From: Rheinheimera lutimaris
GTDB lineage: Bacteria > Pseudomonadota > Gammaproteobacteria > Enterobacterales > Alteromonadaceae
Direction: 5' to 3'
Assembly (NCBI RefSeq): GCF_013283795.1
Contig: NZ_JABSOD010000012.1
Coordinates: 1 to 64,000, forward strand
DNA: 64,000 bases
Positions 1 to 64,000 of the stretch are shown in pieces. Numbering within the stretch: position 1 is the stretch's first letter; each line of letters begins with the position of its first letter. Under the pieces are notes generated by a model. It did not search any database. It was not told where the DNA came from and saw nothing but the letters and a program-made list of their open reading frames with translations. The translations under genes were made by a program, and so were the position numbers.

Positions 1-129
1 TACTTTTGACGTCAGTTATTTTTAGGGGGTATTACCAATTAGCTGAGCACTGTTTAAATGAAAAATTTAAGGGTATTTTGCCTGGCGAGTGATTGCTTAG
101 TCGTCTATCTAATTAATTTACAAAGCTTT

Positions 130-318
130 CTATCGTAACGCTGCAAGCTGCCCTTCCAATCTACCAAATTCTCTTTGTAGCTCAGTGTAAGCATGTTCTT
201 CTACCTCTAATTGATCCACACGTTTCTGCATGGAGTCCAAGAGGCCAGTGAGTCGAGAGTGGTCAGCAACCAATTTTTCATTTTTTGCAGTCAACAACTC
301 GATTTGCGTTTCCCGCAT
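130..318 (-). CDS. Small coiled-coil protein, function unknown
   Basis: A 62-residue reading frame that is almost entirely a predicted coiled coil: leucines and other hydrophobics recur at heptad spacing among Glu, Lys, Gln and Arg from about residue 5 to the C-terminus. It has no signal peptide, cysteine or catalytic motif. Size and character recall short coiled-coil proteins such as SlyX or ZapB-like proteins, but I see no diagnostic motif and assign no function. The ribosome binding site upstream of the ATG is weak. It lies downstream of the methyltransferase gene on the same strand, about 100 bp away, so it could be the last gene of that cluster. Confidence 0.5.
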   Translation of the reverse strand: MRETQIELLTAKNEKLVADHSRLTGLLDSMQKRVDQLEVEEHAYTELQREFGRLEGQLAALR

Positions 319-422
319 TCTTAAAGGAATGAATCAACTGGGCGCTGCTGTCGGACAAATATTCAGCAGAGCGCAGCGTTAGCGTCATCTGTTAGCCGCA
401 ACTATCACTAGTGTTTACACCA

Positions 423-1175
423 TTAATTCTGTTGACTTAGCCTTAGCAAATTATCACAAATCACTGCTGCGGCGATGCCGACATTGAGTGATTCCGCTTC
501 ACCAAAGGCCGGGATGGTGATTTTGCGGCTGATAACCTGCTCTAAATCGCTGCTGATACCATTGGCTTCGTTACCCAGCACGATAAAGCCACCGGGTCGG
601 CTAAGTTGCAGCTGATGCACCGACTCACCACCCAGATAAGCACCGTACACCGGCAACGTGCTGTGTGCCAGCAGTGGCTGCAACGGTTGGTAATGCAGCT
701 GCACCCGTAAAAACGAGCCTTTGGCGGCGGCGATTACCTTGGGGTTGTAGCAATCGGCGGTGTCTAACGAGCAGACAATATGCTTAATGCCGTACCAGTC
801 GGCAATGCGGATAATAGTACCGAGATTACCCGGGTCGTTAATTTGATCCAGCACCAGCACAAAGCCGTGGCTATGTGGCACAAAATCGCTGTGCGCCGGC
901 ATTTTTACCACCGCCAGCGCGGCGTCGTTACTGGCAAAAGTACCTACTTTTACCAGCTCATCGGGGCTGCATTGTTGTACCAGAGCTGCTGCTTTAACCT
1001 GCTGTGGATATTGCTGCAGGAACTTTTCTGTGGCGAACACAGCATCAACCTGCCAGGTAGAGGCCAGTAGTTCTAATACCGCTTTTTCGCCTTCAACAAA
1101 AAACAGCTGTTCGGCTTTACGGTATTTTTTCTGCTGCAACGAGCGGATCAACTTGCTCCACTTTTGGCTGATCAT
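423..1175 (-). CDS. TrmH/SpoU-family RNA 2'-O-methyltransferase
   Basis: Predicted S-adenosylmethionine-dependent methyltransferase of the SPOUT (trefoil-knot) class, which 2'-O-methylates ribose in tRNA or rRNA. The 250 residues have an N-terminal substrate-binding domain (about 1-95) and a C-terminal catalytic domain with all three SpoU motifs: NDPGNLGT at 113-120 followed by an Arg, GNEANGI at 201-207, and IPAFGEAESLNV at 221-232. The exact RNA target cannot be read from the sequence. It lacks obvious features that would single out RlmB or TrmH itself. Its ATG overlaps the end of the upstream amidohydrolase gene by 4 bp, indicating translational coupling. The pairing is unusual for an RNA-modifying enzyme and probably reflects co-transcription rather than shared function. 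Confidence 0.88.
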   Translation of the reverse strand: MISQKWSKLIRSLQQKKYRKAEQLFFVEGEKAVLELLASTWQVDAVFATEKFLQQYPQQVKAAALVQQCSPDELVKVGTFASNDAALAVVKMPAHSDFVPHSHGFVLVLDQINDPGNLGTIIRIADWYGIKHIVCSLDTADCYNPKVIAAAKGSFLRVQLHYQPLQPLLAHSTLPVYGAYLGGESVHQLQLSRPGGFIVLGNEANGISSDLEQVISRKITIPAFGEAESLNVGIAAAVICDNLLRLSQQN

Positions 1176-2836
1176 TTAGTAAATACCTGCTTACCGTTAA
1201 CCCAGGTTTGCTCTACCTCTGTCTGCCACAGCTGCTGCGGCGGGATAGTATAAATATCGCGGTCTATCAGAATAAAATCGGCCCAGCTGCCCGGTGCTAG
1301 CGTGCCCATGCTATTTTCCTGAAAGGCACCGTAAGCGGCATCAACAGTAAAGGAGCGCAGCGCTTCGGTTAAGCTGAGTTTTTGCTCCGGCAGCCAACCG
1401 CCTTCGGGTTGGTTATCCTGGCTTTGCCGGGTAACCGAGGCATGCAGGCCGTGAAACACGTTGGCAAGCTCTACCGGAAAATCTGAACCGCCGACAATAA
1501 TGCTGCCCTGATCGACAAAGCTGCGCCAGGCATAGGCACCACGCAGGCGGGCTACACCTAAGCGATCGCCGGCCATGTTTTTATCTGAAGTAGCATGCAC
1601 TGCCTGCATGGCGGGTAACACATGCAGTTTGGCAAAACGCGGAATGTCTTTTGGCGAGACAATTTGCGCATGTTCAATCCGGTGCCGGCTGGCGGCGCGT
1701 TTATCTTCCGGCACCAGCTGTTCAAAGCGGTCCAGTGCTAAACGGTTAGCTAAATCGCCGATGGCATGCACATTGGTTTGAAAGCCGGCATCGATGGTCA
1801 TTTGCATAATTTGCGTCAGTTTATCCGGCTGGGTAACCAACAGGCCTTTTTGCGAAGGCTGGTCGCTGTAGGGCTCTATTAAAGCGGCGCCGCGGCTGCC
1901 CAGGGCGCCGTCACCGTAGATTTTAACCGAACGGATATCGAGAAAATCTGTCGGGTCGTCAACAATGCCCTTTGCCAGCCACTCTGGTAGCTGCGGGTCG
2001 CGCGCCGATAGCATGGGGTAGATACGCAGTGGCAGTTTTTGCTCTGCCGCCAGTTGCTGAAACAGCTTAACGGTGTCGGTGTCTACGCCGGCGTCATGTA
2101 CGCTGGTAATACCCAGCGCCAGTAAGTGGGAAAACGCTACATTTAACGCACGGCGCTGGGCGTTTTCATCGGCAGGCGGAATATGTTGCTCTACTAAGGC
2201 CATGGCGTTGTCTATTAACACCCCGGTCGGGTTGCCTTTGCTGTCGCGGATAATCTCGCCGCCCGGTGGGTCTATGCTGTCTTTGGTAATACCGGCCAGC
2301 GCCAGCGCTTTGCTGTTGGCCCAGCCGGCGTGCGCGTCGACCCGCTCCAGATAAACCGGTTTGTCGTTCACCGCTTCATCCAGTAGTGCGGTAGTAGGAA
2401 ACTGCTTGGTCGGCCACAATACCTGGTTCCAGCCGCGACCGATAATCCAGGGCGCGTCTTTATTGGCCTTGGCAAACTGTGCTACCCGGTTTACTGCATC
2501 TTGCTCGCTGTCACTGCCGCGCAGCTCTGCTACCGCTAAATATTGCCCCAAGCCTAGCACATGGCCGTGGCCGTCGATTAAACCCGGCAATACGGTTTTA
2601 CCCTTGCCGCTAAGCTGTTTCGCCTGCGGGTACTGCTGTACTAAGCTTGTATCGCCGCGTGCCAGTACTTTGCCGCTGGCGTCGTCAAATACCAGCACAC
2701 TGAATTGCTGCAGCTGGCGCTCGGTGTCAAAGCCGTAGCCTTTGATATCTGACAGTACAACGGGGGCGGCGCTAACACTGTTGGTAAAAAGGCTGCAGGT
2801 AAATAACGCACAAGCTAAACTGGCAAAGCGCAACAT
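1172..2836 (-). CDS. Exported amidohydrolase, YtcJ/amidohydrolase-3 family
   Basis: Metal-dependent hydrolase of the amidohydrolase superfamily, probably periplasmic or lipid-associated; the substrate is unknown. From the chosen start it has 554 residues: a signal peptide (about 1-23, cleavage after Val-Ser-Ala), the HxH metal ligands at His90/His92, a probable carboxylated Lys305 in SVKIYGDGALGS, His357 in NVHAIGD, His388 in RIEHAQ and Asp452 in GGSDFP. All expected binuclear-site residues are present. A longer frame begins at 2914 and overlaps the upstream gene by 4 bp, but its extra 26 residues are basic and precede the signal peptide, so the ATG at 2836 is preferred. A GGGG sequence lies about 9 bases upstream of it. 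Confidence 0.85.
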   Translation of the reverse strand: MLRFASLACALFTCSLFTNSVSAAPVVLSDIKGYGFDTERQLQQFSVLVFDDASGKVLARGDTSLVQQYPQAKQLSGKGKTVLPGLIDGHGHVLGLGQYLAVAELRGSDSEQDAVNRVAQFAKANKDAPWIIGRGWNQVLWPTKQFPTTALLDEAVNDKPVYLERVDAHAGWANSKALALAGITKDSIDPPGGEIIRDSKGNPTGVLIDNAMALVEQHIPPADENAQRRALNVAFSHLLALGITSVHDAGVDTDTVKLFQQLAAEQKLPLRIYPMLSARDPQLPEWLAKGIVDDPTDFLDIRSVKIYGDGALGSRGAALIEPYSDQPSQKGLLVTQPDKLTQIMQMTIDAGFQTNVHAIGDLANRLALDRFEQLVPEDKRAASRHRIEHAQIVSPKDIPRFAKLHVLPAMQAVHATSDKNMAGDRLGVARLRGAYAWRSFVDQGSIIVGGSDFPVELANVFHGLHASVTRQSQDNQPEGGWLPEQKLSLTEALRSFTVDAAYGAFQENSMGTLAPGSWADFILIDRDIYTIPPQQLWQTEVEQTWVNGKQVFTK

Positions 2837-2910
2837 AAGGTATTGTCCCCGTTTGGTTTTGCTGCCAACTATAGCAATAAAACAGCGCCGGCGGAATCCG
2901 GCGCTGTGGG

Positions 2911-3957
2911 TCAATCGGTGAGTTGCTGTGTTGCCTGCTCTATACGCTCGCGCGTATCGGGGTGGGAGCTGAGGTATTTTAACAAGCTGGCGGAAGCGTC
3001 ATCGCTATCGCCGTGTTCGCTTAACAGTGCTGTCATGGCATCGGCAAAAGCAGAGGGTGACTTACCCAAAGCTTTCAGTTGCTGCAAGGCAAATTGATCG
3101 GCTTCGCGTTCCATATCACGCGAAAAGGCACTTTGCAGCAACGCAGAGCCCGAACCCAGCACCAGATCGGCAATGCCTTCAGGGTCGCCAAACAGAATGC
3201 CAAACACCAAAGCGGCGCCCAATGACTGTGCCACTAAACGCACGCTATGCTGGCCTTCAACATGGCCGATCTCATGCAACAATACCGCCAGTAATGCGTC
3301 CGGTTTGTCGTGCAGTAGTTTCACCAGGTCATCGGTTACTACGACAGTGCCGTCGGGCAGGGCAAAGGCATTAGCTCCGAAGAAATCTGATTTATACAGG
3401 TACAACTTATAGTTGCTCTGTTGCAAAGGTAGCTGCTGCAATGCCATTTGCCAGTGGTACTGCACAGCCGCCTGTTCTGGGGCCGCTAACTCTGTAGGCT
3501 GCAGCACGGTTTTTTGCAAGCTATAGAAGGTTTGTTGGCCCATTTGCTGCTTTACGCTGTCAGGTACCAGCGGCACGGCGGCAACGGCCAGCATGGGCAT
3601 CGCATACACAATAATCCACCACAGCAACAGCGGTGATAACACAATGGCAGCCAGAATAGACAACTTTTGGCTTTCCAGCCAGGCGGCCATTTTGGCTTTG
3701 CTGCTAAGTTGTGGCCAACGAAAGCCGGCGTCATCCGGCACAAATACTGCGCCGTCACGTAGCTGCAGTTCAACCGCTAAACCAGGCAGTACTGTACCAA
3801 AGCGGTAATCATCCGCGGCAGCATTGCAAAGACTACGCTTGTCTGTTGCACTGATGATATTAAGCCGCCCGGTCGGGCTGATCTCGGCCACAGCAGCATA
3901 TAAGGTGCTGCTGGCGGCTTGATGGAATTGCCCGGTAACCCGGTGGCTGCCCGGCAT
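2911..3957 (-). CDS. Membrane-bound M48-family zinc metallopeptidase
   Basis: Predicted zinc endopeptidase of the M48 (Ste24/HtpX/BepA-like) family. The 348 residues begin with a small N-terminal domain (about 1-85) found in peptidases paired with DUF898 proteins. A membrane segment follows (about 98-130), then the catalytic domain with HEIGH at 228-232 and the third ligand in EREAD at 283-287. A second hydrophobic stretch (about 243-257) lies between them. The gene overlaps the stop of the upstream DUF898 gene by one base, so the two are almost certainly co-translated and may work as a membrane pair. A role in envelope protein quality control is inference by analogy with other M48 proteins. 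Confidence 0.88.
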   Translation of the reverse strand: MPGSHRVTGQFHQAASSTLYAAVAEISPTGRLNIISATDKRSLCNAAADDYRFGTVLPGLAVELQLRDGAVFVPDDAGFRWPQLSSKAKMAAWLESQKLSILAAIVLSPLLLWWIIVYAMPMLAVAAVPLVPDSVKQQMGQQTFYSLQKTVLQPTELAAPEQAAVQYHWQMALQQLPLQQSNYKLYLYKSDFFGANAFALPDGTVVVTDDLVKLLHDKPDALLAVLLHEIGHVEGQHSVRLVAQSLGAALVFGILFGDPEGIADLVLGSGSALLQSAFSRDMEREADQFALQQLKALGKSPSAFADAMTALLSEHGDSDDASASLLKYLSSHPDTRERIEQATQQLTD

Positions 3958-5042
3958 CAGGCTAACGACACATCTATATCAAATAAACCGACAGCTTCTT
4001 CGCCAAAGGCGTTGCCGTCTTGCTGTGCCTGGTCGGCCAAAGTGTCGGCTTGCGGGTATACAGCAACAGTGGTAACAGAGGCCAGATAGGCGGCTTTGCG
4101 AATTTTCGCCCATGGGTATGCCAGACCTAAAGTAACCACAATGGCCAGTAAATTGGTGAAGGTTAACCATAAAAACGGCATTACCCGTGCTTCAGATTTT
4201 AGTTTGGCAATTTCCGGCAGCTCAGTGTTATCAAACAAATGGTTGCGGATCATGGTTTGATAAATGGCACCGCTCATGGCGAATACCAAAAAATACAGCA
4301 CAAAAAATAACACGGTAGAAAGGCCAAACACACCGTTTATACCGCTGTCGGTGCCAAATGCGGTGGCGCCAACGGCTAAAGCAGAAATAACGCTGAAGGC
4401 AATAACGACACAAACAACTGCAGCGATAGTCACCAGAGCGGCAATGTAGTAGTTGCCGGTTTCAGTGTTTACCTGAAATTTTTTACCACCATAACTGATG
4501 TTACCGTACACAAACTGGTCAATACGTTTCAGTACCCATGGCATAGCTAAATACAGGGTAAATACCGCCAGCACCGGCAGCAATACAAAATGTTTAAATG
4601 CGTTGCCATAGTCACCGTTAAATGCAAAGCGCACATTACGATAGCTGGTCATACGCATATTGAATTTTAAACTTTGTACAATCAGCCAGGGCGAGGCTAT
4701 TAACAGCGCTAATGCCAGCAGTAAGGCCAATGCAGGAGAAACGGCAGATAATACAAAAAACAAAGCAAATACGATTACCGCAACAATACGGCCTTTTAAA
4801 ATTTGCATTGGAGTAGCCAGATAACGAAAAGGTTGGTTCTCTATCCGGGTATGGCCATAAAAGTATTGGTTGGTGCGCACCTTAGCCCAGGCACTGTAAA
4901 TACCCAGCGTCACGATACTAAGTAATAAATTAACCATCCAAATACCAAAAAACTCACCGGCTTTACCGCTGAATGCCACTTTGCCAAGACGGGCAGGGGC
5001 TTGTTGCGGCAATGATGTGTCGGTGTTGAAAGCATTTTCCAT
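3957..5042 (-). CDS. DUF898 (YjgN-family) multispanning membrane protein
   Basis: A 361-residue inner-membrane protein with two internally similar halves. Each has a region with an FxGKxGEFFGIWMVNLLL-like or FLWLTFTNLLAIV-like helix leading to an YSAWAK/YPWAKIR motif, which is characteristic of DUF898/YjgN. About seven to eight hydrophobic segments can be seen. The biochemical function of the family is unknown. The next gene, a membrane M48 peptidase, overlaps its stop by one base, a partnership often seen for DUF898 proteins. Upstream lies a fumarase gene on the same strand that ends in a strong terminator, so this gene starts its own transcription unit from the AT-rich stretch around 5043-5140. 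Confidence 0.85.
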   Translation of the reverse strand: MENAFNTDTSLPQQAPARLGKVAFSGKAGEFFGIWMVNLLLSIVTLGIYSAWAKVRTNQYFYGHTRIENQPFRYLATPMQILKGRIVAVIVFALFFVLSAVSPALALLLALALLIASPWLIVQSLKFNMRMTSYRNVRFAFNGDYGNAFKHFVLLPVLAVFTLYLAMPWVLKRIDQFVYGNISYGGKKFQVNTETGNYYIAALVTIAAVVCVVIAFSVISALAVGATAFGTDSGINGVFGLSTVLFFVLYFLVFAMSGAIYQTMIRNHLFDNTELPEIAKLKSEARVMPFLWLTFTNLLAIVVTLGLAYPWAKIRKAAYLASVTTVAVYPQADTLADQAQQDGNAFGEEAVGLFDIDVSLA

Positions 5043-5140
5043 ATATAGTACAGCCTTATTGTTATGTATGTGTAAAATAAAGGCGGCATTATAATCAGTT
5101 AACTTGATTTTTTTAAAACTATTTTTAGTTTGTTTTTAAC

Positions 5141-5180
5141 AAAAGTGTGGCGCAAATTGAATAATCTATTGCGCCACACC
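5141..5180 (-). terminator. Rho-independent terminator of fumC
   Basis: A perfect 11-bp inverted repeat (5145-5155 with 5169-5179, arms GTGTGGCGCAA/TTGCGCCACAC) has a 13-nt loop. It is followed on the minus strand by TTTTGTT. It sits about 95 bp past the fumC stop and separates fumC from the DUF898 operon. Confidence 0.8.
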
Positions 5181-5273
5181 GCATAACCTGACCTAAGCAT
5201 ATGAGCATGTCCGGCGTGCAGGTTGCGACGTCGGTGCATGTTACCCGGTCGATATCGCCCGTAAAAACCGGGC

Positions 5274-6653
5274 TTAACCAACATTACCGCCCTGACACAA
5301 TCTGGCCGGGTCCAGCAGTTGCTCCAGTTCGCTGCGGCTATAGCTGGTGTGCTCCAGCGCAACATCCAGTACCGGCCTTTGTTGCTTATAGGCCTGCTTG
5401 GCGATCTCCGCGGCTTTGGCATAGCCAATCAGCGGGTTTAGTGCGGTTACCAAAATAGGGTTTAACGCCAGCGCTTTGCTGATATTGTCTTCCAGTACCG
5501 TAAAATCACGGATGGCCTGATCGGCCAGGGCAGTGCAACCATTGGCAAGTAATTCAATACTTTGCAGCAGGTTATAGGCAATCACCGGCAGCATGACATT
5601 CAATTCAAAGTTACCGGACTGGCCGGCCAGCGTAATGGTAGCGTCGTTACCCACTACCTGAGCGCACAGCATGGCAACGGCTTCAGGGATCACCGGATTT
5701 ACTTTGCCCGGCATAATAGATGAGCCGGGTTGTAACGCCGGCAAGGCAATCTCACCCAGCCCGGCCAGCGGACCGGAATTCATCCAGCGTAAATCGTTGC
5801 TGATTTTCAGCAGGCTTACCGCCAGGGTTTTCAGGGCGCCGGAAGCGGCAACTGCGCTGTCTTGTGAGCTGATAGCACTGAAAAAGTTATCGGCCGGATG
5901 AAATGCCAGCCCGGTGTTGTCGCTGAGTTGCCGGCAAAACAGGGCGGCAAAGCGCGGGTCGGCGTTAATACCACTGCCAACCGCTGTGCCACCTTGCGCC
6001 AGTGCCTGCAGTTGTTGCAGTTGTTGTTGCAAGCCATGTTCTGTCTGTGCCAATTGTGCTTGCCAGCCGCCCAGCACCTGGCTGAAGCTTACCGGCATAG
6101 CATCCATTAAGTGGGTGCGGCCGGTTTTAACAATATGGCCAATTTGCTGGCTTTTACTCACCAGCACCATTTGCAGATGCTGCAGCGCCGGCAACAGTTG
6201 TTGCTGAATTGCCAGCGCTGCGCTGACATGAATGGCGCTGGGGACAGTATCGTTGCTGCTTTGCCCCAGATTAACATGATCATTCGGGTTTACTGTCTTG
6301 CCAAGCTGACGGCCGGCGAGCGTGGCCAGTACTTCATTCACATTCATATTGCTGCTGGTAGCTGAGCCGGTTTGAAACACATCTAACGGATATTGCTGCA
6401 TGTCGGTTTCAGCCAATTGTGCATCAGCGGCGTGGCTTATCGCTGTAGCAATGTTGGCCTCAAGTAAGCCCAGTTGCTGGTTGGCAGAGGCTGCGGCTTT
6501 TTTAATTTGCAGTAAGGCCTGAATAAAACCCCGTGGTAGTTTGAGGCTGCTAAGGCGGAAATTTTGCACTGCACGCTGTGTTTGCGCCTGGTACAGTGCC
6601 GAAACCGGTACCTGTAACTCCCCCATGCTGTCATGTTCAGTGCGGGTTTTCAT
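5274..6653 (-). CDS. fumC: Fumarate hydratase, class II
   Basis: Catalyses the reversible hydration of fumarate to L-malate in the TCA cycle; the class II enzyme is a cytoplasmic, iron-free homotetramer. The 459-residue length is usual. Visible signatures are the N-terminal EHDSMGELQVP, TGSATSSNMNVNEVLA (about 95-110), GQSSND (130-135), the GRTHLMDAMP loop with the catalytic-site His181, and the superfamily signature GSSIMPGKVNP at 310-320, which carries the catalytic serine. The asparagine-rich active-site segments favour fumarase over argininosuccinate lyase, adenylosuccinate lyase or aspartase. It is a single-gene unit divergent from the Mrp operon, with its own terminator. Class II fumarases are often induced when iron is limiting or under oxidative stress; no such operator is evident here. 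Confidence 0.92.
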   Translation of the reverse strand: MKTRTEHDSMGELQVPVSALYQAQTQRAVQNFRLSSLKLPRGFIQALLQIKKAAASANQQLGLLEANIATAISHAADAQLAETDMQQYPLDVFQTGSATSSNMNVNEVLATLAGRQLGKTVNPNDHVNLGQSSNDTVPSAIHVSAALAIQQQLLPALQHLQMVLVSKSQQIGHIVKTGRTHLMDAMPVSFSQVLGGWQAQLAQTEHGLQQQLQQLQALAQGGTAVGSGINADPRFAALFCRQLSDNTGLAFHPADNFFSAISSQDSAVAASGALKTLAVSLLKISNDLRWMNSGPLAGLGEIALPALQPGSSIMPGKVNPVIPEAVAMLCAQVVGNDATITLAGQSGNFELNVMLPVIAYNLLQSIELLANGCTALADQAIRDFTVLEDNISKALALNPILVTALNPLIGYAKAAEIAKQAYKQQRPVLDVALEHTSYSRSELEQLLDPARLCQGGNVG

Positions 6654-6995
6654 AACAACTCCTTAGTGTTGTGGTGTAATCTTGCTATTAGTTGTACTTG
6701 CTTTAGGGCAATGTTGCCAGTTTAGCGATGCGATAAAGTGGTTGTTCAGCAAGGTGAAACTGTACAGCTAACAGCGTGCTGTGAGGCAGGATAAATGGAC
6801 TTTTGCGGCGAATCCCAGTATAAATAACGCCACAATAACTAATAAGCTGATTATTTCTACCCGCCCATGTTGCAAAGGCTATACGTCTTCTATGCTTAGT
6901 TAACTGCCTTTGGATATCAACAACTTAATCTTTAAGATAAGTCGGGCACACTAAGCTTGTGACAAGAATTATTTTAATAAGGATACGCGACAGCT
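6654..6995. other. Divergent intergenic region, fumC / mnhA
   Basis: 342 bases without a gene, holding the promoters of fumC (leftward) and the Mrp operon (rightward). It is AT-rich toward the mnhA side. An imperfect palindrome runs across roughly 6926-6945 (ACTTAATCTTTAAGATAAGT). I could not identify a convincing -35/-10 pair for either gene. The mnhA ribosome binding site (AAGGA) is about 11 bases from its ATG, which is rather far. Confidence 0.5.
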
Positions 6996-9791
6996 ATGAC
7001 ACTTTTGTGGATTTTACTTCTGCCGCTGCTGGGGGCTTTGGTGCCGGTGCTTACTGCTAAGTGGAACCGCAGTGCCTGTGCCCTTGCCACTGCTATACCA
7101 CCGGCGTTAGCGCTGATGCTGTTGCTGTATCATGCTGAAACCATACTGGCCGGCGAAAGCCTGCGGTTTTTCCTGCAGTGGATACCGTTGTTGGGGTTAG
7201 ATATTGTGATCCGCCTCGATGGTTTGGCGTTTTTATTCAGTTTGCTGATCTTAGGTATTGGCCTGTTAATTATTCTGTATGCGCGCTATTACCTGTCTGA
7301 GCGTGATTCTATGCCGCGCTTTTATGCCTACCTTATGCTGTTTATGACGGCAATGCTGGGCATAGTGCTGTCCGGCAATTTGCTGCAATTGTGGCTGTTT
7401 TGGGAGCTGACCAGTATCAGCTCGTTTTTGCTGATCAGTTTCTGGTGGCATAAAGCAGAGGCTCGCCGCGGCGCGCGTATGGCATTAACGGTAACCGGTG
7501 CCGGTGGTCTGGCATTGCTGGCGGCGTTTTTGTTGCTTGGTGAGATTGTCGGCAGCTATGACCTGGAGATAGTGCTGGCCAGTACTGATATTATTCAGCA
7601 GCACGCCTGGTACCCGCTGCTGTTGGTGCTGTTTTTGTTGGGCTGTTTTACCAAATCGGCGCAATTCCCGTTCCATTTCTGGCTGCCTAATGCCATGGCA
7701 GCGCCAACGCCGGTAAGTGCTTACTTACACTCGGCTACTATGGTAAAGGCGGGTATCTTTTTGCTGGCGCGGTTTTATCCGGCGCTATCCGGCACCGAGC
7801 TGTGGTTTATTCTGGTTAGTTTAACCGGGTTGGCAACCCTGTTAGTCGGTGCCTATCTGGCGCTGTTTAAGCATGACTTAAAAGGCTTGTTGGCGTATTC
7901 CACTATCAGTCACCTGGGTTTAATTACCTTGTTATTTGGTTTAGGCAGCGACTTGGCGGCTGTGGCCGGGGTGTTTCATATTATTAATCACGCCACCTTT
8001 AAAGCGTCGTTATTTATGGCCGCCGGTATTATTGATCACGAGTCGGGCTCGCGCGATATGCGCAAACTTAATGGTTTATGGCAATTTATGCCGATAACCG
8101 CCACCCTGGCGATGGTTGCGGCAGCTGCGATGGCCGGCGTGCCGTTACTGAACGGCTTTTTATCAAAAGAAATGTTTTTTGCCGAAACCCTGCATCAGCA
8201 TTTACTCGGTTCGTTGTCCTGGGTAATACCAGTGCTGGCGACTGTGGCTGCGGTGTTTTCGGTGGCTTATTCGATGCGGTTTATTCACGACGTGTTTTTT
8301 AACGGTCAGCCCAAAGGCCTTACAAAAACACCGCATGAGCCGCCGCGTTATATGCGGGTGCCGGTAGAAGTATTGGTAGCCTTGTGTATTTTGGTCGGTA
8401 TTTTCCCGGGTTATATCGTTGGCGACTTGTTGCATGCGGCATCAGCTGCGGTATTGGGTGGCGAGGTACCAGAGTACAGTCTCGCTATCTGGCATGGTAT
8501 TAACTTGCCGCTGCTGATGAGTGTGCTGGCGCTTGCCGGCGGTACGCTGATTTATGTCAATCGTAAACATTTGTTCGACTTTCAGAATTCATTACCGGAT
8601 TTTGATGCGCTGAACAGTTTTGAAAGCGGGATAAAAAAGTTTGCCGCCCGGTGTGAGCAGCTGTATGACTGGCTGGATAATGGCTCATTGCAACGCTATA
8701 TGACCTTGTTGTTATGTGCATTTATTGTATTAGCCGGCATGCCGTTGCTAAGCCTGGATACGCTGTGGGGCGGGCGCGATGAACTGGCGGTGGATGCCGT
8801 AAATGCTGCCGGCGCAGCTATGTTACTGATTGCAGCCTTTGCTACGGTGATTTGGCATCGCAAACGGGTTATCGCCTTGCTGATGATTTCAGTAGTAGGC
8901 TTAATGGTGTCTATTGCCTTTACGCGGTTTTCGGCGCCGGATTTAGCGTTGACACAACTGTCGGTAGAAGTGGTTACCATTATTCTTTTAATGCTGGCGC
9001 TATTCTTTTTACCGCATAAAACGCCGAAGCAATCGGAAGCATCGCGGGTAGTGCGTGATATCAGTATTGCCAGCATGGTGGGAGTGATTGTCGGTAGCTT
9101 AAGTTATGCCCTGATGACGCGACCGTTCAGTACCATTTCAGACTTTTTTATTGCCAATGCTAAAACCGGCGGTGGTGGCACCAATGTGGTTAACGTCATC
9201 CTGGTCGACTTCCGTGGCTTTGATACGCTGGGCGAAATTACGGTATTGGGTATAGCCTCATTGGGTATCTTTAAGTTATTGACCCGTATCCCGTTGTTTA
9301 AACCCAGCAGTGATGGTGACGGCCGGCCCTGGGCTGTTGAGCGCCATTCATTATTATTGTCTACCGTGTCACAAAGCCTGTTGCCTCTGGCGATTATGGT
9401 GTCGGTGTATATTTTCTTCCGCGGCCACAACTTACCGGGCGGCGGCTTTATTGCCGGCCTGGTTACTGCGGTGGCGATTATTCTGCAGTATATCGCTCAG
9501 GGTGTTGACTGGGTGAAAGCACGGATGAACGTAGAATACCAGCGTGTGGTTGCAGTAGGCTTGTTGATAGCGTTATTTACCGGTATCGCCAGTTGGTTGT
9601 TTAACCGGCCGTTTTTAACCTCCTGGTTTGATTATTTTGATATTCCGCTGCTGGGTAAAATTGAATTGGCCAGTGCAATTGCCTTTGATCTTGGTGTGTA
9701 TGTCACCGTAGTAGGCTCTACGCTGCTTATTCTGGCCAGTTTAGGCAAGATGACCACCAGCCATCGTCCTGTGCATAAGGAGTCGATTTAA
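6996..9791 (+). CDS. mnhA: Na+/H+ antiporter subunit A, fused A-B type
   Basis: Largest subunit of the Mrp (Mnh/Pha) multisubunit cation/proton antiporter, an inner-membrane complex related to respiratory complex I that exports Na+ in exchange for protons. The 931 residues comprise an NuoL/ND5-like proton-channel part (about 1-560), with the conserved [13 protein letters not shown] and [33 protein letters not shown] regions. A C-terminal MrpB-like part (about 600-920) includes [16 protein letters not shown]. No separate mnhB follows, so A and B are fused as in Pseudomonas and Vibrio operons. It is the first gene of a six-gene operon with overlapping stops and starts. The operon implies tolerance of sodium or alkaline conditions. 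Confidence 0.93.
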
Positions 9792-10144
9792 TGGAAACTC
9801 TGTTTGCCTGTTGTATCGGATTTTTAACGGCCTGCGGCGTGTTTCTGATGTTGCGCGGCCGCACTTTCCCCGTGGTATTAGGCCTGACTATGTTGTCCTA
9901 CGCGGTTAACCTGTTTATTTTTTCTTCCGGTCGTTTGACATTGCGTGGTGCTGCGGTGCTGGGTACCACTGAGCAATACGCCGACCCGTTGCCCCAGGCG
10001 CTGGTACTCACTGCGATAGTGATAGGTTTTGCCATGACTGCTTTTCTGGTGATCCTTGCTATACGTGCGCGGGCAGATTTAGGTAATGATCATGTTGACG
10101 GTAAATTACCGGACGCAACCAATATGAAGAAGGAAAGCCGTTGA
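9791..10144 (+). CDS. mnhC: Na+/H+ antiporter subunit C
   Basis: NuoK-like small membrane subunit of the Mrp antiporter, 117 residues with three transmembrane helices. The family pattern GLTMLSYAVNLFIF is at about 31-44 and DPLPQALVLTAIVIGFAMTAF at about 65-85, the latter typical of MrpC/NuoK. In complex I relatives, helix-embedded acidic residues of this subunit help couple proton movement. The start codon overlaps the mnhA stop by one base (TAATG), so translation is coupled. Subunit stoichiometry requires co-expression with the neighbouring D subunit, whose start overlaps this gene's stop by one base. Confidence 0.93.
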   Translation: METLFACCIGFLTACGVFLMLRGRTFPVVLGLTMLSYAVNLFIFSSGRLTLRGAAVLGTTEQYADPLPQALVLTAIVIGFAMTAFLVILAIRARADLGNDHVDGKLPDATNMKKESR

Positions 10145-11667
10145 TGTGGCATTTGATTACAGCGCCGGTGCTACTGCCGATGCTGACCGCCTTAGTTATT
10201 ATGTTACCACCGGTGCACTATTCGCCAATGCGCCGGCGTTGGCTGAGTATGATATCAGCTGCTATTCAGCTGATACTTGCACTAATGTTATTACTGCAGG
10301 TGCAACAGCAGGGAATGTTGCACTATGCGGTAGGCAATTGGCAGGCGCCGTTTGGTATTATTCTGGTGGCGGATAAGCTGTCGGTAGTGATGGTGTGTTT
10401 AACCTCATTTCTGGCATTGGGCGCTATCAGCTACGGCAGCGCTGGTGAAGATGAAAAAGGTTCTTTCTTCCATCCGCTGTTCCAGTTTCAGATTATGGGT
10501 ATTAACGGTGCTTTTTTAACCGGCGATTTATTTAACTTGTTTGTGTTTTTTGAAGTACTGCTGATCGCCTCTTATGCACTGCTTATCCATGCCGGTGGCA
10601 AAAATAAAACCAAAGCCGCGGTACATTACGTGGTACTTAACCTTAGCGGCTCAGCCATCTTTTTATTCGCGCTGGCTGTACTGTATGGCACTCTGGGTAC
10701 CTTGAATATTGCGGATATGACAGTGAAAGTCGCAGCTTTGCCGGCAGAAGATATGATGTTGGTAAAGGCCGGCGGCCTGATGCTGATGATAGTGTTTGCG
10801 CTTAAAGCGGCGGTATTACCGTTGCAATTCTGGCTGCCGGCGACCTATTCATCGGCATCTGCGCCGGTGGCGGCATTGTTTGCGGTGATGACAAAAATTG
10901 GGGTTTATGCCTTGCTCCGGGTATACAGTTCGGTGTTTGGCGAAGGGGCAGGGCCGTTGGCCGGGCTTGCAGCAGACTGGCTGTTACCGGCAGGACTCGC
11001 CACCATAGCTTTAGGTGCGGTTGGTGTTATGGCGAGCCGGGACTTTCGTAAACTCGTTGCGAATCTGGTGCTGGTCTCTGTAGGCACCCTTGTCAGCTTA
11101 GTGGCGTTGCAAACAGAGTTGTCGGCCGCTGCGGCGCTGTACTACACCGTACACTCCACACTGGTTACTGCGGCGCTGTTCCTGCTGGCCGATTTAATTG
11201 CTAACCAGCGCGGTAAAGCTGCCGACCGCTTAGTATCGGGGCGGCGGGTGATCCAGCCGGTGTTGTTAGGCGGTTTGTTTATCTTGGCCGCGTTAACGGT
11301 GGCGGGCTTGCCGCCATTTTCCGGCTTTATCGGTAAGCTGATGTTATTACAGGCAGCAACTGAACCCACAAGCCGTTTGTTATTGTGGAGTTTTATTTTA
11401 ATCAGCAGCCTGTTGGTTATTATTGGTTTGTCGCGTGCCGGCAGCACCTTGTTTTGGCGTATCAGCGGCAGTGATGCCAGCGGAGAAAAAGCAGCGCCGC
11501 TGCAGGTATTTGGTGTGTGTTGGTTGTTATTGGCAAGCCCGCTACTGGTGGCATTTGCCGGCCCGCTGACCGGGTTGTCGCAACAGGCCGCAGCGCAGTT
11601 ATATGACACCGCCGGCACGGTAGACATTATTCTGCGTCAGCCAGCGTCTCAAGGAGACACACCATGA
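10144..11667 (+). CDS. mnhD: Na+/H+ antiporter subunit D
   Basis: NuoM/NuoN-like proton-channel subunit of the Mrp antiporter, about 507 residues with 13-14 predicted membrane helices. FFEVLLIASYALL carries the membrane-embedded glutamate, and KAAVLPLQFWLPATYSSASAPVAAL the conserved lysine helix that defines the family. A TTG three bases earlier could also start, but the ATG at 10144 is better placed behind AAGGAAA and overlaps the mnhC stop as TGATG. The C-terminal tail is short. Its stop overlaps the mnhE start by 4 bp. Confidence 0.93.
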   Translation: MWHLITAPVLLPMLTALVIMLPPVHYSPMRRRWLSMISAAIQLILALMLLLQVQQQGMLHYAVGNWQAPFGIILVADKLSVVMVCLTSFLALGAISYGSAGEDEKGSFFHPLFQFQIMGINGAFLTGDLFNLFVFFEVLLIASYALLIHAGGKNKTKAAVHYVVLNLSGSAIFLFALAVLYGTLGTLNIADMTVKVAALPAEDMMLVKAGGLMLMIVFALKAAVLPLQFWLPATYSSASAPVAALFAVMTKIGVYALLRVYSSVFGEGAGPLAGLAADWLLPAGLATIALGAVGVMASRDFRKLVANLVLVSVGTLVSLVALQTELSAAAALYYTVHSTLVTAALFLLADLIANQRGKAADRLVSGRRVIQPVLLGGLFILAALTVAGLPPFSGFIGKLMLLQAATEPTSRLLLWSFILISSLLVIIGLSRAGSTLFWRISGSDASGEKAAPLQVFGVCWLLLASPLLVAFAGPLTGLSQQAAAQLYDTAGTVDIILRQPASQGDTP

Positions 11668-12200
11668 GGTTTAAGCCTAAATACCGTTGGTTGCCTACGC
11701 CCTACCGCAGTATGCTGTTATTGCTGGTGTGGTTGTTACTAAACCAAAGCGTAGAAGCGGTACACTTATTTTTCGGCAGCGTGCTGGCACTGGTCATTCC
11801 GCTACTGACATTACGTTTTCGTGATCCGCAGCCACTGATTGAGCGGCCGGTGTTGGCACTGCGTTACATACTACGGGTTTTTGGCGATATTATTACCGCG
11901 AATGCTCAGGTAGCAGTGTTGATCCTCGGGCCGAAGCGGCGGTTAAATCCGGCTTTTGTGCGGGTGCCGCTGGATTTGCAACACGAATTACCGATCACCA
12001 TTTTAGCCAGTACGGTATCGATGACGCCGGGTACGGTCAGCGCAGAAATTTATCCCAGCGCCGAATTGCTGGTGCCCGGAGAACCACTGCCGCAGCGCTG
12101 GTTACTGATACATGTGTTAAATCTGAGCGATGAAGCTGAACTGGTTGCTTCAATTAAACAACGCTATGAAGCTCCGTTGAAGGAGATTTTCCAATGTTAG
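11664..12200 (+). CDS. mnhE: Na+/H+ antiporter subunit E
   Basis: Accessory membrane subunit E of the Mrp antiporter, 178 residues, usual for the family. Two hydrophobic segments lie near the N-terminus (about 17-50), followed by a cytoplasmic domain with the conserved ILASTVSMTPGTVSAEI stretch (about 112-128), the best diagnostic of MrpE. MrpE has no complex I counterpart and is needed for full antiport activity or assembly. It overlaps mnhD by 4 bp and mnhF by 7 bp, so it is translated as part of the same coupled operon. Confidence 0.92.
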   Translation: MRFKPKYRWLPTPYRSMLLLLVWLLLNQSVEAVHLFFGSVLALVIPLLTLRFRDPQPLIERPVLALRYILRVFGDIITANAQVAVLILGPKRRLNPAFVRVPLDLQHELPITILASTVSMTPGTVSAEIYPSAELLVPGEPLPQRWLLIHVLNLSDEAELVASIKQRYEAPLKEIFQC

Positions 12201-12463
12201 ATAACGTTATTATGCTGGTGTTTGCCATGATCAGCATTGCTTTGCTGTTAAACCTGTGGCGTTTGTTGCGGGGCCCCAGTTTGCCGGATCGTATACTGGC
12301 GCTGGATACCATGTACATTAACAGCATAGCGTTGATTATTCTGTACGGCTTATTGATGGGCTCACCGTTGTATTTTGAAGCGGCGTTGCTGATTGCGATG
12401 CTGGGATTTGTCAGCACGGTGGCGGTGTGTAAGTTTCTGTTGCGCGGCGATATTATTGAGTAG
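12194..12463 (+). CDS. mnhF: Na+/H+ antiporter subunit F
   Basis: Small three-helix membrane subunit F of the Mrp antiporter, 89 residues. The conserved motif RGPSLPDRILALDT (about 23-36) sits between helices one and two, and carries the Asp that recurs across MrpF proteins. The ATG lies 9 bases behind AAGGAG and overlaps the mnhE reading frame by 7 bp. MrpF has been linked to cholate efflux in Bacillus as well as antiport; that use is not shown here. Confidence 0.92.
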   Translation: MLDNVIMLVFAMISIALLLNLWRLLRGPSLPDRILALDTMYINSIALIILYGLLMGSPLYFEAALLIAMLGFVSTVAVCKFLLRGDIIE

Positions 12464-12472
12464 GAGCACCTG

Positions 12473-12841
12473 ATGCAACATTGGATGGAATGGGCGGTAG
12501 CATTTTTTCTGTTATTGGGAGGCAGCTTTGTGCTGATTGGTTCTATTGGCCTGAGCAGAATGCCGGATTTTTTTATGCGGCTGCACGGGCCGACTAAAGC
12601 CACTACGCTGGGCATGGGCGGCATCTTATTAGGCTCTATTTTCTTTTTCAGTATTTCCGGTGATGTCAGTGTGCATGAATTACTGATCACCATCTTTTTA
12701 CTGATAACTGCCCCTATCAGTGCGCATATGTTGATTAAGACGGCATTACATCATAAGTTGAAAGCGATAGATAAAACCGCTGGCCTGGACAATATTCATC
12801 CGGCCCAGCAGAAACAACATGACCGGCAACCAAAGCCTTAG
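12473..12841 (+). CDS. mnhG: Na+/H+ antiporter subunit G
   Basis: Last subunit (G) of the Mrp antiporter, 122 residues with three membrane helices. It has the family motif GLSRMPDFFMRLHGPTKATTLG (about 26-47), which includes the RLH.PTK signature. A charged C-terminal tail (about 95-122) extends beyond the membrane part. It has its own ribosome binding site (TAGGAG, 9 bp after mnhF). It ends only 3 bp before the end of the convergent npr gene, and I see no hairpin between the two operons. Confidence 0.92.
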   Translation: MQHWMEWAVAFFLLLGGSFVLIGSIGLSRMPDFFMRLHGPTKATTLGMGGILLGSIFFFSISGDVSVHELLITIFLLITAPISAHMLIKTALHHKLKAIDKTAGLDNIHPAQQKQHDRQPKP

Positions 12842-12844
12842 CGA

Positions 12845-13123
12845 TTAGCTTTCGTCAAAGCCGTTTTTAATCAAATCGACTACCGCGCTGAGCGCCTGTT
12901 CAGCGTCTTCGCCTTCGGCACATACCTGCAAGGTTTTGCCTTTGCTGCTGGCCAGCATCAACAAAGCTAACACGCTACAAGCGTCTGCCGTTTTATCTTC
13001 CTGAGTTAGCTCAATATGGGCACTAAACTGCTGACATAGCTGAGCCAGCTTGGTCGCTGCTCTGGCATGCAAACCCAAGGGGTTAACAATGGTGACGGTT
13101 TCACTGAATTTGGCCATCTTCAC
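12845..13123 (-). CDS. npr: HPr-like phosphocarrier of the nitrogen PTS (NPr)
   Basis: Carries phosphate from EI-Ntr (PtsP) to EIIA-Ntr (PtsN) in the regulatory nitrogen phosphotransferase system. The 92 residues include the phosphorylated His19 in LGLHARAAT and a serine near position 50 corresponding to the regulatory-site region of HPr. The first codon is GTG at 13123, overlapping the rapZ stop as GTGA; an in-frame ATG two codons later (13117) is the alternative. Its place at the end of rpoN-hpf-ptsN-rapZ, rather than beside ptsI/crr, identifies it as NPr and not sugar-PTS HPr. Confidence 0.92.
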
Positions 13124-13980
13124 GCCTTATTGTGGTGGCGTACCAGCTCGCGGTGGCGCAGCTGCACGTCATCACGTGAACTACGGTAGCTCTCTGCCAG
13201 ACTTTCAACCATATAAACTGAACGGTGCTGGCCGCCGGTGCAGCCAATGGCAATAGTCAGATAACTGCGGTTATTACGCTCTAAATGGGGTAGCCAGGTG
13301 CTGATAAAGCTGTTTATTTGCCAAATGTACTTTGCCACCACCGGTTGTGCCGCCAGATAATCTTTTACCGGTTGATCCAGCCCGGTTAGCGGTTTTAGAT
13401 CCGGCTCCCAGTGGGGATTGGGCAAAAAGCGGGCATCAAAAACAAAGTCGGCATCTTTGGGTATGCCGTACTTAAAACCAAAAGATTCAAATAAAATAAC
13501 TAACCGGCCGGTTTTCTGCCCCAAAATGCGTTCGCGCAGTTGCTCGGCTAACTGATGTACGTTTAAGTCGGTAGTATCGATATACAGATCGGCGCGGCTG
13601 GAAATGGGGTCTAACAGCTGTTGCTCGCGTGATATGGCTTCGTCCAGTGACATAGCCTGATGTGACAACGGATGCAGCCGGCGCGTTTCGCTAAAGCGTT
13701 TAATCAGGCTGGCGTGGTCGGCATCCAGATACAGGATGGTTAAATCCAGTTTTCGCGGCAGGTAAGATAATATTTCGGCTAATTCATCCGGGTCTTGCGG
13801 CAGGTTACGCACATCAATACTGACCGCTACTCGTTCGTATTGGCCCATTACAGTGGTAGCGAGGGTCGACAGCAGGTTTACCGGAATATTGTCTACACAA
13901 TAGTAGCCGAGGTCTTCCATTACACGCAGCGCAACAGATTTGCCTGAGCCGGAGCGACCGCTGACTACCAGTAATTTCAT
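13120..13980 (-). CDS. rapZ: RNase adapter protein RapZ
   Basis: In enteric bacteria RapZ binds the small RNA GlmZ and hands it to RNase E, thereby tuning glucosamine-6-phosphate synthase and amino-sugar supply for the envelope. The 286 residues match the family. There is a Walker A motif GRSGSGKS (8-15), an N-terminal kinase-like fold with D-Y-C-V-D-N-I-P (about 27-34), and a C-terminal RNA-binding domain with [15 protein letters not shown]. It overlaps npr by 4 bp and ptsN by 4 bp. Whether the GlmY/GlmZ RNAs exist in this organism cannot be seen in the window; in other bacteria RapZ homologues may only sense metabolites. Confidence 0.93.
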
Positions 13981-14453
13981 TTAGCCGTTTCCATCGCGCT
14001 GTATTCAAGCAGCAGTTGATATAATTGCTGGTTAGTTTCGGCGTGGCGGATTTTCTTTGTCAGCTCTTTTTGACTGAGTAATCGCGCGATACCGGCCAGG
14101 GTGCTCAGGTGTGCCTGGCATTGATCTTCCGGAATTAAAATAGCACAGAAAATGTCCACCGGCTGATTATCAATGGCGTCAAACGGGATAGCTTCTTTAC
14201 TTACCACAAACACCAGCATTGGCTGGGTTACACATTTTAGTTTGCCGTGCGGAATGGCAATACCACCCCCTATGCCGGTTGAGCCGAGCTTTTCACGTGT
14301 CATCAGCGCTTCAAGAATGCTGTATTCAGTCATATCAGGCAATTGCTGGTGTGCCAGCTCAGCGATATATTCCAGAATGCGCTTTTTGCTGTTAAAAAGA
14401 ACTGCACTTTTAGTGCAGTTCTCGGCAAGCATAGAGGTTAAATTCATCATCAT
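13977..14453 (-). CDS. ptsN: Nitrogen-regulatory EIIA component (EIIA-Ntr)
   Basis: Terminal phospho-acceptor of the nitrogen PTS. In E. coli its phosphorylation state controls potassium uptake (TrkA, KdpD) and other targets. The 158 residues show the EIIA fructose/mannitol fold with the active-site His69 in [11 protein letters not shown]. No fused transporter domains are present, which fits a purely regulatory role. It overlaps rapZ by 4 bp at its end and starts 4 bp after the hpf stop. Linkage to rpoN and npr is the classical arrangement. Confidence 0.93.
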
Positions 14454-14457
14454 CTAA

Positions 14458-14751
14458 TCAGTGTCGGGCTATTTTCTCTTTATGCTTAATGACCTGGCGA
14501 TCTAGTTTGTCTATCAACTGGTCAATTGCAGCATACATATTTTCATTTTCAGATACGGCAAACACTTCGCCACCGTTCAGGTGCAGCTTGGCTTCGGCGA
14601 TCTGCTTCAATTTTTCCACGTTTAGGATCACATGTACATTGTTTATATGATCAAAATGCCGTTCCAGTTTAGCGAACTTGTTGTCTACGTATTCTTTTAA
14701 GGCAGAAGTAATTTCAACATGACGACCGGTTAGATTGATTTGCATAGACAT
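14458..14751 (-). CDS. hpf: Ribosome hibernation promoting factor, short form
   Basis: Binds the 30S decoding region in stationary phase and helps form inactive 100S ribosome dimers. The 97-residue length is that of the short gammaproteobacterial HPF, without the C-terminal dimerisation domain of long HPF. The sequence has the typical N-terminus MQINLTGRHVEITSALKEYV and a basic C-terminal segment (KLDRQVIKHKEK). In the second half it has HLNGGEVFAVSENENMYAAID. It lies between rpoN and ptsN as in E. coli. Confidence 0.93.
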   Translation of the reverse strand: MSMQINLTGRHVEITSALKEYVDNKFAKLERHFDHINNVHVILNVEKLKQIAEAKLHLNGGEVFAVSENENMYAAIDQLIDKLDRQVIKHKEKIARH

Positions 14752-14770
14752 ATTCCTTCTTTAGGCTTAT

Positions 14771-16255
14771 TTACATCAAGGTCTTGCGTTGATTTGACGG
14801 CGGAATAAACAACGACTCCCGATACTTGGCAATAGTTCGCCTGGCAACGTTGATGCCTTGCTCCAGCAGAATGTCAGCCATTTTACTGTCGCTAAGCGGT
14901 TTAGCCGGGTTCTCCGCCGCCACTAATTTCTTAATAAAAGCGCGGATGGCTGTGGAGGAACACTCGCCTCCGCTCTCCGTACTGACATGACTGGAAAAGA
15001 AGAACTTAAGTTCAAAAATACCTCGTGGTGTATGCATATACTTTTGTGTGGTAACCCGGGAAATGGTGGATTCGTGCATACCAACCATCTCAGCAACGTC
15101 ATTTAACACCATAGGTTTCATGGCTTCCTCACCATGTTCAAAAAATGCTTGTTGCTGCTGCACGATGCAGTTCGCCACTTTTAATAAGGTCTCGTTCCGG
15201 CTCTCCAGGCTTTTCAAAAACCATTTTGCTTCCTGTAAATGCGAGCGGATAAACTGGCTGTCAGAGCTGTTTTTTGCCGTGCGTGACATAGCGGCATACT
15301 GCTGATTTATCCTTACCTTGGGCATAGCGTCTGGGTTAAGCTCGACCTGCCAGCGTCCTTTCACTTTTTGTACACTGACGTCCGGAATAACATACTGTTG
15401 TTCTTCGCGGATTACGTCGGCACCCGGTCTTGGGTTAAGGCTGTGGATCAGCTGCATGACTTCTTTTAACTCATCCTCTTTGAGTCTAGTCACTCGCATC
15501 AAAGAACGAAAGTCGCGATTCGCTAAAAATTCGCAATGTTCGCTAATCATATGGCGTGCTTCAGCCAGATAGGGCGTGTCGGGGGCAAACTGGCGTAGTT
15601 GGACTAACAGGCATTCCTGTACAGAGCGGGCACCAACACCTACCGGATCAAATAACTGGATGCGCTTGATTACGGCTTCTACTTCGTCGGCTTCAATTTC
15701 ATCTGCACCGAGTGATTCCAGAATGTCGTCACAGCTGATAGTAAGCAGGCCGTTCTCGTCGATGGCTTCAATGATAATTTCGGCGATGGCACGGTCAGTG
15801 TCAGAAAAAGGGGTAAGTTGCATTTGCCAGCGCAAATAATCCTGCAGGCTTTCACTGGTTTCTCCCTGATACACATGGTCTTCGTCACTGCCGCTATTGC
15901 CGGCACTGACCGGAGCGGCACTGACTAAATCATCCCAGTTATTATCCAGCGGTAAATCTTCCTGGATATTTTGCTCTGTCATCGACTCACTGCTATCGGG
16001 CTCTGACGGCTCATAGCTGTCGTCCGCATGGTGATCGAGGTCACTGGTGTTATCAGTTGCTTGCTCTGGTTCCTTGGGTTCAGCGTTAAAGCTATCGTAC
16101 TCGTCTTCTGCTTCCAATAATGGATTGGCATCGAGAGCTTCCTGAATTTCCTGTTGCAACTCAATCGTCGACAGCTGTAGCAGGCGTATAGCCTGCTGTA
16201 GCTGTGGCGTCATGGTTAGTTGCTGTCCTAAGCGAAGTTGCAAAGAGGGCTTCAT
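14771..16255 (-). CDS. rpoN: RNA polymerase sigma-54 factor
   Basis: Alternative sigma factor that recognises -24/-12 promoters and needs AAA+ activators, typically for nitrogen, flagellar and stress genes. The 494 residues show region I, rich in Gln and Leu (about 1-50, [24 protein letters not shown]). A very acidic region II follows (about 50-120), then the core-binding domain, a helix-turn-helix near 370-400 ([13 protein letters not shown]), and the RpoN box [12 protein letters not shown] at about 471-482. It is transcribed with lptB upstream (49-bp gap) and hpf downstream (19-bp gap). Confidence 0.95.
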
Positions 16256-16304
16256 CTACTTCTACCATTCTCCTGAGTGACACACTGGCATTATTTTTTG
16301 CTAA

Positions 16305-17027
16305 CTATAGCCTGAATTGTTCGCCCAGGTATACATCCCGTACTTTTTGATTAGACAGTACTTCCTGCGGCGGCCCGGACGCAATCAGCTCACCGTGACT
16401 GACAATATAGGCGATTTCGCACACATCCAGCGTTTCACGCACATTGTGGTCGGTAATTAATACGCCGATACCACGCTGACATAAATGCTGGATAATTTTT
16501 TTAATATCCAATACCGAAATAGGATCTACGCCGGCAAAGGGTTCATCTAACAGAATAAACGCCGGGTTAGCCGCCAGCGCTCTGGCAATTTCCACGCGAC
16601 GGCGTTCACCACCGGACAAGCTCATACCCAAACTGTTTTTTATATGACCGATGTGGAATTCTTCCAGTAAATCGTCAGCCAGTTCTTCGCGTTTGGCCGC
16701 GGTTAAGTCTTTACGGGTTTGTAAAATAGCCAGCAAGTTGTCATATACACTGAGCTTACGAAAGATAGAGCTTTCTTGCGGCAGATAGCCAATGCCTTGT
16801 CTGGCACGGGCATGGATAGGGTCAAAGGTAATATCTTTGTCGTTCAGACTAATAGTGCCTTTATCAGACGGCACCAAACCAACAATCATATAAAAAGTGG
16901 TGGTTTTGCCGGCACCGTTCGGACCGAGCAAGCCGACAATTTGTCCGGCATTCACTTCCAGGCTGACGTCTTTTACAACCTGCCTGCCTTTGTAACTTTT
17001 AGCCAGATGGGAGGCAACTAACTTCAT
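16305..17027 (-). CDS. lptB: LPS export ABC transporter ATPase LptB
   Basis: Cytoplasmic ATPase that, with LptF/LptG, extracts lipopolysaccharide from the inner membrane and pushes it along the LptC-LptA bridge. The 240 residues have Walker A GPNGAGKT (35-42), Q-loop region [12 protein letters not shown] (about 81-92), signature LSGGERRR (137-144), Walker [13 protein letters not shown] (158-169) and the switch His in [11 protein letters not shown]. The genes for the membrane partners lptF/lptG are not in the window. Its ATG overlaps the lptA stop by 4 bp. Confidence 0.95.
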
Positions 17028-17512
17028 GGATTGTTTTTTTCCTCCGGCGTAAAGATAGTAGTGACGCGTTTAGATTCGTCGCTTTGCGCGCTAAGTTCCT
17101 GCTTCTCTACGTTATACCTTATTGTGGAAGCCTTTACTACGCTGCCGCTTTGCGCCAATTCGGCGTCACCGGTTAAGATTAGCATCCGGCTGGCGGGTTC
17201 ATAACGTATTTCATTGGCTTTAGCTGTTACCGGCTGGCCGTCAGCCAATAGCTGCGAATAACTGACCGGATTGCCGGTAGCAACGTAGACCTCTTTGCCT
17301 TTGCCGGCACTGGCATTAATTTCCAGTTGGTCTGCCTTCATTTGCAATGAACCCTGAGTTACTACGACATTACTACGGTAGGTTAAGACGTTTTCTTTCA
17401 GCGACGACAAATTGTCAGCATCGATCTGAATTTGCTGGCTGTAGTCAGGCTGCTGCGCCAGAACGACACTGCTGCTGAGCAGCAATAGGACAGACATAAT
17501 TTTATTGTTCAT
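17024..17512 (-). CDS. lptA: Periplasmic LPS-transport protein LptA
   Basis: Forms the periplasmic beta-jellyroll bridge that carries LPS from LptC to LptD. The chosen ATG at 17512 gives 162 residues beginning with a clear signal peptide (about 1-19, ending VVLAQQ), then the OstA/LptA domain ([22 protein letters not shown]... through [11 protein letters not shown]). A longer frame starts at 17557 but would put 15 unrelated residues in front of the signal peptide. The gene overlaps lptC by 11 bp and lptB by 4 bp. Confidence 0.9.
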
Positions 17513-18056
17513 TGTGATATACCGTTTGCTGGTGTTGTAACAGTTGCAAGCTGCCATTTGTTAGATCAGCCTGTAAGCCAACGCCTTTGATATAAAAACC
17601 TTTGCCCTGAATAAATACAGCGGCATCGTTTTGTAACGTGTTGTCCGGAAATAACATTTCTAACGTTTCTGTTTCTATCCGTTCTATCAGTTCATCCGGC
17701 ATCAGGCTTTCAATACTGACTTGTTGCTCCAGAATAACTCTGTCCTGATTAAACCAAATGGCCTGCCGGCTGCTGGCTTTCCAGCCGGGTTGATGTGCTT
17801 CGTTGTACAGGGTATATACCGGATTTTCAAATCGGGTAAAGCCGAGCAGCTCAAAATGTTCCAGCCGTTCAGCGCTGACGGTATCGGCCAGATAGCCCTG
17901 TTCATCGTACAGGCGACGGGTAACCTTTTGCGCAATGTAGTCCGGCAATAATTCCTGGTCGGTCTGCAAGGTGTCGCCGTCATCTGCCGGCTGAAACCAC
18001 AAATAAGCGGCCGTTCCGGTTAACAAAATAACGATAAAGACAAAAAACTTTCTCAT
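17502..18056 (-). CDS. lptC: LPS export membrane protein LptC
   Basis: Bitopic inner-membrane protein that receives LPS from LptB2FG and passes it to LptA. The 184 residues contain one N-terminal membrane anchor (about 4-20) and a periplasmic beta-jellyroll domain. As usual, the family diverges strongly in sequence; recognisable parts are TVSAERLEHFE, YTLYNEAHQPGWKASSRQAI and ETETLEMLFPDNTLQNDAAV. Its position between kdsC (4-bp overlap) and lptA makes the call secure. Confidence 0.92.
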   Translation of the reverse strand: MRKFFVFIVILLTGTAAYLWFQPADDGDTLQTDQELLPDYIAQKVTRRLYDEQGYLADTVSAERLEHFELLGFTRFENPVYTLYNEAHQPGWKASSRQAIWFNQDRVILEQQVSIESLMPDELIERIETETLEMLFPDNTLQNDAAVFIQGKGFYIKGVGLQADLTNGSLQLLQHQQTVYHNEQ

Positions 18057-18607
18057 GTGCTGCTGCCGTCAAATAAACCGAAACGGTTTTGGCTAATCAA
18101 CAGTAAGTCGCAAAGCTCGCGCACGGCGCCGAAGCCGCCTGGTAAGCTGGTAATGTAATCGGCCTGCTGCACCAGATAAGGATGGGCGTCTTTAACGGCT
18201 ACCGCCAAACCACACTGCTGCATAACTGACCAATCTGCCAGGTCATCGCCGATATAGGCAATTTGCGCCGGCGTAAGTTGCAATTGCTGTTGTAAATCAG
18301 CAAAGGCGGCCAGTTTATTTTCCTGGCCCTGGTAAATGTAAGGCACTGTCAGCGATGTCATGCGTTGTTGTACAATGGCTGAATTCCGCCCGGTGATAAC
18401 TGCCACTTCGATACCGGCCTGGCGCAAGGCTTTGATGCCGTAGCCGTCACGGGTATGAAAGGCTTTTAGTTCTTCACCGTTATTGCCAAGGTAAATCCGG
18501 CCATCGGAAAATACGCCGTCGACATCGCAAATCAGCAGTTTTATTGCTGCTGCCTTAGTGTTGATTGCGCTGCTGACCGGCTGATACAGGCTGTCAAATA
18601 GTGTCAT
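18053..18607 (-). CDS. kdsC: 3-deoxy-D-manno-octulosonate 8-phosphate phosphatase
   Basis: Removes phosphate from KDO-8-P to give KDO, the inner-core sugar of LPS. The 184-residue C0-type HAD enzyme has motif I DVDGVFSDG with nucleophile Asp28 and Asp30, FHTRDGYGIKAL, motif II in VITGRNSAIV, and motif IV GDDLADWSVM. The ATG at 18607 is preferred over an upstream in-frame ATG at 18637: it has GGAG 9 bases upstream, follows the kdsD stop by one base and gives the family length. Confidence 0.93.
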   Translation of the reverse strand: MTLFDSLYQPVSSAINTKAAAIKLLICDVDGVFSDGRIYLGNNGEELKAFHTRDGYGIKALRQAGIEVAVITGRNSAIVQQRMTSLTVPYIYQGQENKLAAFADLQQQLQLTPAQIAYIGDDLADWSVMQQCGLAVAVKDAHPYLVQQADYITSLPGGFGAVRELCDLLLISQNRFGLFDGSST

Positions 18608-18608
18608 G

Positions 18609-19577
18609 TTACAGTACTCCGGCCCGCAATAAGTCATGCATATTCATGGCGCCAACCGGTTTGCCGGTGTCGTTAAGAATAATCAAGCCGTTTATTTTCT
18701 TCTGTTGCATGATTTGCAGCGCTTCAGCTGCCAGCATCTGTGGCTGAGCGGTAACGCAGCGGCGGGTCATTACATCGGCGATAACATTGGTATGGATATC
18801 GTAGCGCTGATCGAGAATACGGCGCAAATCGCCATCGGTAAAGATACCGGCTAATATACCGGCATCGTCCACTACGGCCGTCATGCCAAGGCCCTTTTTT
18901 GATATTTCCAGCAGAGCATCTTTAATGGTGGCGCTTTGCACAACGACAGGGACTTCAGTGCCGCTGTGCATAATATCTTCCAGCCGCAGCAGCAGCTTAC
19001 GGCCAAGGCTGCCGCCGGGGTGTGATAACGCAAAATCTTCGGCTGAAAAACCGCGGGCATCAAGCAGCGCCACTGCTAAAGCATCACCCATGGCCAGTGT
19101 TGCGGTGGTGCTGGCTGTTGGTGCCAAACCCAACGGGCAGGCTTCCTGTTCAACTTTTACGCATAAATGCGCGTCGGCCAGTTTCGCCAGCGTGGAGGCC
19201 GGGTTACCGGTCATTGCAATCAGCTTAATACCCAGCCGTTTAATCAGCGGAATAATAGTCAGTACCTCCGGTGTTTCGCCGGAGTTGGAAATAGCAATGA
19301 CCACATCTTCTGCGGACAACATGCCTAAATCGCCATGGCTGGCTTCGCCCGGATGGACAAAGAAAGCCGGTGTACCGGTAGATGCCAGAGTGGCGGCAAT
19401 TTTGTTGGCAATATGGCCGGATTTACCCATGCCGGACACGATGGTTTTGCCTTTGCTGTCAAAAATCAGCTGACAAGCCAGATTGAAGCCGTTATCCAGG
19501 TACTGTTGCAATTGCACTACGGCTTCAGCTTCAATCCGTAGTACTTCGGCGGCGCGGATACGAAAATCTGTTGTCAT
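18609..19577 (-). CDS. kdsD: Arabinose-5-phosphate isomerase KdsD
   Basis: Converts ribulose-5-phosphate to arabinose-5-phosphate, the precursor of KDO. The 322 residues comprise a SIS sugar-isomerase domain (about 35-170, with GMGKSGHIANK, HPGEASHGDLGM and ISNSGETPE) and two CBS domains (about 205-322). This is the full-length architecture of KdsD. It follows yrbG by 12 bp and precedes kdsC, so three of the four KDO/LPS-transport steps in this operon are adjacent. Confidence 0.94.
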   Translation of the reverse strand: MTTDFRIRAAEVLRIEAEAVVQLQQYLDNGFNLACQLIFDSKGKTIVSGMGKSGHIANKIAATLASTGTPAFFVHPGEASHGDLGMLSAEDVVIAISNSGETPEVLTIIPLIKRLGIKLIAMTGNPASTLAKLADAHLCVKVEQEACPLGLAPTASTTATLAMGDALAVALLDARGFSAEDFALSHPGGSLGRKLLLRLEDIMHSGTEVPVVVQSATIKDALLEISKKGLGMTAVVDDAGILAGIFTDGDLRRILDQRYDIHTNVIADVMTRRCVTAQPQMLAAEALQIMQQKKINGLIILNDTGKPVGAMNMHDLLRAGVL

Positions 19578-19589
19578 ATTAGTCTCTGA

Positions 19590-20570
19590 TTATGCGGGGG
19601 TCAGGGCATTGAACAGCAGGTACTGATAACCGATAAAGCCGGCCAACAGCACTATACCTTCAGCGCGGTTAATACGTCTGATTTTACCCAGCCGCAGTGA
19701 CATCAGTAACATGGCTAAGGTAGCCGCTATCATGACATAACTGTCGCGACTGCCGGCCATAGGATCTAAACCGGCAGGGCCGATAACAGCGCCAAGGCCC
19801 AATACGGCCAGAATATTAAAAATATTTGAACCGATAATATTGCCCAGTGCCAAATCGTCTTCACCTTTGAGTATACCGATAATACTGGCTGCAAGCTCAG
19901 GCAGGCTGGTGCCGATGGCGATAATGGTTAAGCCTATTACCAAATCGCTCAGTCCGGCATAGGTAGCAATAGTGACTGCACCATGGATCAGCAGCTGTGA
20001 GCTGGCCAACAACAGCAGCAAACCAATGCCCAGCCACACTATGGCTCTTAGCGCTGAAATTTGCACCGGCATTTCAGCGTTAATTTCAGCGATCAGCGGA
20101 TCATCCGCTGTGGCATGCTTACCCCAGTAAACCAGCAGTGCCAGAAAAGCGACAAAAGCACACAGCAACAAGATGCCTTCAAATCGCGTCAGCATATTGT
20201 CGGAAATAAAGTAATAGCCCAGCAGAGTACACAGCAACAACAGCGGGTACTCACGTTTTAACGTTAACGACGATACGGCAATCGGCTTTAATAATGCAGC
20301 GGCACCTATAACCAACAGAATATTGGTGATGTTTGAACCCAGTGCATTACCGACGGAGGTATCGAGTCGTCCCTGCCAGGCGGCGCTGGCAGACACCAGC
20401 ATCTCCGGCGCGGATGAGCCCATGGCAACAATAGTCAGGCCGATGATCATCGGTGATATACCGGCAGTGCGCGCAATAGAAGAGGCGCCGAATACAAAGC
20501 GATCAGCACTCCAAATCAGTAACACCAACCCGACGACGACGAAAATAATGGCAAGTAGCAAAGGTGACAA
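19590..20570 (-). CDS. yrbG: Calcium/sodium antiporter, YrbG (CaCA) family
   Basis: Inner-membrane cation exchanger of the Ca2+:cation antiporter superfamily, 326 residues with about ten helices in two inverted repeats. Both alpha-repeats are present: GLTIVAMGSSAPEMLVSASAAWQG (about 43-66) with GNALGSNITNILLVIG, and GLTIIAIGTSLPELAASI with GNIIGSNIFNILAVLG. Each carries the acidic Glu needed for Ca2+ binding. Translation appears to start at a TTG (20570) preceded by AGGGAAA; I see no in-frame ATG nearby. It heads the KDO/LPT/rpoN operon and is divergent from mlaF. Confidence 0.92.
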   Translation of the reverse strand: MSPLLLAIIFVVVGLVLLIWSADRFVFGASSIARTAGISPMIIGLTIVAMGSSAPEMLVSASAAWQGRLDTSVGNALGSNITNILLVIGAAALLKPIAVSSLTLKREYPLLLLCTLLGYYFISDNMLTRFEGILLLCAFVAFLALLVYWGKHATADDPLIAEINAEMPVQISALRAIVWLGIGLLLLLASSQLLIHGAVTIATYAGLSDLVIGLTIIAIGTSLPELAASIIGILKGEDDLALGNIIGSNIFNILAVLGLGAVIGPAGLDPMAGSRDSYVMIAATLAMLLMSLRLGKIRRINRAEGIVLLAGFIGYQYLLFNALTPA

Positions 20571-20756
20571 TATGTATTTCCCTGTTCTGTGTAAGTCTTA
20601 TGTAAGGCATTACGTGGTATTTTCCTGCTTATCGGTGCGAATTGCAAAAAAAAGCTGCAATGATGCGGCAATATCGATTTTCCGCACAGTTTGTTACGAT
20701 TTTTTGTGACGACTTTACTGATGGATCCGTTTACAATAATCCAACGTAAAACCGAG

Positions 20757-20762
20757 TATAAT
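20757..20762 (+). promoter_or_regulatory. Possible -10 element for the mla operon
   Basis: A perfect TATAAT sits 83 bp upstream of the preferred mlaF start. A TTTACA at 20730-20735 is the nearest -35-like hexamer, but the spacing (21 bp) is too long for a standard sigma-70 promoter. The assignment is tentative. Confidence 0.4.
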
Positions 20763-20844
20763 TGAAAACATACAAGGATGTATGTATATTGCATTTTATT
20801 CCTTCCGGGGCACGACAGCGCTGGCAGCGGCGGAGAGCATTAAT

Positions 20845-21648
20845 GTGTCAGATATACTAATTGATATTCAGCAACTGACGTTTAGTCGTGGTGATCGTGT
20901 GATCTACCGTGATCTGAATATGCAGTTTGCCCGTGGTAAAGTAACCGCCATTATGGGCCCCAGCGGCATTGGTAAAACGACCTTGCTGCGCTTGATTGGT
21001 GGCCAGTTAAAGCCGGACAGTGGTCATATTATGTTCGGTAACGAAGATATTCCATTGTTGTCACGCAATGCATTGTATGCCGCGCGTCAGCGTATGAGTA
21101 TGTTGTTCCAAAGCGGCGCTTTGTTCACCGACATGACAGTGTTCGATAATGTGGCTTTTCCTATTCGCGAGCATACGCGGTTACCGGAATCGCTTATCCG
21201 CCTTATTGTGCTGATGAAATTAGAAGCGGTAGGGCTGCGTGGTGCCCGCGATCTAATGCCGGCAGAGTTATCCGGTGGTATGGCAAGACGGGCGGCACTG
21301 GCGCGGGCCATTGCGCTGGATCCGGAGCTGATTTTGTATGATGAGCCTTTTGCCGGCCAGGATCCGATCTCGATGGGCGTCATAGTGCGGCTGATCCGTT
21401 CGTTAAATAATGCATTGAATTTAACCTCGGTGGTGGTGTCTCACGACGTCACAGAAGTAATGAGTATTGCCGATTACGTCTATGTGGTGGCTGAGCAAAC
21501 CGTGATTGGCCATGGCACACCGGAGCAGCTGCGCGCTCATCCGTCGCCGTTGGTGCAACAGTTCTTAAAAGGTGAGGCGGATGGTGCTGTGCCGTTTCAT
21601 TTTAAGGCGGCGCCTTACGAACAGGAATTAATGGAGTTGGTCGGGTGA
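20845..21648 (+). CDS. mlaF: Phospholipid transport ABC ATPase MlaF
   Basis: ATPase of the MlaFEDB complex, which moves phospholipids between inner and outer membranes to preserve outer-membrane asymmetry. From the GTG at 20845 it has 267 residues, matching the E. coli length. It has Walker A GPSGIGKT (38-45), [20 protein letters not shown] (Q-loop, about 88-106), signature LSGGMARR (142-149), Walker B LILYDEPF (162-169) and the switch His in VVSHDVTEV. An ATG at 20782 (also with AAGGA, but only 3 bases away) would add 21 poorly conserved residues. The GTG has GGAG about 9-12 bases upstream and fits the family N-terminus. Confidence 0.9.
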
Positions 21649-22427
21649 TTGCAGATAAGTTACAACAAATCGGCGCTGCCACGATTGGTAATGTCCGGGG
21701 TTATGGCCGTGCCGGTATTATGCTGTTTGGCGCCCTGCTGGGTAAACCGGATATACGCAAAGGTTTTCCGTTGCTGGTTAAACAGCTGTATGTAATAGGT
21801 GTGCTGTCGTTACTGATTATTCTGGTTTCCGGCTTGTTTATCGGCATGGTACTGGCGTTACAGGGCTACACCGTGTTGGTAAAGTTTGGTGCGGAGCAGA
21901 TGTTGGGGCCACTGGTTGCGCTGAGCTTATTGCGTGAATTAGGCCCTGTGGTTACCGCCTTATTGTTTGCCGGTCGTGCCGGCAGCGCAATTACGGCTGA
22001 AATTGGTCTGATGAAGGCGACGGAACAGCTGTCCGGTATGGAAATGATGGCGGTTGATCCGCTAAGACGCATTATTGCACCGCGGTTCTGGGCCGGTGTT
22101 ATCAGCATGCCGTTACTGGCGGTTATCTTTACTGCGGTAGGGATCTTAGGTGGCCATTTAGTTGGCGTTGATTGGTTAGGTGTTGATGGCGGCGGCTACT
22201 GGTCTGCGATGCAGGCAAATGTCGATCTGTACCAGGATGTTATGAACGGCGTAATTAAGAGTATGGTATTTGCGTTGATCGTGATTTGGATTGCCCTGCA
22301 CAAGGGCTATGATGCTGTTCCTACTTCTGAGGGGATCAGCCAGGCTACAACACAAACGGTTGTTACTGCGTCGCTTGCCGTGTTGGCTTTTGACTTTATT
22401 TTAACTGCATTAATGTTTGGTGGATAA
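21645..22427 (+). CDS. mlaE: Phospholipid transport permease MlaE
   Basis: Inner-membrane permease subunit of the Mla system, 260 residues. It carries the MlaE/YrbE family core: [47 protein letters not shown] (about 87-133). About five membrane helices follow the family pattern. It starts with GTG overlapping the mlaF stop by 4 bp (GTGA) and is translated with it. Confidence 0.95.
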
Positions 22428-22428
22428 C

Positions 22429-22893
22429 ATGACCACACGGAAAATTGAAATACTGGTAGGTGGCTTTATTGTGTTGGCTATAGCGGCATTTCTGCTGCTG
22501 TCGTTGCAGGTAGCAAGCTCCGGTGTCGCCGGCACGGGGCAAAGTTATCGCCTGCATGCTAAGTTTGAAAATATCGGCGGTTTAAAAGTGCGCTCACCGG
22601 TGAAAGTGGGCGGCGTAGTTGTGGGGCGTGTTGCTGCCATTGAGCTTGATACCACTTATTACCGGCCGGTAGTAACACTGGAAATCAATAAAAGTTACAG
22701 CAACTTTCCTGAAACCAGTACTTTGGCAATTTTAACCTCTGGCTTACTGGGCGAGCAATACCTGGGGTTACAGCCCGGTTTTCTGGATGAAACCGTTGAA
22801 ATCCTGGCTGATGGTGACTATATCGAAGACACAAAATCAGCCCTGGTACTGGAAGAGTTGATTGGCCAATTTTTATTTAACCGCGGGAATTAA
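22429..22893 (+). CDS. mlaD: Phospholipid-binding MCE protein MlaD
   Basis: Anchored periplasmic subunit that forms a hexameric ring and passes lipid between MlaC and MlaFE. The 154 residues have an N-terminal membrane helix (about 8-28) and a single MCE domain (about 38-118) with FENIGGLKVRSPVKVGGVVVGRV. The ATG at 22429 is chosen over an upstream TTG in the same frame. The C-terminal part (SALVLEELIGQFLF) matches the helix that lines the hexamer pore in E. coli MlaD. Confidence 0.95.
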   Translation: MTTRKIEILVGGFIVLAIAAFLLLSLQVASSGVAGTGQSYRLHAKFENIGGLKVRSPVKVGGVVVGRVAAIELDTTYYRPVVTLEINKSYSNFPETSTLAILTSGLLGEQYLGLQPGFLDETVEILADGDYIEDTKSALVLEELIGQFLFNRGN

Positions 22894-22894
22894 T

Positions 22895-23545
22895 ATGAAA
22901 CTTTATGCATTGATACTGGCAGCAAGCTTAACGATGTTAAGCACGGCGACCGAGGTTCTGGCAGAAGCGCAAACTTATACCGATCCATACAAGATGATGG
23001 AAGTCGTAGCAGATAACACCTTTAGCCGTATTGCCAAAGATCAGAGCAAAATTGAAGCTGATCCTGAAGTTCTGCGGCTTATAGTTAATGAAGAACTGGT
23101 GCCCTATATCGATAGCCGTTATGCGGCATTGCGTGTGATAGGTAACAGCGCTGATTTGCGTAATACCCCGCGTGAAGATTTACTGGCCTTCGTTGACGCT
23201 TTTCAAAACTACATGGTTGCCACTTATGCCGGCGTGTTTACCCAGTATCGCAATCAGCAAGTGATGATTGAGCCGGCCCGTGCCATTGATAATCAAAAAA
23301 TCATCAGCATAAAAACCCGTGTTATAGACCCGGGCAAGCCGGATATCAATATCGAGTTTAAGTTACGCCGTGGCAAAGACTCAGATACCTGGCTGGTGTT
23401 TGACATGGTGGCTGAAGGCATTTCATTACTGGACAGCAAAAGAGCTGAGCTGAGTAACCTGATCCGTCAGCAAGGCCTGCAAAGTGTTACTACGCTGCTA
23501 ACTGAAAAGGCAAAAGCACCGATCACCCGGCCGGAGGAAAAGTGA
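22895..23545 (+). CDS. mlaC: Periplasmic lipid-binding protein MlaC
   Basis: Soluble shuttle that carries phospholipid across the periplasm between the outer-membrane MlaA complex and MlaFEDB. From the ATG at 22895 it has 216 residues: a signal peptide (about 1-22), then the Tox-REase/MlaC fold with DPYKMMEVVADNTF near the N-terminus, VPYIDSRYAALRVIG, and YRNQQVMIEPARAID. A frame starting 33 bp upstream overlaps mlaD and would bury the signal peptide. The C-terminal GISLLDSKRAELSNLIRQQG is highly typical. No mlaA is in this window. Confidence 0.93.
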   Translation: MKLYALILAASLTMLSTATEVLAEAQTYTDPYKMMEVVADNTFSRIAKDQSKIEADPEVLRLIVNEELVPYIDSRYAALRVIGNSADLRNTPREDLLAFVDAFQNYMVATYAGVFTQYRNQQVMIEPARAIDNQKIISIKTRVIDPGKPDINIEFKLRRGKDSDTWLVFDMVAEGISLLDSKRAELSNLIRQQGLQSVTTLLTEKAKAPITRPEEK

Positions 23546-23835
23546 CATTAAAGATTGAGCAGCAGGCAGACGCTTTACATTTTAGCGGTGTATTAAATCG
23601 TGATACGTTAATGCTGTATTCACCCTTTGCGCAGTTAAATACGCTGTCCGGTAAAGTTAAGTTTGATTTTAACTGCCTGGACAATATTGATACTGCAGGC
23701 TTAGCCTGGTTATTACAGCAATTGGCGCAAGCAAAACGGCTGGGTATTACGATTGCGTTATGTAATGTGCCGAAACAGCTGCTATCATTGGCCGACGTTA
23801 CAGCGGTACGCGCTTTATTGCCAATAATTGATTAA
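23542..23835 (+). CDS. mlaB: STAS-domain protein MlaB
   Basis: Cytoplasmic STAS-domain partner of MlaF, needed for assembly and activity of the transporter ATPase. The 97 residues have the STAS core FNCLDNIDTAGLAWLLQQL (about 48-66), with the conserved Asp-Thr-Ala-Gly loop corresponding to the anti-sigma-antagonist phosphosite region. It begins with GTG overlapping the mlaC stop by 4 bp, behind GGAGG. Confidence 0.92.
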   Translation: MTLKIEQQADALHFSGVLNRDTLMLYSPFAQLNTLSGKVKFDFNCLDNIDTAGLAWLLQQLAQAKRLGITIALCNVPKQLLSLADVTAVRALLPIID

Positions 23836-23845
23836 GGTTTAGCTT

Positions 23846-24103
23846 TTGGACATCACGCAAATTGAGCAGTTGCTGCAACAACAGCTGCAACTGACCGAGG
23901 TAAAAGTCAGTGCTGAGGGGTCTCATTACGCCGTAACGGCAGTGGGCGCCTGTTTCGCTGATGTCAGCCGGGTGAAGCAACAACAAATGATTTATGCGCC
24001 TTTAATGGCCGCCATTGCTGACGGTTCTATTCATGCTGTCAGCATCAAGACCTTTACGCCGGAACAATGGCGTAGAGAAAAACTTCTTAACCCTCCGATG
24101 TAG
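23846..24103 (+). CDS. ibaG: BolA-family protein IbaG
   Basis: Small BolA-like protein that pairs with monothiol glutaredoxins and is linked to iron-sulfur handling and acid response. The 85 residues show the BolA/KH-like fold with GSHYAVTAVGACFADVSRVKQQQMIYAPL, including the conserved FxxxSRVKQQQ helix. Translation seems to start at a TTG (23846) after AAGG, 10 bp past mlaB; no better in-frame ATG is present. Placement between mlaB and murA matches the enteric arrangement. Confidence 0.9.
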   Translation: MDITQIEQLLQQQLQLTEVKVSAEGSHYAVTAVGACFADVSRVKQQQMIYAPLMAAIADGSIHAVSIKTFTPEQWRREKLLNPPM

Positions 24104-24106
24104 TAA

Positions 24107-25381
<1,275 letters not shown>

Positions 25382-25383
<2 letters not shown>

Positions 25384-26464
25384 ATCGCCGTAATTCGCGT
25401 GTCACAGCATTGATGGTGAGTTGTTGACCACTGCGGTTTATCGTTAATGTCAGGCTGGTGTTAGGGGCGGTTTCTGCAATCATATTCAGCGCTTGTTGCA
25501 CGGTGTCAAAACGTCGCTCGTCTATTGCCAGAATAATGTCACCTGTTTGCAAGCCGGCTTCAGCAGCCGGGCCATTATCGTTGATTGCGGTAATGCTCAG
25601 ACCATACAGCGGTTGGCCTGAAGATATCAGCTTGTCGCCGGCAGCATTGACAACCGCATCGCCGGAGACACCCAAATGACTGCGGGTAACCTTGCCGTGT
25701 TTAATCAGCTTCTGCATCACATTGAGTGCCAGTTGATAGGGTATAGCAAAGAAAATACCCTGAATATCCTGACTTTCTAACTGAAATGCTGCGGCGTTAA
25801 TACCAACCAGAGTACCGTTACTGTTAACCAAAGCGCCGCCGGAGTTACCGCGGTTAATGGCGGCGTCCATACGCATAAAGTCGATATAGCCGCGTGAGCT
25901 TAAGCCGGTATTACCATTGGCACTGATAATGCCCTGAGTAATGGTTTGCCCCAGGTTCAGCGGGTTACCTATTGCCAATACTACATCGCCGACCTGGGGA
26001 TCAAGTGCGGTATCTTGTGGTATAACCGGTAAATTCTCTGCCTGTACATACAGTACTGCCAGGTCAGTCAGCTCATCCTGACCAATTAATACAGCTTCTA
26101 ACCAGCGACCGTCCTGTAAGGCAATTTCGATATGATCTGCGCCATATACCACATGGTAGTTAGTCAGAATGTAACCCTGCGCACTCATTACCACCCCGGA
26201 GCCAAGCTCCTGACGCTCTATGGTTCTGGGGCGTAAAGAGCGTGGATCAACCAGGGTGCTGCGGGTATATACATTGACCACCGCCGGAGCAGCGCGGCGC
26301 ACCGCTTTGGCATAGCTGGCAACAGTCTCTTCTTTACCGGCGTCATTGCTGCCAAACAGCGGAGTGGGCAGATAGTTAAAGGAGGGGAAAAACAACATCA
26401 GCACAAAAGCCAATGCGAGCCCGTAGGCAATGCTTTTAAGCAAAAAAAACAAAAATTTAGCCAC
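25382..26464 (-). CDS. degS: Site-1 serine protease DegS
   Basis: Inner-membrane-anchored periplasmic protease that senses misfolded porins through its PDZ domain and starts RseA cleavage, releasing sigma-E. The 360 residues have an N-terminal membrane anchor (about 4-26), a trypsin-like domain with His104, Asp134 and Ser208 (RGNSGG), and one C-terminal PDZ domain (about 255-350). A single PDZ plus an uncleaved anchor distinguishes DegS from DegP/DegQ. It appears to start with GTG at 26464. It lies downstream of degQ, as in many gammaproteobacteria. Confidence 0.93.
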
Positions 26465-26516
26465 GGATTTGATGTTGTCTGTAAAATTCAGGTAAGGCTA
26501 GCATAGCATTAATATC

Positions 26517-26549
26517 GCTTAAGCAGTAGCCATTGGCTACTGCTTAAGC
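26517..26549. repeat. 15-bp inverted repeat between degQ and degS
   Basis: GCTTAAGCAGTAGCC (26517-26531) and its exact complement (26535-26549) flank a 3-nt loop. Neither side is followed by a run of Ts, so it is not a classic intrinsic terminator. It may be an mRNA-stabilising or processing hairpin between two co-oriented genes. Confidence 0.75.
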
Positions 26550-26557
26550 CTTTGCTA

Positions 26558-27907
26558 TCAGCGAATTAACACATACAGGTTAGTGTTGCCACGTTGGATA
26601 TTCAGTGCGGCTACGCCACTGCGATTTTCCAGTGCTTTGCGCAGTTCGGCCAGGTTTGTAACACGCTGGCGGTTAACACCCACGATAATGTCGTCCGGCA
26701 ACAAGCCTATCTGAGCTGCAGCCGAGTTATTGCTAACGGCCTCTACTTTGACACCGCCATCGGTGTTTGTCAGTTCGGCACCATCCAACATCGGGTGCAT
26801 TTGATTTGCTGCTACCTGACCACTCGCCAGTTCCTGCAGTTTCACGGTAACTGTGCGCTCTTTGCCGTCACGCAGTATGCCCAGCTTCGCTTCGCGGCCG
26901 GCGCCTAAGGTTCCGACCTTGGCGCGTAACTCAATAAAAGAGTTAATTTTATTACCGTTCATGCTGATGATGACATCACCGGATTTCAGTCCAGCCTCTT
27001 CTGCAGCGCTGTCGGGCAGTACTTCGTTAACAAAGGCACCACGGCTAACACTTAAGTTCATCGCCTCGGTTAAGTCGGCATTTACGTCGCCACCACGGAT
27101 ACCTAAGCTGCCGCGGCGGATTTCGCCATACTCGACTATTTGATCTACCAAATTTTTCATCATATTGGCCGGAATGGCAAAACCAATACCTATGTTGCCA
27201 CCATTTGGCCCCAGTATGGCGGTGTTAATACCAATCAACTCGCCGCGCAAGTTCACCAGAGCACCACCGGAATTGCCGCTGTTAATCGCAGCGTCGGTTT
27301 GGATAAAATCTTCCAAACCTTCGATACCAAGGCCACCGCGGCCCAGTGCACTGATAATGCCGGAGGTGACGGTTTGCTCAAGGCCGAAAGGGTTGCCGAT
27401 GGCAACGGCAAAATCGCCAACCCGGGTTTTGTCGGAATTAGCCAGTGGAATTTGTATCAGGTTTTCGGCTTCAATCTGCAGCAATGCGATATCACTTTCC
27501 GGATCCGCGCCAAGCTTCTTTGCTTTAAAAGTGCGGCCGTCTTTCAGCCGGACTTCAATGTCATTAGCATCCTGAATTACATGGTTATTGGTAACGATAT
27601 AGCCTTTAGCAGCATCTATTACCACACCTGATCCCAAGCCTTTAAAAGGCCTTTCTTCGCGATACTCGTTCGGGCCGCGCTGGCCAAAAAAGTAGCGAAA
27701 GGCTTCCGGCAAACGCTGACGCACTTCCCGACTGCCTTCTACAGAAATATGCACCACAGACGGTGTGGCTTGCTCCAGCATCGGCGCCAGGGTTGGTATT
27801 TCCTGCTCAGATGAAAAAAACGGTATTCTGGCGTCGGCCGGTGTGGCTGTTGTCAACAACAGGCTGGCTGTAACGGCGGCGCCAAGCAATGACAATTTCT
27901 TATTCAT
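26558..27907 (-). CDS. degQ: Periplasmic serine endoprotease DegQ/DegP family
   Basis: Periplasmic HtrA protease/chaperone that degrades or refolds damaged envelope proteins. The 449 residues contain a signal peptide (about 1-26), a trypsin-like domain with triad His109, Asp139, Ser213 (NSGNSGG), and two PDZ domains (about 255-345 and 360-445). Length and the short LA loop fit DegQ better than DegP, and adjacency to degS supports it. Strong ribosome binding site (AAGGAG) before the ATG. Family oligomers form 6-, 12- or 24-mer cages on substrate binding. Confidence 0.93.
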   Translation of the reverse strand: MNKKLSLLGAAVTASLLLTTATPADARIPFFSSEQEIPTLAPMLEQATPSVVHISVEGSREVRQRLPEAFRYFFGQRGPNEYREERPFKGLGSGVVIDAAKGYIVTNNHVIQDANDIEVRLKDGRTFKAKKLGADPESDIALLQIEAENLIQIPLANSDKTRVGDFAVAIGNPFGLEQTVTSGIISALGRGGLGIEGLEDFIQTDAAINSGNSGGALVNLRGELIGINTAILGPNGGNIGIGFAIPANMMKNLVDQIVEYGEIRRGSLGIRGGDVNADLTEAMNLSVSRGAFVNEVLPDSAAEEAGLKSGDVIISMNGNKINSFIELRAKVGTLGAGREAKLGILRDGKERTVTVKLQELASGQVAANQMHPMLDGAELTNTDGGVKVEAVSNNSAAAQIGLLPDDIIVGVNRQRVTNLAELRKALENRSGVAALNIQRGNTNLYVLIR

Positions 27908-27995
27908 AGCGTATTAGTCTCCTTCAATAACCTGCGACTAAGAACGTGTAACAATAGAAAAAGTTCAGCTTATAACATCAGGTATATGTAACAAT

Positions 27996-28445
27996 TTATT
28001 CGCCGGCTTTACTGTACTTACGTTCTTTAATCAGTCCGCTCGCTTCGCCCGAATAATCACGCGGCTGCTGCTCTGCGTTTGAGTAGACGCGGCGTTTTTC
28101 ATCAATTTGGTTAAGCGATTGACGGATGTAAGCTGCGGTATCACCGGACAAATAGTTGATATCCTGGCGCACGGATTCGGTTGGCCGCTCTACTAACTGC
28201 ATTTTCGAGTCGGCAATATGCCTGGCAATGCGTGAATAGTTGTCCTGCAGTTGAGTCATTAACTGATTAGTAGTTTCCAGATGACTGGATACATCCCGGC
28301 GGTATTGGGCTAACTGTGCCTGGCTTTCCTCCAGTTCCAGTTGCAATTTATGCTGATTAAGTTGCTTCAATGTAATTAAGCGGGCGATAACAGCCCCGAT
28401 AACCAAACCTGCGCCAAGCCAGGCTGCGGCGTACATATAATCCAT
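27996..28445 (-). CDS. zapG: Cell-division/envelope protein ZapG (YhcB, DUF1043)
   Basis: Inner-membrane protein with one N-terminal helix (about 4-22) followed by a long cytoplasmic coiled coil (about 25-75), then a disordered C-terminus. YhcB/ZapG is reported in E. coli to interact with division and elongation proteins and influence cell size and LPS/peptidoglycan balance. The ATG at 28445 follows GCAGGAG with ideal spacing and gives 149 residues; the longer frame from 28475 adds ten residues ahead of the membrane helix. It sits back to back with zapE, as in enterics. Confidence 0.88.
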   Translation of the reverse strand: MDYMYAAAWLGAGLVIGAVIARLITLKQLNQHKLQLELEESQAQLAQYRRDVSSHLETTNQLMTQLQDNYSRIARHIADSKMQLVERPTESVRQDINYLSGDTAAYIRQSLNQIDEKRRVYSNAEQQPRDYSGEASGLIKERKYSKAGE

Positions 28446-28570
28446 AATAACTCCTGCGGGGGTAATATCTTCCAATAGTGTAACCTAACTTCTTATGCAC
28501 AGTGGTAAGGCATGTTACTATTATCTCTCATATTTAGGGCTTATCAGCGCAGCTTTCAAGTAAGACTCAG

Positions 28571-29662
28571 ATGACACCAATAGAAAAATACCGTCTTGAC
28601 CTAACGCGTGACGATTTTCAGTATGATGCGGCGCAAGAGTTTGCCGTTGTACAACTGCAGCGTTTATTTGATGACTTTGTCAGCCAAAAGCCGGCAAAAA
28701 TGTCATTTTGGCAACGACTGCGCGGTATAACCGCGGCAGAGAAGCCGTTGCAGGGCTTGTATTTCTGGGGGGGGGTAGGCCGCGGAAAAACCTATTTGGT
28801 TGATACCTTTTACGAGTGTCTGCCGGGCAGCCGTAAAATGCGTATTCACTTCCATCGCTTTATGCATCGGGTACATGAAGAACTGAAACTGCTCAAAGGC
28901 GTCAGTGATCCGCTGCAGAAAGTGGCTGATAAGTTTAAACAGGAAACAGACATTCTGTGTTTTGACGAGTTTTTTGTCTCAGATATTACGGATGCCATGA
29001 TCCTCGGCACCTTGATGCAGGCTTTGTTCGCACGCGGCATTACACTGGTGGCTACCTCTAATATTGAGCCGGACGGGCTGTATCGTAATGGCTTGCAGCG
29101 GGCCCGCTTTTTACCGGCAATCGCCTTGATTAAGCAATATACGCAGACGGTTAACGTCGACAGCGGTATAGATTACCGCTTACGCACCCTTGAGCAAGCT
29201 GAAATATATCATTATCCGCTGGATACTCAGGCTGATACTAACTTATTGCAATATTTTACTGCTTTATCGGTAGAACCGCGCCAGCAGCAGGCTGAAATTG
29301 AGGTGGCTCACCGTAAATTACATGCACGGTATGAGGCTGACGGTATTGTCTGGTTTGACTTTGCTGAGCTGTGTGAAACCGCGCGTAGCCAATATGATTA
29401 TATGGAACTGAGCCGTTGCTATCATACGGTGTTGTTGTCGGGGGTTAAAACCATGAGCCGGCAAAATGATGATGTGGCCCGCCGCTTTATTGCTTTGGTC
29501 GATGAATTTTATGAACGGCATGTAAAACTGATTATGTCGGCTGAAGTAGCGTTAGAACAGTTATATACCGACGGCATTTTAAACTTTGAGTTTAAGCGCT
29601 GTATCAGCCGGTTGCAGGAAATGCAGTCACATGACTATCTGGCAAAAGCACACTTACCTTAA
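28571..29662 (+). CDS. zapE: Cell-division ATPase ZapE (AFG1-like)
   Basis: AFG1-family AAA-like ATPase that associates with the Z-ring during constriction and stress in E. coli. The 363 residues have Walker A GGVGRGKT (67-74), Walker B ILCFDEFFV (about 133-141), and SNIEPDGLYRNGLQRARFLPAI, a sensor region typical of the family. The P-loop is encoded across a run of nine G residues (28767-28775), an unusual homopolymer, but the frame is intact. The next gene is the ribosomal operon rplM-rpsI. Confidence 0.93.
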   Translation: MTPIEKYRLDLTRDDFQYDAAQEFAVVQLQRLFDDFVSQKPAKMSFWQRLRGITAAEKPLQGLYFWGGVGRGKTYLVDTFYECLPGSRKMRIHFHRFMHRVHEELKLLKGVSDPLQKVADKFKQETDILCFDEFFVSDITDAMILGTLMQALFARGITLVATSNIEPDGLYRNGLQRARFLPAIALIKQYTQTVNVDSGIDYRLRTLEQAEIYHYPLDTQADTNLLQYFTALSVEPRQQQAEIEVAHRKLHARYEADGIVWFDFAELCETARSQYDYMELSRCYHTVLLSGVKTMSRQNDDVARRFIALVDEFYERHVKLIMSAEVALEQLYTDGILNFEFKRCISRLQEMQSHDYLAKAHLP

Positions 29663-29723
29663 TTTTTTTGTCAATTCAGTGGAAATTTTCAGAGAAGGTG
29701 CTGATTTTTGTAATTGGTTAATA

Positions 29724-29729
29724 TATAAT
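29724..29729 (+). promoter_or_regulatory. Probable -10 of the rplM promoter with GC-rich discriminator
   Basis: TATAAT followed by CCGCGCCCGGCC, a GC-rich discriminator typical of ribosomal and other stringently controlled promoters. No clean -35 hexamer is seen at the right distance. It lies 136 bp upstream of the rplM start, leaving a long 5' leader. Confidence 0.6.
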
Positions 29730-29803
29730 CCGCGCCCGGCCTACGTTACAGCCTAATACTGCCGTTAGCCCGGTAGTTTTTGTACTCGAAGGGGTACGCT
29801 AAC

Positions 29804-29834
29804 GACACCCGCTGCATCAGCCCTGCACGGTGTC
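29804..29834 (+). promoter_or_regulatory. Hairpin in the rplM 5' leader
   Basis: GACACC (29804-29809) pairs with GGTGTC (29829-29834), and inside it TGCA (29813-29816) can pair with TGCA (29824-29827). The structure lies 30 bp before the rplM start. In E. coli L13 represses its own operon through the mRNA leader, so this is a candidate site (inference). Confidence 0.45.
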
Positions 29835-29864
29835 AGGTGTAACTAAGTTATTTTGGATAGATAA

Positions 29865-30293
29865 ATGAAAACTTTTACTGCTAAGCCAGAAAGCGTAACC
29901 CGCGACTGGTTCGTTGTTGATGCGTCAGGTAAAACACTGGGTCGTATCGCAACAGAAATTGCTGCCCGTTTACGTGGTAAGCACAAGCCAGAGTATACGC
30001 CACACGTAGATACCGGTGATTACATCATCGTGGTAAACGCGGAAAAAGTGGCAGTTACCGGCAACAAAGCACAGAACAAAATGTATTATTCTCACACTGG
30101 CTTCCCTGGTGGTATCAAGGAAATCAGCTTCGAGAAATTGATCGCGAAGAAACCTGAAATGGTTCTGGAACTTGCTATTAAAGGCATGTTACCAAAAGGT
30201 CCATTGGGCCGCGCTATGTTCCGTAAGTTGAAAGTTTACGCCGGCGCCGAGCATCAACATGCTGCTCAGCAACCGCAAGTATTAGATATTTAA
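29865..30293 (+). CDS. rplM: 50S ribosomal protein L13
   Basis: Large-subunit ribosomal protein that binds 23S rRNA early in assembly. The 142 residues are full length. Hallmarks are the N-terminal [38 protein letters not shown], and [20 protein letters not shown], the L13 signature. It is the first gene of the rplM-rpsI operon, with rpsI 12 bp downstream. Confidence 0.98.
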
Positions 30294-30305
30294 TCGGAGC
30301 ATAAC

Positions 30306-30698
30306 ATGGCACAGAATCAATATTACGGAACTGGTCGTCGTAAAAGCTCAACGGCCCGCGTTTTCATCAAAGCCGGTTCAGGCAACATCGTTGTTAACCA
30401 ACGCGCGTTGACTGAATACTTTGGCCGCGAAACAGCTTGTATGATTGTTAAGCAACCATTAGAGCTGGTTGATATGGTTGAGAAATTCGACCTGTACATC
30501 ACTGTTAAAGGTGGTGGTATCAGCGGTCAGGCCGGTGCTATCCGTCACGGTATTACCCGTGCACTGATGGAGTTTGACGAGTCACTGCGTCCGGCACTGC
30601 GTAAAGCGGGCTTTGTTACCCGTGATGCGCGTCAGGTTGAACGTAAGAAAGTGGGTCTGCGTAAAGCACGTAAACGTCCACAGTACTCAAAACGTTAA
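30306..30698 (+). CDS. rpsI: 30S ribosomal protein S9
   Basis: Small-subunit protein whose C-terminal tail reaches the P-site tRNA anticodon. The 130 residues include [15 protein letters not shown] at the N-terminus, [19 protein letters not shown] (about 67-85) and the basic C-terminus [17 protein letters not shown] ending in Lys-Arg, needed for tRNA contact. The operon ends in a strong terminator 17 bp after the stop. Confidence 0.98.
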
Positions 30699-30714
30699 GC
30701 GTTTTTCAGTACAA

Positions 30715-30744
30715 AACCCGGCACAGCGTTGCCGGGTTTTTTTT
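30715..30744 (+). terminator. Rho-independent terminator after rpsI
   Basis: AACCCGGC (30715-30722) pairs with GCCGGGTT (30731-30738); the run of eight Ts spans 30737-30744, its first two bases closing the stem. Confidence 0.9.
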
Positions 30745-30891
30745 GCCTGCATTTTGTTGTCTGCGACCATTGCAAACCGGCAGCCAAAGTGTGCCGTATA
30801 ACGCAAATCAGCAAGATAATGCGGATTCAGTTTGCCTTAATCCTTGTGTAAAGCAGGGCTTTTCATTATGATCGGCGATATTTTTTCGATT

Positions 30892-30897
30892 TATAAT
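30892..30897 (+). promoter_or_regulatory. Possible -10 element for petABC
   Basis: TATAAT lies 63 bp upstream of petA. An 8-bp hairpin (30915-30922 with 30928-30935) would form in the leader. No convincing -35 is visible, so the call is tentative. Confidence 0.4.
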
Positions 30898-30954
30898 AAT
30901 TGCTGAAATTCAGCCGCTTAAATTCTGTTTAAGCGTTAACGTGGAGATGAGTGG

Positions 30955-31545
30955 ATGAGCAATGCGCCTGTAGATCATGGTCGCCGCCGCTTCCTTACCA
31001 TTGCAACCTCAGTTGTAGGGGGCGTGGGTGCTGTCGGAGCTGCTGTGCCTTTTGTCGCATCCTGGATGCCAAGCGAAAAGGCAAAACAGGCTGGGGCAGC
31101 GGTCAGTGCGGACATCAGTAAGCTTGAACCCGGGCAGTTAATTCGGGTTGAATGGCGTGGTAAACCGGTATGGATTGTTAAACGACCGCAAGCCATGCTG
31201 GATGAGCTTGCTACACATGAAGATAAACTGCGTGATCCTGCCTCTGAAGTTGAACAACAACCTGCTTACGCACAAAATCGCCATCGCTCGAAAAAGCCGG
31301 AGATTTTTGTTGCAGTAGGTATTTGTACGCACTTGGGCTGTTCTCCTACTTATATTGCCAACGATTTCGCTGCTCAGGTTGAAGGTGTCACATCAGGATT
31401 CTTCTGCCCTTGTCATGGCTCTAAGTTCGATATGGCGGGCCGTGTGTTTCAAAGCGTACCGGCGCCGAAAAATCTGCAGATCCCTCCGTATATGTTTATC
31501 GACGACAATACCATTGTAATTGGTGAAGATGAGGGGACAGTCTGA
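30955..31545 (+). CDS. petA: Ubiquinol-cytochrome c reductase Rieske iron-sulfur subunit
   Basis: Takes the first electron from ubiquinol in the cytochrome bc1 complex and passes it to cytochrome c1. The 196 residues have a twin-arginine-type N-terminus (RRRFLTIA, about 10-17) that also serves as membrane anchor. The [2Fe-2S] ligands are Cys124/His126 in CTHLGC and Cys151/His154 in CPCHGS, with Cys129 and Cys153 forming the structural disulfide. All are intact. It overlaps petB by one base. Confidence 0.96.
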   Translation: MSNAPVDHGRRRFLTIATSVVGGVGAVGAAVPFVASWMPSEKAKQAGAAVSADISKLEPGQLIRVEWRGKPVWIVKRPQAMLDELATHEDKLRDPASEVEQQPAYAQNRHRSKKPEIFVAVGICTHLGCSPTYIANDFAAQVEGVTSGFFCPCHGSKFDMAGRVFQSVPAPKNLQIPPYMFIDDNTIVIGEDEGTV

Positions 31546-32819
31546 TGTTCAAAAATCTAATGAGCTGGATTGAATACCGCCTGCCGTTTATGGATAAGAT
31601 GAATCTGCATGTTATGCAGTATCCGGCACCGAAAAACTTTAACTTCTGGTATTTCTTTGGTTCGCTGGCCATGTTGGTATTGGTTAACCAAATTCTGACC
31701 GGTATCTGGTTAACGATGAACTATGTACCTTCAGCAGAAGGAGCATTTGCTTCAGTCGAATATATTATGCGTGACGTAGACTACGGCTGGTTGTTGCGTT
31801 ATATGCACTCTACCGGTGCTTCAGCGTTCTTTGTCGTGGTGTATTTACACATGCTGCGAGGCATGATGTACGGTTCTTATCAGAAACCACGGGAGCTGCT
31901 GTGGATTTTCGGTATGCTGATTTTCCTCGTGTTGATGGCCGAGGCCTTTATGGGTTACTTGTTACCCTGGGGCCAGATGTCGTTTTGGGGTGCGCAGGTT
32001 ATCATCGGCATATTTGGTACCATCCCCTTTGTTGGCGAAGACTTAACCCTGTGGATCCGTGGTGATTACGTTATCTCCGGCGCCACACTGAACCGTTTCT
32101 TTGCTTTGCATGTTATTGCTCTGCCACTGGTGCTGGTTATTCTGGTATTCCTGCACATTATGGCGTTGCATGAAGTGGGTTCTAATAACCCTGATGGTAT
32201 CGACATTAAGAAAGATAATGACGGTTCTGTCGCGCAGACGGAAGCAGATAAGAAGTTTACCTTTCATCAGTACTTTACCCGTGGTGGTAAAAAAGTGATT
32301 GTTGACGCTATACCCTTCCACCCGTACTACACGGTAAAAGATCTGGTTGGCGTAGCAGGTTTCCTGCTAATTTTTGCCTGGGTGATTTTCTTCTTCCCTG
32401 AAGGTGGCGGCTACTTCCTTGAACCACCAAACTTTGAACCGGCAAATGCGTTGAAAACTCCAGCGCACATCGCTCCTGTTTGGTATTTCACGCCATTTTA
32501 TGCCATCTTGCGCGCCATTCCGCACCCGTTTATGGGCGCAGTTGCTATGTTCGCGGCGATTTTAGCGTTGGCATTGCTACCTTGGTTAGACAGAGGCAAA
32601 GTGCGGTCCATGCGTTATCGTAGTGGTTTGCATACCGCTAACTTAATCAACTTCTGTATCAGTTTTGTAGCGCTGGGCGTTTTAGGCGTGTTGCCAGCTG
32701 AAGGTGTGTACACCTTAATGGCGCAGATATTCTCATTTACATATTTTGGCTTCTTTATTTTGCTGTGGTTCTACAGTAAGAATGAAAAAACCAAGCCATT
32801 ACCAGTAAGGTTAACCTGA
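31545..32819 (+). CDS. petB: Cytochrome b subunit of the bc1 complex
   Basis: Membrane core of the bc1 complex with two b hemes and the quinol oxidation and reduction sites. The 424 residues form about eight helices. Heme ligands appear as His residues in RYMHSTGASAFFVVVYLHMLRG and in RFFALHVIALPLVLVILVFLHIMALH. The quinol-site loop PYY/PEW equivalent is seen as ...FHPYYTVKDLVG, and PWGQMSFWGAQVI is conserved. The b6 and subunit IV parts are on one chain, the proteobacterial form. Confidence 0.96.
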   Translation: MFKNLMSWIEYRLPFMDKMNLHVMQYPAPKNFNFWYFFGSLAMLVLVNQILTGIWLTMNYVPSAEGAFASVEYIMRDVDYGWLLRYMHSTGASAFFVVVYLHMLRGMMYGSYQKPRELLWIFGMLIFLVLMAEAFMGYLLPWGQMSFWGAQVIIGIFGTIPFVGEDLTLWIRGDYVISGATLNRFFALHVIALPLVLVILVFLHIMALHEVGSNNPDGIDIKKDNDGSVAQTEADKKFTFHQYFTRGGKKVIVDAIPFHPYYTVKDLVGVAGFLLIFAWVIFFFPEGGGYFLEPPNFEPANALKTPAHIAPVWYFTPFYAILRAIPHPFMGAVAMFAAILALALLPWLDRGKVRSMRYRSGLHTANLINFCISFVALGVLGVLPAEGVYTLMAQIFSFTYFGFFILLWFYSKNEKTKPLPVRLT

Positions 32820-33556
32820 TGATGAAAAACTTATTTTCAGTAATTGCATTAGTGGCGTCTTCGTGGGCAATGGCGGCCGGACCGGCTGTACATCTGGACA
32901 AAGCACCTATTGACCTGATGGATAAAGCGTCGTTGCAACACGGTGCTAAGTTATTTCAGAATTACTGTTTGGGCTGCCATCAGATGCAGTATCAGCGTTA
33001 TTCGCGCACATTCCGTGATTTAGATATTCCGGAAGATGTTGGTGTAGAAAATCTGATGTTTACCGGCAAAAAAGTAGGCGACCATATAAAAAATAATATG
33101 GCCACCAAAGATGCTGAGAAATGGTTTGGTGCTGCACCACCGGATTTAACCAACGTAGCTCGTGTGCGTGGCCCGGATTGGTTGTATACCTATCTGCGCA
33201 GCTTTTATGCTGACCCGGCACGGCCGTTTGGCGTAAATAACGATGTATTTCCGATGGTTGGTATGCCACATGTACTGCAGGAACTGCAGGGCATGCCATA
33301 TAAGGCTTATGAGACGCGTCTTGTTGATGGCGAGTCTAAACAGGTATATGTTGGTATTAAAACCGACGGTACCGGTGAGCTCAGTGCAGAAGAATATGAT
33401 CGTGCTGTGGCAGATCTGGTAAACTACCTGGAATATGTAGGCGAACCTACCAAACTGGAGTCCCGCGCATTAGGGATCAAAGTAATGGTATTTCTGCTGA
33501 TTTTCTTTGTGCTGGCGTATCTGCTGAAGAAAGAATATTGGAAAGATGTACATTAA
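32819..33556 (+). CDS. petC: Cytochrome c1 subunit of the bc1 complex
   Basis: Heme-c subunit that receives electrons from the Rieske protein and reduces soluble cytochrome c. The 245 residues have a signal peptide (about 1-20), the heme motif CLGCH (50-54), and a C-terminal membrane anchor (about 221-238) followed by a basic tail. WFGAAPPDLTNVARVRG is typical, and a Met in PMVGMPHVL is the probable sixth heme ligand. It overlaps the petB stop by one base. bc1 plus a downstream oxidase implies aerobic or microaerobic respiration. Confidence 0.95.
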   Translation: MMKNLFSVIALVASSWAMAAGPAVHLDKAPIDLMDKASLQHGAKLFQNYCLGCHQMQYQRYSRTFRDLDIPEDVGVENLMFTGKKVGDHIKNNMATKDAEKWFGAAPPDLTNVARVRGPDWLYTYLRSFYADPARPFGVNNDVFPMVGMPHVLQELQGMPYKAYETRLVDGESKQVYVGIKTDGTGELSAEEYDRAVADLVNYLEYVGEPTKLESRALGIKVMVFLLIFFVLAYLLKKEYWKDVH

Positions 33557-33583
33557 CTAGTTATTTCAACTAGATATGTTTAC

Positions 33584-33614
33584 AGGGGCCTTAGCGCCCC
33601 TTTGCCGTTTTTTA
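33584..33614 (+). terminator. Possible terminator after petC
   Basis: AGGGGC (33584-33589) pairs with GCCCCT (33596-33601) across a six-base loop and is followed by a T-rich stretch to about 33617. The stem is short. Read-through into sspAB is plausible, as the two operons are commonly adjacent. Confidence 0.55.
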
Positions 33615-33631
33615 TTTTACCGGAGGAAGAC

Positions 33632-34270
33632 ATGGCGATCACTGCCAATAAACGCCCTGTGATGACATTGTTCTCAGCAGCTGATGACATGTTCAGCCAT
33701 CAGGTACGCATAGTACTGGCTGAAAAAGGCGTAACTGTCGATATTCTTCAGGTCGCACAAGATAATTTGCCGGAGGATCTGTACGAGGTAAACCCGTATG
33801 GTAGCCTGCCAACTTTGCTTGATCGTGAACTGGCGTTGTATCAAGCCAATATTATTATGGAATACCTCGATGAGCGTTTTCCGCATCCACCGCTGATGCC
33901 GGTATATCCGGTTGCGCGTGGTCAGGCACGTTTAATGATGTACCGCATCGAAAAAGATTGGTACCGTCAGGCGGCAAGTATTCTTAATGGTGACGAGCAC
34001 GCAGCCACGGCACGGCAGGAATTAAGAGAAGGCTTGCTGTCTATCGCACCATTGTTCAACGAAACGCCGTTTTTTATGAGCGAAGAGTTTGGCCTGGTCG
34101 ATTGTTATATGGCTGCATTGCTGTGGCGTTTGCCGCTGTTGGGCATTGAGCTGAATGGCCCTGGTAGCAAAGAGTTGAAAAATTATATGACGCGTATTTT
34201 TGAACGTGATGCATTTCAGGCTTCATTAAGTGATGTGGAACGTGAGATCCGCAGAGGAATGAAGTTTTAA
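33632..34270 (+). CDS. sspA: Stringent starvation protein A
   Basis: GST-fold RNA-polymerase-associated protein that changes transcription in stationary phase and stress, and lowers H-NS. From the ATG at 33632, behind GGAGGA, it has 212 residues, as in E. coli. The upstream in-frame ATG lies in the preceding terminator region. There is an N-terminal thioredoxin-like domain (about 10-85, with VLAEKGV, NPYGSLPTLLDR, IIMEYLDERFPHPPLMP) and a C-terminal helical domain. It overlaps sspB by one base. Confidence 0.95.
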   Translation: MAITANKRPVMTLFSAADDMFSHQVRIVLAEKGVTVDILQVAQDNLPEDLYEVNPYGSLPTLLDRELALYQANIIMEYLDERFPHPPLMPVYPVARGQARLMMYRIEKDWYRQAASILNGDEHAATARQELREGLLSIAPLFNETPFFMSEEFGLVDCYMAALLWRLPLLGIELNGPGSKELKNYMTRIFERDAFQASLSDVEREIRRGMKF

Positions 34271-34689
34271 TGAAGATGACGCCAAACCGCCCTTATCTGT
34301 TAAGGGCGTTTTATGAATGGATTGTCGATAATAACGGCACGCCATATTTGGTGGTAGATGCGACAGCCGATGCTGTTAAAGTACCGACTCAGTTTGTACA
34401 GAACGGCCAAATTGTGTTGAATACAGCGCCCTCTGCGGTCGGTAATTTGCAGCTGGGCAATGACGCGGTAACCTTTAATGCCCGCTTCGGCGGAAAGCCG
34501 TTTGCGTTGTATATTCCGGTTACGGCTGTGTTGGCGATTTATGCGCGTGAAAACGGCGCCGGCACAGTATTTACGCTGGAAGAGGAAGAAGACGAAGCAG
34601 AGATATTCAGTAATAGCCTCGAAGATGAGCCTGCTCCGCCGGAACCGCCGAAGCCGAAAAGAGCTTCACACTTAAAAGTAGTTAAATAA
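34270..34689 (+). CDS. sspB: ClpXP adaptor protein SspB
   Basis: Binds ssrA-tagged proteins and delivers them to ClpXP for degradation. The 139 residues show the SspB core (MTPNRPYLLRAFYEWIVDNN, TPYLVVDA, GRNLQL-like GNLQLGNDAVTFNARFGG, AIYARENGAG), then an acidic/proline linker, then the C-terminal ClpX-binding (XB) module RASHLKVVK at the very end. All parts of a functional adaptor are present. Confidence 0.96.
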   Translation: MKMTPNRPYLLRAFYEWIVDNNGTPYLVVDATADAVKVPTQFVQNGQIVLNTAPSAVGNLQLGNDAVTFNARFGGKPFALYIPVTAVLAIYARENGAGTVFTLEEEEDEAEIFSNSLEDEPAPPEPPKPKRASHLKVVK

Positions 34690-34694
34690 CAGCA

Positions 34695-35591
34695 TCAACG
34701 GCTCAGCTCCGGCTTGGCAGTAGCAACTTGCCAAAATGTCTGAATAAGCGGCTCATGTAGCCGTTTGTTCAGCATGCATACGCCAAGGTCAAATGGCTCA
34801 AAGCGATAGTCTAACTCCAGCATCCGTACCCTGTCTTTTACCGGACTGTTTACCACAACAGCATCGGCTACCAGTGCTACGCCGGTGCCCAGCGCGACCA
34901 TCGATACCATAGCCTCATGACCATCCACCTTTGCCGCAATTAACGGCGTTATGGCCATATCCGCCAGCCAGCGGTCAAAACGACCACGGGCAGGGCCATG
35001 TTCCGGCATAATCAGCGGTATTTTGTGCCACGGTACCGGCTCCTGTTGCAGTAAATCATTTACTTTACAGGGAATCGTTGGGGCTATCAGCATCACCGGC
35101 AGGCTGGCAATGCTTCTGAATGCCAAATTGGCCGGCAGGTGTGCCGGATGGGCAGCCAGGGCGATATCGGCTTCATCCAGCCGGACTTTTTCTATTGCTG
35201 AGGCCGCATCACCGGTAGTCAGTTTTATCTCGGCTTTCGGACAGACTAAGCGGAAACGATCCAGAATGGCCGGCAGATGGCTATAGCTGGCCGTGACGGT
35301 GCAGAATAAGCGGATCTCACCGGTTAATTCAGCGCTGGCTAGCTGTAAATCGACCTGCAGCTGATGCCATTCATCCAGCCAACTGCGGACAAAGCGGGCA
35401 AAACGTTGCCCGGCAGCGGTGAGGCGGACTGAGCGTTTATCGCGAAAAAACAACTCTGCACCCAGTTCCTCTTCGAGCCGCTGAATAACCCGCGTTAATG
35501 TCGGCGGGCTTACATACATTTGTTCGCTGGTTTTACTAAAGTTTAAACTGCTGGCCAGGTGCTGAAATAATTGTGCGCTGCGGATATCCAT
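34695..35591 (-). CDS. ilvY: LysR-type regulator IlvY
   Basis: Activator of ilvC that responds to the substrates acetolactate or acetohydroxybutyrate in E. coli. The 298 residues have an N-terminal winged HTH (about 1-60, with SSLNFSKTSEQMYVSPPTLTRVIQRLEEELGAELF) and a type 2 periplasmic-binding-like effector domain (about 90-290). Divergent orientation from ilvC and a 15-bp inverted repeat 15 bp before its own ATG support both the assignment and autoregulation. Confidence 0.92.
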   Translation of the reverse strand: MDIRSAQLFQHLASSLNFSKTSEQMYVSPPTLTRVIQRLEEELGAELFFRDKRSVRLTAAGQRFARFVRSWLDEWHQLQVDLQLASAELTGEIRLFCTVTASYSHLPAILDRFRLVCPKAEIKLTTGDAASAIEKVRLDEADIALAAHPAHLPANLAFRSIASLPVMLIAPTIPCKVNDLLQQEPVPWHKIPLIMPEHGPARGRFDRWLADMAITPLIAAKVDGHEAMVSMVALGTGVALVADAVVVNSPVKDRVRMLELDYRFEPFDLGVCMLNKRLHEPLIQTFWQVATAKPELSR

Positions 35592-35605
35592 ACAAAGAGC
35601 CTATG

Positions 35606-35620
35606 TTTCATTTTATGAAA
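35606..35620. promoter_or_regulatory. Probable IlvY operator
   Basis: TTTCAT-TTT-ATGAAA, a perfect inverted repeat with a 3-bp centre matching the T-N11-A form of LysR-type sites. It lies between the divergent ilvY and ilvC genes. Confidence 0.6.
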
Positions 35621-35752
35621 TACAGACTTCAAAATATATCACTTCACGCAATTAAAAGCAGTAGTTAGTATAAGCTCATTAAAGCAGACAACCAGTGCTG
35701 CTTATGCTCACCAACCAGGTTAGAGCGGTTACAACGAATTTAGAGAAGTATC

Positions 35753-37234
35753 ATGACAAATTATTTTAATACGCTGAATTTACGTCAGCAGTTAGGCCAG
35801 TTGGGCCAGTGCCGCTTTATGGATAAAGCTGAATTTGCTAATGGTTGTGCGCTGTTAAAAGGCTGGAATATCGTTATTGTAGGTTGTGGTGCTCAGGGCT
35901 TAAACCAGGGGCTGAACATGCGCGACTCCGGCTTGAACATCAGCTACGCTTTGCGTGCTGAAGCTATAGCAGAAAAGCGCGCATCGTTTGAAAAGGCCAG
36001 CAGTAACGGTTTTAACGTAGGCACTTATGCTGAACTGATCCCAACGGCAGATCTGGTGTTAAACCTGACGCCGGATAAGCAGCACAGCAGTGTTGTAGAT
36101 GCGATTATGCCGCTGATGAAGCAAGGTGCAACGTTAGCTTATTCACACGGTTTTAATATCGTAGAAGAAGGTAAGCAAATCCGGCCCGACATCACGGTTG
36201 TGATGGTGGCACCTAAGTGCCCGGGAACGGAAGTGCGGGAAGAATATAAAAGAGGATTTGGGGTACCGACATTAATTGCGGTACACCCGGAAAATGATCC
36301 CAAAGGACAAGGCTTAGACATTGCCAAAGCATACGCTGCGGCAACGGGGGGAGATCGGGCTGGTGTGCTGCAGTCGTCTTTCGTGGCGGAAGTAAAATCC
36401 GACCTGATGGGCGAGCAAACTATCCTGTGTGGCATGTTGCAAACCGGCGCTATTTTGGCGTTTGATAAAATGGTCGCCGACGGGGTTGAGGCGGGTTATG
36501 CCGCTAAGTTGATTCAGTATGGCTGGGAAACAGTAACCGAAGCGCTAAAGCATGGTGGTATTACTAACATGATGGACCGCTTAAGTAACCCGGCAAAAAT
36601 CAAAGCGTTTGACTTAGCAGAGCAGCTAAAGCAAACATTGCGGCCATTATTTGAAAAGCATATGGACGACATTATCAGTGGCGAGTTTTCCCGTACGATG
36701 ATGGCTGACTGGGCTAATGATGATAAAAACCTGCTTACCTGGCGTGAGCAGACCCGCAGCAGTGGTTTTGAGCAAGCGCCTGTGTCGGATGAAAAAATTA
36801 GCGAACAGGATTATTTTGACCGCGGTTTGTTGCTGGTCGCGATGGTTAAAGCCGGTGTAGAACTGGCGTTTGAAACCATGGTAGATGCCGGCATAGTGGC
36901 CGAATCTGCGTACTATGAGTCACTGCATGAAACGCCGTTAATTGCTAACACCATAGCGCGTAAACGTTTGTATGAGATGAACGTGGTGATTTCAGACACT
37001 GCAGAATACGGTAACTACTTGTTTGCACATGCCGCTGTACCGTTACTGAAAGATAGTATCAACGCATTGAACAGCGACTATATCGGTAAAGGCGTAACAG
37101 GCAGCAATGGTGTCGACAACCTGAAACTGATTGCCGTGAATGATGCGATCCGGCAGCACCCGGTTGAAACAGTCGGCAGAAAATTACGTGGTTACATGAC
37201 AGCGATGAAACGGATAGTGGAGTCGAATCAGTAA
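35753..37234 (+). CDS. ilvC: Ketol-acid reductoisomerase, class II (NADP+)
   Basis: Second step of valine, leucine and isoleucine synthesis: isomerises and reduces acetohydroxy acids with NADPH and Mg2+. The 493-residue length is that of the long class II form found in enterics. It shows GCGAQG (44-49, nucleotide binding), [20 protein letters not shown], and duplicated knotted C-terminal halves with [15 protein letters not shown] (first metal site) and [24 protein letters not shown] (second site region). It is controlled by the divergent IlvY and ends in a strong terminator. Confidence 0.97.
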
Positions 37235-37327
37235 CTCAAAGAATGATGTGGTTATAGGTGACTCAGCACGCCAAAAGCGGCAGTGTTACCTGGCCAATAA
37301 CGATGTTATACGTGGACCTTGGTTGTT

Positions 37328-37352
37328 TTGCCCTGCTATGCAGGGCTTTTTT
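37328..37352 (+). terminator. Rho-independent terminator after ilvC
   Basis: GCCCTGC (37328-37334) and GCAGGGC (37338-37344) form a perfect 7-bp stem with a TAT loop, followed by eight Ts. Confidence 0.9.
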
Positions 37353-37395
37353 TTCGCGCTAAGCTGAGGTTTTATAATTACGGAATATTGATGTT

Positions 37396-37827
37396 ATGAA
37401 AACAATTGCGCTGGTTGCACACGACGGTAAAAAGCAGGCATTGCTGCAATGGGTTGCGGCGCATAGCGCATTTTTTGCTGACAAAGCGCTGGTGGCCACC
37501 GGCACCACCGGCAAGCTGGTTTCAGAGGTGTTAGAAAAAGAAGTGCTATGCCTTGCCAGTGGCCCTTTAGGAGGCGATCAACAAATTGGTGCAATGATTG
37601 CTGAGCAGAAAATTGATTGGTTGGTATTTTTTTGGGACCCGCTGTCATCACAACCGCATGACCCGGATGTAAAAGCATTAATACGTTTAGCGGTAGTATG
37701 GAATATTCCGGTGGCTTGTAATCAGGCGACAGCAGATTTTATCGTTCATTCCAGCTTATATCAGCAAGATTATCAGCGTGAAGTGCCGGATTTTTCGGTA
37801 TACCAAAAGCGACTGGAGACAAAATAA
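37396..37827 (+). CDS. mgsA: Methylglyoxal synthase
   Basis: Converts dihydroxyacetone phosphate to methylglyoxal and phosphate, a bypass that relieves sugar-phosphate stress. The 143 residues match the family: ALVAHDGKKQALLQW at the N-terminus, ATGTTGKLVSE phosphate-binding loop (about 34-44), SGPLGGDQQIGAMI with catalytic Asp61, FFWDPLSSQPHDPDVKALIRLA, and NIPVACNQATADF. It is convergent with the CsrB-like RNA gene. CsrA and carbon flux are linked in other bacteria, so the neighbourhood is suggestive, not proof of regulation. Confidence 0.95.
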   Translation: MKTIALVAHDGKKQALLQWVAAHSAFFADKALVATGTTGKLVSEVLEKEVLCLASGPLGGDQQIGAMIAEQKIDWLVFFWDPLSSQPHDPDVKALIRLAVVWNIPVACNQATADFIVHSSLYQQDYQREVPDFSVYQKRLETK

Positions 37828-37894
37828 TTATCATGGTTTGATGGTTGTTTAACCGGTATGAAAGCTATCTGTTTAGTGTGAGATTATTTATTGC

Positions 37895-37930
37895 AGACAA
37901 AGAAGGTAGGCCGCAAACTGCGCGGCCACC
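37895..37930 (-). terminator. Terminator of the CsrB-like RNA
   Basis: GGTGGCCGC and GCGGCCTACC (minus strand) pair through a 6-bp GGCCGC core and a GGT/ACC base with one bulged base. The T-rich TTCTTTGTC follows. Confidence 0.7.
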
Positions 37931-38240
37931 TAAGGTCCTGTTTCGTCATCCTGTCGATACTATCCTTAGCATATCATCCCTGGCTCCGTCCCGGAGTGTT
38001 CCCAAAGCGTCCAGCCTGTCCTGTCGTCCTTAAACATTATCATCCTGATAATGTGCTCTCATCCTGAGAGTGTCCTGTTTCGTCCGTGCAATTCTCAGCG
38101 CAGTTGAAGAATCTGAAAAAAGGCCTGCTCATCCTGAGCGTGTTCTGTTATTCATCCTTGTGCTATCCTAGCGAAATACTGCGTCCTGCAGTTATACCTT
38201 GTCATCCTGACCAGCTGTCTATCCGTTGACGAGTTAAGTA
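37895..38240 (-). ncRNA. csrB: CsrB/RsmZ-like CsrA-sequestering small RNA
   Basis: On the minus strand about 340 bases contain 20 GGA motifs, against roughly five expected by chance. Nine read CAGGA and three AAGGA, matching the CsrA consensus. Several sit in the loop of perfect hairpins whose stems differ in sequence but keep pairing: 38034-38054 (9-bp stem), 38056-38070 (6 bp), 38127-38139 (5 bp), 38162-38172 (4 bp), 38178-38192 (5 bp), 38201-38211 (4 bp). Most loops are simply GGA flanked by CA and TG. The RNA ends at a terminator-like stem (37905-37930) and a T-rich tail. A TACTTA at 38239-38244 may be the -10. CsrB-type RNAs bind many CsrA dimers and relieve translational repression. The exact 5' end is inferred. 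Confidence 0.83.
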
Positions 38241-38487
38241 TGTACTCTACTGCGGGGCTTGAGCATGGCTTTTAAGAAAAAAGCGCATTGTAATATTATT
38301 GTAAAGCATGCCATTTTTGTTTTTTAATGATATTTATCAAATGCTTATGTTTGTTTTGTGTGGTGGGTTTTACGGTTAAATAGCGTTTAAGCTCACTCAT
38401 TTGTGAGATATATCTCACAACAAAGCCTGCCGTTAAGTTGCGATATGCTACAACCAGGCTGCGAACCTGTGGTTAAAAAGGAATATT
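38241..38487. other. Divergent regulatory region, CsrB-like RNA / DyP peroxidase
   Basis: About 250 AT-rich bases between two divergent transcription units. It holds two ATTGTAA direct repeats 11 bp apart (38287-38293 and 38298-38304), about 55-70 bp upstream of the predicted RNA start. It also holds a 20-bp palindrome near the peroxidase gene. I find no exact TGTAAG-N6-CTTACA box of the kind bound by GacA/UvrY. Confidence 0.5.
38401..38420. promoter_or_regulatory. Perfect 20-bp palindromic operator candidate
   Basis: TTGTGAGATATATCTCACAA is a perfect palindrome 67 bp before the DyP start. A TATGCT at 38444-38449 could be the -10, placing the palindrome centre near -45, a usual activator position. 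The arms resemble TGTGA/TCACA, but the 8-bp spacer differs from the 6 bp of CRP sites, so the bound regulator is unknown. Confidence 0.65.
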
Positions 38488-39408
38488 ATGGCCAGAGAGC
38501 AACTGGGAATTTGTGCTGAAGCGAATTTACACGGCAGCTATTTATTGTTTAATGCCCTTGAAGGACATGAGCGGGTGTTGCGGCACAAACTGGCCCGGTT
38601 ACCGCAATTATTCGACCGCCTTGCTGAACATTTTTCTGAAGCCATGTTAACCGGTGTGGTGGCAGTTGGCAGCACCTTTTGGGATTTACTGTATCCGGAT
38701 GCCCGGCCGGCCGGACTAACAGCGTTTGCGGACCACAGTACAGATGATATTGATCTGGCTCCGGTACCTTTGGATATCTTGATCCAAATTCGGTCAGACC
38801 GGCAGGATGTAAATGTTATTGCCAGCCTGCAGGTGCAACAGTTGTTACAAGGGCATGTTGAACTGCAGGAGCACTTGCAAGGCTTTCGTTACCTTGATGG
38901 CAGAAATTTGAGCGGATTTATTGATGCGCCTTATTGCCCCAAAGGTCGGGCCAAGCGCCAGGCCGCATTGGTTGATGCAGCGCAGCAGCCGGTGTTTGCT
39001 GCCGGCAGTTATGTATATCTGCAGCGATTGTCGTTCGATGCTCCGGCCTGGCAACAATTAAGCTTGTCGGAGCAAGAAGAAATCATGGGTTATGACAAAG
39101 TTAGCGGTAAAAGGCTGGCTGACGGTTTGATTTTACCTGACAGCCACCTGGCGGTGATGCAGCCGGATATCGAAAGTCCAATGGCGGTGGTGCAGCAGAA
39201 TATGCCGTTCTGCCTGCTTCCGCAGCAGGGGTTAATTGAGCTTAGTTATGCTGCTAATCCTGCGGCGTTGGCCTTGCAGTTGGCTAACCGGCTTGGTCAG
39301 GCTCAGAATAATGGCTACGATTTGCTGCTAAACTACTGTCGCATTGAGCTCAGTGCCGCGTTTTTTGCACCTTCCATCAGCTTTCTGGAGTTGTCAGCGC
39401 TAGTGTAA
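38488..39408 (+). CDS. DyP-type heme peroxidase (YfeX-like)
   Basis: Predicted dye-decolourising-type heme peroxidase, using H2O2 to oxidise organic substrates; cytoplasmic because no signal peptide is present. The 306 residues have the two ferredoxin-like halves of the family. The distal motif reads GFIDA (143-147) with the essential Asp146 kept but the final Gly of GxxDG replaced by Ala. The distal Arg is Arg180 in YLQRL and the proximal heme ligand His220 in PDSHLAVM. Length and cytoplasmic location fit the YfeX/B-type group. It stands alone downstream of a palindromic operator candidate. Confidence 0.85.
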   Translation: MAREQLGICAEANLHGSYLLFNALEGHERVLRHKLARLPQLFDRLAEHFSEAMLTGVVAVGSTFWDLLYPDARPAGLTAFADHSTDDIDLAPVPLDILIQIRSDRQDVNVIASLQVQQLLQGHVELQEHLQGFRYLDGRNLSGFIDAPYCPKGRAKRQAALVDAAQQPVFAAGSYVYLQRLSFDAPAWQQLSLSEQEEIMGYDKVSGKRLADGLILPDSHLAVMQPDIESPMAVVQQNMPFCLLPQQGLIELSYAANPAALALQLANRLGQAQNNGYDLLLNYCRIELSAAFFAPSISFLELSALV

Positions 39409-39423
39409 TGCTGGTGTCTGACG

Positions 39424-39891
39424 TTAGACTTTCTCGAACAGCTCTGTCACTTTTCGCAGTGTAAAGTCGATGTTTCTTACACTCTTAGGTGCAATAAATA
39501 TCGTGTCGTCTCCGGCTATAGTGCCCAGCACGCCTTCTGCTTTGCCGACAGAATCCAGCAAACGGGCAATCAGCTGTGCCGCACCCGGGCTGGTACGGAT
39601 AATAATCATCACATCATTATGCTCAATGTCGAGCACCAGCTGACGCAGTGGACTTTTAGTGGTAGGTACGCCTAATTCAGGGGGTAAAGTATATACCATC
39701 TCCTGTTTGGCATTGCGGGTGCGTACAGCGCCATATTTGCTCAGCATGCGGGACACTTTTGATTGACTGATATTGTCAAAGCCTTCGTTTTTCAGCGCTT
39801 CAACAATTTCGCCCTGAGAACCAAAGCTCTCAGTTTTCAACAACGCTTTAAACGCCTGGATAAGTGCTTCTTGCTTTGCTTGCTTTGTCAT
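39424..39891 (-). CDS. argR: Arginine repressor
   Basis: Hexameric arginine-responsive regulator that represses arginine biosynthesis genes and acts in other processes such as plasmid dimer resolution in E. coli. The ATG at 39891 gives 155 residues, the family length; the longer frame from 39951 adds 20 residues with no homology to the family. It has a winged-HTH DNA-binding domain (about 1-70, [34 protein letters not shown]). The C-terminal arginine-binding core includes [15 protein letters not shown] and [13 protein letters not shown]. It is divergent from mdh, the arrangement seen in many gammaproteobacteria. Confidence 0.94.
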
Positions 39892-40078
39892 ACCACGCTC
39901 ATACCTGTTATTTGTTGCTGCTATCTTAGCAAAGTTCGTTGTCCGGTACACTTTGTGAAGTAAACTACACTAAAATTCGCTAAAATGCTTAGACTTTAGG
40001 CTTAAGCTATTTGTATTTTTAACGCGGTTTCAGTATTGTTGGCGCGTTTTCATTCAACCGTTATCAAGGGAGATAATT

Positions 40079-41017
40079 ATGAAAGTTGCCGTATTAGGTG
40101 CCGCCGGCGGTATTGGCCAGGCATTATCGTTATTGCTTAAGTTAGACTTACCTGCAGGCACAGATTTAGCGTTATATGATTTAGCGCCGGTAACACCGGG
40201 TGTTGCGGTTGATTTAAGCCATATCCCTACCGCTGTTAAAGTAACAGGTTACGGTAAAGAAGACTTGCATACTGCACTGGCCGGTGCCGATATTGTGATG
40301 ATCCCCGCCGGTATGCCGCGTAAGCCGGGCATGGACCGTTCAGACTTATTTAACATCAACGCCGGTGTGGTAAAAACCCTGGCCGAAGCGATCGTTAAGC
40401 AATGTCCGAAAGCGTTGGTGGGTATTATTACCAACCCGGTAAATACTACCGTTGCTATTGCGGCTGATGTATTTAAAAAGGCCGGCACTTACGACGCACG
40501 CCGCTTATTTGGTGTTACCACCCTCGATGTTATTCGTGCAGAAACCTTCGTTGGTGAGTTAAAAGGTAAAAACCCGACTGAAATCACCGTGCCGGTTATC
40601 GGTGGTCACAGCGGTACTACTATTCTGCCGTTATTGTCGCAAGTTGCCGGTGTCAGTTTTTCTGATGAAGAAGTGGCATCTTTAACGCATCGTATTCAGA
40701 ATGCCGGTACTGAAGTGGTTGAAGCCAAAGCCGGTGGCGGTTCAGCGACCTTATCAATGGGTCAGGCAGCTGCGCGTTTCTGTATTTCATTGATCAAAGG
40801 TCTGCAGGGTGAAGCGGTTACTGAATATGCCTATGTTGAAGGTGCAGGCGAGCATGCCCGTTTCTTTGCACAACCTTTGGTACTGGGTAAAAACGGTGTG
40901 GAAAAACTGCTTCCAATCGGTACTTTAAGCGCCTATGAGCAAAAAGCTATGACGGATATGTTAGCTACACTAAAAGCTGATATCACTTTAGGCGAAGAGT
41001 TTGTAAAGAATAACTAA
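40079..41017 (+). CDS. mdh: Malate dehydrogenase (NAD+)
   Basis: Oxidises malate to oxaloacetate in the TCA cycle. The 312 residues are of the enteric homodimer type. Features: dinucleotide motif [10 protein letters not shown] (8-17), [23 protein letters not shown] with substrate Arg residues, NPVNTTV, and catalytic His in [12 protein letters not shown] (about 177). Strong ribosome binding site AAGGGAG before the ATG. Confidence 0.97.
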
Positions 41018-41032
41018 GTTATTTTGCAAATT

Positions 41033-41058
41033 AAAAAAGGCGCTGCGGCGCCTTTTTT
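41033..41058. terminator. Bidirectional terminator between mdh and ispB
   Basis: AAAAAAGGCGC (41033-41043) pairs with GCGCCTTTTTT (41048-41058) over a 4-base loop. A and T runs on both sides let it work for both convergent genes. Confidence 0.9.
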
Positions 41059-41076
41059 ATTTGCTGAAAACACACC

Positions 41077-42048
41077 TTAATGTGTTCGCGACACCGCTAT
41101 ATCGGCCAATGCCAGCAACGCTTGCTTATAGTCTGACTCGGGCAGTATGGCCAGGGCCTGACGGGCTTTTTCGGCTTCAGCTTCAGCTAATTGCCGGGTA
41201 TAACCAAAGGCGTTGGTTTCGTGCAGTGCAGCCATAATTGCATCTAATTGCGCCATGCCATTGCCTTCTTCTATGGCAGAGCGGATCAGCGCCTGCTGCT
41301 CAGTCGTGCCATGCTTAAGTGCATGAATTAATGGCAGCGTTGGCTTACCTTCAGCCAGATCATCGCCAATATTCTTGCCCAGCTCTGTGGCATCAGCCTG
41401 ATAATCCAGCACATCGTCTATCAGTTGAAAAGCGGTGCCTAAATGCATGCCATACAGTTTCATACTGTTCACTACAGCTTCAGGTTGCTGCGCAATAATA
41501 GCGGCTAATTGGGTGGCTGCTTCAAATAACTTGGCTGTCTTACAATAGATAACCTGCAGGTAGCTTTGCTCGGTGGTATCCGCGTCATTAACGTTCATTA
41601 ATTGCAACACCTCGCCCTCGGCGATGATGTTGGTGGCGTCTGCCAATATATGCATAATGCGCATATCGTTCAGCGATACCATCATCTGAAATGAACGGCT
41701 ATACAGAAAGTCACCCACCAGTACACTGGCCTGGTTGCCAAATACCGCGTTAGCTGTTTGTTTGCCGCGCCGTAGTGTTGACTCATCCACAACATCATCA
41801 TGCAGCAAAGTAGAGGTATGAATAAATTCAATAATCGCTGCAACAGTAACGTGCGCCGTGCCTTTGTAACCCAGCGCTTTGGCTGCCAGTACCGCCAGAA
41901 GAGGGCGTAAGCGCTTGCCGCCGCTGTTGACTATATAGATGCCTAATTGATTGATCAGAGCGACATCAGAGTTTAGCTGCGAGAAAATGTGCTGATTTAC
42001 AGCTGCCATATCGTCAGACGATAGCTGCTGGATCTGTTCGAGCGTCAT
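41077..42048 (-). CDS. ispB: Octaprenyl diphosphate synthase
   Basis: Extends farnesyl diphosphate to the polyprenyl tail of ubiquinone and menaquinone. From the ATG at 42048 it has 323 residues, as in E. coli; a TTG three codons upstream (42057) is the alternative. Both aspartate-rich motifs are present: LLHDDVVDE (first) with GKRLRPLL before it, and LIDDVLDY (second). The family has no signal peptide. Chain length (C40 versus C45) cannot be read directly. It is divergent from rplU, as is usual. Confidence 0.93.
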   Translation of the reverse strand: MTLEQIQQLSSDDMAAVNQHIFSQLNSDVALINQLGIYIVNSGGKRLRPLLAVLAAKALGYKGTAHVTVAAIIEFIHTSTLLHDDVVDESTLRRGKQTANAVFGNQASVLVGDFLYSRSFQMMVSLNDMRIMHILADATNIIAEGEVLQLMNVNDADTTEQSYLQVIYCKTAKLFEAATQLAAIIAQQPEAVVNSMKLYGMHLGTAFQLIDDVLDYQADATELGKNIGDDLAEGKPTLPLIHALKHGTTEQQALIRSAIEEGNGMAQLDAIMAALHETNAFGYTRQLAEAEAEKARQALAILPESDYKQALLALADIAVSRTH

Positions 42049-42161
42049 GAAAAACAACTGCTTAAACCATAGAATGGCGCTAATTCTACACTATCGGCAG
42101 GGCAGTCCCAAAGCAAAACCGGATCCTTTTATGGCTTCAATGATCTTTTTTATATTACTAC

Positions 42162-42190
42162 TTGCGGGGGTAGGGGAAATTGCGTACAAT
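42162..42190 (+). promoter_or_regulatory. rplU-rpmA promoter
   Basis: TTGCGG (42162-42167), 17-bp spacer, then TACAAT (42185-42190) followed by the GC-rich TCGCGCCC discriminator. It lies 68 bp before rplU. Confidence 0.7.
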
Positions 42191-42258
42191 TCGCGCCCTG
42201 TGAATTGAATTAACACGCCCCTTAAACAAGCGATGGCGTGCTTTGTACGGAGTTAACT

Positions 42259-42567
42259 ATGTACGCGGTTTTCCAAAGTGGTGGCAAACAGCACCGTGTG
42301 ACGGAAGGTCAAACTCTACGTCTAGAAAAACTAGATTTAGAAACCGGCGCAACAATCGAATTTACACCGTTGATGGTCGCTAACGGCGAAGACATCTCTA
42401 TCGGTGCACCTTTAGTAGAAGGTGGTAAAGTAGTAGCGGAAGTGGTCACTCATGGCCGTGGCGATAAGTTAAAAATCGTCAAATTCCGTCGTCGTAAGCA
42501 TTCACGCAAACAGATGGGCCACCGCCAGTGGTTCACTGAAGTGAAAATTACCAGCATCAGCGCGTAA
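42259..42567 (+). CDS. rplU: 50S ribosomal protein L21
   Basis: Large-subunit protein binding 23S rRNA near L20. From the ATG at 42259 (behind ACGGAGT) it has 102 residues, the normal length. Signatures are [24 protein letters not shown] at the N-terminus and [23 protein letters not shown] at the C-terminus. It is co-transcribed with rpmA 15 bp downstream. Confidence 0.97.
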
Positions 42568-42582
42568 CAGGAGTATCGACAC

Positions 42583-42840
42583 ATGGCAAGTAAGAAAGGT
42601 GTAGGTAGCACTCGTAACGGTCGCGATTCAGAAGCTAAACGCTTAGGTGTTAAGCGCTTCGGTGGCGAATCAGTTTTAGCTGGTAGCATCATCGTGCGTC
42701 AGCGTGGTACTAAATTCCACCCTGGCACTAACGTTGGTATCGGTAAAGACCATACTTTATTCGCTTTAACTGAAGGTAAAGTGAAATTTGAAGTTAAAGG
42801 TGAGCACAATCGTAATTTTGTGAGCATCGTCAGCGAATAA
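42583..42840 (+). CDS. rpmA: 50S ribosomal protein L27
   Basis: Large-subunit protein whose N-terminal tail reaches the peptidyl transferase centre. The 85 residues show [28 protein letters not shown] and [23 protein letters not shown]. The start is the mature-type N-terminus without the cleavable extension seen in Firmicutes. A strong terminator follows. Confidence 0.98.
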
Positions 42841-42857
42841 GCTGTCAGACTTTAAAC

Positions 42858-42883
42858 AAACCCCGCCTTGTGCGGGGTTTTTT
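42858..42883 (+). terminator. Rho-independent terminator after rpmA
   Basis: AAACCCCGC (42858-42866) and GCGGGGTTT (42872-42880) form a 9-bp stem with a 5-base loop, followed by further Ts. Confidence 0.92.
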
Positions 42884-42943
42884 ATTAAAATGCCAGGCAC
42901 AACGCCCTAAACAGCGTTTTGCACACAGCTTGTCATAAGCTGA

Positions 42944-44164
<1,221 letters not shown>

Positions 44165-44173
44165 GGTCCGTTA

Positions 44174-44665
44174 ATGATTATATCGATGGTGGCAGCCATG
44201 GCTGCCAACAGAGTAATAGGCAAAGATAACCGTATGCCTTGGCACTTGCCTGCCGATTTAAAGCACTTTAAGCAGGTCACTTTGGGTAAGCCGGTGGTGA
44301 TGGGGCGTAGAACCTTTCAGTCTATTGGTCGCACATTGCCGGGCCGGCGCAATATTGTTATCAGTCGCAATACGCCGGCAGATGCTCAGGGCGCGGAGTG
44401 GGTGCAAAGTTTAGAGCAAGCGCTAAACTTGCTGCAGGACCAGCCGGAGGTAATGATTATTGGTGGTGCACAGATTTACAGCCAGTGTTTACCTTTAGCG
44501 CAGCGCTTGTATCTTACTGAGATAGCGCTGGAAACCACGGGTGACACCTGGTTTCCGGATTATCAAATAAGCGGCACCTGGCGTCAGGTTGAAGAGGCAA
44601 TGCATCCGGCCGATTCAGTAAATCCTTATGCTTGTCGCTTTATCACTCTGGAGCGGGCTGTTTAG
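44174..44665 (+). CDS. folA: Dihydrofolate reductase
   Basis: Reduces dihydrofolate to tetrahydrofolate with NADPH; target of trimethoprim. The 163 residues carry the catalytic region NRMPWHLPADLKHFKQVTLGKPVVMGRRTFQSIG, where the Asp in LPADLKHF is the proton-donor residue. PGRRNIVIS and VMIIGGAQIY (NADPH and folate contacts) are also present. The chromosomal type and location near apaH match E. coli. It is not a plasmid-type resistant enzyme. Confidence 0.95.
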   Translation: MIISMVAAMAANRVIGKDNRMPWHLPADLKHFKQVTLGKPVVMGRRTFQSIGRTLPGRRNIVISRNTPADAQGAEWVQSLEQALNLLQDQPEVMIIGGAQIYSQCLPLAQRLYLTEIALETTGDTWFPDYQISGTWRQVEEAMHPADSVNPYACRFITLERAV

Positions 44666-44732
44666 CCCGGGTTTGCACCTGTCAGAACATGTTGTTAAGA
44701 TGATTCAGGTTATATTCAGTGAGGAGTAGTAA

Positions 44733-45107
44733 ATGAGATTATTGCCAACTTTGTTTTGTGCGGCAACAGTAACGTTGTCATTATTGGCAGCGCCTGCTGC
44801 GGTAGCCGATGATCAGTTAGCTGCTTCTATGTGTGACTATGTTGCAGCAGACGATAAAAATCGACTGCGCAAGGTACTGAGTGATTACCGTCTGCGCTTA
44901 CGTAATATTTATGATGGTGTCGTATGCAATGGCCAAAGCTTAATCCGTCATTCTTTTGCCAGCAATGCTGCAGATGTCGGCGAATTTATCGCCAAACAGT
45001 TACCCGGCTCTGCTATCGCCGACTCCGGTGATATTGCCTGGGCTGAAGCAAATGGCTTTGCAGCGTCACCGTTATTGGCGGTATTGAAAGAACGCGCAGG
45101 TAGTTAA
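44733..45107 (+). CDS. DUF3718-family exported protein
   Basis: A 124-residue protein with a signal peptide (about 1-25, cleaved after AVA-D), so periplasmic or secreted. Two cysteines (Cys34 and Cys65), 31 residues apart, probably form a disulfide. The arrangement LAASMCDYVAADDKNRLRKVL...NIYDGVVCNGQSLIRHSF matches DUF3718, a family mainly seen in Shewanella, Rheinheimera and relatives. The biochemical role is unknown. It has its own ribosome binding site (GAGGAG) and terminator. Confidence 0.8.
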   Translation: MRLLPTLFCAATVTLSLLAAPAAVADDQLAASMCDYVAADDKNRLRKVLSDYRLRLRNIYDGVVCNGQSLIRHSFASNAADVGEFIAKQLPGSAIADSGDIAWAEANGFAASPLLAVLKERAGS

Positions 45108-45120
45108 TTGCAGCAAATAA

Positions 45121-45147
45121 AAAAACCGCCCGAGGGCGGTTTTTTTG
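45121..45147. terminator. Bidirectional terminator, DUF3718 gene / chemoreceptor
   Basis: AAAAACCGCC (45121-45130) pairs with GGCGGTTTTT (45135-45144), loop CGAG, with A- and T-runs on both sides; it can serve both convergent genes. Confidence 0.9.
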
Positions 45148-45162
45148 TGGCTGCTGCCGCAC

Positions 45163-47175
45163 TTACACTTTAAATTGTTCGACAGATACACGCAGCTCTT
45201 CAGCCAAACGCGCTACTTCATGGCTTGATTCAGACGTTTGCTCTGCACCGGAGGCGGTTTCTTCGGCGATAGACACGATAGATTCCAATAACTTGCTGAT
45301 CTCATGCGATACCTGATTTTGCTCTTTTGCCGCATCTGAGATTTGTTCACTCATATCGTGCGCCAGATGCACTGCATGGGTAATTGAATCCAGTGCTTTG
45401 GTAGCTACTTCGGTTTTTTCTACGCAGTCTTCTGCTTGCTTACGGCCTTTATTCATTGCTTCTACTGCTGCTTGGGCACCGCTTTGCAGTACCTGAATCA
45501 TCGCCTGAATTTCCTGGGTAGAGGCCTGAGTTTTGCTGGCCAGTGAGCGCACTTCATCAGCAACTACGGCGAAACCGCGACCTTGTTCGCCGGCACGGGC
45601 CGCTTCAATTGCCGCGTTCAATGCCAGCAGATTAGTTTGTTCGGCGATACCGCGGATCACATCAAGAATACTACCGATAGAGGCACTGTCTTTATGCAAT
45701 TTATTAATTACGGTAGAAGCTTGCTCTACATCTTGTGACAGCTGCACAATAATGGCTTTGTTTTCCAACGAAATGCCTTTAACGCGTTCGGCTTCGTTAT
45801 CGGCATTTTTAATTTCGGCTACGGCGTCGTTTGAGCTTTGTAATACGCCTTGTGCCGTGCTGCTCATTTCTGTTGTCGCAGTTGCCGCTTGGGTAACTTG
45901 TGATTTTTGTTCGCGTATAGCCTGAGTTGTCTGTACCGTGATTGCAGAAGTTTGCTCTGATGCAGCCGCAAGTTGTGTCGAGCGAGAAATAATGCCCTGA
46001 ATTAACTGCTGCAGATTGGCAATAACCTTGTTGCAGTTGCTTGCGAGTTCGCCGAACTCGTCTTTGGCGCTGTCATCAAGCTTTTGGGTCATATCACCGG
46101 ATGCTACTACACCCAGAATTTGATTCACCTTAGCCAAAGGAATAGAGATACTGCGTACTGTTACTGTAGCAATAAGCACAGACAATAGTATTGAGCCCAG
46201 CACCACGACAAAAATCAGTGTAATAGCGTTGGACACCTGTGATACTGAATCTTGCTGAATTTTTTCTGCTGCTGCGCTGGCCTGATTCAATAAGCGTTGC
46301 AGGCTGGCCATGGCTCCGGCAGTTTGTTCTTCGGTTAAAGCCAACGATGCTGTTGCTTGTGCTGCGCTTTGCAGCCGTTGTAGTTTCAGACCGGGGATAC
46401 TGCTGCTACCATCAAGCAATTTGTTAATAGCGGATATTTTTTCTTCTAAGTCAGTAACCAGACTAACTTTGCCGGCAGTTTCAGTGCGGATAGTAGCAAA
46501 CTGCTCATTTAAATCCTTCAAACGAAAGGTAATTTCGTTGCTGATGGTGTTGGCGGTGGTATCAGAAGTTGTACGGTTTAAATCCACCACATTGCTGATC
46601 AGCGTATTAATGCCGGTTTCTATATTGGTGGCTGCCTGATAAGACCGTGGAAAGCGGCGTTGTACGTCACGTACGTCAGTAAAGTCGAGGATAAGCGAAG
46701 CCATATCATCGGCATTCATTTCCAGGTCGGATAATTTACTGTCGATAGTATCGCGCAGGCTGAGGCTGTTCTCTACCTGATTAAATAACCGGGCTGTAAC
46801 CGGCGTAAAGTCAGTATAAGCCCGTGCTACAGTATCGGCAGCAGACTTTAATGTCGGCTCGTCTTGCACCGTTGCTGCCAGCTTATCAGATGCTTTCTGA
46901 TAGCGTTGTTGCTGGTCAGAAAATTGTTGTTTCAGTGTGGCCACTTCTGCCAGAGTATCGGCATAGAACGCCTGTAAGCTTAGCTTGCTCATAGAGACAA
47001 ATTCGCTTTGCATTAAAGCGCTGTTCTCCAGAGCTGGTATCGACACCTTATTTACTTCGGCTGTGGACGCACTGATATTGTTCAGGCTGACATAAGAAGC
47101 CATACCTATGATAAGCAGGAGCAGTGAAATAATACCGAACCCACCGACCACCCGCAATGCAACGGTTAACTTCAT
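45163..47175 (-). CDS. Methyl-accepting chemotaxis protein
   Basis: Membrane chemoreceptor that controls the CheA kinase. The ATG at 47175 has GGGAG at good spacing and gives 670 residues; the longer frame adds 24 hydrophilic residues. Two membrane segments (about 8-28 and 308-330) flank a large periplasmic four-helix sensor (about 30-305) with no recognisable ligand motif. A HAMP domain follows (about 332-385), then a long coiled-coil signalling domain. The hairpin tip [36 protein letters not shown] is the conserved CheA/CheW-contact region. No NWETF/CheR pentapeptide is present at the C-terminus. Ligand unknown. Confidence 0.93.
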
Positions 47176-47265
47176 AATAACTCCCGATTTTTGCTTGATG
47201 TTCACCTTAACGCAAGATGAATAACTTCTCAAGTTTGGCCAAAGCATGCAATTATACAGCGAATG

Positions 47266-48066
47266 CTACATACCCGCTACACTATAACGTTGTTGTGTCT
47301 CCAGACAATACGCGGTAAGTGCATTGCCCCAGACACAACCGGTGTCTAAAGCATGAATGTCTGCCACCGGACTATAACCGTTTAACGCTGCCCAGTGGCC
47401 AAAGAAAAGTTCAGGGCGCGGTTTATTGCGCCAGAATTCATACCAGGGCACTAAGCTGGTTTGGTAGCGCGGATGGCCTTTTTCTTTTAGCTCTAAAGAA
47501 CCGTCCGGGCGACAAAACCGCATGCGTGTGCAACTGTTTATAGCAAAGCGCCAGCGTTGCTCAGCACTGAGATCGGCCGAAAAAGCGTCAGGCTGATTAC
47601 CGTACATGACACTAAGTAATGTTTTTGGATCGCTGCGCAGCAACTGCTGCACTTCGTCAGTTTGCTTGACTGCGTCATCAAGTGACCACTGCGGCGCCAG
47701 GCCGGCGTGTACCAGCAGGTAACGCTGATCAGGACTGATATACAACAACGGCAATTGGCAAAGCCAGTGCACCAGTTCATCCAATTGCGGGCTATCAAGC
47801 AGTGGTTGCAGTAAGTCTTTTGCCTTCGCGGTACCAAAACCGTAGTAACAGGCAATAAAGTGCAGGTCATGATTACCCAGCACACTTACAGCATTGTTAC
47901 CGAGGCTTTTAACGAATTGCAGACATTCTAATGATTGCGGACCGCGGGCGATTAAATCACCACAGAACCAGAGTTTGTCTTGCGCCGGGTTATAGTTGAT
48001 GCGTTGCAACAGGCGCTGCAACACATCAAAGCAGCCCTGTAAATCGCCGATGACATAAGTGGCCAT
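47266..48066 (-). CDS. apaH: Bis(5'-nucleosyl)-tetraphosphatase, symmetrical
   Basis: Hydrolyses diadenosine tetraphosphate to ADP and removes Np4 caps from RNA in E. coli. The 266-residue metallophosphatase has GDLQGC (7-12), GDLIARGP (about 36-43) and GNHD (about 62-65), the binuclear metal site, followed by a family-specific C-terminal part. Its start overlaps the apaG stop by one base. Gene order lptD-surA-pdxA-rsmA-apaG-apaH is complete here. Confidence 0.95.
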   Translation of the reverse strand: MATYVIGDLQGCFDVLQRLLQRINYNPAQDKLWFCGDLIARGPQSLECLQFVKSLGNNAVSVLGNHDLHFIACYYGFGTAKAKDLLQPLLDSPQLDELVHWLCQLPLLYISPDQRYLLVHAGLAPQWSLDDAVKQTDEVQQLLRSDPKTLLSVMYGNQPDAFSADLSAEQRWRFAINSCTRMRFCRPDGSLELKEKGHPRYQTSLVPWYEFWRNKPRPELFFGHWAALNGYSPVADIHALDTGCVWGNALTAYCLETQQRYSVAGM

Positions 48067-48443
48067 CAGTTAAGAATATTAGGCATGGCCAAACGGAACA
48101 GCGGAATAGCTGCGTGAAAACGCTCTTGCTGCAGGGTTTCCATTTCATAATGGCCCTGCATGTTACCTACAGGCGTTTCCAGCACCGCGCCGCTGGTATA
48201 GCGATAGCTGCTACCCGGTGCAAGCTGAGGTTGCTCGCCAACTACACCATCGCCTTCGACTTCAGTTTGCTTGCCGTTGGCATCAGTGATAAGCCAATAA
48301 CGGCGCAACAAGCGTACCGTATCGCTACTGTGGTTGCGGATAGTAATAGTGTAAGCAAACACATAACGTTCGGCAGCAGGATCTGATTGCGCGGCAATAT
48401 AAAAGGTTTCTACTTCAACCGGCACATTGTAGTGTGAACTCAT
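48066..48443 (-). CDS. apaG: ApaG/DUF525 protein
   Basis: Small fibronectin type III-like protein, 125 residues from the ATG at 48443, the family's normal length. Features are [70 protein letters not shown] and QGHYEM. The function is uncertain; binding of pyrophosphate or nucleotides has been proposed for the family. It overlaps rsmA by 4 bp (ATGA). The longer frame from 48470 is less likely. Confidence 0.93.
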
Positions 48444-49252
48444 AGCGACGACTCTTTCTGCTCCAGCCATTGTGCAATACGGACGAAATCCTCTACGGCT
48501 AATTGCTCCGGACGTTGGCCGGGGTCCAGCCCCAGCTGCTGTAAGTCTTCTGCAGTAGCAATATTACTAAAACAATTGCGTAATGTTTTACGACGTTGAT
48601 TAAAGGCTTCCAGACAAACGCGGTTCAGGGTTTCGGCAGATACCTGCGCTCTGGCTGAAACGGCTTTGGGTATTAACCTTACTACGGCTGACTCGACTTT
48701 AGGTGCCGGCTTAAACGCTCCCGGGCCTACTTGCACTACCGGCATAGCGTCACAGTAATATTGTGTCATAACGCTTAAGCGACCGAAGGCTTTGCTGCCG
48801 TGCACCGCTGTCATGCGCTGCACCACTTCCTTTTGTAGCATAAAGTGCATATTTTCAATTAAGTCGGCATATTGGAATAAGTGAAATAGCAGTGGAGTTG
48901 AAATGTTATAGGGCAAATTTCCAAAGACTTTCAGTTTCTTAGTACTGCTTGTCAGGCTGGTGAAGTCGAACTTCATTGCATCGGCCTGATGAATGGTTAG
49001 TTTGTCAGCCAGTTGCGGGTGTTGCTGTAAACGCTCTGCCAGGTCTCTGTCCAACTCGATTACGGTTAAATGGCCGGCCGCTTCTGCGACAGGCTCTGTC
49101 AGAGCACCCAAGCCCGGGCCAATCTCTACCAGCAGGTCGTCTGGTTTGGGTGAAATAGCTTTAACAATCCGGCCAATAACCTGAGGGTCATGCAGAAAGT
49201 TCTGGCCAAAGCGTTTGCGGGCGCGATGGCCCTGATGTACGTTATCAGTCAT
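48440..49252 (-). CDS. rsmA: 16S rRNA adenine-N6,N6-dimethyltransferase RsmA (KsgA)
   Basis: Dimethylates A1518 and A1519 at the 3' end of 16S rRNA late in 30S assembly. From the ATG at 49252 it has 270 residues. Motifs: [14 protein letters not shown] (N-terminal), GPGLGALT (SAM binding), [10 protein letters not shown], and the catalytic NLPYNIS. C-terminal TLRNCF... [14 protein letters not shown] completes the family. The longest frame starts 66 bp upstream inside pdxA and is unlikely. It overlaps pdxA by 8 bp. Confidence 0.95.
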
Positions 49253-50240
49253 TAATAGTCGTCGTTTTAGTGGCCAAACTAATGGCCTGGTTAACGGCAT
49301 GGAATAAGCTGCCGGCATCGGCTTTTCCTGTTCCGGCTAAATCCAGTGCGGTGCCGTGATCTACCGAAGTACGGATCAGCGGTAATCCCAAACTGATGTT
49401 GACCGAACGGCCAAACCCCATATGCTTAAGTACCGGTAATCCCTGATCATGATACATGGCCAACACGGCATCGGCGTCGTTCAGGTATTTTGGTTGAAAC
49501 AAGGTATCTGCCGGCAGCGGACCCACCAGTGTCATACCCTGAGCACGTAATTCATTCAGCGCCGGAATAATAACATCCAACTCTTCGCGGCCAAGATGGC
49601 CATCTTCGCCGGCATGCGGATTTAAGCCGCAGACATAAATTTTCGGCTGTGCAATAGCAAATTTTTGCTGTAAATCCTGATGCAAAATACTGAGTACTTT
49701 TAGCAACCGTTCGCGGGTGATGGCTTTGGCGACATAGGCCAGAGGAATATGGGTAGTGGCCAGTGCTACCCGCAGACCTTCGGTTGCCAACATCATAACG
49801 ACATAAGGGGTGTTGGACTGTAGTGCAAAAAATTCGGTGTGGCCGCTAAACGGAATACCGGCCTGGTTAATAATGCCCTTGTGCACCGGCCCCGTGACAA
49901 TAGCCGCGAACTCTCCATTGATAGACTTTTCACCTGCGAAACGCAAGGTGTCTACGACATAATGTCCGTTGGCGGCATTTAATTGACCGTTAATAACCGG
50001 CTCTGCCAGCTCAAAATTTACCAGTGTCAGGCTGCCGGTCCGCTGGGGAGCTGCGGGTCGGCTGGGGTCATATGGCAACAGTTTTAGCGGTAAATTAAGC
50101 TGAGCTGCGCGCTCAGTTAACAGTGCCGCATTGGCGCATACAACCAACTCAACCGGCCACTCCTGCTGAGCCAGAGCAATAACCAGGTCCGGACCAATGC
50201 CGGCCGGTTCGCCGGGCGTAATGCCAAGGCGCAATGTCAT
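49245..50240 (-). CDS. pdxA: 4-hydroxythreonine-4-phosphate dehydrogenase
   Basis: Oxidises 4-phosphohydroxy-L-threonine in the de novo pyridoxal phosphate pathway. The 331 residues match the family. Metal-site features include the GHTEFFA region (His about 137), [15 protein letters not shown] and [17 protein letters not shown]-terminal [13 protein letters not shown] is diagnostic. One base overlaps the surA stop. Confidence 0.95.
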
Positions 50241-51529
50241 TAATCCTCCGCCATCACTTCAATATAAGCTTCAGTGCGTAATTCGCGCAGGAAGTTAGTG
50301 GCTTCCTCGTTATAACGACGGTTGAATATCATCCGGTAAACCTGTTGGCGCTTTTTATCTGCTGTGGCATCCACGGTGCGTTTGTCCAACACCTGGGCAA
50401 TATGCCAGCCGTGCTCTGTGCGAAATGGTTCGCTGATTTCATTTGGTTGTAACCGGTTTAGTGTATCTTTGAATGCCGGTACGAAGACGTCCGGTTCGCT
50501 CCAGCCTAAATCGCCGCCGTTGAGCTTTGACCCCGGATCCTCGGAATGCTGTTTAGCTAATTCAGCAAAGTCAGCCTCGCCGGCTCTGAGTTTGGTGACA
50601 AAATCTGCCAACATGCTGCGGGCACGTTCCTCACTGAGAATAATCGATGGCTTTATCAAAATATGGCGTGATTTTACTTCCTTAATATCAGCTACGTTTT
50701 CACCACGGATATCAAAGATAGTTAAAATATGAAAGCCGGCGCCGGAGCGCAACGGGCCAATCATATCGGTTTTTTTCCGGCCGCGAATGGCTTCTGAGAA
50801 TAGAGTAGGCATTTCATTAATATTCATCCAGCCCAAGTCTCCACCTTCCAGCGCGTTAGAACCTGACGACGATGCAATAGCAATGCGCTTAAAGTCACTG
50901 CCATCGCGCAGCAATTCCATGACTTTGTCAGCACGCTCTTTAGCGGCATTGATATCATCTGTCGTTGCCTGGCTTGGGATAGCAATTAAAATATGACCCA
51001 GATTATACTGTTCGTTACTGGCACCTTGCTCTTCCATCAGCTTAATGACACTGTCAACTTCTTGCGGGCTGATATACACCCTGCGTTGCACATTTGCCCG
51101 CACCACTTCGCCGGTGATCATTTCTTCGCGCAGCCGCTCACGAAAACGTTCATAGTCACCTTCTTCAGCCACTACTTGTTGGCGGAATGCTTCCAGCGAC
51201 AGATTTTCGCTCTGTGAAATGTTGCGGATTGTATCATCTAACTGCGCATCGCTGATTTGCATACCCATACGTTGGGCTAATTGCAGTTGTAAGCTGGTAA
51301 GGATAAGCCGCTCAATTGCCTGGGTACGCAGGGCCGCGTCTGATGGCAGCGTTTGTTGCTGGGCAGCCGCATTGCGTTTAACCCGGTTTACAACGTCGTC
51401 TACATCACTTTGCAGCACTACGCTGTTATCAACAACGGCAGCCACCCTGTCAATTTCACGTTCGGCCGCAACAGCCTGTAAACTGACGCAGCATAATAAT
51501 GCGCTCGCGATAACTTGAGATAACTTCAT
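50240..51529 (-). CDS. surA: Periplasmic chaperone SurA
   Basis: Main periplasmic chaperone for outer-membrane beta-barrel proteins on their way to BAM. The ATG at 51529, behind AGGAAT, gives 429 residues. It has a signal peptide (about 1-22), an N-terminal chaperone module (about 23-160), two parvulin PPIase domains (about 170-270 and 283-383, the second with [10 protein letters not shown]) and a C-terminal helix. It is downstream of lptD, a major SurA client in E. coli. A small in-frame start at 51541 is the alternative. Confidence 0.94.
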
Positions 51530-51540
51530 AAATTCCTGCA

Positions 51541-53802
51541 TTAATTAGTAAGTAAGTAAGGCCGCCGGTAGGTAAAGATACCATTAGACAGCATATCAGA
51601 TACGCCAAAACCGGCACTATCGCCAAAGCCTTTAAGGACAAATTGCAGACCTATGCTGCTGTCCAACTGACTTGCGTTGGTAAAGTTACCTAACGGTAAG
51701 TCCAGATCGGTCTGCAACTGGCGTTTGGCGACCAAACGTACCGCCCAACAGCAAGACTGATACTGCACGCCGAAACTGGCATCTATCATACGATTATTTG
51801 TTACATCACGATAGTAAGCGCCGATCAACTGCCAATTGTCAGCTACCGGAACAGTGCCCAGCACGCCCAGCTGTCTGATCTGCAACCCTGAGACTGCGCG
51901 GCTGTATCTATGGTTCAATTGAAAGATGCTATTGTCACCGGCGCGATAATCCAGCGATGCATTACTTTTTATCACTTGTTCGCTGTCGATATCATATTGT
52001 AGTGCGCTGCTGAAGTACCATTTCTGATACCAGTGCCAAATCAGCTCCGCTGCTAACATCGACTCAGTAGAGCTTAAATCGTCCGGTTCATCCGGTTGGA
52101 TAGTGGGCTCATCAAGAAAGAAAATTTGCCCCAAACTAAAGCGAAACAGTTCGTTATCGACATTATCGTAAAACCGGGTTGTCCAGCCGACGGTAAGCTG
52201 ATTGGCTTCGTTAATGCGGTCTAACCCGGAATAACGGTTGATACGAAACAAACCGTAATAGTCATCTTGTAGCCTGGCGGTGTCATATAGGCCGATAGCC
52301 GTTTGATCGCGATACGGAATATACAGATACTGAACTTGCGGCTCGAAAGTTTGCAAGCCGCTTTCGCCAAACCAATTGTACTCGCGCTCGAGGTTTAATT
52401 TGGAATGCAGCCTGACTTTCGGAACTGAACGGCTTGCGGTTGATGTAAGTGCTCCGCTGTTATCGGTCAGATTTTGCTGGTAGTAAGTGTAAAGTAAACT
52501 GGCTTGCGCTGTCAGCTCCAACGCCGGAGTAATGTAGGGTAGCTCTAAGCCCGGTTCAATATGTACCCGGTCAGCGTAAGTCACATCAGCGCTGTCATTA
52601 CGAAAGTGGGCGTATTGCGCCTGCCAGGAGAAATTAACTCCCGGTAGCAAGGCCAGCGGTTTAGCAGAGGTGATATTGATTTCCGGTAACGCGCTGTAAG
52701 CTTTATCGTAATTACCCAGAATCTCGAAGCCTTGTGCTCTGATAGTTGAGTGAACTTGTTCGCCGAAATAACTGACGCTGGCTTCGCGCAGTAACTGGGT
52801 ATCACTTTGGTTGCTGTAGTCTGAACCCAACTCGCTGAGATAAGCATCATCGCTGATGTCGGTAAAATCAACGGAGGCACGAAGCTCAGAGGTAAAATCA
52901 GTTAAATGGCTGATGTGGCTCAGATAGCGACTGCCGAAGTCACCCGGTTTTTCATTATCTGAGTGCAGGTACTCAAACTGCACATTACCCTGATGTTGTT
53001 CAGTCAGGTAGCGAAAGTCAGATTTAAGCTGGCTGCCGCGCTTGCTCATATAGCGTGGTGTCAGTGTTAAATCGTAGTTCTCTGCCAGGTTAAAATAATA
53101 GGGTAGCTCGACATCCAGCCCCGATTTTTGCGAGCTGCCGAACTTCGGCAATAATAAACCGCTGCGGCGTTGTTCATTTACCGGAAAAGTCAGGTACGGT
53201 AAATAAAGCACCGGAATATTTTTTATTTTAAACACCGCATGGCGGGCTTCGCCCCAGCCTTCATCTGCCTCAATATTAATTTCACTGGCATGCAAGGCCC
53301 AGCTGTTGTCCGTTGTCGGGCAGGTGGTAAACAGGGCATTGCTCAGCACAATCTGTTGCTTTGACGCGGTTAGCTCATCGGCATAACCACGGCCGGCCTG
53401 TAAGCGGAATTGATAACTGGCTTCGTCCAACCGGGCACTGTCTTGTTGTAAATCTGCGTTGAAGCGGCTGGCGCTGACATGCAAGGCATTATTAAAGTAA
53501 TCTATACCACCGTCAGCAGTCATGCTTTGCTGCGCGCTGCTGAAATTCGCTCTGGGTGCCAACAGCAAGGTGTCACGATAACCGATTTGTACGTTGCCGC
53601 TAAAAGCGGCTTGTTGGTTGTCGCTCAGGTTCACCTGATCTGAGGTGATGCGAACAGCAGCATCGTTGGCGTCAAGACTATCAATGCCGGCGGGTAACGG
53701 CTGCGGTAAGTAGCACATTGCTGCGGCGTGATCTTGTGCAAAAGCCAAAGGGCAGGTCGCCACAATCAGAAAAAAACTTACTCCAGCGAACCCATGCTTC
53801 AT
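51541..53802 (-). CDS. lptD: LPS-assembly outer-membrane protein LptD
   Basis: Outer-membrane barrel that inserts LPS into the outer leaflet with lipoprotein LptE. The 753 residues have a signal peptide (about 1-22, ending AFA), an N-terminal OstA jellyroll that meets LptA (about 45-180), and a large C-terminal barrel. The four cysteines that form the interlaced disulfides are present at about Cys30, Cys161, Cys684 and Cys685, matching the enteric pattern, so DsbA-dependent maturation is likely. It is the first gene of the surA operon and divergent from djlA. Confidence 0.95.
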   Translation of the reverse strand: MKHGFAGVSFFLIVATCPLAFAQDHAAAMCYLPQPLPAGIDSLDANDAAVRITSDQVNLSDNQQAAFSGNVQIGYRDTLLLAPRANFSSAQQSMTADGGIDYFNNALHVSASRFNADLQQDSARLDEASYQFRLQAGRGYADELTASKQQIVLSNALFTTCPTTDNSWALHASEINIEADEGWGEARHAVFKIKNIPVLYLPYLTFPVNEQRRSGLLLPKFGSSQKSGLDVELPYYFNLAENYDLTLTPRYMSKRGSQLKSDFRYLTEQHQGNVQFEYLHSDNEKPGDFGSRYLSHISHLTDFTSELRASVDFTDISDDAYLSELGSDYSNQSDTQLLREASVSYFGEQVHSTIRAQGFEILGNYDKAYSALPEINITSAKPLALLPGVNFSWQAQYAHFRNDSADVTYADRVHIEPGLELPYITPALELTAQASLLYTYYQQNLTDNSGALTSTASRSVPKVRLHSKLNLEREYNWFGESGLQTFEPQVQYLYIPYRDQTAIGLYDTARLQDDYYGLFRINRYSGLDRINEANQLTVGWTTRFYDNVDNELFRFSLGQIFFLDEPTIQPDEPDDLSSTESMLAAELIWHWYQKWYFSSALQYDIDSEQVIKSNASLDYRAGDNSIFQLNHRYSRAVSGLQIRQLGVLGTVPVADNWQLIGAYYRDVTNNRMIDASFGVQYQSCCWAVRLVAKRQLQTDLDLPLGNFTNASQLDSSIGLQFVLKGFGDSAGFGVSDMLSNGIFTYRRPYLLTN

Positions 53803-53972
53803 GCAGCCACTCTTGCCTTACTTCAGGTTGAATATCGTTATGTAAACAGTAGACTTGCTATGATAAATCAATTTTAGAAATCCTGCTAATCCGATATAGT
53901 GCAGCCAGTATGATAATAGACGGGTTTTGACTGAGTTGGTTCAGGCTCTGCCGGCAGCGTAAGGGTAAAATT
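53803..53972. other. Divergent region lptD / djlA
   Basis: 170 bases carrying both promoters. I see no clear hairpin or operator. The plus-strand sequence AAGGGTAAAATT precedes the djlA GTG start. Confidence 0.45.
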
Positions 53973-54773
53973 GTGTGGGGTAAAATTCTCGGCGCGTTAT
54001 TTGGTTTGGCATTGCTTAAAGTGCCTGGGTTAATTATCGGTGTGTTAGTCGGACACTGGTTCGATCGGGCCTTTAAGCAACAGTTTGAAGCAAACGGTGG
54101 TTTTAACGCACTATTCACCGACACCCTTGATGAGCAGGGATTGTTCCGCTATACCACTTTTGCCACTATGGGGCATATTGCTAAAGCCACCGGTGTGGTG
54201 ACATCGGCGCATATCCAACAGGCTACACAGTACATGGCACAGCTTGGTCTTAGTGCAAGCCAGCAAAAGGAAGCCCAGGCTGCTTTTCGTGACGGTAAGG
54301 CGGTGAATTTTCCGCTGCGGCCGCAATTACAAAAATTTTATCAGACTTATCGACGGCGCAAAGACGTACTGCAATTATTCCTTGAGATTCAACTGAGTAT
54401 TGCTTGTGTCAATGGCCAAATGACCAACGCACAATACAGCCTGTTACAACAGGTTGCCGGTTACTTAAACTTCAGTGCGCTGCAATTGGACAGATTAATG
54501 CAGGCGTACCAGGCACAACACCGCTTTTCCGGTCGAAGTCACAGTAGCAGCGCGGCGGATAATTTAGCAGACGCCTATAAGTCGCTGGGCGTCACCGAAG
54601 TGGTGACCGATGCTGAGTTGAAAAAGGCTTACCGTAAACTGATGGCGCAGCATCATCCGGATAAATTAATGGCTCAGGGCGTGCCGGCTGAAATGCTGGA
54701 CCTGGCCAAAACGCGAACCCAGGATATTCAGGCCGCCTACGAGTTAATTAAACAGCGACGCAGTCGCAGTTAG
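53973..54773 (+). CDS. djlA: Membrane-anchored DnaJ-like co-chaperone DjlA
   Basis: Bitopic inner-membrane J-protein that recruits DnaK; in E. coli excess DjlA stimulates the Rcs pathway. The 266 residues begin with a glycine-rich membrane helix (WGKILGALFGLALLKVPGLIIGVLVG, about 2-27). A TerB-like central domain (about 55-180) follows, then a C-terminal J domain with HPD at 228-230 in AQHHPDKLMAQG. The start is a GTG after AGGG. As in E. coli it flanks lptD. Confidence 0.93.
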   Translation: MWGKILGALFGLALLKVPGLIIGVLVGHWFDRAFKQQFEANGGFNALFTDTLDEQGLFRYTTFATMGHIAKATGVVTSAHIQQATQYMAQLGLSASQQKEAQAAFRDGKAVNFPLRPQLQKFYQTYRRRKDVLQLFLEIQLSIACVNGQMTNAQYSLLQQVAGYLNFSALQLDRLMQAYQAQHRFSGRSHSSSAADNLADAYKSLGVTEVVTDAELKKAYRKLMAQHHPDKLMAQGVPAEMLDLAKTRTQDIQAAYELIKQRRSRS

Positions 54774-54777
54774 TGTG

Positions 54778-55557
54778 TTACAGCCCAACTGAGGTTAACC
54801 AGCCGTAGATTTCGTGTACCACCCACTGCTGCACATCGTTGTTGTAACCGGAGCCACTGAGAGAGCGTTGGCGATACACCGGTTTCATATGTTTGTTCAC
54901 CAGTTGGCGGCGCAAACGTAACTGGCTCAGCACCTGGCTGTTGTCTTGCTGGTGGCTGATGTCTAATGTCGGCACTTGCTGCGTGGCAAGTGCCTTGGCA
55001 ATTTGCCGGTTAAGAGTGGTGTCGGCCAGGTAAGCACCCAGCATAATAAAAGCGGCCGGCTCGGTTAACTGTTTTGAGGCATAAAGTTGGTTTAGCACTG
55101 CTGCGCTGCTGCCCTGGGCGATGATAATTGTTACGCCGGGATTTTTTTGTGCTAATTCTTGTGCCGCATTCATCCGCTCAATTAACTGCTGTTGGTAGGC
55201 TGCTAAGGCATCATCTGCCGTAATATCCGTCGGCATAGGTGGTGGCATAAGGGCTAAAGTGTGCCAGCCGTAGTCATTCAACTGTTGGCGCAGAGTATCA
55301 ATATGTTTCGGGCTGGCAGCGTGCTCACTGCCGTCCGGCAGCAAAATTGCGGTACCCTTGGTATAGCTGGTCATGGGCTCGCGGCGCAGTGCTAAAAAGC
55401 TTTGTTGTTGCAGTAGTGGCAATTCTACCAGTTCATCGGCATTAATTTGACGACTTAGATCGGCAACAAAGGCTTGTTCAGTTGACAATGACACTGCAAA
55501 GCTGAGAAATGGCAGCAGTAAACAACATAGCAGGCAAAGATAAAGCAGGTGCCGCAT
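54778..55557 (-). CDS. DUF3530 exported alpha/beta-hydrolase-like protein
   Basis: A 259-residue protein with a signal peptide (about 1-22). The sequence follows DUF3530, with SYTKGTAILLPDGSEHAASPKHIDTLRQQLNDYGWHTLALMPP and IIIAQGSSAAVLNQLY. The GQGSSA-like elbow in place of a typical GxSxG serine suggests an alpha/beta-hydrolase fold with uncertain catalysis. Convergent with djlA by 4 bp. Function unknown; it interrupts the usual djlA-rluA neighbourhood. Confidence 0.75.
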   Translation of the reverse strand: MRHLLYLCLLCCLLLPFLSFAVSLSTEQAFVADLSRQINADELVELPLLQQQSFLALRREPMTSYTKGTAILLPDGSEHAASPKHIDTLRQQLNDYGWHTLALMPPPMPTDITADDALAAYQQQLIERMNAAQELAQKNPGVTIIIAQGSSAAVLNQLYASKQLTEPAAFIMLGAYLADTTLNRQIAKALATQQVPTLDISHQQDNSQVLSQLRLRRQLVNKHMKPVYRQRSLSGSGYNNDVQQWVVHEIYGWLTSVGL

Positions 55558-55611
55558 AGCAGACGCTCATTACACAATGATAACCTGCTATCGGCACGCA
55601 GGCGCAAAACT

Positions 55612-55959
55612 TTAATGAGTTTGAGCAGTCAGCGCACCAGGCAATACATATTTATCAAAGGTGTACAGCACCTGTGATTTGTAATCAAACTTGATATAGC
55701 CTTGTTGCTGTTCCAACATGGTTACGGTTGCAGCGACCGGCAGGATAAAGCAATACTTTGTTGCTTTAAACTCAACTAAAGCACGGGCCATTTCCTGCAG
55801 TTGTTCGTTGGCAGCCAAGCGGGCCACCTCTGCTTCGGCATTACACACGTGTGAATTGGCGCTTAGTGACACAGTAGGCGCAGGTTGTGCTGCTGTGGTA
55901 AAGGCTGTGGTAAAACCGGCGATACACAGCAAACTTAGCGGGCGGTAAAATTTAGGCAT
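55612..55959 (-). CDS. Small exported protein with a Cys pair, unknown function
   Basis: A 115-residue protein with a signal peptide (about 1-24, ending TTAAQ). Two cysteines (Cys38 in SHVCNAEA, Cys69 in KYCFIL) are 31 residues apart, the same spacing as in the DUF3718 protein at 44.7 kb. A predicted helix rich in Ala, Leu, Glu lies between them. I see no catalytic motif. It may belong to a distant DUF3718-like fold (inference). It lies upstream of the DUF3530 gene, 54 bp away. Confidence 0.65.
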   Translation of the reverse strand: MPKFYRPLSLLCIAGFTTAFTTAAQPAPTVSLSANSHVCNAEAEVARLAANEQLQEMARALVEFKATKYCFILPVAATVTMLEQQQGYIKFDYKSQVLYTFDKYVLPGALTAQTH

Positions 55960-56131
55960 AGTAAACTCCTGAACCCAGCATGCCGGTGCGCGCTCCTTGT
56001 GGCGGCGTAGCGGGTAATATTAACAAACAAGCAGCACATCACGGTGGCATTAATAGTGCAGACCGGGCCGACATGCTAACACAGCTTTTTTATCCCGCGC
56101 AGAGTGATTTACCCACGGATTTAACGAAAAT

Positions 56132-56164
56132 AAAAAAGCCGCTGATATACAGCGGCTTTTTTTT
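56132..56164 (-). terminator. Rho-independent terminator of ompA
   Basis: AAAAAAGCCGCTG (56132-56144) pairs with CAGCGGCTTTTTT (from 56150) over a 5-base loop, with T-runs on both sides. It lies 13 bp after the ompA stop. Confidence 0.92.
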
Positions 56165-56177
56165 GCATAAACTTTAA

Positions 56178-57272
56178 TCAGCGTAATACAGGTTCTTTAA
56201 TTTTCGCCGTAACCTTAGCTTCTATACGCTGGTTAGCAGCATGAGCCTCAGGTGTATTGCCTTCAACGCGCGGCTTGGTGACACCGTAGCCGACAGCACT
56301 GATGCGTGACGGGTCAACATTAAAGTCGTTTTTCAGAATGTCGGCCACTGCTGTAGCGCGACGCTCAGATAAACGCATGTTATACGCCGGGTTGCCGATA
56401 TTAGACGCATGGCCTTCAATCATTACTGTAGACTCAGTAAAGCGCTGCATAAAGGCGCCAAGGTTATCTACGTCATCCCGCTGTTCTGCACCCACTACGG
56501 CAGAATCAAACGGGAAGCGCACTTCGATATCAATGTCACCTACCGCAGCCATTTTCTCAACATAAACAGTACAGCCTGATGCGTCGACTTTATGCACCGC
56601 CGGGGTGCCGGCACAGTTATCGATATTATCCGGCACACCATCGCCGTCGGTATCTGCCACCGGAACCGGAGCTACCGGTTGTGCTCTTACAGGCGCCGGT
56701 GCCGGCGCCGGAGTTGGTGCTGCTTTTGCTGCTGCTGAGCCAAACAAATAGCTCATGCCCAGCTTGATACCGGCATCACCGTAGCTTTCATCGATGCCCT
56801 GGTAACGGTTAGCTTCGGCAAATAAAGCAAAGTTTTGATTAAAGAAATGCTTGTAGCCAACACCAAGATTGAATGCCGTAGTATTCTGTGCGGCATCCAT
56901 GCGTTTTATACCGCCCACTAAATATAATGCCGGCATATTGCTTAAATGATACATTGCATCAATACCGTAGCGGTTGCCGTTTACATCTGTACCATCAAGT
57001 TTAGATTGCATTTCCATCCGCGCATATTCTGCGCGCAGCGCCCAGTTTTCGGTCAGGTAGTAGCCCAACTCAATACCATAGCCCCAGTCTTTTTCCATGT
57101 AGCTCCAGGCGGCAGACTCTGTTTTATCAGTATCCGGCATGTAATACTCACCAAACAGTGAGCCGAATACGCGCTCCTTTAAATCTGCCGCAGTTACGGT
57201 ATCAGCTAACACATTGGCGCTTAATAAAGGTAATGCCGCAGCGACAGCTAAAAACGTTTTTTTAAGTTTCAT
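56178..57272 (-). CDS. OmpA/OprF-family outer-membrane protein
   Basis: Abundant outer-membrane protein linking the envelope to peptidoglycan. From the ATG at 57272 (behind AAGGAG) it has 364 residues: signal peptide (about 1-23), an eight-strand beta-barrel (about 40-190), a Pro-Ala linker, a thrombospondin type 3-like calcium-binding motif (DTDGDGVPDNIDNC), and a C-terminal OmpA domain. That domain has the peptidoglycan-binding VMIEGHASNIGNPAYNMRLSERRATAVADIL. The type 3 motif and two Cys in the linker are characteristic of OprF relatives. The gene is preceded by two palindromes (see below). Confidence 0.9.
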   Translation of the reverse strand: MKLKKTFLAVAAALPLLSANVLADTVTAADLKERVFGSLFGEYYMPDTDKTESAAWSYMEKDWGYGIELGYYLTENWALRAEYARMEMQSKLDGTDVNGNRYGIDAMYHLSNMPALYLVGGIKRMDAAQNTTAFNLGVGYKHFFNQNFALFAEANRYQGIDESYGDAGIKLGMSYLFGSAAAKAAPTPAPAPAPVRAQPVAPVPVADTDGDGVPDNIDNCAGTPAVHKVDASGCTVYVEKMAAVGDIDIEVRFPFDSAVVGAEQRDDVDNLGAFMQRFTESTVMIEGHASNIGNPAYNMRLSERRATAVADILKNDFNVDPSRISAVGYGVTKPRVEGNTPEAHAANQRIEAKVTAKIKEPVLR

Positions 57273-57349
57273 CCATATCTCCTTAGACTCACCCGACAAT
57301 TTCCCTGCCACATTAATATTTTATATGGCATGTTAAATTGTGACATTTA

Positions 57350-57364
57350 AAATGTAGTACATTT
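57350..57364. promoter_or_regulatory. Palindrome upstream of ompA (1)
   Basis: AAATGTA-G-TACATTT, a perfect inverted repeat with a one-base centre, 78 bp upstream of the ompA start. The regulator is unknown. Confidence 0.45.
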
Positions 57365-57376
57365 GATTGTGGTAAC

Positions 57377-57395
57377 AACATTATTTAATAATGTT
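57377..57395. promoter_or_regulatory. Palindrome upstream of ompA (2)
   Basis: AACATTATT-T-AATAATGTT, a perfect 19-bp inverted repeat without a following T-run. It could be an operator or a hairpin in the rluA-ompA intergenic RNA. Confidence 0.45.
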
Positions 57396-57442
57396 ACACC
57401 GCTCAGATGAACCTTAGGTTAATAAAAAAGCGATTTTAATAA

Positions 57443-58096
57443 TCAGAACGGACAGATTGAAATAAATTCCAGCCAGCGTTTATTGATAGGGTGCTGTAAA
57501 CGAAGTTTTTCGGCGTGTAATTGTAAGCGGTCAGCTGCCAGCAGGGCAGGGGTATCAGCATAGAACTTGTCGCCGAGGATGGCATGCCCCAACCACTGCA
57601 TGTGTACCCTGAGCTGGTGCGAGCGGCCGGTGACTGGTGTGAGCTTGACACGGCTGCTGCTGCTGTCACGGCTTAATACCTGATAATGCGTCAGGGAGGC
57701 TTTGCCGTGCTCGTAGCAGACTTTTTGTTTGGGCCGGTTCGGCCAGTCACAAATCAGGGGTAAATCGATACTGCCGCTGTCTGCGTCAATCTGGCCGCTT
57801 ACTCTGGCAATATAGTGTTTTTCGGTTTCGCGTTGTTGAAATTGCCGGTTCAGTTCGCGCTGGCTATCAGCACTCAGTGCCATCACTACCACCCCGGAGG
57901 TTGCCATATCCAGCCGGTGCACCAGCCGTATGCCGGGCCATACCAGCCTGGCACGGTATTCCAGGCTGTCTTTATGTTCCGGCGCTTTGCCGGGCACAGT
58001 CAGCAAGCCGCTGGGCTTATTAAACACCACCAAGGCTTCATCCTGATACAAAATATCCAGATAAGGCGACAGCGGTGGTGCGTAATGCAGCAGCAT
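57443..58096 (-). CDS. rluA: Pseudouridine synthase RluA (23S U746 and tRNA U32)
   Basis: Isomerises U746 in 23S rRNA and U32 in several tRNAs. The 217 residues have the RluA catalytic motif HRLDMATSG (60-68) with catalytic Asp63, and ICDWPNRPKQKVCYEHGKASLTHYQVL, which matches dual-specificity RluA more than RluC or RluD. There is no N-terminal S4 domain, also as in RluA. It follows rapA by 2 bp, as in E. coli. Confidence 0.93.
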   Translation of the reverse strand: MLLHYAPPLSPYLDILYQDEALVVFNKPSGLLTVPGKAPEHKDSLEYRARLVWPGIRLVHRLDMATSGVVVMALSADSQRELNRQFQQRETEKHYIARVSGQIDADSGSIDLPLICDWPNRPKQKVCYEHGKASLTHYQVLSRDSSSSRVKLTPVTGRSHQLRVHMQWLGHAILGDKFYADTPALLAADRLQLHAEKLRLQHPINKRWLEFISICPF

Positions 58097-58098
58097 AA

Positions 58099-61011
58099 TC
58101 AGTCGTGGCTGACGACGATCAAGCGGATCGCATCTGCTTTTAACCGCGCTTTGCCAATATACTCTGTCAGCTGTTGCTGCTGTTGCACCAGCGCATCTAT
58201 TTCATCCTGGCGTACCGACGGGTTGTATTGACGCAGTGCGGTTAAGCGTTGCTGCTGTTCACTCAGCGTTTGCATGGCACTTTGCTGCGCAGCCTGCACT
58301 ATGCTGCCCAATTGGCTTTCGGCCATAGCAGTGGCAGTGGCAATTAACGGGTGAATAGTGGTTTGCAACGCCCCGGCCAGTTTACTGCCGGTTTGCCGGC
58401 CGACCGGTTTAAGTTGCTTATTTAACTGCTCAAAGCTGACTTTAGCTGACAGGTTGTTGCCACTTTTGTCCAGTAACAGCCGGATTGGCGTTGCCGGTAA
58501 ATAGCGGTTTAATTGCAGTGCCGGTGGCGCGCTGGCCTCAACAATAAAGTTAAACTCCAGCAAATAACTGCCGACCGGCAAGGCTTTGTTAGTCAAAATG
58601 GCCACTGAGCTGCTGCCATGCGGCTCTGTGGTCAGGATATCCAGGGTACCGCGCACCATCGGATGGTCCCAGCTCAGTAGCTGAATATCTTCTTCGGCCA
58701 GCGCTGTGGCACGGTCAAAAGTTACGGTAACGGCATCATCCTGTAAGCCCGGATAACTGCTGCACTGCATATGCTCTGACGGCGACAGAATAATACTGGT
58801 GTCGCTGCGGTCTTCCTGATTAATACCCAGCATATCCCAGGCTTTAAACATCAGCATTGGTAATGCGGTGTCGTTATCCTGCGCTTCAAGCTTCGCGGCC
58901 AACTGTGCTGCTGCAGCGCCACCGGCTGAGTTAATTTCCAGTAATTGGTCGCGGCCCTGCTCCAACTGTTGTTTTAGCTGTTGGTTCAGCTCGCGGCTTT
59001 GGCTAATCAGTTGTTGCAGCGCGGTTTCATCGATGCTTTGCTGCGCCAGTAACGGTAACAGCTGCGGTGCAAAGTGTTCAAATACGTTGCGGCCGGTTTG
59101 GCAGGTGTGCTCTAACGCATCCAGGCCTTGCTGATACCATTGCAGCAGCACCTCCTGGGCATGGCTGGCAAAATAAGGCAGGTGTAGCTGAATGTCGGCT
59201 TGCTGACCGATACGGTCTAACCGGCCGATACGTTGCTCCAGTAAATCCGGGTTTAGCGGTAAATCAAACAGCACCAGATGATGAGCAAACTGGAAGTTAC
59301 GCCCCTCACTGCCGATTTCGGAGCAGAGTAACAGTTGAGCACTGTATTCTTCCTGGGCAAAGTAGGCCGCTGCTTTATCGCGCTCCAGAATACTCATGCC
59401 TTCATGAAACACGGCGGCGCGAATACCCTCGCGCACCCGCACCGCTTCTTCCAGCGCAATGGCGGTTTCAGCACGGGCACAGATCAGTAAAAACTTCTGC
59501 TGTTTATGGCTTTTCAGCAGTTGCAGTAAATGCTCTACTCTGGGGTCAAATTGCCACCAATTACTTTGTGCATCCAATTGCTGAAAAACCTGCTCAGGAA
59601 ACAAATTGGCGCTGATGCGTTGTTGTTCTGTCAGGGTTGGATTCAGGCTGAAATGCACTTTTAACGCATTCTGATATTGCTCCGGCAATGGCAGCGGCGT
59701 CAGATGAGCAAAACGCTTGGGAAAGCCTTTAACGCCGGCACGACTGTTACGGAATAAAATACGCCCGGTGCCGTGGCGGTCTAATAATTGCGCCAGTACT
59801 CGCTGACGCGCCTGTGTCAGGGCGGCGTCATCATGGTGTTCACTGCACAGCAGCGCTAATTCAGCGCTGATATCGCTCTCGCGTAATGCCTGTTGCAGTG
59901 CTTCAGCTTCAGCTTTGCTAAGGCTGCGTTGCTGTAGCAATGGCTTGGCAATAGCCGCAATATGCTGATAGCTCTGTTCTTCCTGTAAAAAGGCGTCGTA
60001 GCTGTGAAATCGTGCCGGGTCGAGCAGCTTTAGTCTGGCAAAGTGGCTCTCGTGGCCCAGTTGGTCCGGTGTGGCTGTCAGCAAAATTACGCCGGCCGTA
60101 TTGGCAGCTAAGGCGCTGATGCATTGATATTCTTCACTTGGCGCCTGCTCGCTCCACTGCAAGTGATGCGCTTCATCAACCACCAGCAGATCCCATTGGC
60201 TTGCTACTGCCATTTGTTGCCAGCGCGGATGGTTCTTTAAAAACGCCATGCTGCACAATACCAGTTGCTCTGTATCAAACGGGTTGTCGCTGTCCAGCAA
60301 TGACTGCTCACAGCGCTCCTGATCAAACACGGCAAAATGCAGATTAAAGCGGCGCAGCATTTCTACCAACCACTGATGCTGCAATGACTCCGGCAGAACA
60401 ATTAACACCCGGCTGGCCAGGCCGCTGATAAGTTGTTGGTGAATAATAAAGCCTGCTTCAATGGTTTTACCCAGACCTACTTCATCGGCCAGCAATACGC
60501 GTGGTGCAAAGCGCTGTGCTACTTCGTTAGCAATGTGCAACTGATGCGGAATTAAATTTACCCGGGCGCCGGATAAGCCACGCAGCGGATTTTGCTGCTG
60601 TTGGTGCAAGTGTTGCCATGCCTGATACCGCAGGGTAAACCAGTCAAAGCGGTCGATCTGACCGGCAAACAACCGGTCCTGGGGTTGGTTAAAGCTGATA
60701 AAGTGATCAAGGAAGGTTTCGCGTAATTCAGCATAGCTGCCATCGTCCGTGCGAGTGCCGCAGTACACCAATATACCGTGTTGCTCTTTTATGGCGCTTA
60801 CCAACAGCTTAAAACCGTCGGCGGCAGCAATTTCGTCGCCAACATTAAATTGTACCCGGGTTAACGGTGCTTCTGCCTGAGCATACAGCCGCGTTTCTCC
60901 GCTGGCCGGAAACAGTAAGGTTAAATGCCGGCCTTCCAGCGCGACTATAGTGCCTAAACCTAAATCGGATTCTGTATCACTGATCCAACGTTGTCCCGCA
61001 GCAAACTTCAT
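58099..61011 (-). CDS. rapA: RNA polymerase-associated helicase RapA (HepA)
   Basis: SWI/SNF-type ATPase bound to RNA polymerase that promotes recycling of stalled complexes. The 970 residues have two N-terminal Tudor-like domains (about 1-105), and a helicase domain with Walker A DEVGLGKT (176-183) and DEAHH (about 279-283). The second RecA-like domain has LLLCSEIGSEGRNFQFAHHLVLFDLPLNPDLLEQRIGRLDRIGQ, followed by RapA-specific C-terminal domains. Length and order match E. coli RapA (968). Confidence 0.96.
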   Translation of the reverse strand: MKFAAGQRWISDTESDLGLGTIVALEGRHLTLLFPASGETRLYAQAEAPLTRVQFNVGDEIAAADGFKLLVSAIKEQHGILVYCGTRTDDGSYAELRETFLDHFISFNQPQDRLFAGQIDRFDWFTLRYQAWQHLHQQQQNPLRGLSGARVNLIPHQLHIANEVAQRFAPRVLLADEVGLGKTIEAGFIIHQQLISGLASRVLIVLPESLQHQWLVEMLRRFNLHFAVFDQERCEQSLLDSDNPFDTEQLVLCSMAFLKNHPRWQQMAVASQWDLLVVDEAHHLQWSEQAPSEEYQCISALAANTAGVILLTATPDQLGHESHFARLKLLDPARFHSYDAFLQEEQSYQHIAAIAKPLLQQRSLSKAEAEALQQALRESDISAELALLCSEHHDDAALTQARQRVLAQLLDRHGTGRILFRNSRAGVKGFPKRFAHLTPLPLPEQYQNALKVHFSLNPTLTEQQRISANLFPEQVFQQLDAQSNWWQFDPRVEHLLQLLKSHKQQKFLLICARAETAIALEEAVRVREGIRAAVFHEGMSILERDKAAAYFAQEEYSAQLLLCSEIGSEGRNFQFAHHLVLFDLPLNPDLLEQRIGRLDRIGQQADIQLHLPYFASHAQEVLLQWYQQGLDALEHTCQTGRNVFEHFAPQLLPLLAQQSIDETALQQLISQSRELNQQLKQQLEQGRDQLLEINSAGGAAAAQLAAKLEAQDNDTALPMLMFKAWDMLGINQEDRSDTSIILSPSEHMQCSSYPGLQDDAVTVTFDRATALAEEDIQLLSWDHPMVRGTLDILTTEPHGSSSVAILTNKALPVGSYLLEFNFIVEASAPPALQLNRYLPATPIRLLLDKSGNNLSAKVSFEQLNKQLKPVGRQTGSKLAGALQTTIHPLIATATAMAESQLGSIVQAAQQSAMQTLSEQQQRLTALRQYNPSVRQDEIDALVQQQQQLTEYIGKARLKADAIRLIVVSHD

Positions 61012-61252
61012 CTTGTACCCTATCAGCTAAAATGGGGCGCTATGGTACCAGGTAACAGACGGTACTGCACCTTGAATTAGTCATAAATATAGCGTTTTTC
61101 TATGTCATAAGTTTGCCACACAGGCCAGGCACAGTGTTAATACCTGAGCTTGTTGTAAATTTTAGTTAATGGCTGAGCAAAGTGTGACAGTTGCACTATG
61201 CTTGTTTTATGACACCGGTAAGCGGCCGGTGTCAGGCGAAGAGGAGCCCCGT

Positions 61253-62644
61253 ATGGCGCGAAGAAAAAGCAAAGAAAAGAAAATTTACGTTCTCGACACT
61301 AATATCCTGCTGCACGAACCTTTTGCCTTCCTTAACTTCCAAGAACATGACGTTGTTATCCCGATGACGGTACTGGAAGAACTTGACCATATTAAAGACC
61401 GCAACAAAGACGTCAGCCGTGACGCCCGCGTTGCCATTCGTGCGCTGGAAGATGTGTTAAGAGATGCCTCTCCTGATCAAATGTTACAGGGCGTGGCTAT
61501 GCCCCGTCAGGGTGAGCAAAAGCAGGGCGGGCATTTGTTTATTGTCAATGACCATCATATCACTGATGAAATTCCGGGCTTGCCAGGCGGTGAAAACGAT
61601 CATCTGATCATCAATACTGCCTTGTATCTGCAGCGGGAAAAAAGTCCGACCAAAGTAATCCTGGTCACCAAAGATATCAATATGCGGCTAAAGGCTAAAG
61701 GCGCCGGGTTAAAATTGGTAGAAGATTACCGTACCGATCAACTGATAGACGACGTACGGTTTTTATACAAAGGCTATTACAAATTCCCCGGCGATTTCTG
61801 GAGCCAGGTAGGGGAGTGCCGCAGTGAGAACGAAGGCCGGGAAACCTATCACTATGTTAACCGCAGCGTACTGCCGAATGCCTATATCAACGAATATCTG
61901 ATTGATGAAGTGGAAGGCTTTGCCGGCAAGGTCGTCGCAATAACCGATAAAGAAATCCGCATTCTGGATTTTGGCTATGAGCGCTTAATGCACCGCCATG
62001 CCTGGGGTATTCATCCGAAAAATATCTATCAGGCCATGGCCATGCAAGCTTTACTTGATCCGCAAATGGATTTGGTGATCCTGACCGGGCCGGCCGGTTG
62101 TGGTAAAACCCTGATTGCACTGGCGGCAGCGCTGGAGCTGGTGATAGAAAAAGGCATGTACGACAAGGTTATTGTTACCCGTAATACGCCGGAAATCGCC
62201 GAGTCTATCGGTTTTCTGCCCGGCACCGAAGAGGAAAAAATGGCGCCCTGGTTGGCGGCCATTACCGACTCACTGGAAGTGCTGCATAAAACCGATGAGC
62301 ATCCGCATGCCAGTGTTAACTACATTATGGAAAAGGCCAATATTCAGTTTAAGTCAGTTAACTTTATGCGCGGGCGCAGCATTCAAAATGCCATTGTTAT
62401 TCTGGATGAATGTCAAAACTTAAGTGCGGCCCAGCTGAAAACCATCATTACAAGGTGCGGAGAAGGCACCAAACTGATTTGCTCCGGCAATCTATCACAA
62501 ATTGACAGCAACTATTTAACAGCTGTAACATCTGGTCTGACTTACATCGTTGAGCGGTTTAAAAACTTTGAAGGCAGTACCACGATGAATTTAAATGGCG
62601 TTGTGCGCAGCCGGTTAGCCTCGTTTGCCGAGACCAATTTGTAA
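61253..62644 (+). CDS. PIN-PhoH fusion ATPase (YlaK/PhoH2-like)
   Basis: Predicted ribonuclease-helicase of the PhoH2 type. The ATG at 61253 behind GAGGAG gives 463 residues; a longer frame from 61169 adds 28 residues with poor conservation. It has an N-terminal PIN nuclease domain (about 11-145, acidic Asp15 in VLDTNILLHEPF, Glu42/Glu43, TKDINMRLKAKG) and a C-terminal PhoH ATPase domain. The latter has P-loop GPAGCGKT (279-286) and VILDECQNLS (Walker B). Such fusions are proposed to unwind and cut RNA. It is divergent from rapA. Confidence 0.9.
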   Translation: MARRKSKEKKIYVLDTNILLHEPFAFLNFQEHDVVIPMTVLEELDHIKDRNKDVSRDARVAIRALEDVLRDASPDQMLQGVAMPRQGEQKQGGHLFIVNDHHITDEIPGLPGGENDHLIINTALYLQREKSPTKVILVTKDINMRLKAKGAGLKLVEDYRTDQLIDDVRFLYKGYYKFPGDFWSQVGECRSENEGRETYHYVNRSVLPNAYINEYLIDEVEGFAGKVVAITDKEIRILDFGYERLMHRHAWGIHPKNIYQAMAMQALLDPQMDLVILTGPAGCGKTLIALAAALELVIEKGMYDKVIVTRNTPEIAESIGFLPGTEEEKMAPWLAAITDSLEVLHKTDEHPHASVNYIMEKANIQFKSVNFMRGRSIQNAIVILDECQNLSAAQLKTIITRCGEGTKLICSGNLSQIDSNYLTAVTSGLTYIVERFKNFEGSTTMNLNGVVRSRLASFAETNL

Positions 62645-62655
62645 CGCACAATAAG

Positions 62656-62707
62656 GCAATAAGCCTGTTTGACTAATATGATAAATCAGCCAGGCTTATT
62701 GCTGTTT
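62656..62707 (+). terminator. Probable terminator after the PIN-PhoH gene
   Basis: GCAATAAGCCTG (62656-62667) and CAGGCTTATTGC (62691-62702) form a perfect 12-bp stem with a 23-base loop, then TGTTTT. Confidence 0.7.
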
Positions 62708-62747
62708 TGATCCCACACCCGTCCGGATGGACATGCAAAGGAGTTGC

Positions 62748-63815
62748 ATGCATAACCCAAGTTATACTGAATACCGCAGAACCGGTTTGCTCGGGCTGAT
62801 ATTGGTGCTGCTGCTGTCAACCTTTGCTGCAACCTTGCATTACCTGCGCAGTGTCGATGATAAAGTGCTGCAAACCCGCACCAGGCTGGTAGCCGTTAGT
62901 TCGCAATTGGACAGTCAGTTTGCGCCTGTGTTGGCATACAGCGCCGCTGTTATCAAGGTAGCGCAGCTAAAGTTAGCATTGCCGCCGCTGACAACAGAAG
63001 ACAGCATACTGCTGCTGGATCTGGACGCTGAACAAACGCAGCAATTGCCGCTTACCTCTGATGACAGCTCGCTGCAGGCTGAGCTGCAGATGTTAATGCA
63101 CTTGCAGCCGCATTTTGACATGGTCGTCGAAGCGCTGCCGTCTGTAGTTGGCGTCTATTATTTGTCCGAACGCGGTTTAGCTTACAACGGTCAGAATAAA
63201 TGGTCTGACTACATGGCCGACCATCTGCTGCAGTGGCATAAGCACGCAGTTAACAGCAGAGAAAATGGCTATGAGCGCGGTATGGTATTTTACACAGAGT
63301 TTATGCCGCAACAAGCGGCGGTGTTATTACCGCTGTATACTGACGAGCGCAGGTTAGGCAGTTTTCTGTTTGCCTTATCGCTGGAGCCGATGTTAGCGCC
63401 GATGTATGAGCAACATAGCGATATCGATTTTATGTTGCTGGACCAGGCCGGCGAGTTGATCAGCCACTCTACGGCACAACCGCCGCAAAGTACTACCGAG
63501 CATATGCTGCAAATACAACGGCTGAACACTATGCCGTGGTCGCTGGCGTTACTGGAGCAAAAAACCAGCTTATTTGCGGCCGGTGTAAAAGATTTTCTCT
63601 GGCATTGGTGCAGCTATGCGGTATTGCTTGGCACCCTGTTGCTGGCGTTACAGTATCGCTTTCGCCGTCGCACCTTGTCGGCGGTGCACCGGCTGACCAT
63701 ACATTTGGAACGGCTGGCAAACGGCCAATCGCAGGGAGTACGGCACGTGCCGGACGGCTGGCAGGACATTTTTGACCGTATTTGCCAGCTGCACAAAGAC
63801 AAACCCTCAGAGTAA
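62748..63815 (+). CDS. Two-helix membrane protein with periplasmic sensor-like domain, no output domain
   Basis: From the ATG at 62748 (AAAGGAG at good spacing) the product has 355 residues. A membrane helix (about 12-34), a periplasmic region (about 35-283) and a second helix (about 286-309) are followed by about 45 cytoplasmic residues. The periplasmic region resembles a double-PAS/Cache sensor: YYLSERGLAYNGQNKWSDYM...GMVFYTEFMPQQAAVLLPLY and a final DIDFMLLDQAGELISHST. The tail (VHRLTIHLERLANGQSQ) looks like the first HAMP-like helix. No kinase, GGDEF or MCP domain follows within this ORF, and the next gene is on the other strand. Function unknown; it may signal through a partner. Confidence 0.6.
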   Translation: MHNPSYTEYRRTGLLGLILVLLLSTFAATLHYLRSVDDKVLQTRTRLVAVSSQLDSQFAPVLAYSAAVIKVAQLKLALPPLTTEDSILLLDLDAEQTQQLPLTSDDSSLQAELQMLMHLQPHFDMVVEALPSVVGVYYLSERGLAYNGQNKWSDYMADHLLQWHKHAVNSRENGYERGMVFYTEFMPQQAAVLLPLYTDERRLGSFLFALSLEPMLAPMYEQHSDIDFMLLDQAGELISHSTAQPPQSTTEHMLQIQRLNTMPWSLALLEQKTSLFAAGVKDFLWHWCSYAVLLGTLLLALQYRFRRRTLSAVHRLTIHLERLANGQSQGVRHVPDGWQDIFDRICQLHKDKPSE

Positions 63816-64000
63816 GCGGTAAGAAAACTGATTATTGCGGCTGTACATCTGGTACTGCGGGCTAATGGTGCCCGGTGGCAGTTGCGCCGGGCCTGTCGGG
63901 TCTACCAGCAGGTATTGCCGGCCTTCAATCGTCACTGTCATATCCTCTGCTTGTGCCGGTAATTGCACGGCCAGCATGGCATGTTGCGGCAGGTAAATCA
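63807..64000 (-). CDS. Partial gene at the window edge (C-terminal end)
   Basis: An open minus-strand frame enters from the window end and stops with TGA at 63807-63809. The last 64 residues include GRQYLVDPTGPAQLPPG and finish SYRLL. The DPT segment recalls the Asp region of transglutaminase-like proteins, but this is only suggestive. It ends 9 bp inside the convergent sensor-like gene. The start lies outside the window. Confidence 0.5.
   Translation of the reverse strand, partial: IYLPQHAMLAVQLPAQAEDMTVTIEGRQYLLVDPTGPAQLPPGTISPQYQMYSRNNQFSYRLL

Follow-up and report, generated by a model that had tools for sequence, protein, structure and literature searches.

The csrB gene of Escherichia coli is preceded by a site, TGTGAGAGATCTCTTACA, centred at -183/-182 and bound by phosphorylated UvrY (PMC4682653). 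Pseudoalteromonas fuliginea, which belongs to another family of the order, produces three GGA RNAs that bind CsrA, Pf1, Pf2 and Pf3, verified by EMSA or by a glycogen assay, and Pf1 has a GacA-type box upstream, like csrB of Rheinheimera (PMC9927453, PMC11882849). The Csr RNAs of Shewanella oneidensis, CsrB1 and CsrB2, are UvrY-dependent and are associated with a TGTAAGN6CTTACA box (PMC3171408). This tandem pair, of about 420 nt, surrounds a transposase gene, a genomic place different from that in Rheinheimera. In Alteromonas macleodii, the A(N)GGA RNAs Aln1a-c have been interpreted as a Csr antagonist system and, unlike Rheinheimera csrB, have their three starts together in a single intergenic region of 404 nt (PMC5864184). 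A literature search, with subscription journals largely outside its reach, found no paper that mentions both CsrB and Rheinheimera; three mention Rheinheimera together with CsrA, and the best matches among the literature on Csr RNAs mention neither Rheinheimera nor Alishewanella.

Here we describe a locus in the genome of Rheinheimera lutimaris, found on the minus strand of a 64-kb stretch of DNA (the window), which is very probably csrB, the gene for a CsrB-type RNA and predicted CsrA antagonist (Table 1). It resembles E. coli csrB in its array of GGA hairpins, its length class, its UvrY palindrome at about -180 and in the cross-matching of covariance models, and the start of the E. coli gene, GTCGACAGGGAGTC, is similar to that in R. 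lutimaris, GTCAACGGATAGAC. The two differ in their terminators, in the spacing of their hairpins and in their neighbours, which are yqcC and syd in E. coli and mgsA and dyp in R. lutimaris.

Table 1. Positions of the csrB features in the window, with the csrC gene found elsewhere in the genome
Feature	Position	Strand	Remarks
CsrB-type RNA (csrB)	37905..38230	-	about 326 nt, both ends inferred; RF00018 match, own covariance model, 20 GGA
GGA hairpin, 9 bp	38034..38054	-	5/8 aligned pairs changed on both sides
GGA hairpin, 6 bp	38056..38070	-	stem search and pair count
GGA hairpin, 5 bp	38127..38139	-	stem search and pair count
GGA hairpin, 5 bp	38178..38192	-	absent from the original prediction
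GGA hairpin, 5 bp	37984..37996	-	absent from the original prediction
GGA hairpin, 4 bp	38162..38172	-	3/4 aligned pairs invariant
GGA hairpin, 4 bp	38201..38211	-	outside the consensus fold
GGA-free hairpin, loop ATTCTTCAACTGCG	38092..38119	-	consensus fold, pair count
Terminator hairpin GGCCGCGCAGTTTGCGGCC, then TACCTTCTTT	37909..37927	-	sequence and alignment of relatives
-10 hexamer CATACT	38237..38242	-	inferred from promoter alignment
Conserved upstream element TTTACAATAATATTACA with TTACA twice at a distance of 11 bp	38289..38305	-	alignment of 27 same-genus promoters
UvrY/GacA operator TGTGAGATATATCTCACA, perfect 18-bp palindrome	38402..38419	.	centre about -180 from inferred start
mgsA	37396..37827	+	PF02142; convergent neighbour of csrB
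DyP-type peroxidase gene	38488..39408	+	PF20628, PF04261; divergent neighbour of csrB
Second Csr-type RNA (csrC)	G000:C16:24854-25165 (L150 1687-1999)		about 313 nt; 8 GGA, hairpins; starts about 177 bp past its operator

Family assignment and structure of the csrB RNA

The locus had been predicted from the sequence as an unannotated RNA of the CsrB family, and at curated gathering thresholds Rfam indeed returns nothing anywhere in the 64-kb window. With a relaxed threshold, the CsrB family RF00018 matches positions 37895-38212 of the minus strand (model positions 1-356, 44.1 bits, E 8.6e-11), which falls short of the curated cut-off of 71 bits; the RNA is therefore filed as CsrB-type by its features and not as a member of RF00018 accepted by Rfam. 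The three other relaxed-threshold matches near the locus were weak, belonged to eukaryotic or viral families and were set aside. When the whole genome is searched with RF00018, the same locus is the sole match (34.7 bits, E 9.8e-8). Across 98 related genomes, counting this one, RF00018 reaches E 0.001 or better in 56, and the cut-off is passed by 12, none of them among the 59 of the same family and all among the 39 others of the order. At the same E-value the family is found in 28 of 30 relatives within the genus. It has no match in the remaining two (G004 and G006), both of which were then found by our own csrB model, and RF00018 was rejected as a detector for the entire genus. That model, R2, gives 365 bits over 37899-38230, a score to be read with the locus being one of the model's own sequences, and it matches all 31 same-genus genomes, 14 of which lie outside the 17 sequences used to build it. 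The E-values of this and of our second covariance model, R1, are rough. Together with the covariation described below, these matches bear out both the family and the strand that had been proposed, as well as the conservation expected in related genomes, where the stems are compensated. The RNA is a further case of a known kind of control RNA, one that the standard Rfam models miss in Rheinheimera.

The original prediction had counted 20 GGA trinucleotides on the minus strand of 37895-38240, nine as CAGGA and three as AAGGA, and a recount gives exactly these numbers. No other 340-nt stretch of the window, on whichever strand, holds more than 10, or half as many. In 2000 dinucleotide shuffles of the region the mean was 11.7 GGA and the maximum 19, compared with the 20 observed, while a second set of 2000 gave a mean of 3.7 and a maximum of 9 for AGGA, compared with 13. 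The arrangement of the motifs in hairpins was assessed with a control in which the GGA positions were fixed and the remaining bases shuffled 1000 times. Seven GGA sit in the loops of hairpins whose Watson-Crick stems have 4 bp or more (control mean 1.7; 2 of 1000 shuffles reach seven). When the stem must have 5 bp or more, five remain, a number reached by none of the 1000 shuffles (mean 0.43). Five of these hairpins had been named beforehand, with positions and stem lengths that proved accurate, and two further 5-bp GGA hairpins can now be added.

It had also been claimed, at that point without proof, that the hairpins covary. We aligned 17 same-genus copies of csrB, and the RNAalifold consensus, derived from that same alignment, contains 62 pairs; in 25 of them, one or more of the sequences carry changes at both positions. 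Overall 96.0% of the cells are paired and 47 are changed on both sides. No shuffle out of 500 reached 25 of 62 compensatory pairs, although such shuffles ignore relatedness, and displacing the pairing partners along the alignment by 1 to 3 columns left just 2 to 9 pairs with changes on both sides. The claim of covariation thus now has numbers behind it. The total folding energy is ordinary (z -0.52, with 29 of 100 shuffles folding as well), and in this respect the region behaves as would a sequence with no RNA function, whether a stretch rich in GGA or purines by chance or a repeat array that has decayed. Conservation of csrB in 31 of 31 genomes with compensatory changes contradicts this reading, as do the fixed distance of the operator and the GGA-loop statistics above their controls, and no ORF of at least 60 aa runs along the minus strand over the locus; we consider a chance origin hardly credible. 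Coding on the opposite strand has in its favour a TTG ORF of 62 aa at 37845-38033 of the plus strand, but this ORF has no Pfam match and the base changes at the locus fit pairs in a minus-strand RNA and go against plus-strand coding, which makes the probability of such a gene negligible.

It is conceivable that the RNA is Csr-like and binds CsrA while its main job lies elsewhere, for example in base pairing through the GGA-free hairpin that it contains. A pattern search for the loop core of this hairpin (CTTCA..GCG) is positive in 20 of the 31 copies within the genus. The pattern is missing from the other 11 and from all eight copies outside the genus, and the loop is not unusually conserved, given that 121 of 329 windows of the same size show conservation as high or higher. 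We regard this alternative as very unlikely, and the conservation rank gives no support to the hairpin as a second active site. The preferred reading remains that of a CsrB-type RNA presumed to act through its GGA sites.

Promoter, operator and surroundings of csrB

The -10 hexamer, read from 38242 to 38237, places the start of csrB near 38230. The extent originally proposed holds broadly, although its upper end, 38240, lies beyond this inferred start at about 38230. Relatives have CATAAT or CATAC(T) at the -10 position, and GATAAT in two cases. The conserved upstream element precedes this start by about 60-75 bp and is kept in most of the 27 promoters aligned, and the terminator is built on a GGCCGC-type stem in most relatives, with a different stem in G019 and G021. 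Compared with its consensus, the csrB operator is perfect in 29 of 31 same-genus genomes and has a single mismatch in the other two.

A genome-wide count of the strict form of the operator, TGTGAGANATNTCTCACA, yields 42 sites across the 31 same-genus genomes; G020 has none and each of the others has one or two. All 42 precede a Csr RNA, 29 of them csrB and 13 the second RNA, csrC, discussed below, and a control with the reversed pattern yields no sites in the 31 genomes. A third operator-like site in this genome (C5:27310-27327, TGTGAGAATCGGCTTACA) fits the loose pattern only, has no Csr-like array in the adjoining stretch and was rejected. The sequence GTRAG is seen beside the csrB operator (window 38391-38401), at a place similar to that of a half-site in csrC.

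The original prediction located the RNA downstream of mgsA. The two genes are convergent here, but the steady neighbour in the genus is the DyP-peroxidase gene, which adjoins csrB on its upstream side in 30 of 31 genomes: 27 of 28 relatives, this genome, and G004 and G006. By comparison, mgsA falls inside the flanking sequence examined in 8 of 29 same-genus genomes, which is an underestimate because the flanks of the relatives extend for only 500 bases. Among named MgsA proteins the closest, at 89-90% identity, come from Rheinheimera pacifica and R. oceanensis. Among the 80 named loci around mgsA, 36 were scanned and three carry the csrB RNA: it is whole at the mgsA locus of R. pacifica DSM 17616, and the copies of R. 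oceanensis and R. pacifica BIGb0367 lie about 3 kb from mgsA and are cut at the end of the locus.

A second, predicted Csr-type RNA at the csrC locus

The operator palindrome TGTGAGATATATCTCACA recurs once, identically, elsewhere in the genome (C16:24667-24684), ahead of a second Csr-type RNA. The original prediction had spoken of "the" Csr antagonist RNA of the organism; its Csr-type character stands by sequence, but it is one of two such RNAs in the genome. The second gene has promoter-like elements (TTGCCA-16-TAAATT) and a terminator (GGGGCGATAAG..CTTATCGCCC-TTTTT), and the order at the locus is engB (yihA), a cytochrome c4 gene (cc4), the RNA, a methyltransferase gene and yihI. Its genomic place, and more weakly a model match, make this predicted RNA a probable ortholog of E. 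coli csrC. The order in E. coli K-12 is polA-spf-yihA-csrC-yihI, and this genome likewise has Spot 42 and engB before csrC and yihI after it, with cc4 and the methyltransferase gene interposed. The match to Spot 42, which as in E. coli lies on the far side of engB from csrC, scores 66.4 bits (L152 293-412) against an Rfam cut-off of 80. This copy of the RNA has 8 GGA compared with 14 in E. coli CsrC (PMC11882849), and its operator palindrome is perfect where that of E. coli is weak.

Thirteen copies of csrC were aligned to build the covariance model R1. Of 49 pairs, 12 are changed on both sides, a number reached by none of 500 shuffles and compared with 1 to 5 in slid controls. R1 matches all 31 same-genus genomes, 18 of them outside the 13 sequences of the model, and the RNA is accompanied by cc4, engB and yihI in all 31 and by the methyltransferase gene in 30. 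An operator is located at -176 to -182 in 29 of the 31 genomes (19 without mismatch, 6 with one and 4 with two), G021 and G023 having none at this distance. In several relatives the palindrome is kept through changes on both sides, as with TGTGCG..CGCACA in G004, G019 and G022, which is expected for a symmetric binding site. A half-site follows the csrC palindrome, TGTAGGA 5 bp on in 7 of 12 relatives and TGTGAGA in the csrC of this genome, and in E. coli csrB a similar element, TGTAGGAGA, follows the palindrome at the same distance of 5 bp (PMC4682653). At L149, about 1590-1860, there is a near-identical tandem repeat of ~125 bases, joined at a single N, which may be an artefact of the assembly.

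Even with an E-value limit of 1, the Rfam family for CsrC, RF00084, does not match the csrC locus of this genome. It finds nothing elsewhere in this genome either, nor at the csrC locus of any of the 31 same-genus genomes, three of which had short matches elsewhere. Over the 98 genomes it has zero matches above its cut-off, and its weak matches, in 18 genomes, overlap with the place found by R1 in G078, G041 and G087. Both of our models were cross-checked on six stretches of E. coli K-12 totalling 43 kb. The best match of R2 is the annotated csrB (6e-10), followed by csrC (0.0041). For R1 the best match is the annotated csrC, at only 18.5 bits (6.8e-5) and largely through the terminator and GGA hairpins, followed by csrB at 12.2 bits (0.0059). 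Given such a low score, place carries more weight than score in assigning csrC.

Outside Rheinheimera, R1 finds 16 more genomes, with 13 of the matches at the csrC locus. Ten lie between engB/cc4 and the downstream genes, and three (G037, G038 and G056) directly before yihI in the absence of cc4. The other three (G033, G059 and G084) are off-locus, look like matches to the terminator only and were discarded. In the 12 on-locus cases other than G038, no operator within 2 mismatches is present in the 500 bases upstream, and the matched stretches with short flanks hold 5 to 16 GGA. In the 13 on-locus genomes (L249-L259, L261 and L268) the engB/cc4/yihI locus has a related RNA in which GGA are fewer or scattered, and GGGAGAAGTGTC before the terminator is common to several of these RNAs.

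With more doubt than confidence, we put forward the reading that engB-cc4-[RNA]-yihI is one ancient CsrC gene, a common inheritance of Enterobacterales and Alteromonadales-like bacteria. Outside Rheinheimera, with few GGA and no recognisable UvrY operator, the RNA may be a CsrA sponge independent of UvrY or may have another job, while Rheinheimera, with the strictest operator, may have come to a two-target UvrY regulon consisting of csrB and csrC only.

Protein partners and the predicted circuit

The genome encodes the proteins with which these RNAs would work. CsrA is present in one copy of 66 aa with one difference from the E. coli protein in the first 55 residues. UvrY is 62% identical to its E. 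coli counterpart over 211 of 218 residues, the next best match being 31%, and BarA is 36% identical over 911 of 918 residues. For CsrD, the best match to the E. coli protein is 28% over part of its length, among 12 matches, and with matches so weak and partial no ortholog is claimed.

The anatomy of the genes, their conservation, the operator and the encoded partners can be read directly from the DNA, and the steps of regulation may be modelled on the family. UvrY phosphorylated by the kinase BarA would activate transcription of csrB and csrC. CsrB would then use its GGA sites to bind several CsrA dimers, and the sequestration of CsrA would free the mRNAs that it represses or protects. CsrC, with the same operator, would act in parallel with CsrB.

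Rheinheimera would then have a full BarA-UvrY-CsrA-CsrB/CsrC circuit, hidden until now by Rfam thresholds, and the two new models recover both RNAs in all 31 genomes searched. The csrC locus provides a place-based handle on an RNA that diverges too fast for homology search, and makes it possible to test how old the CsrB/CsrC pair is. Finally, the count of strict operators predicts that the direct high-affinity targets of UvrY in the genus would be the two RNA genes.
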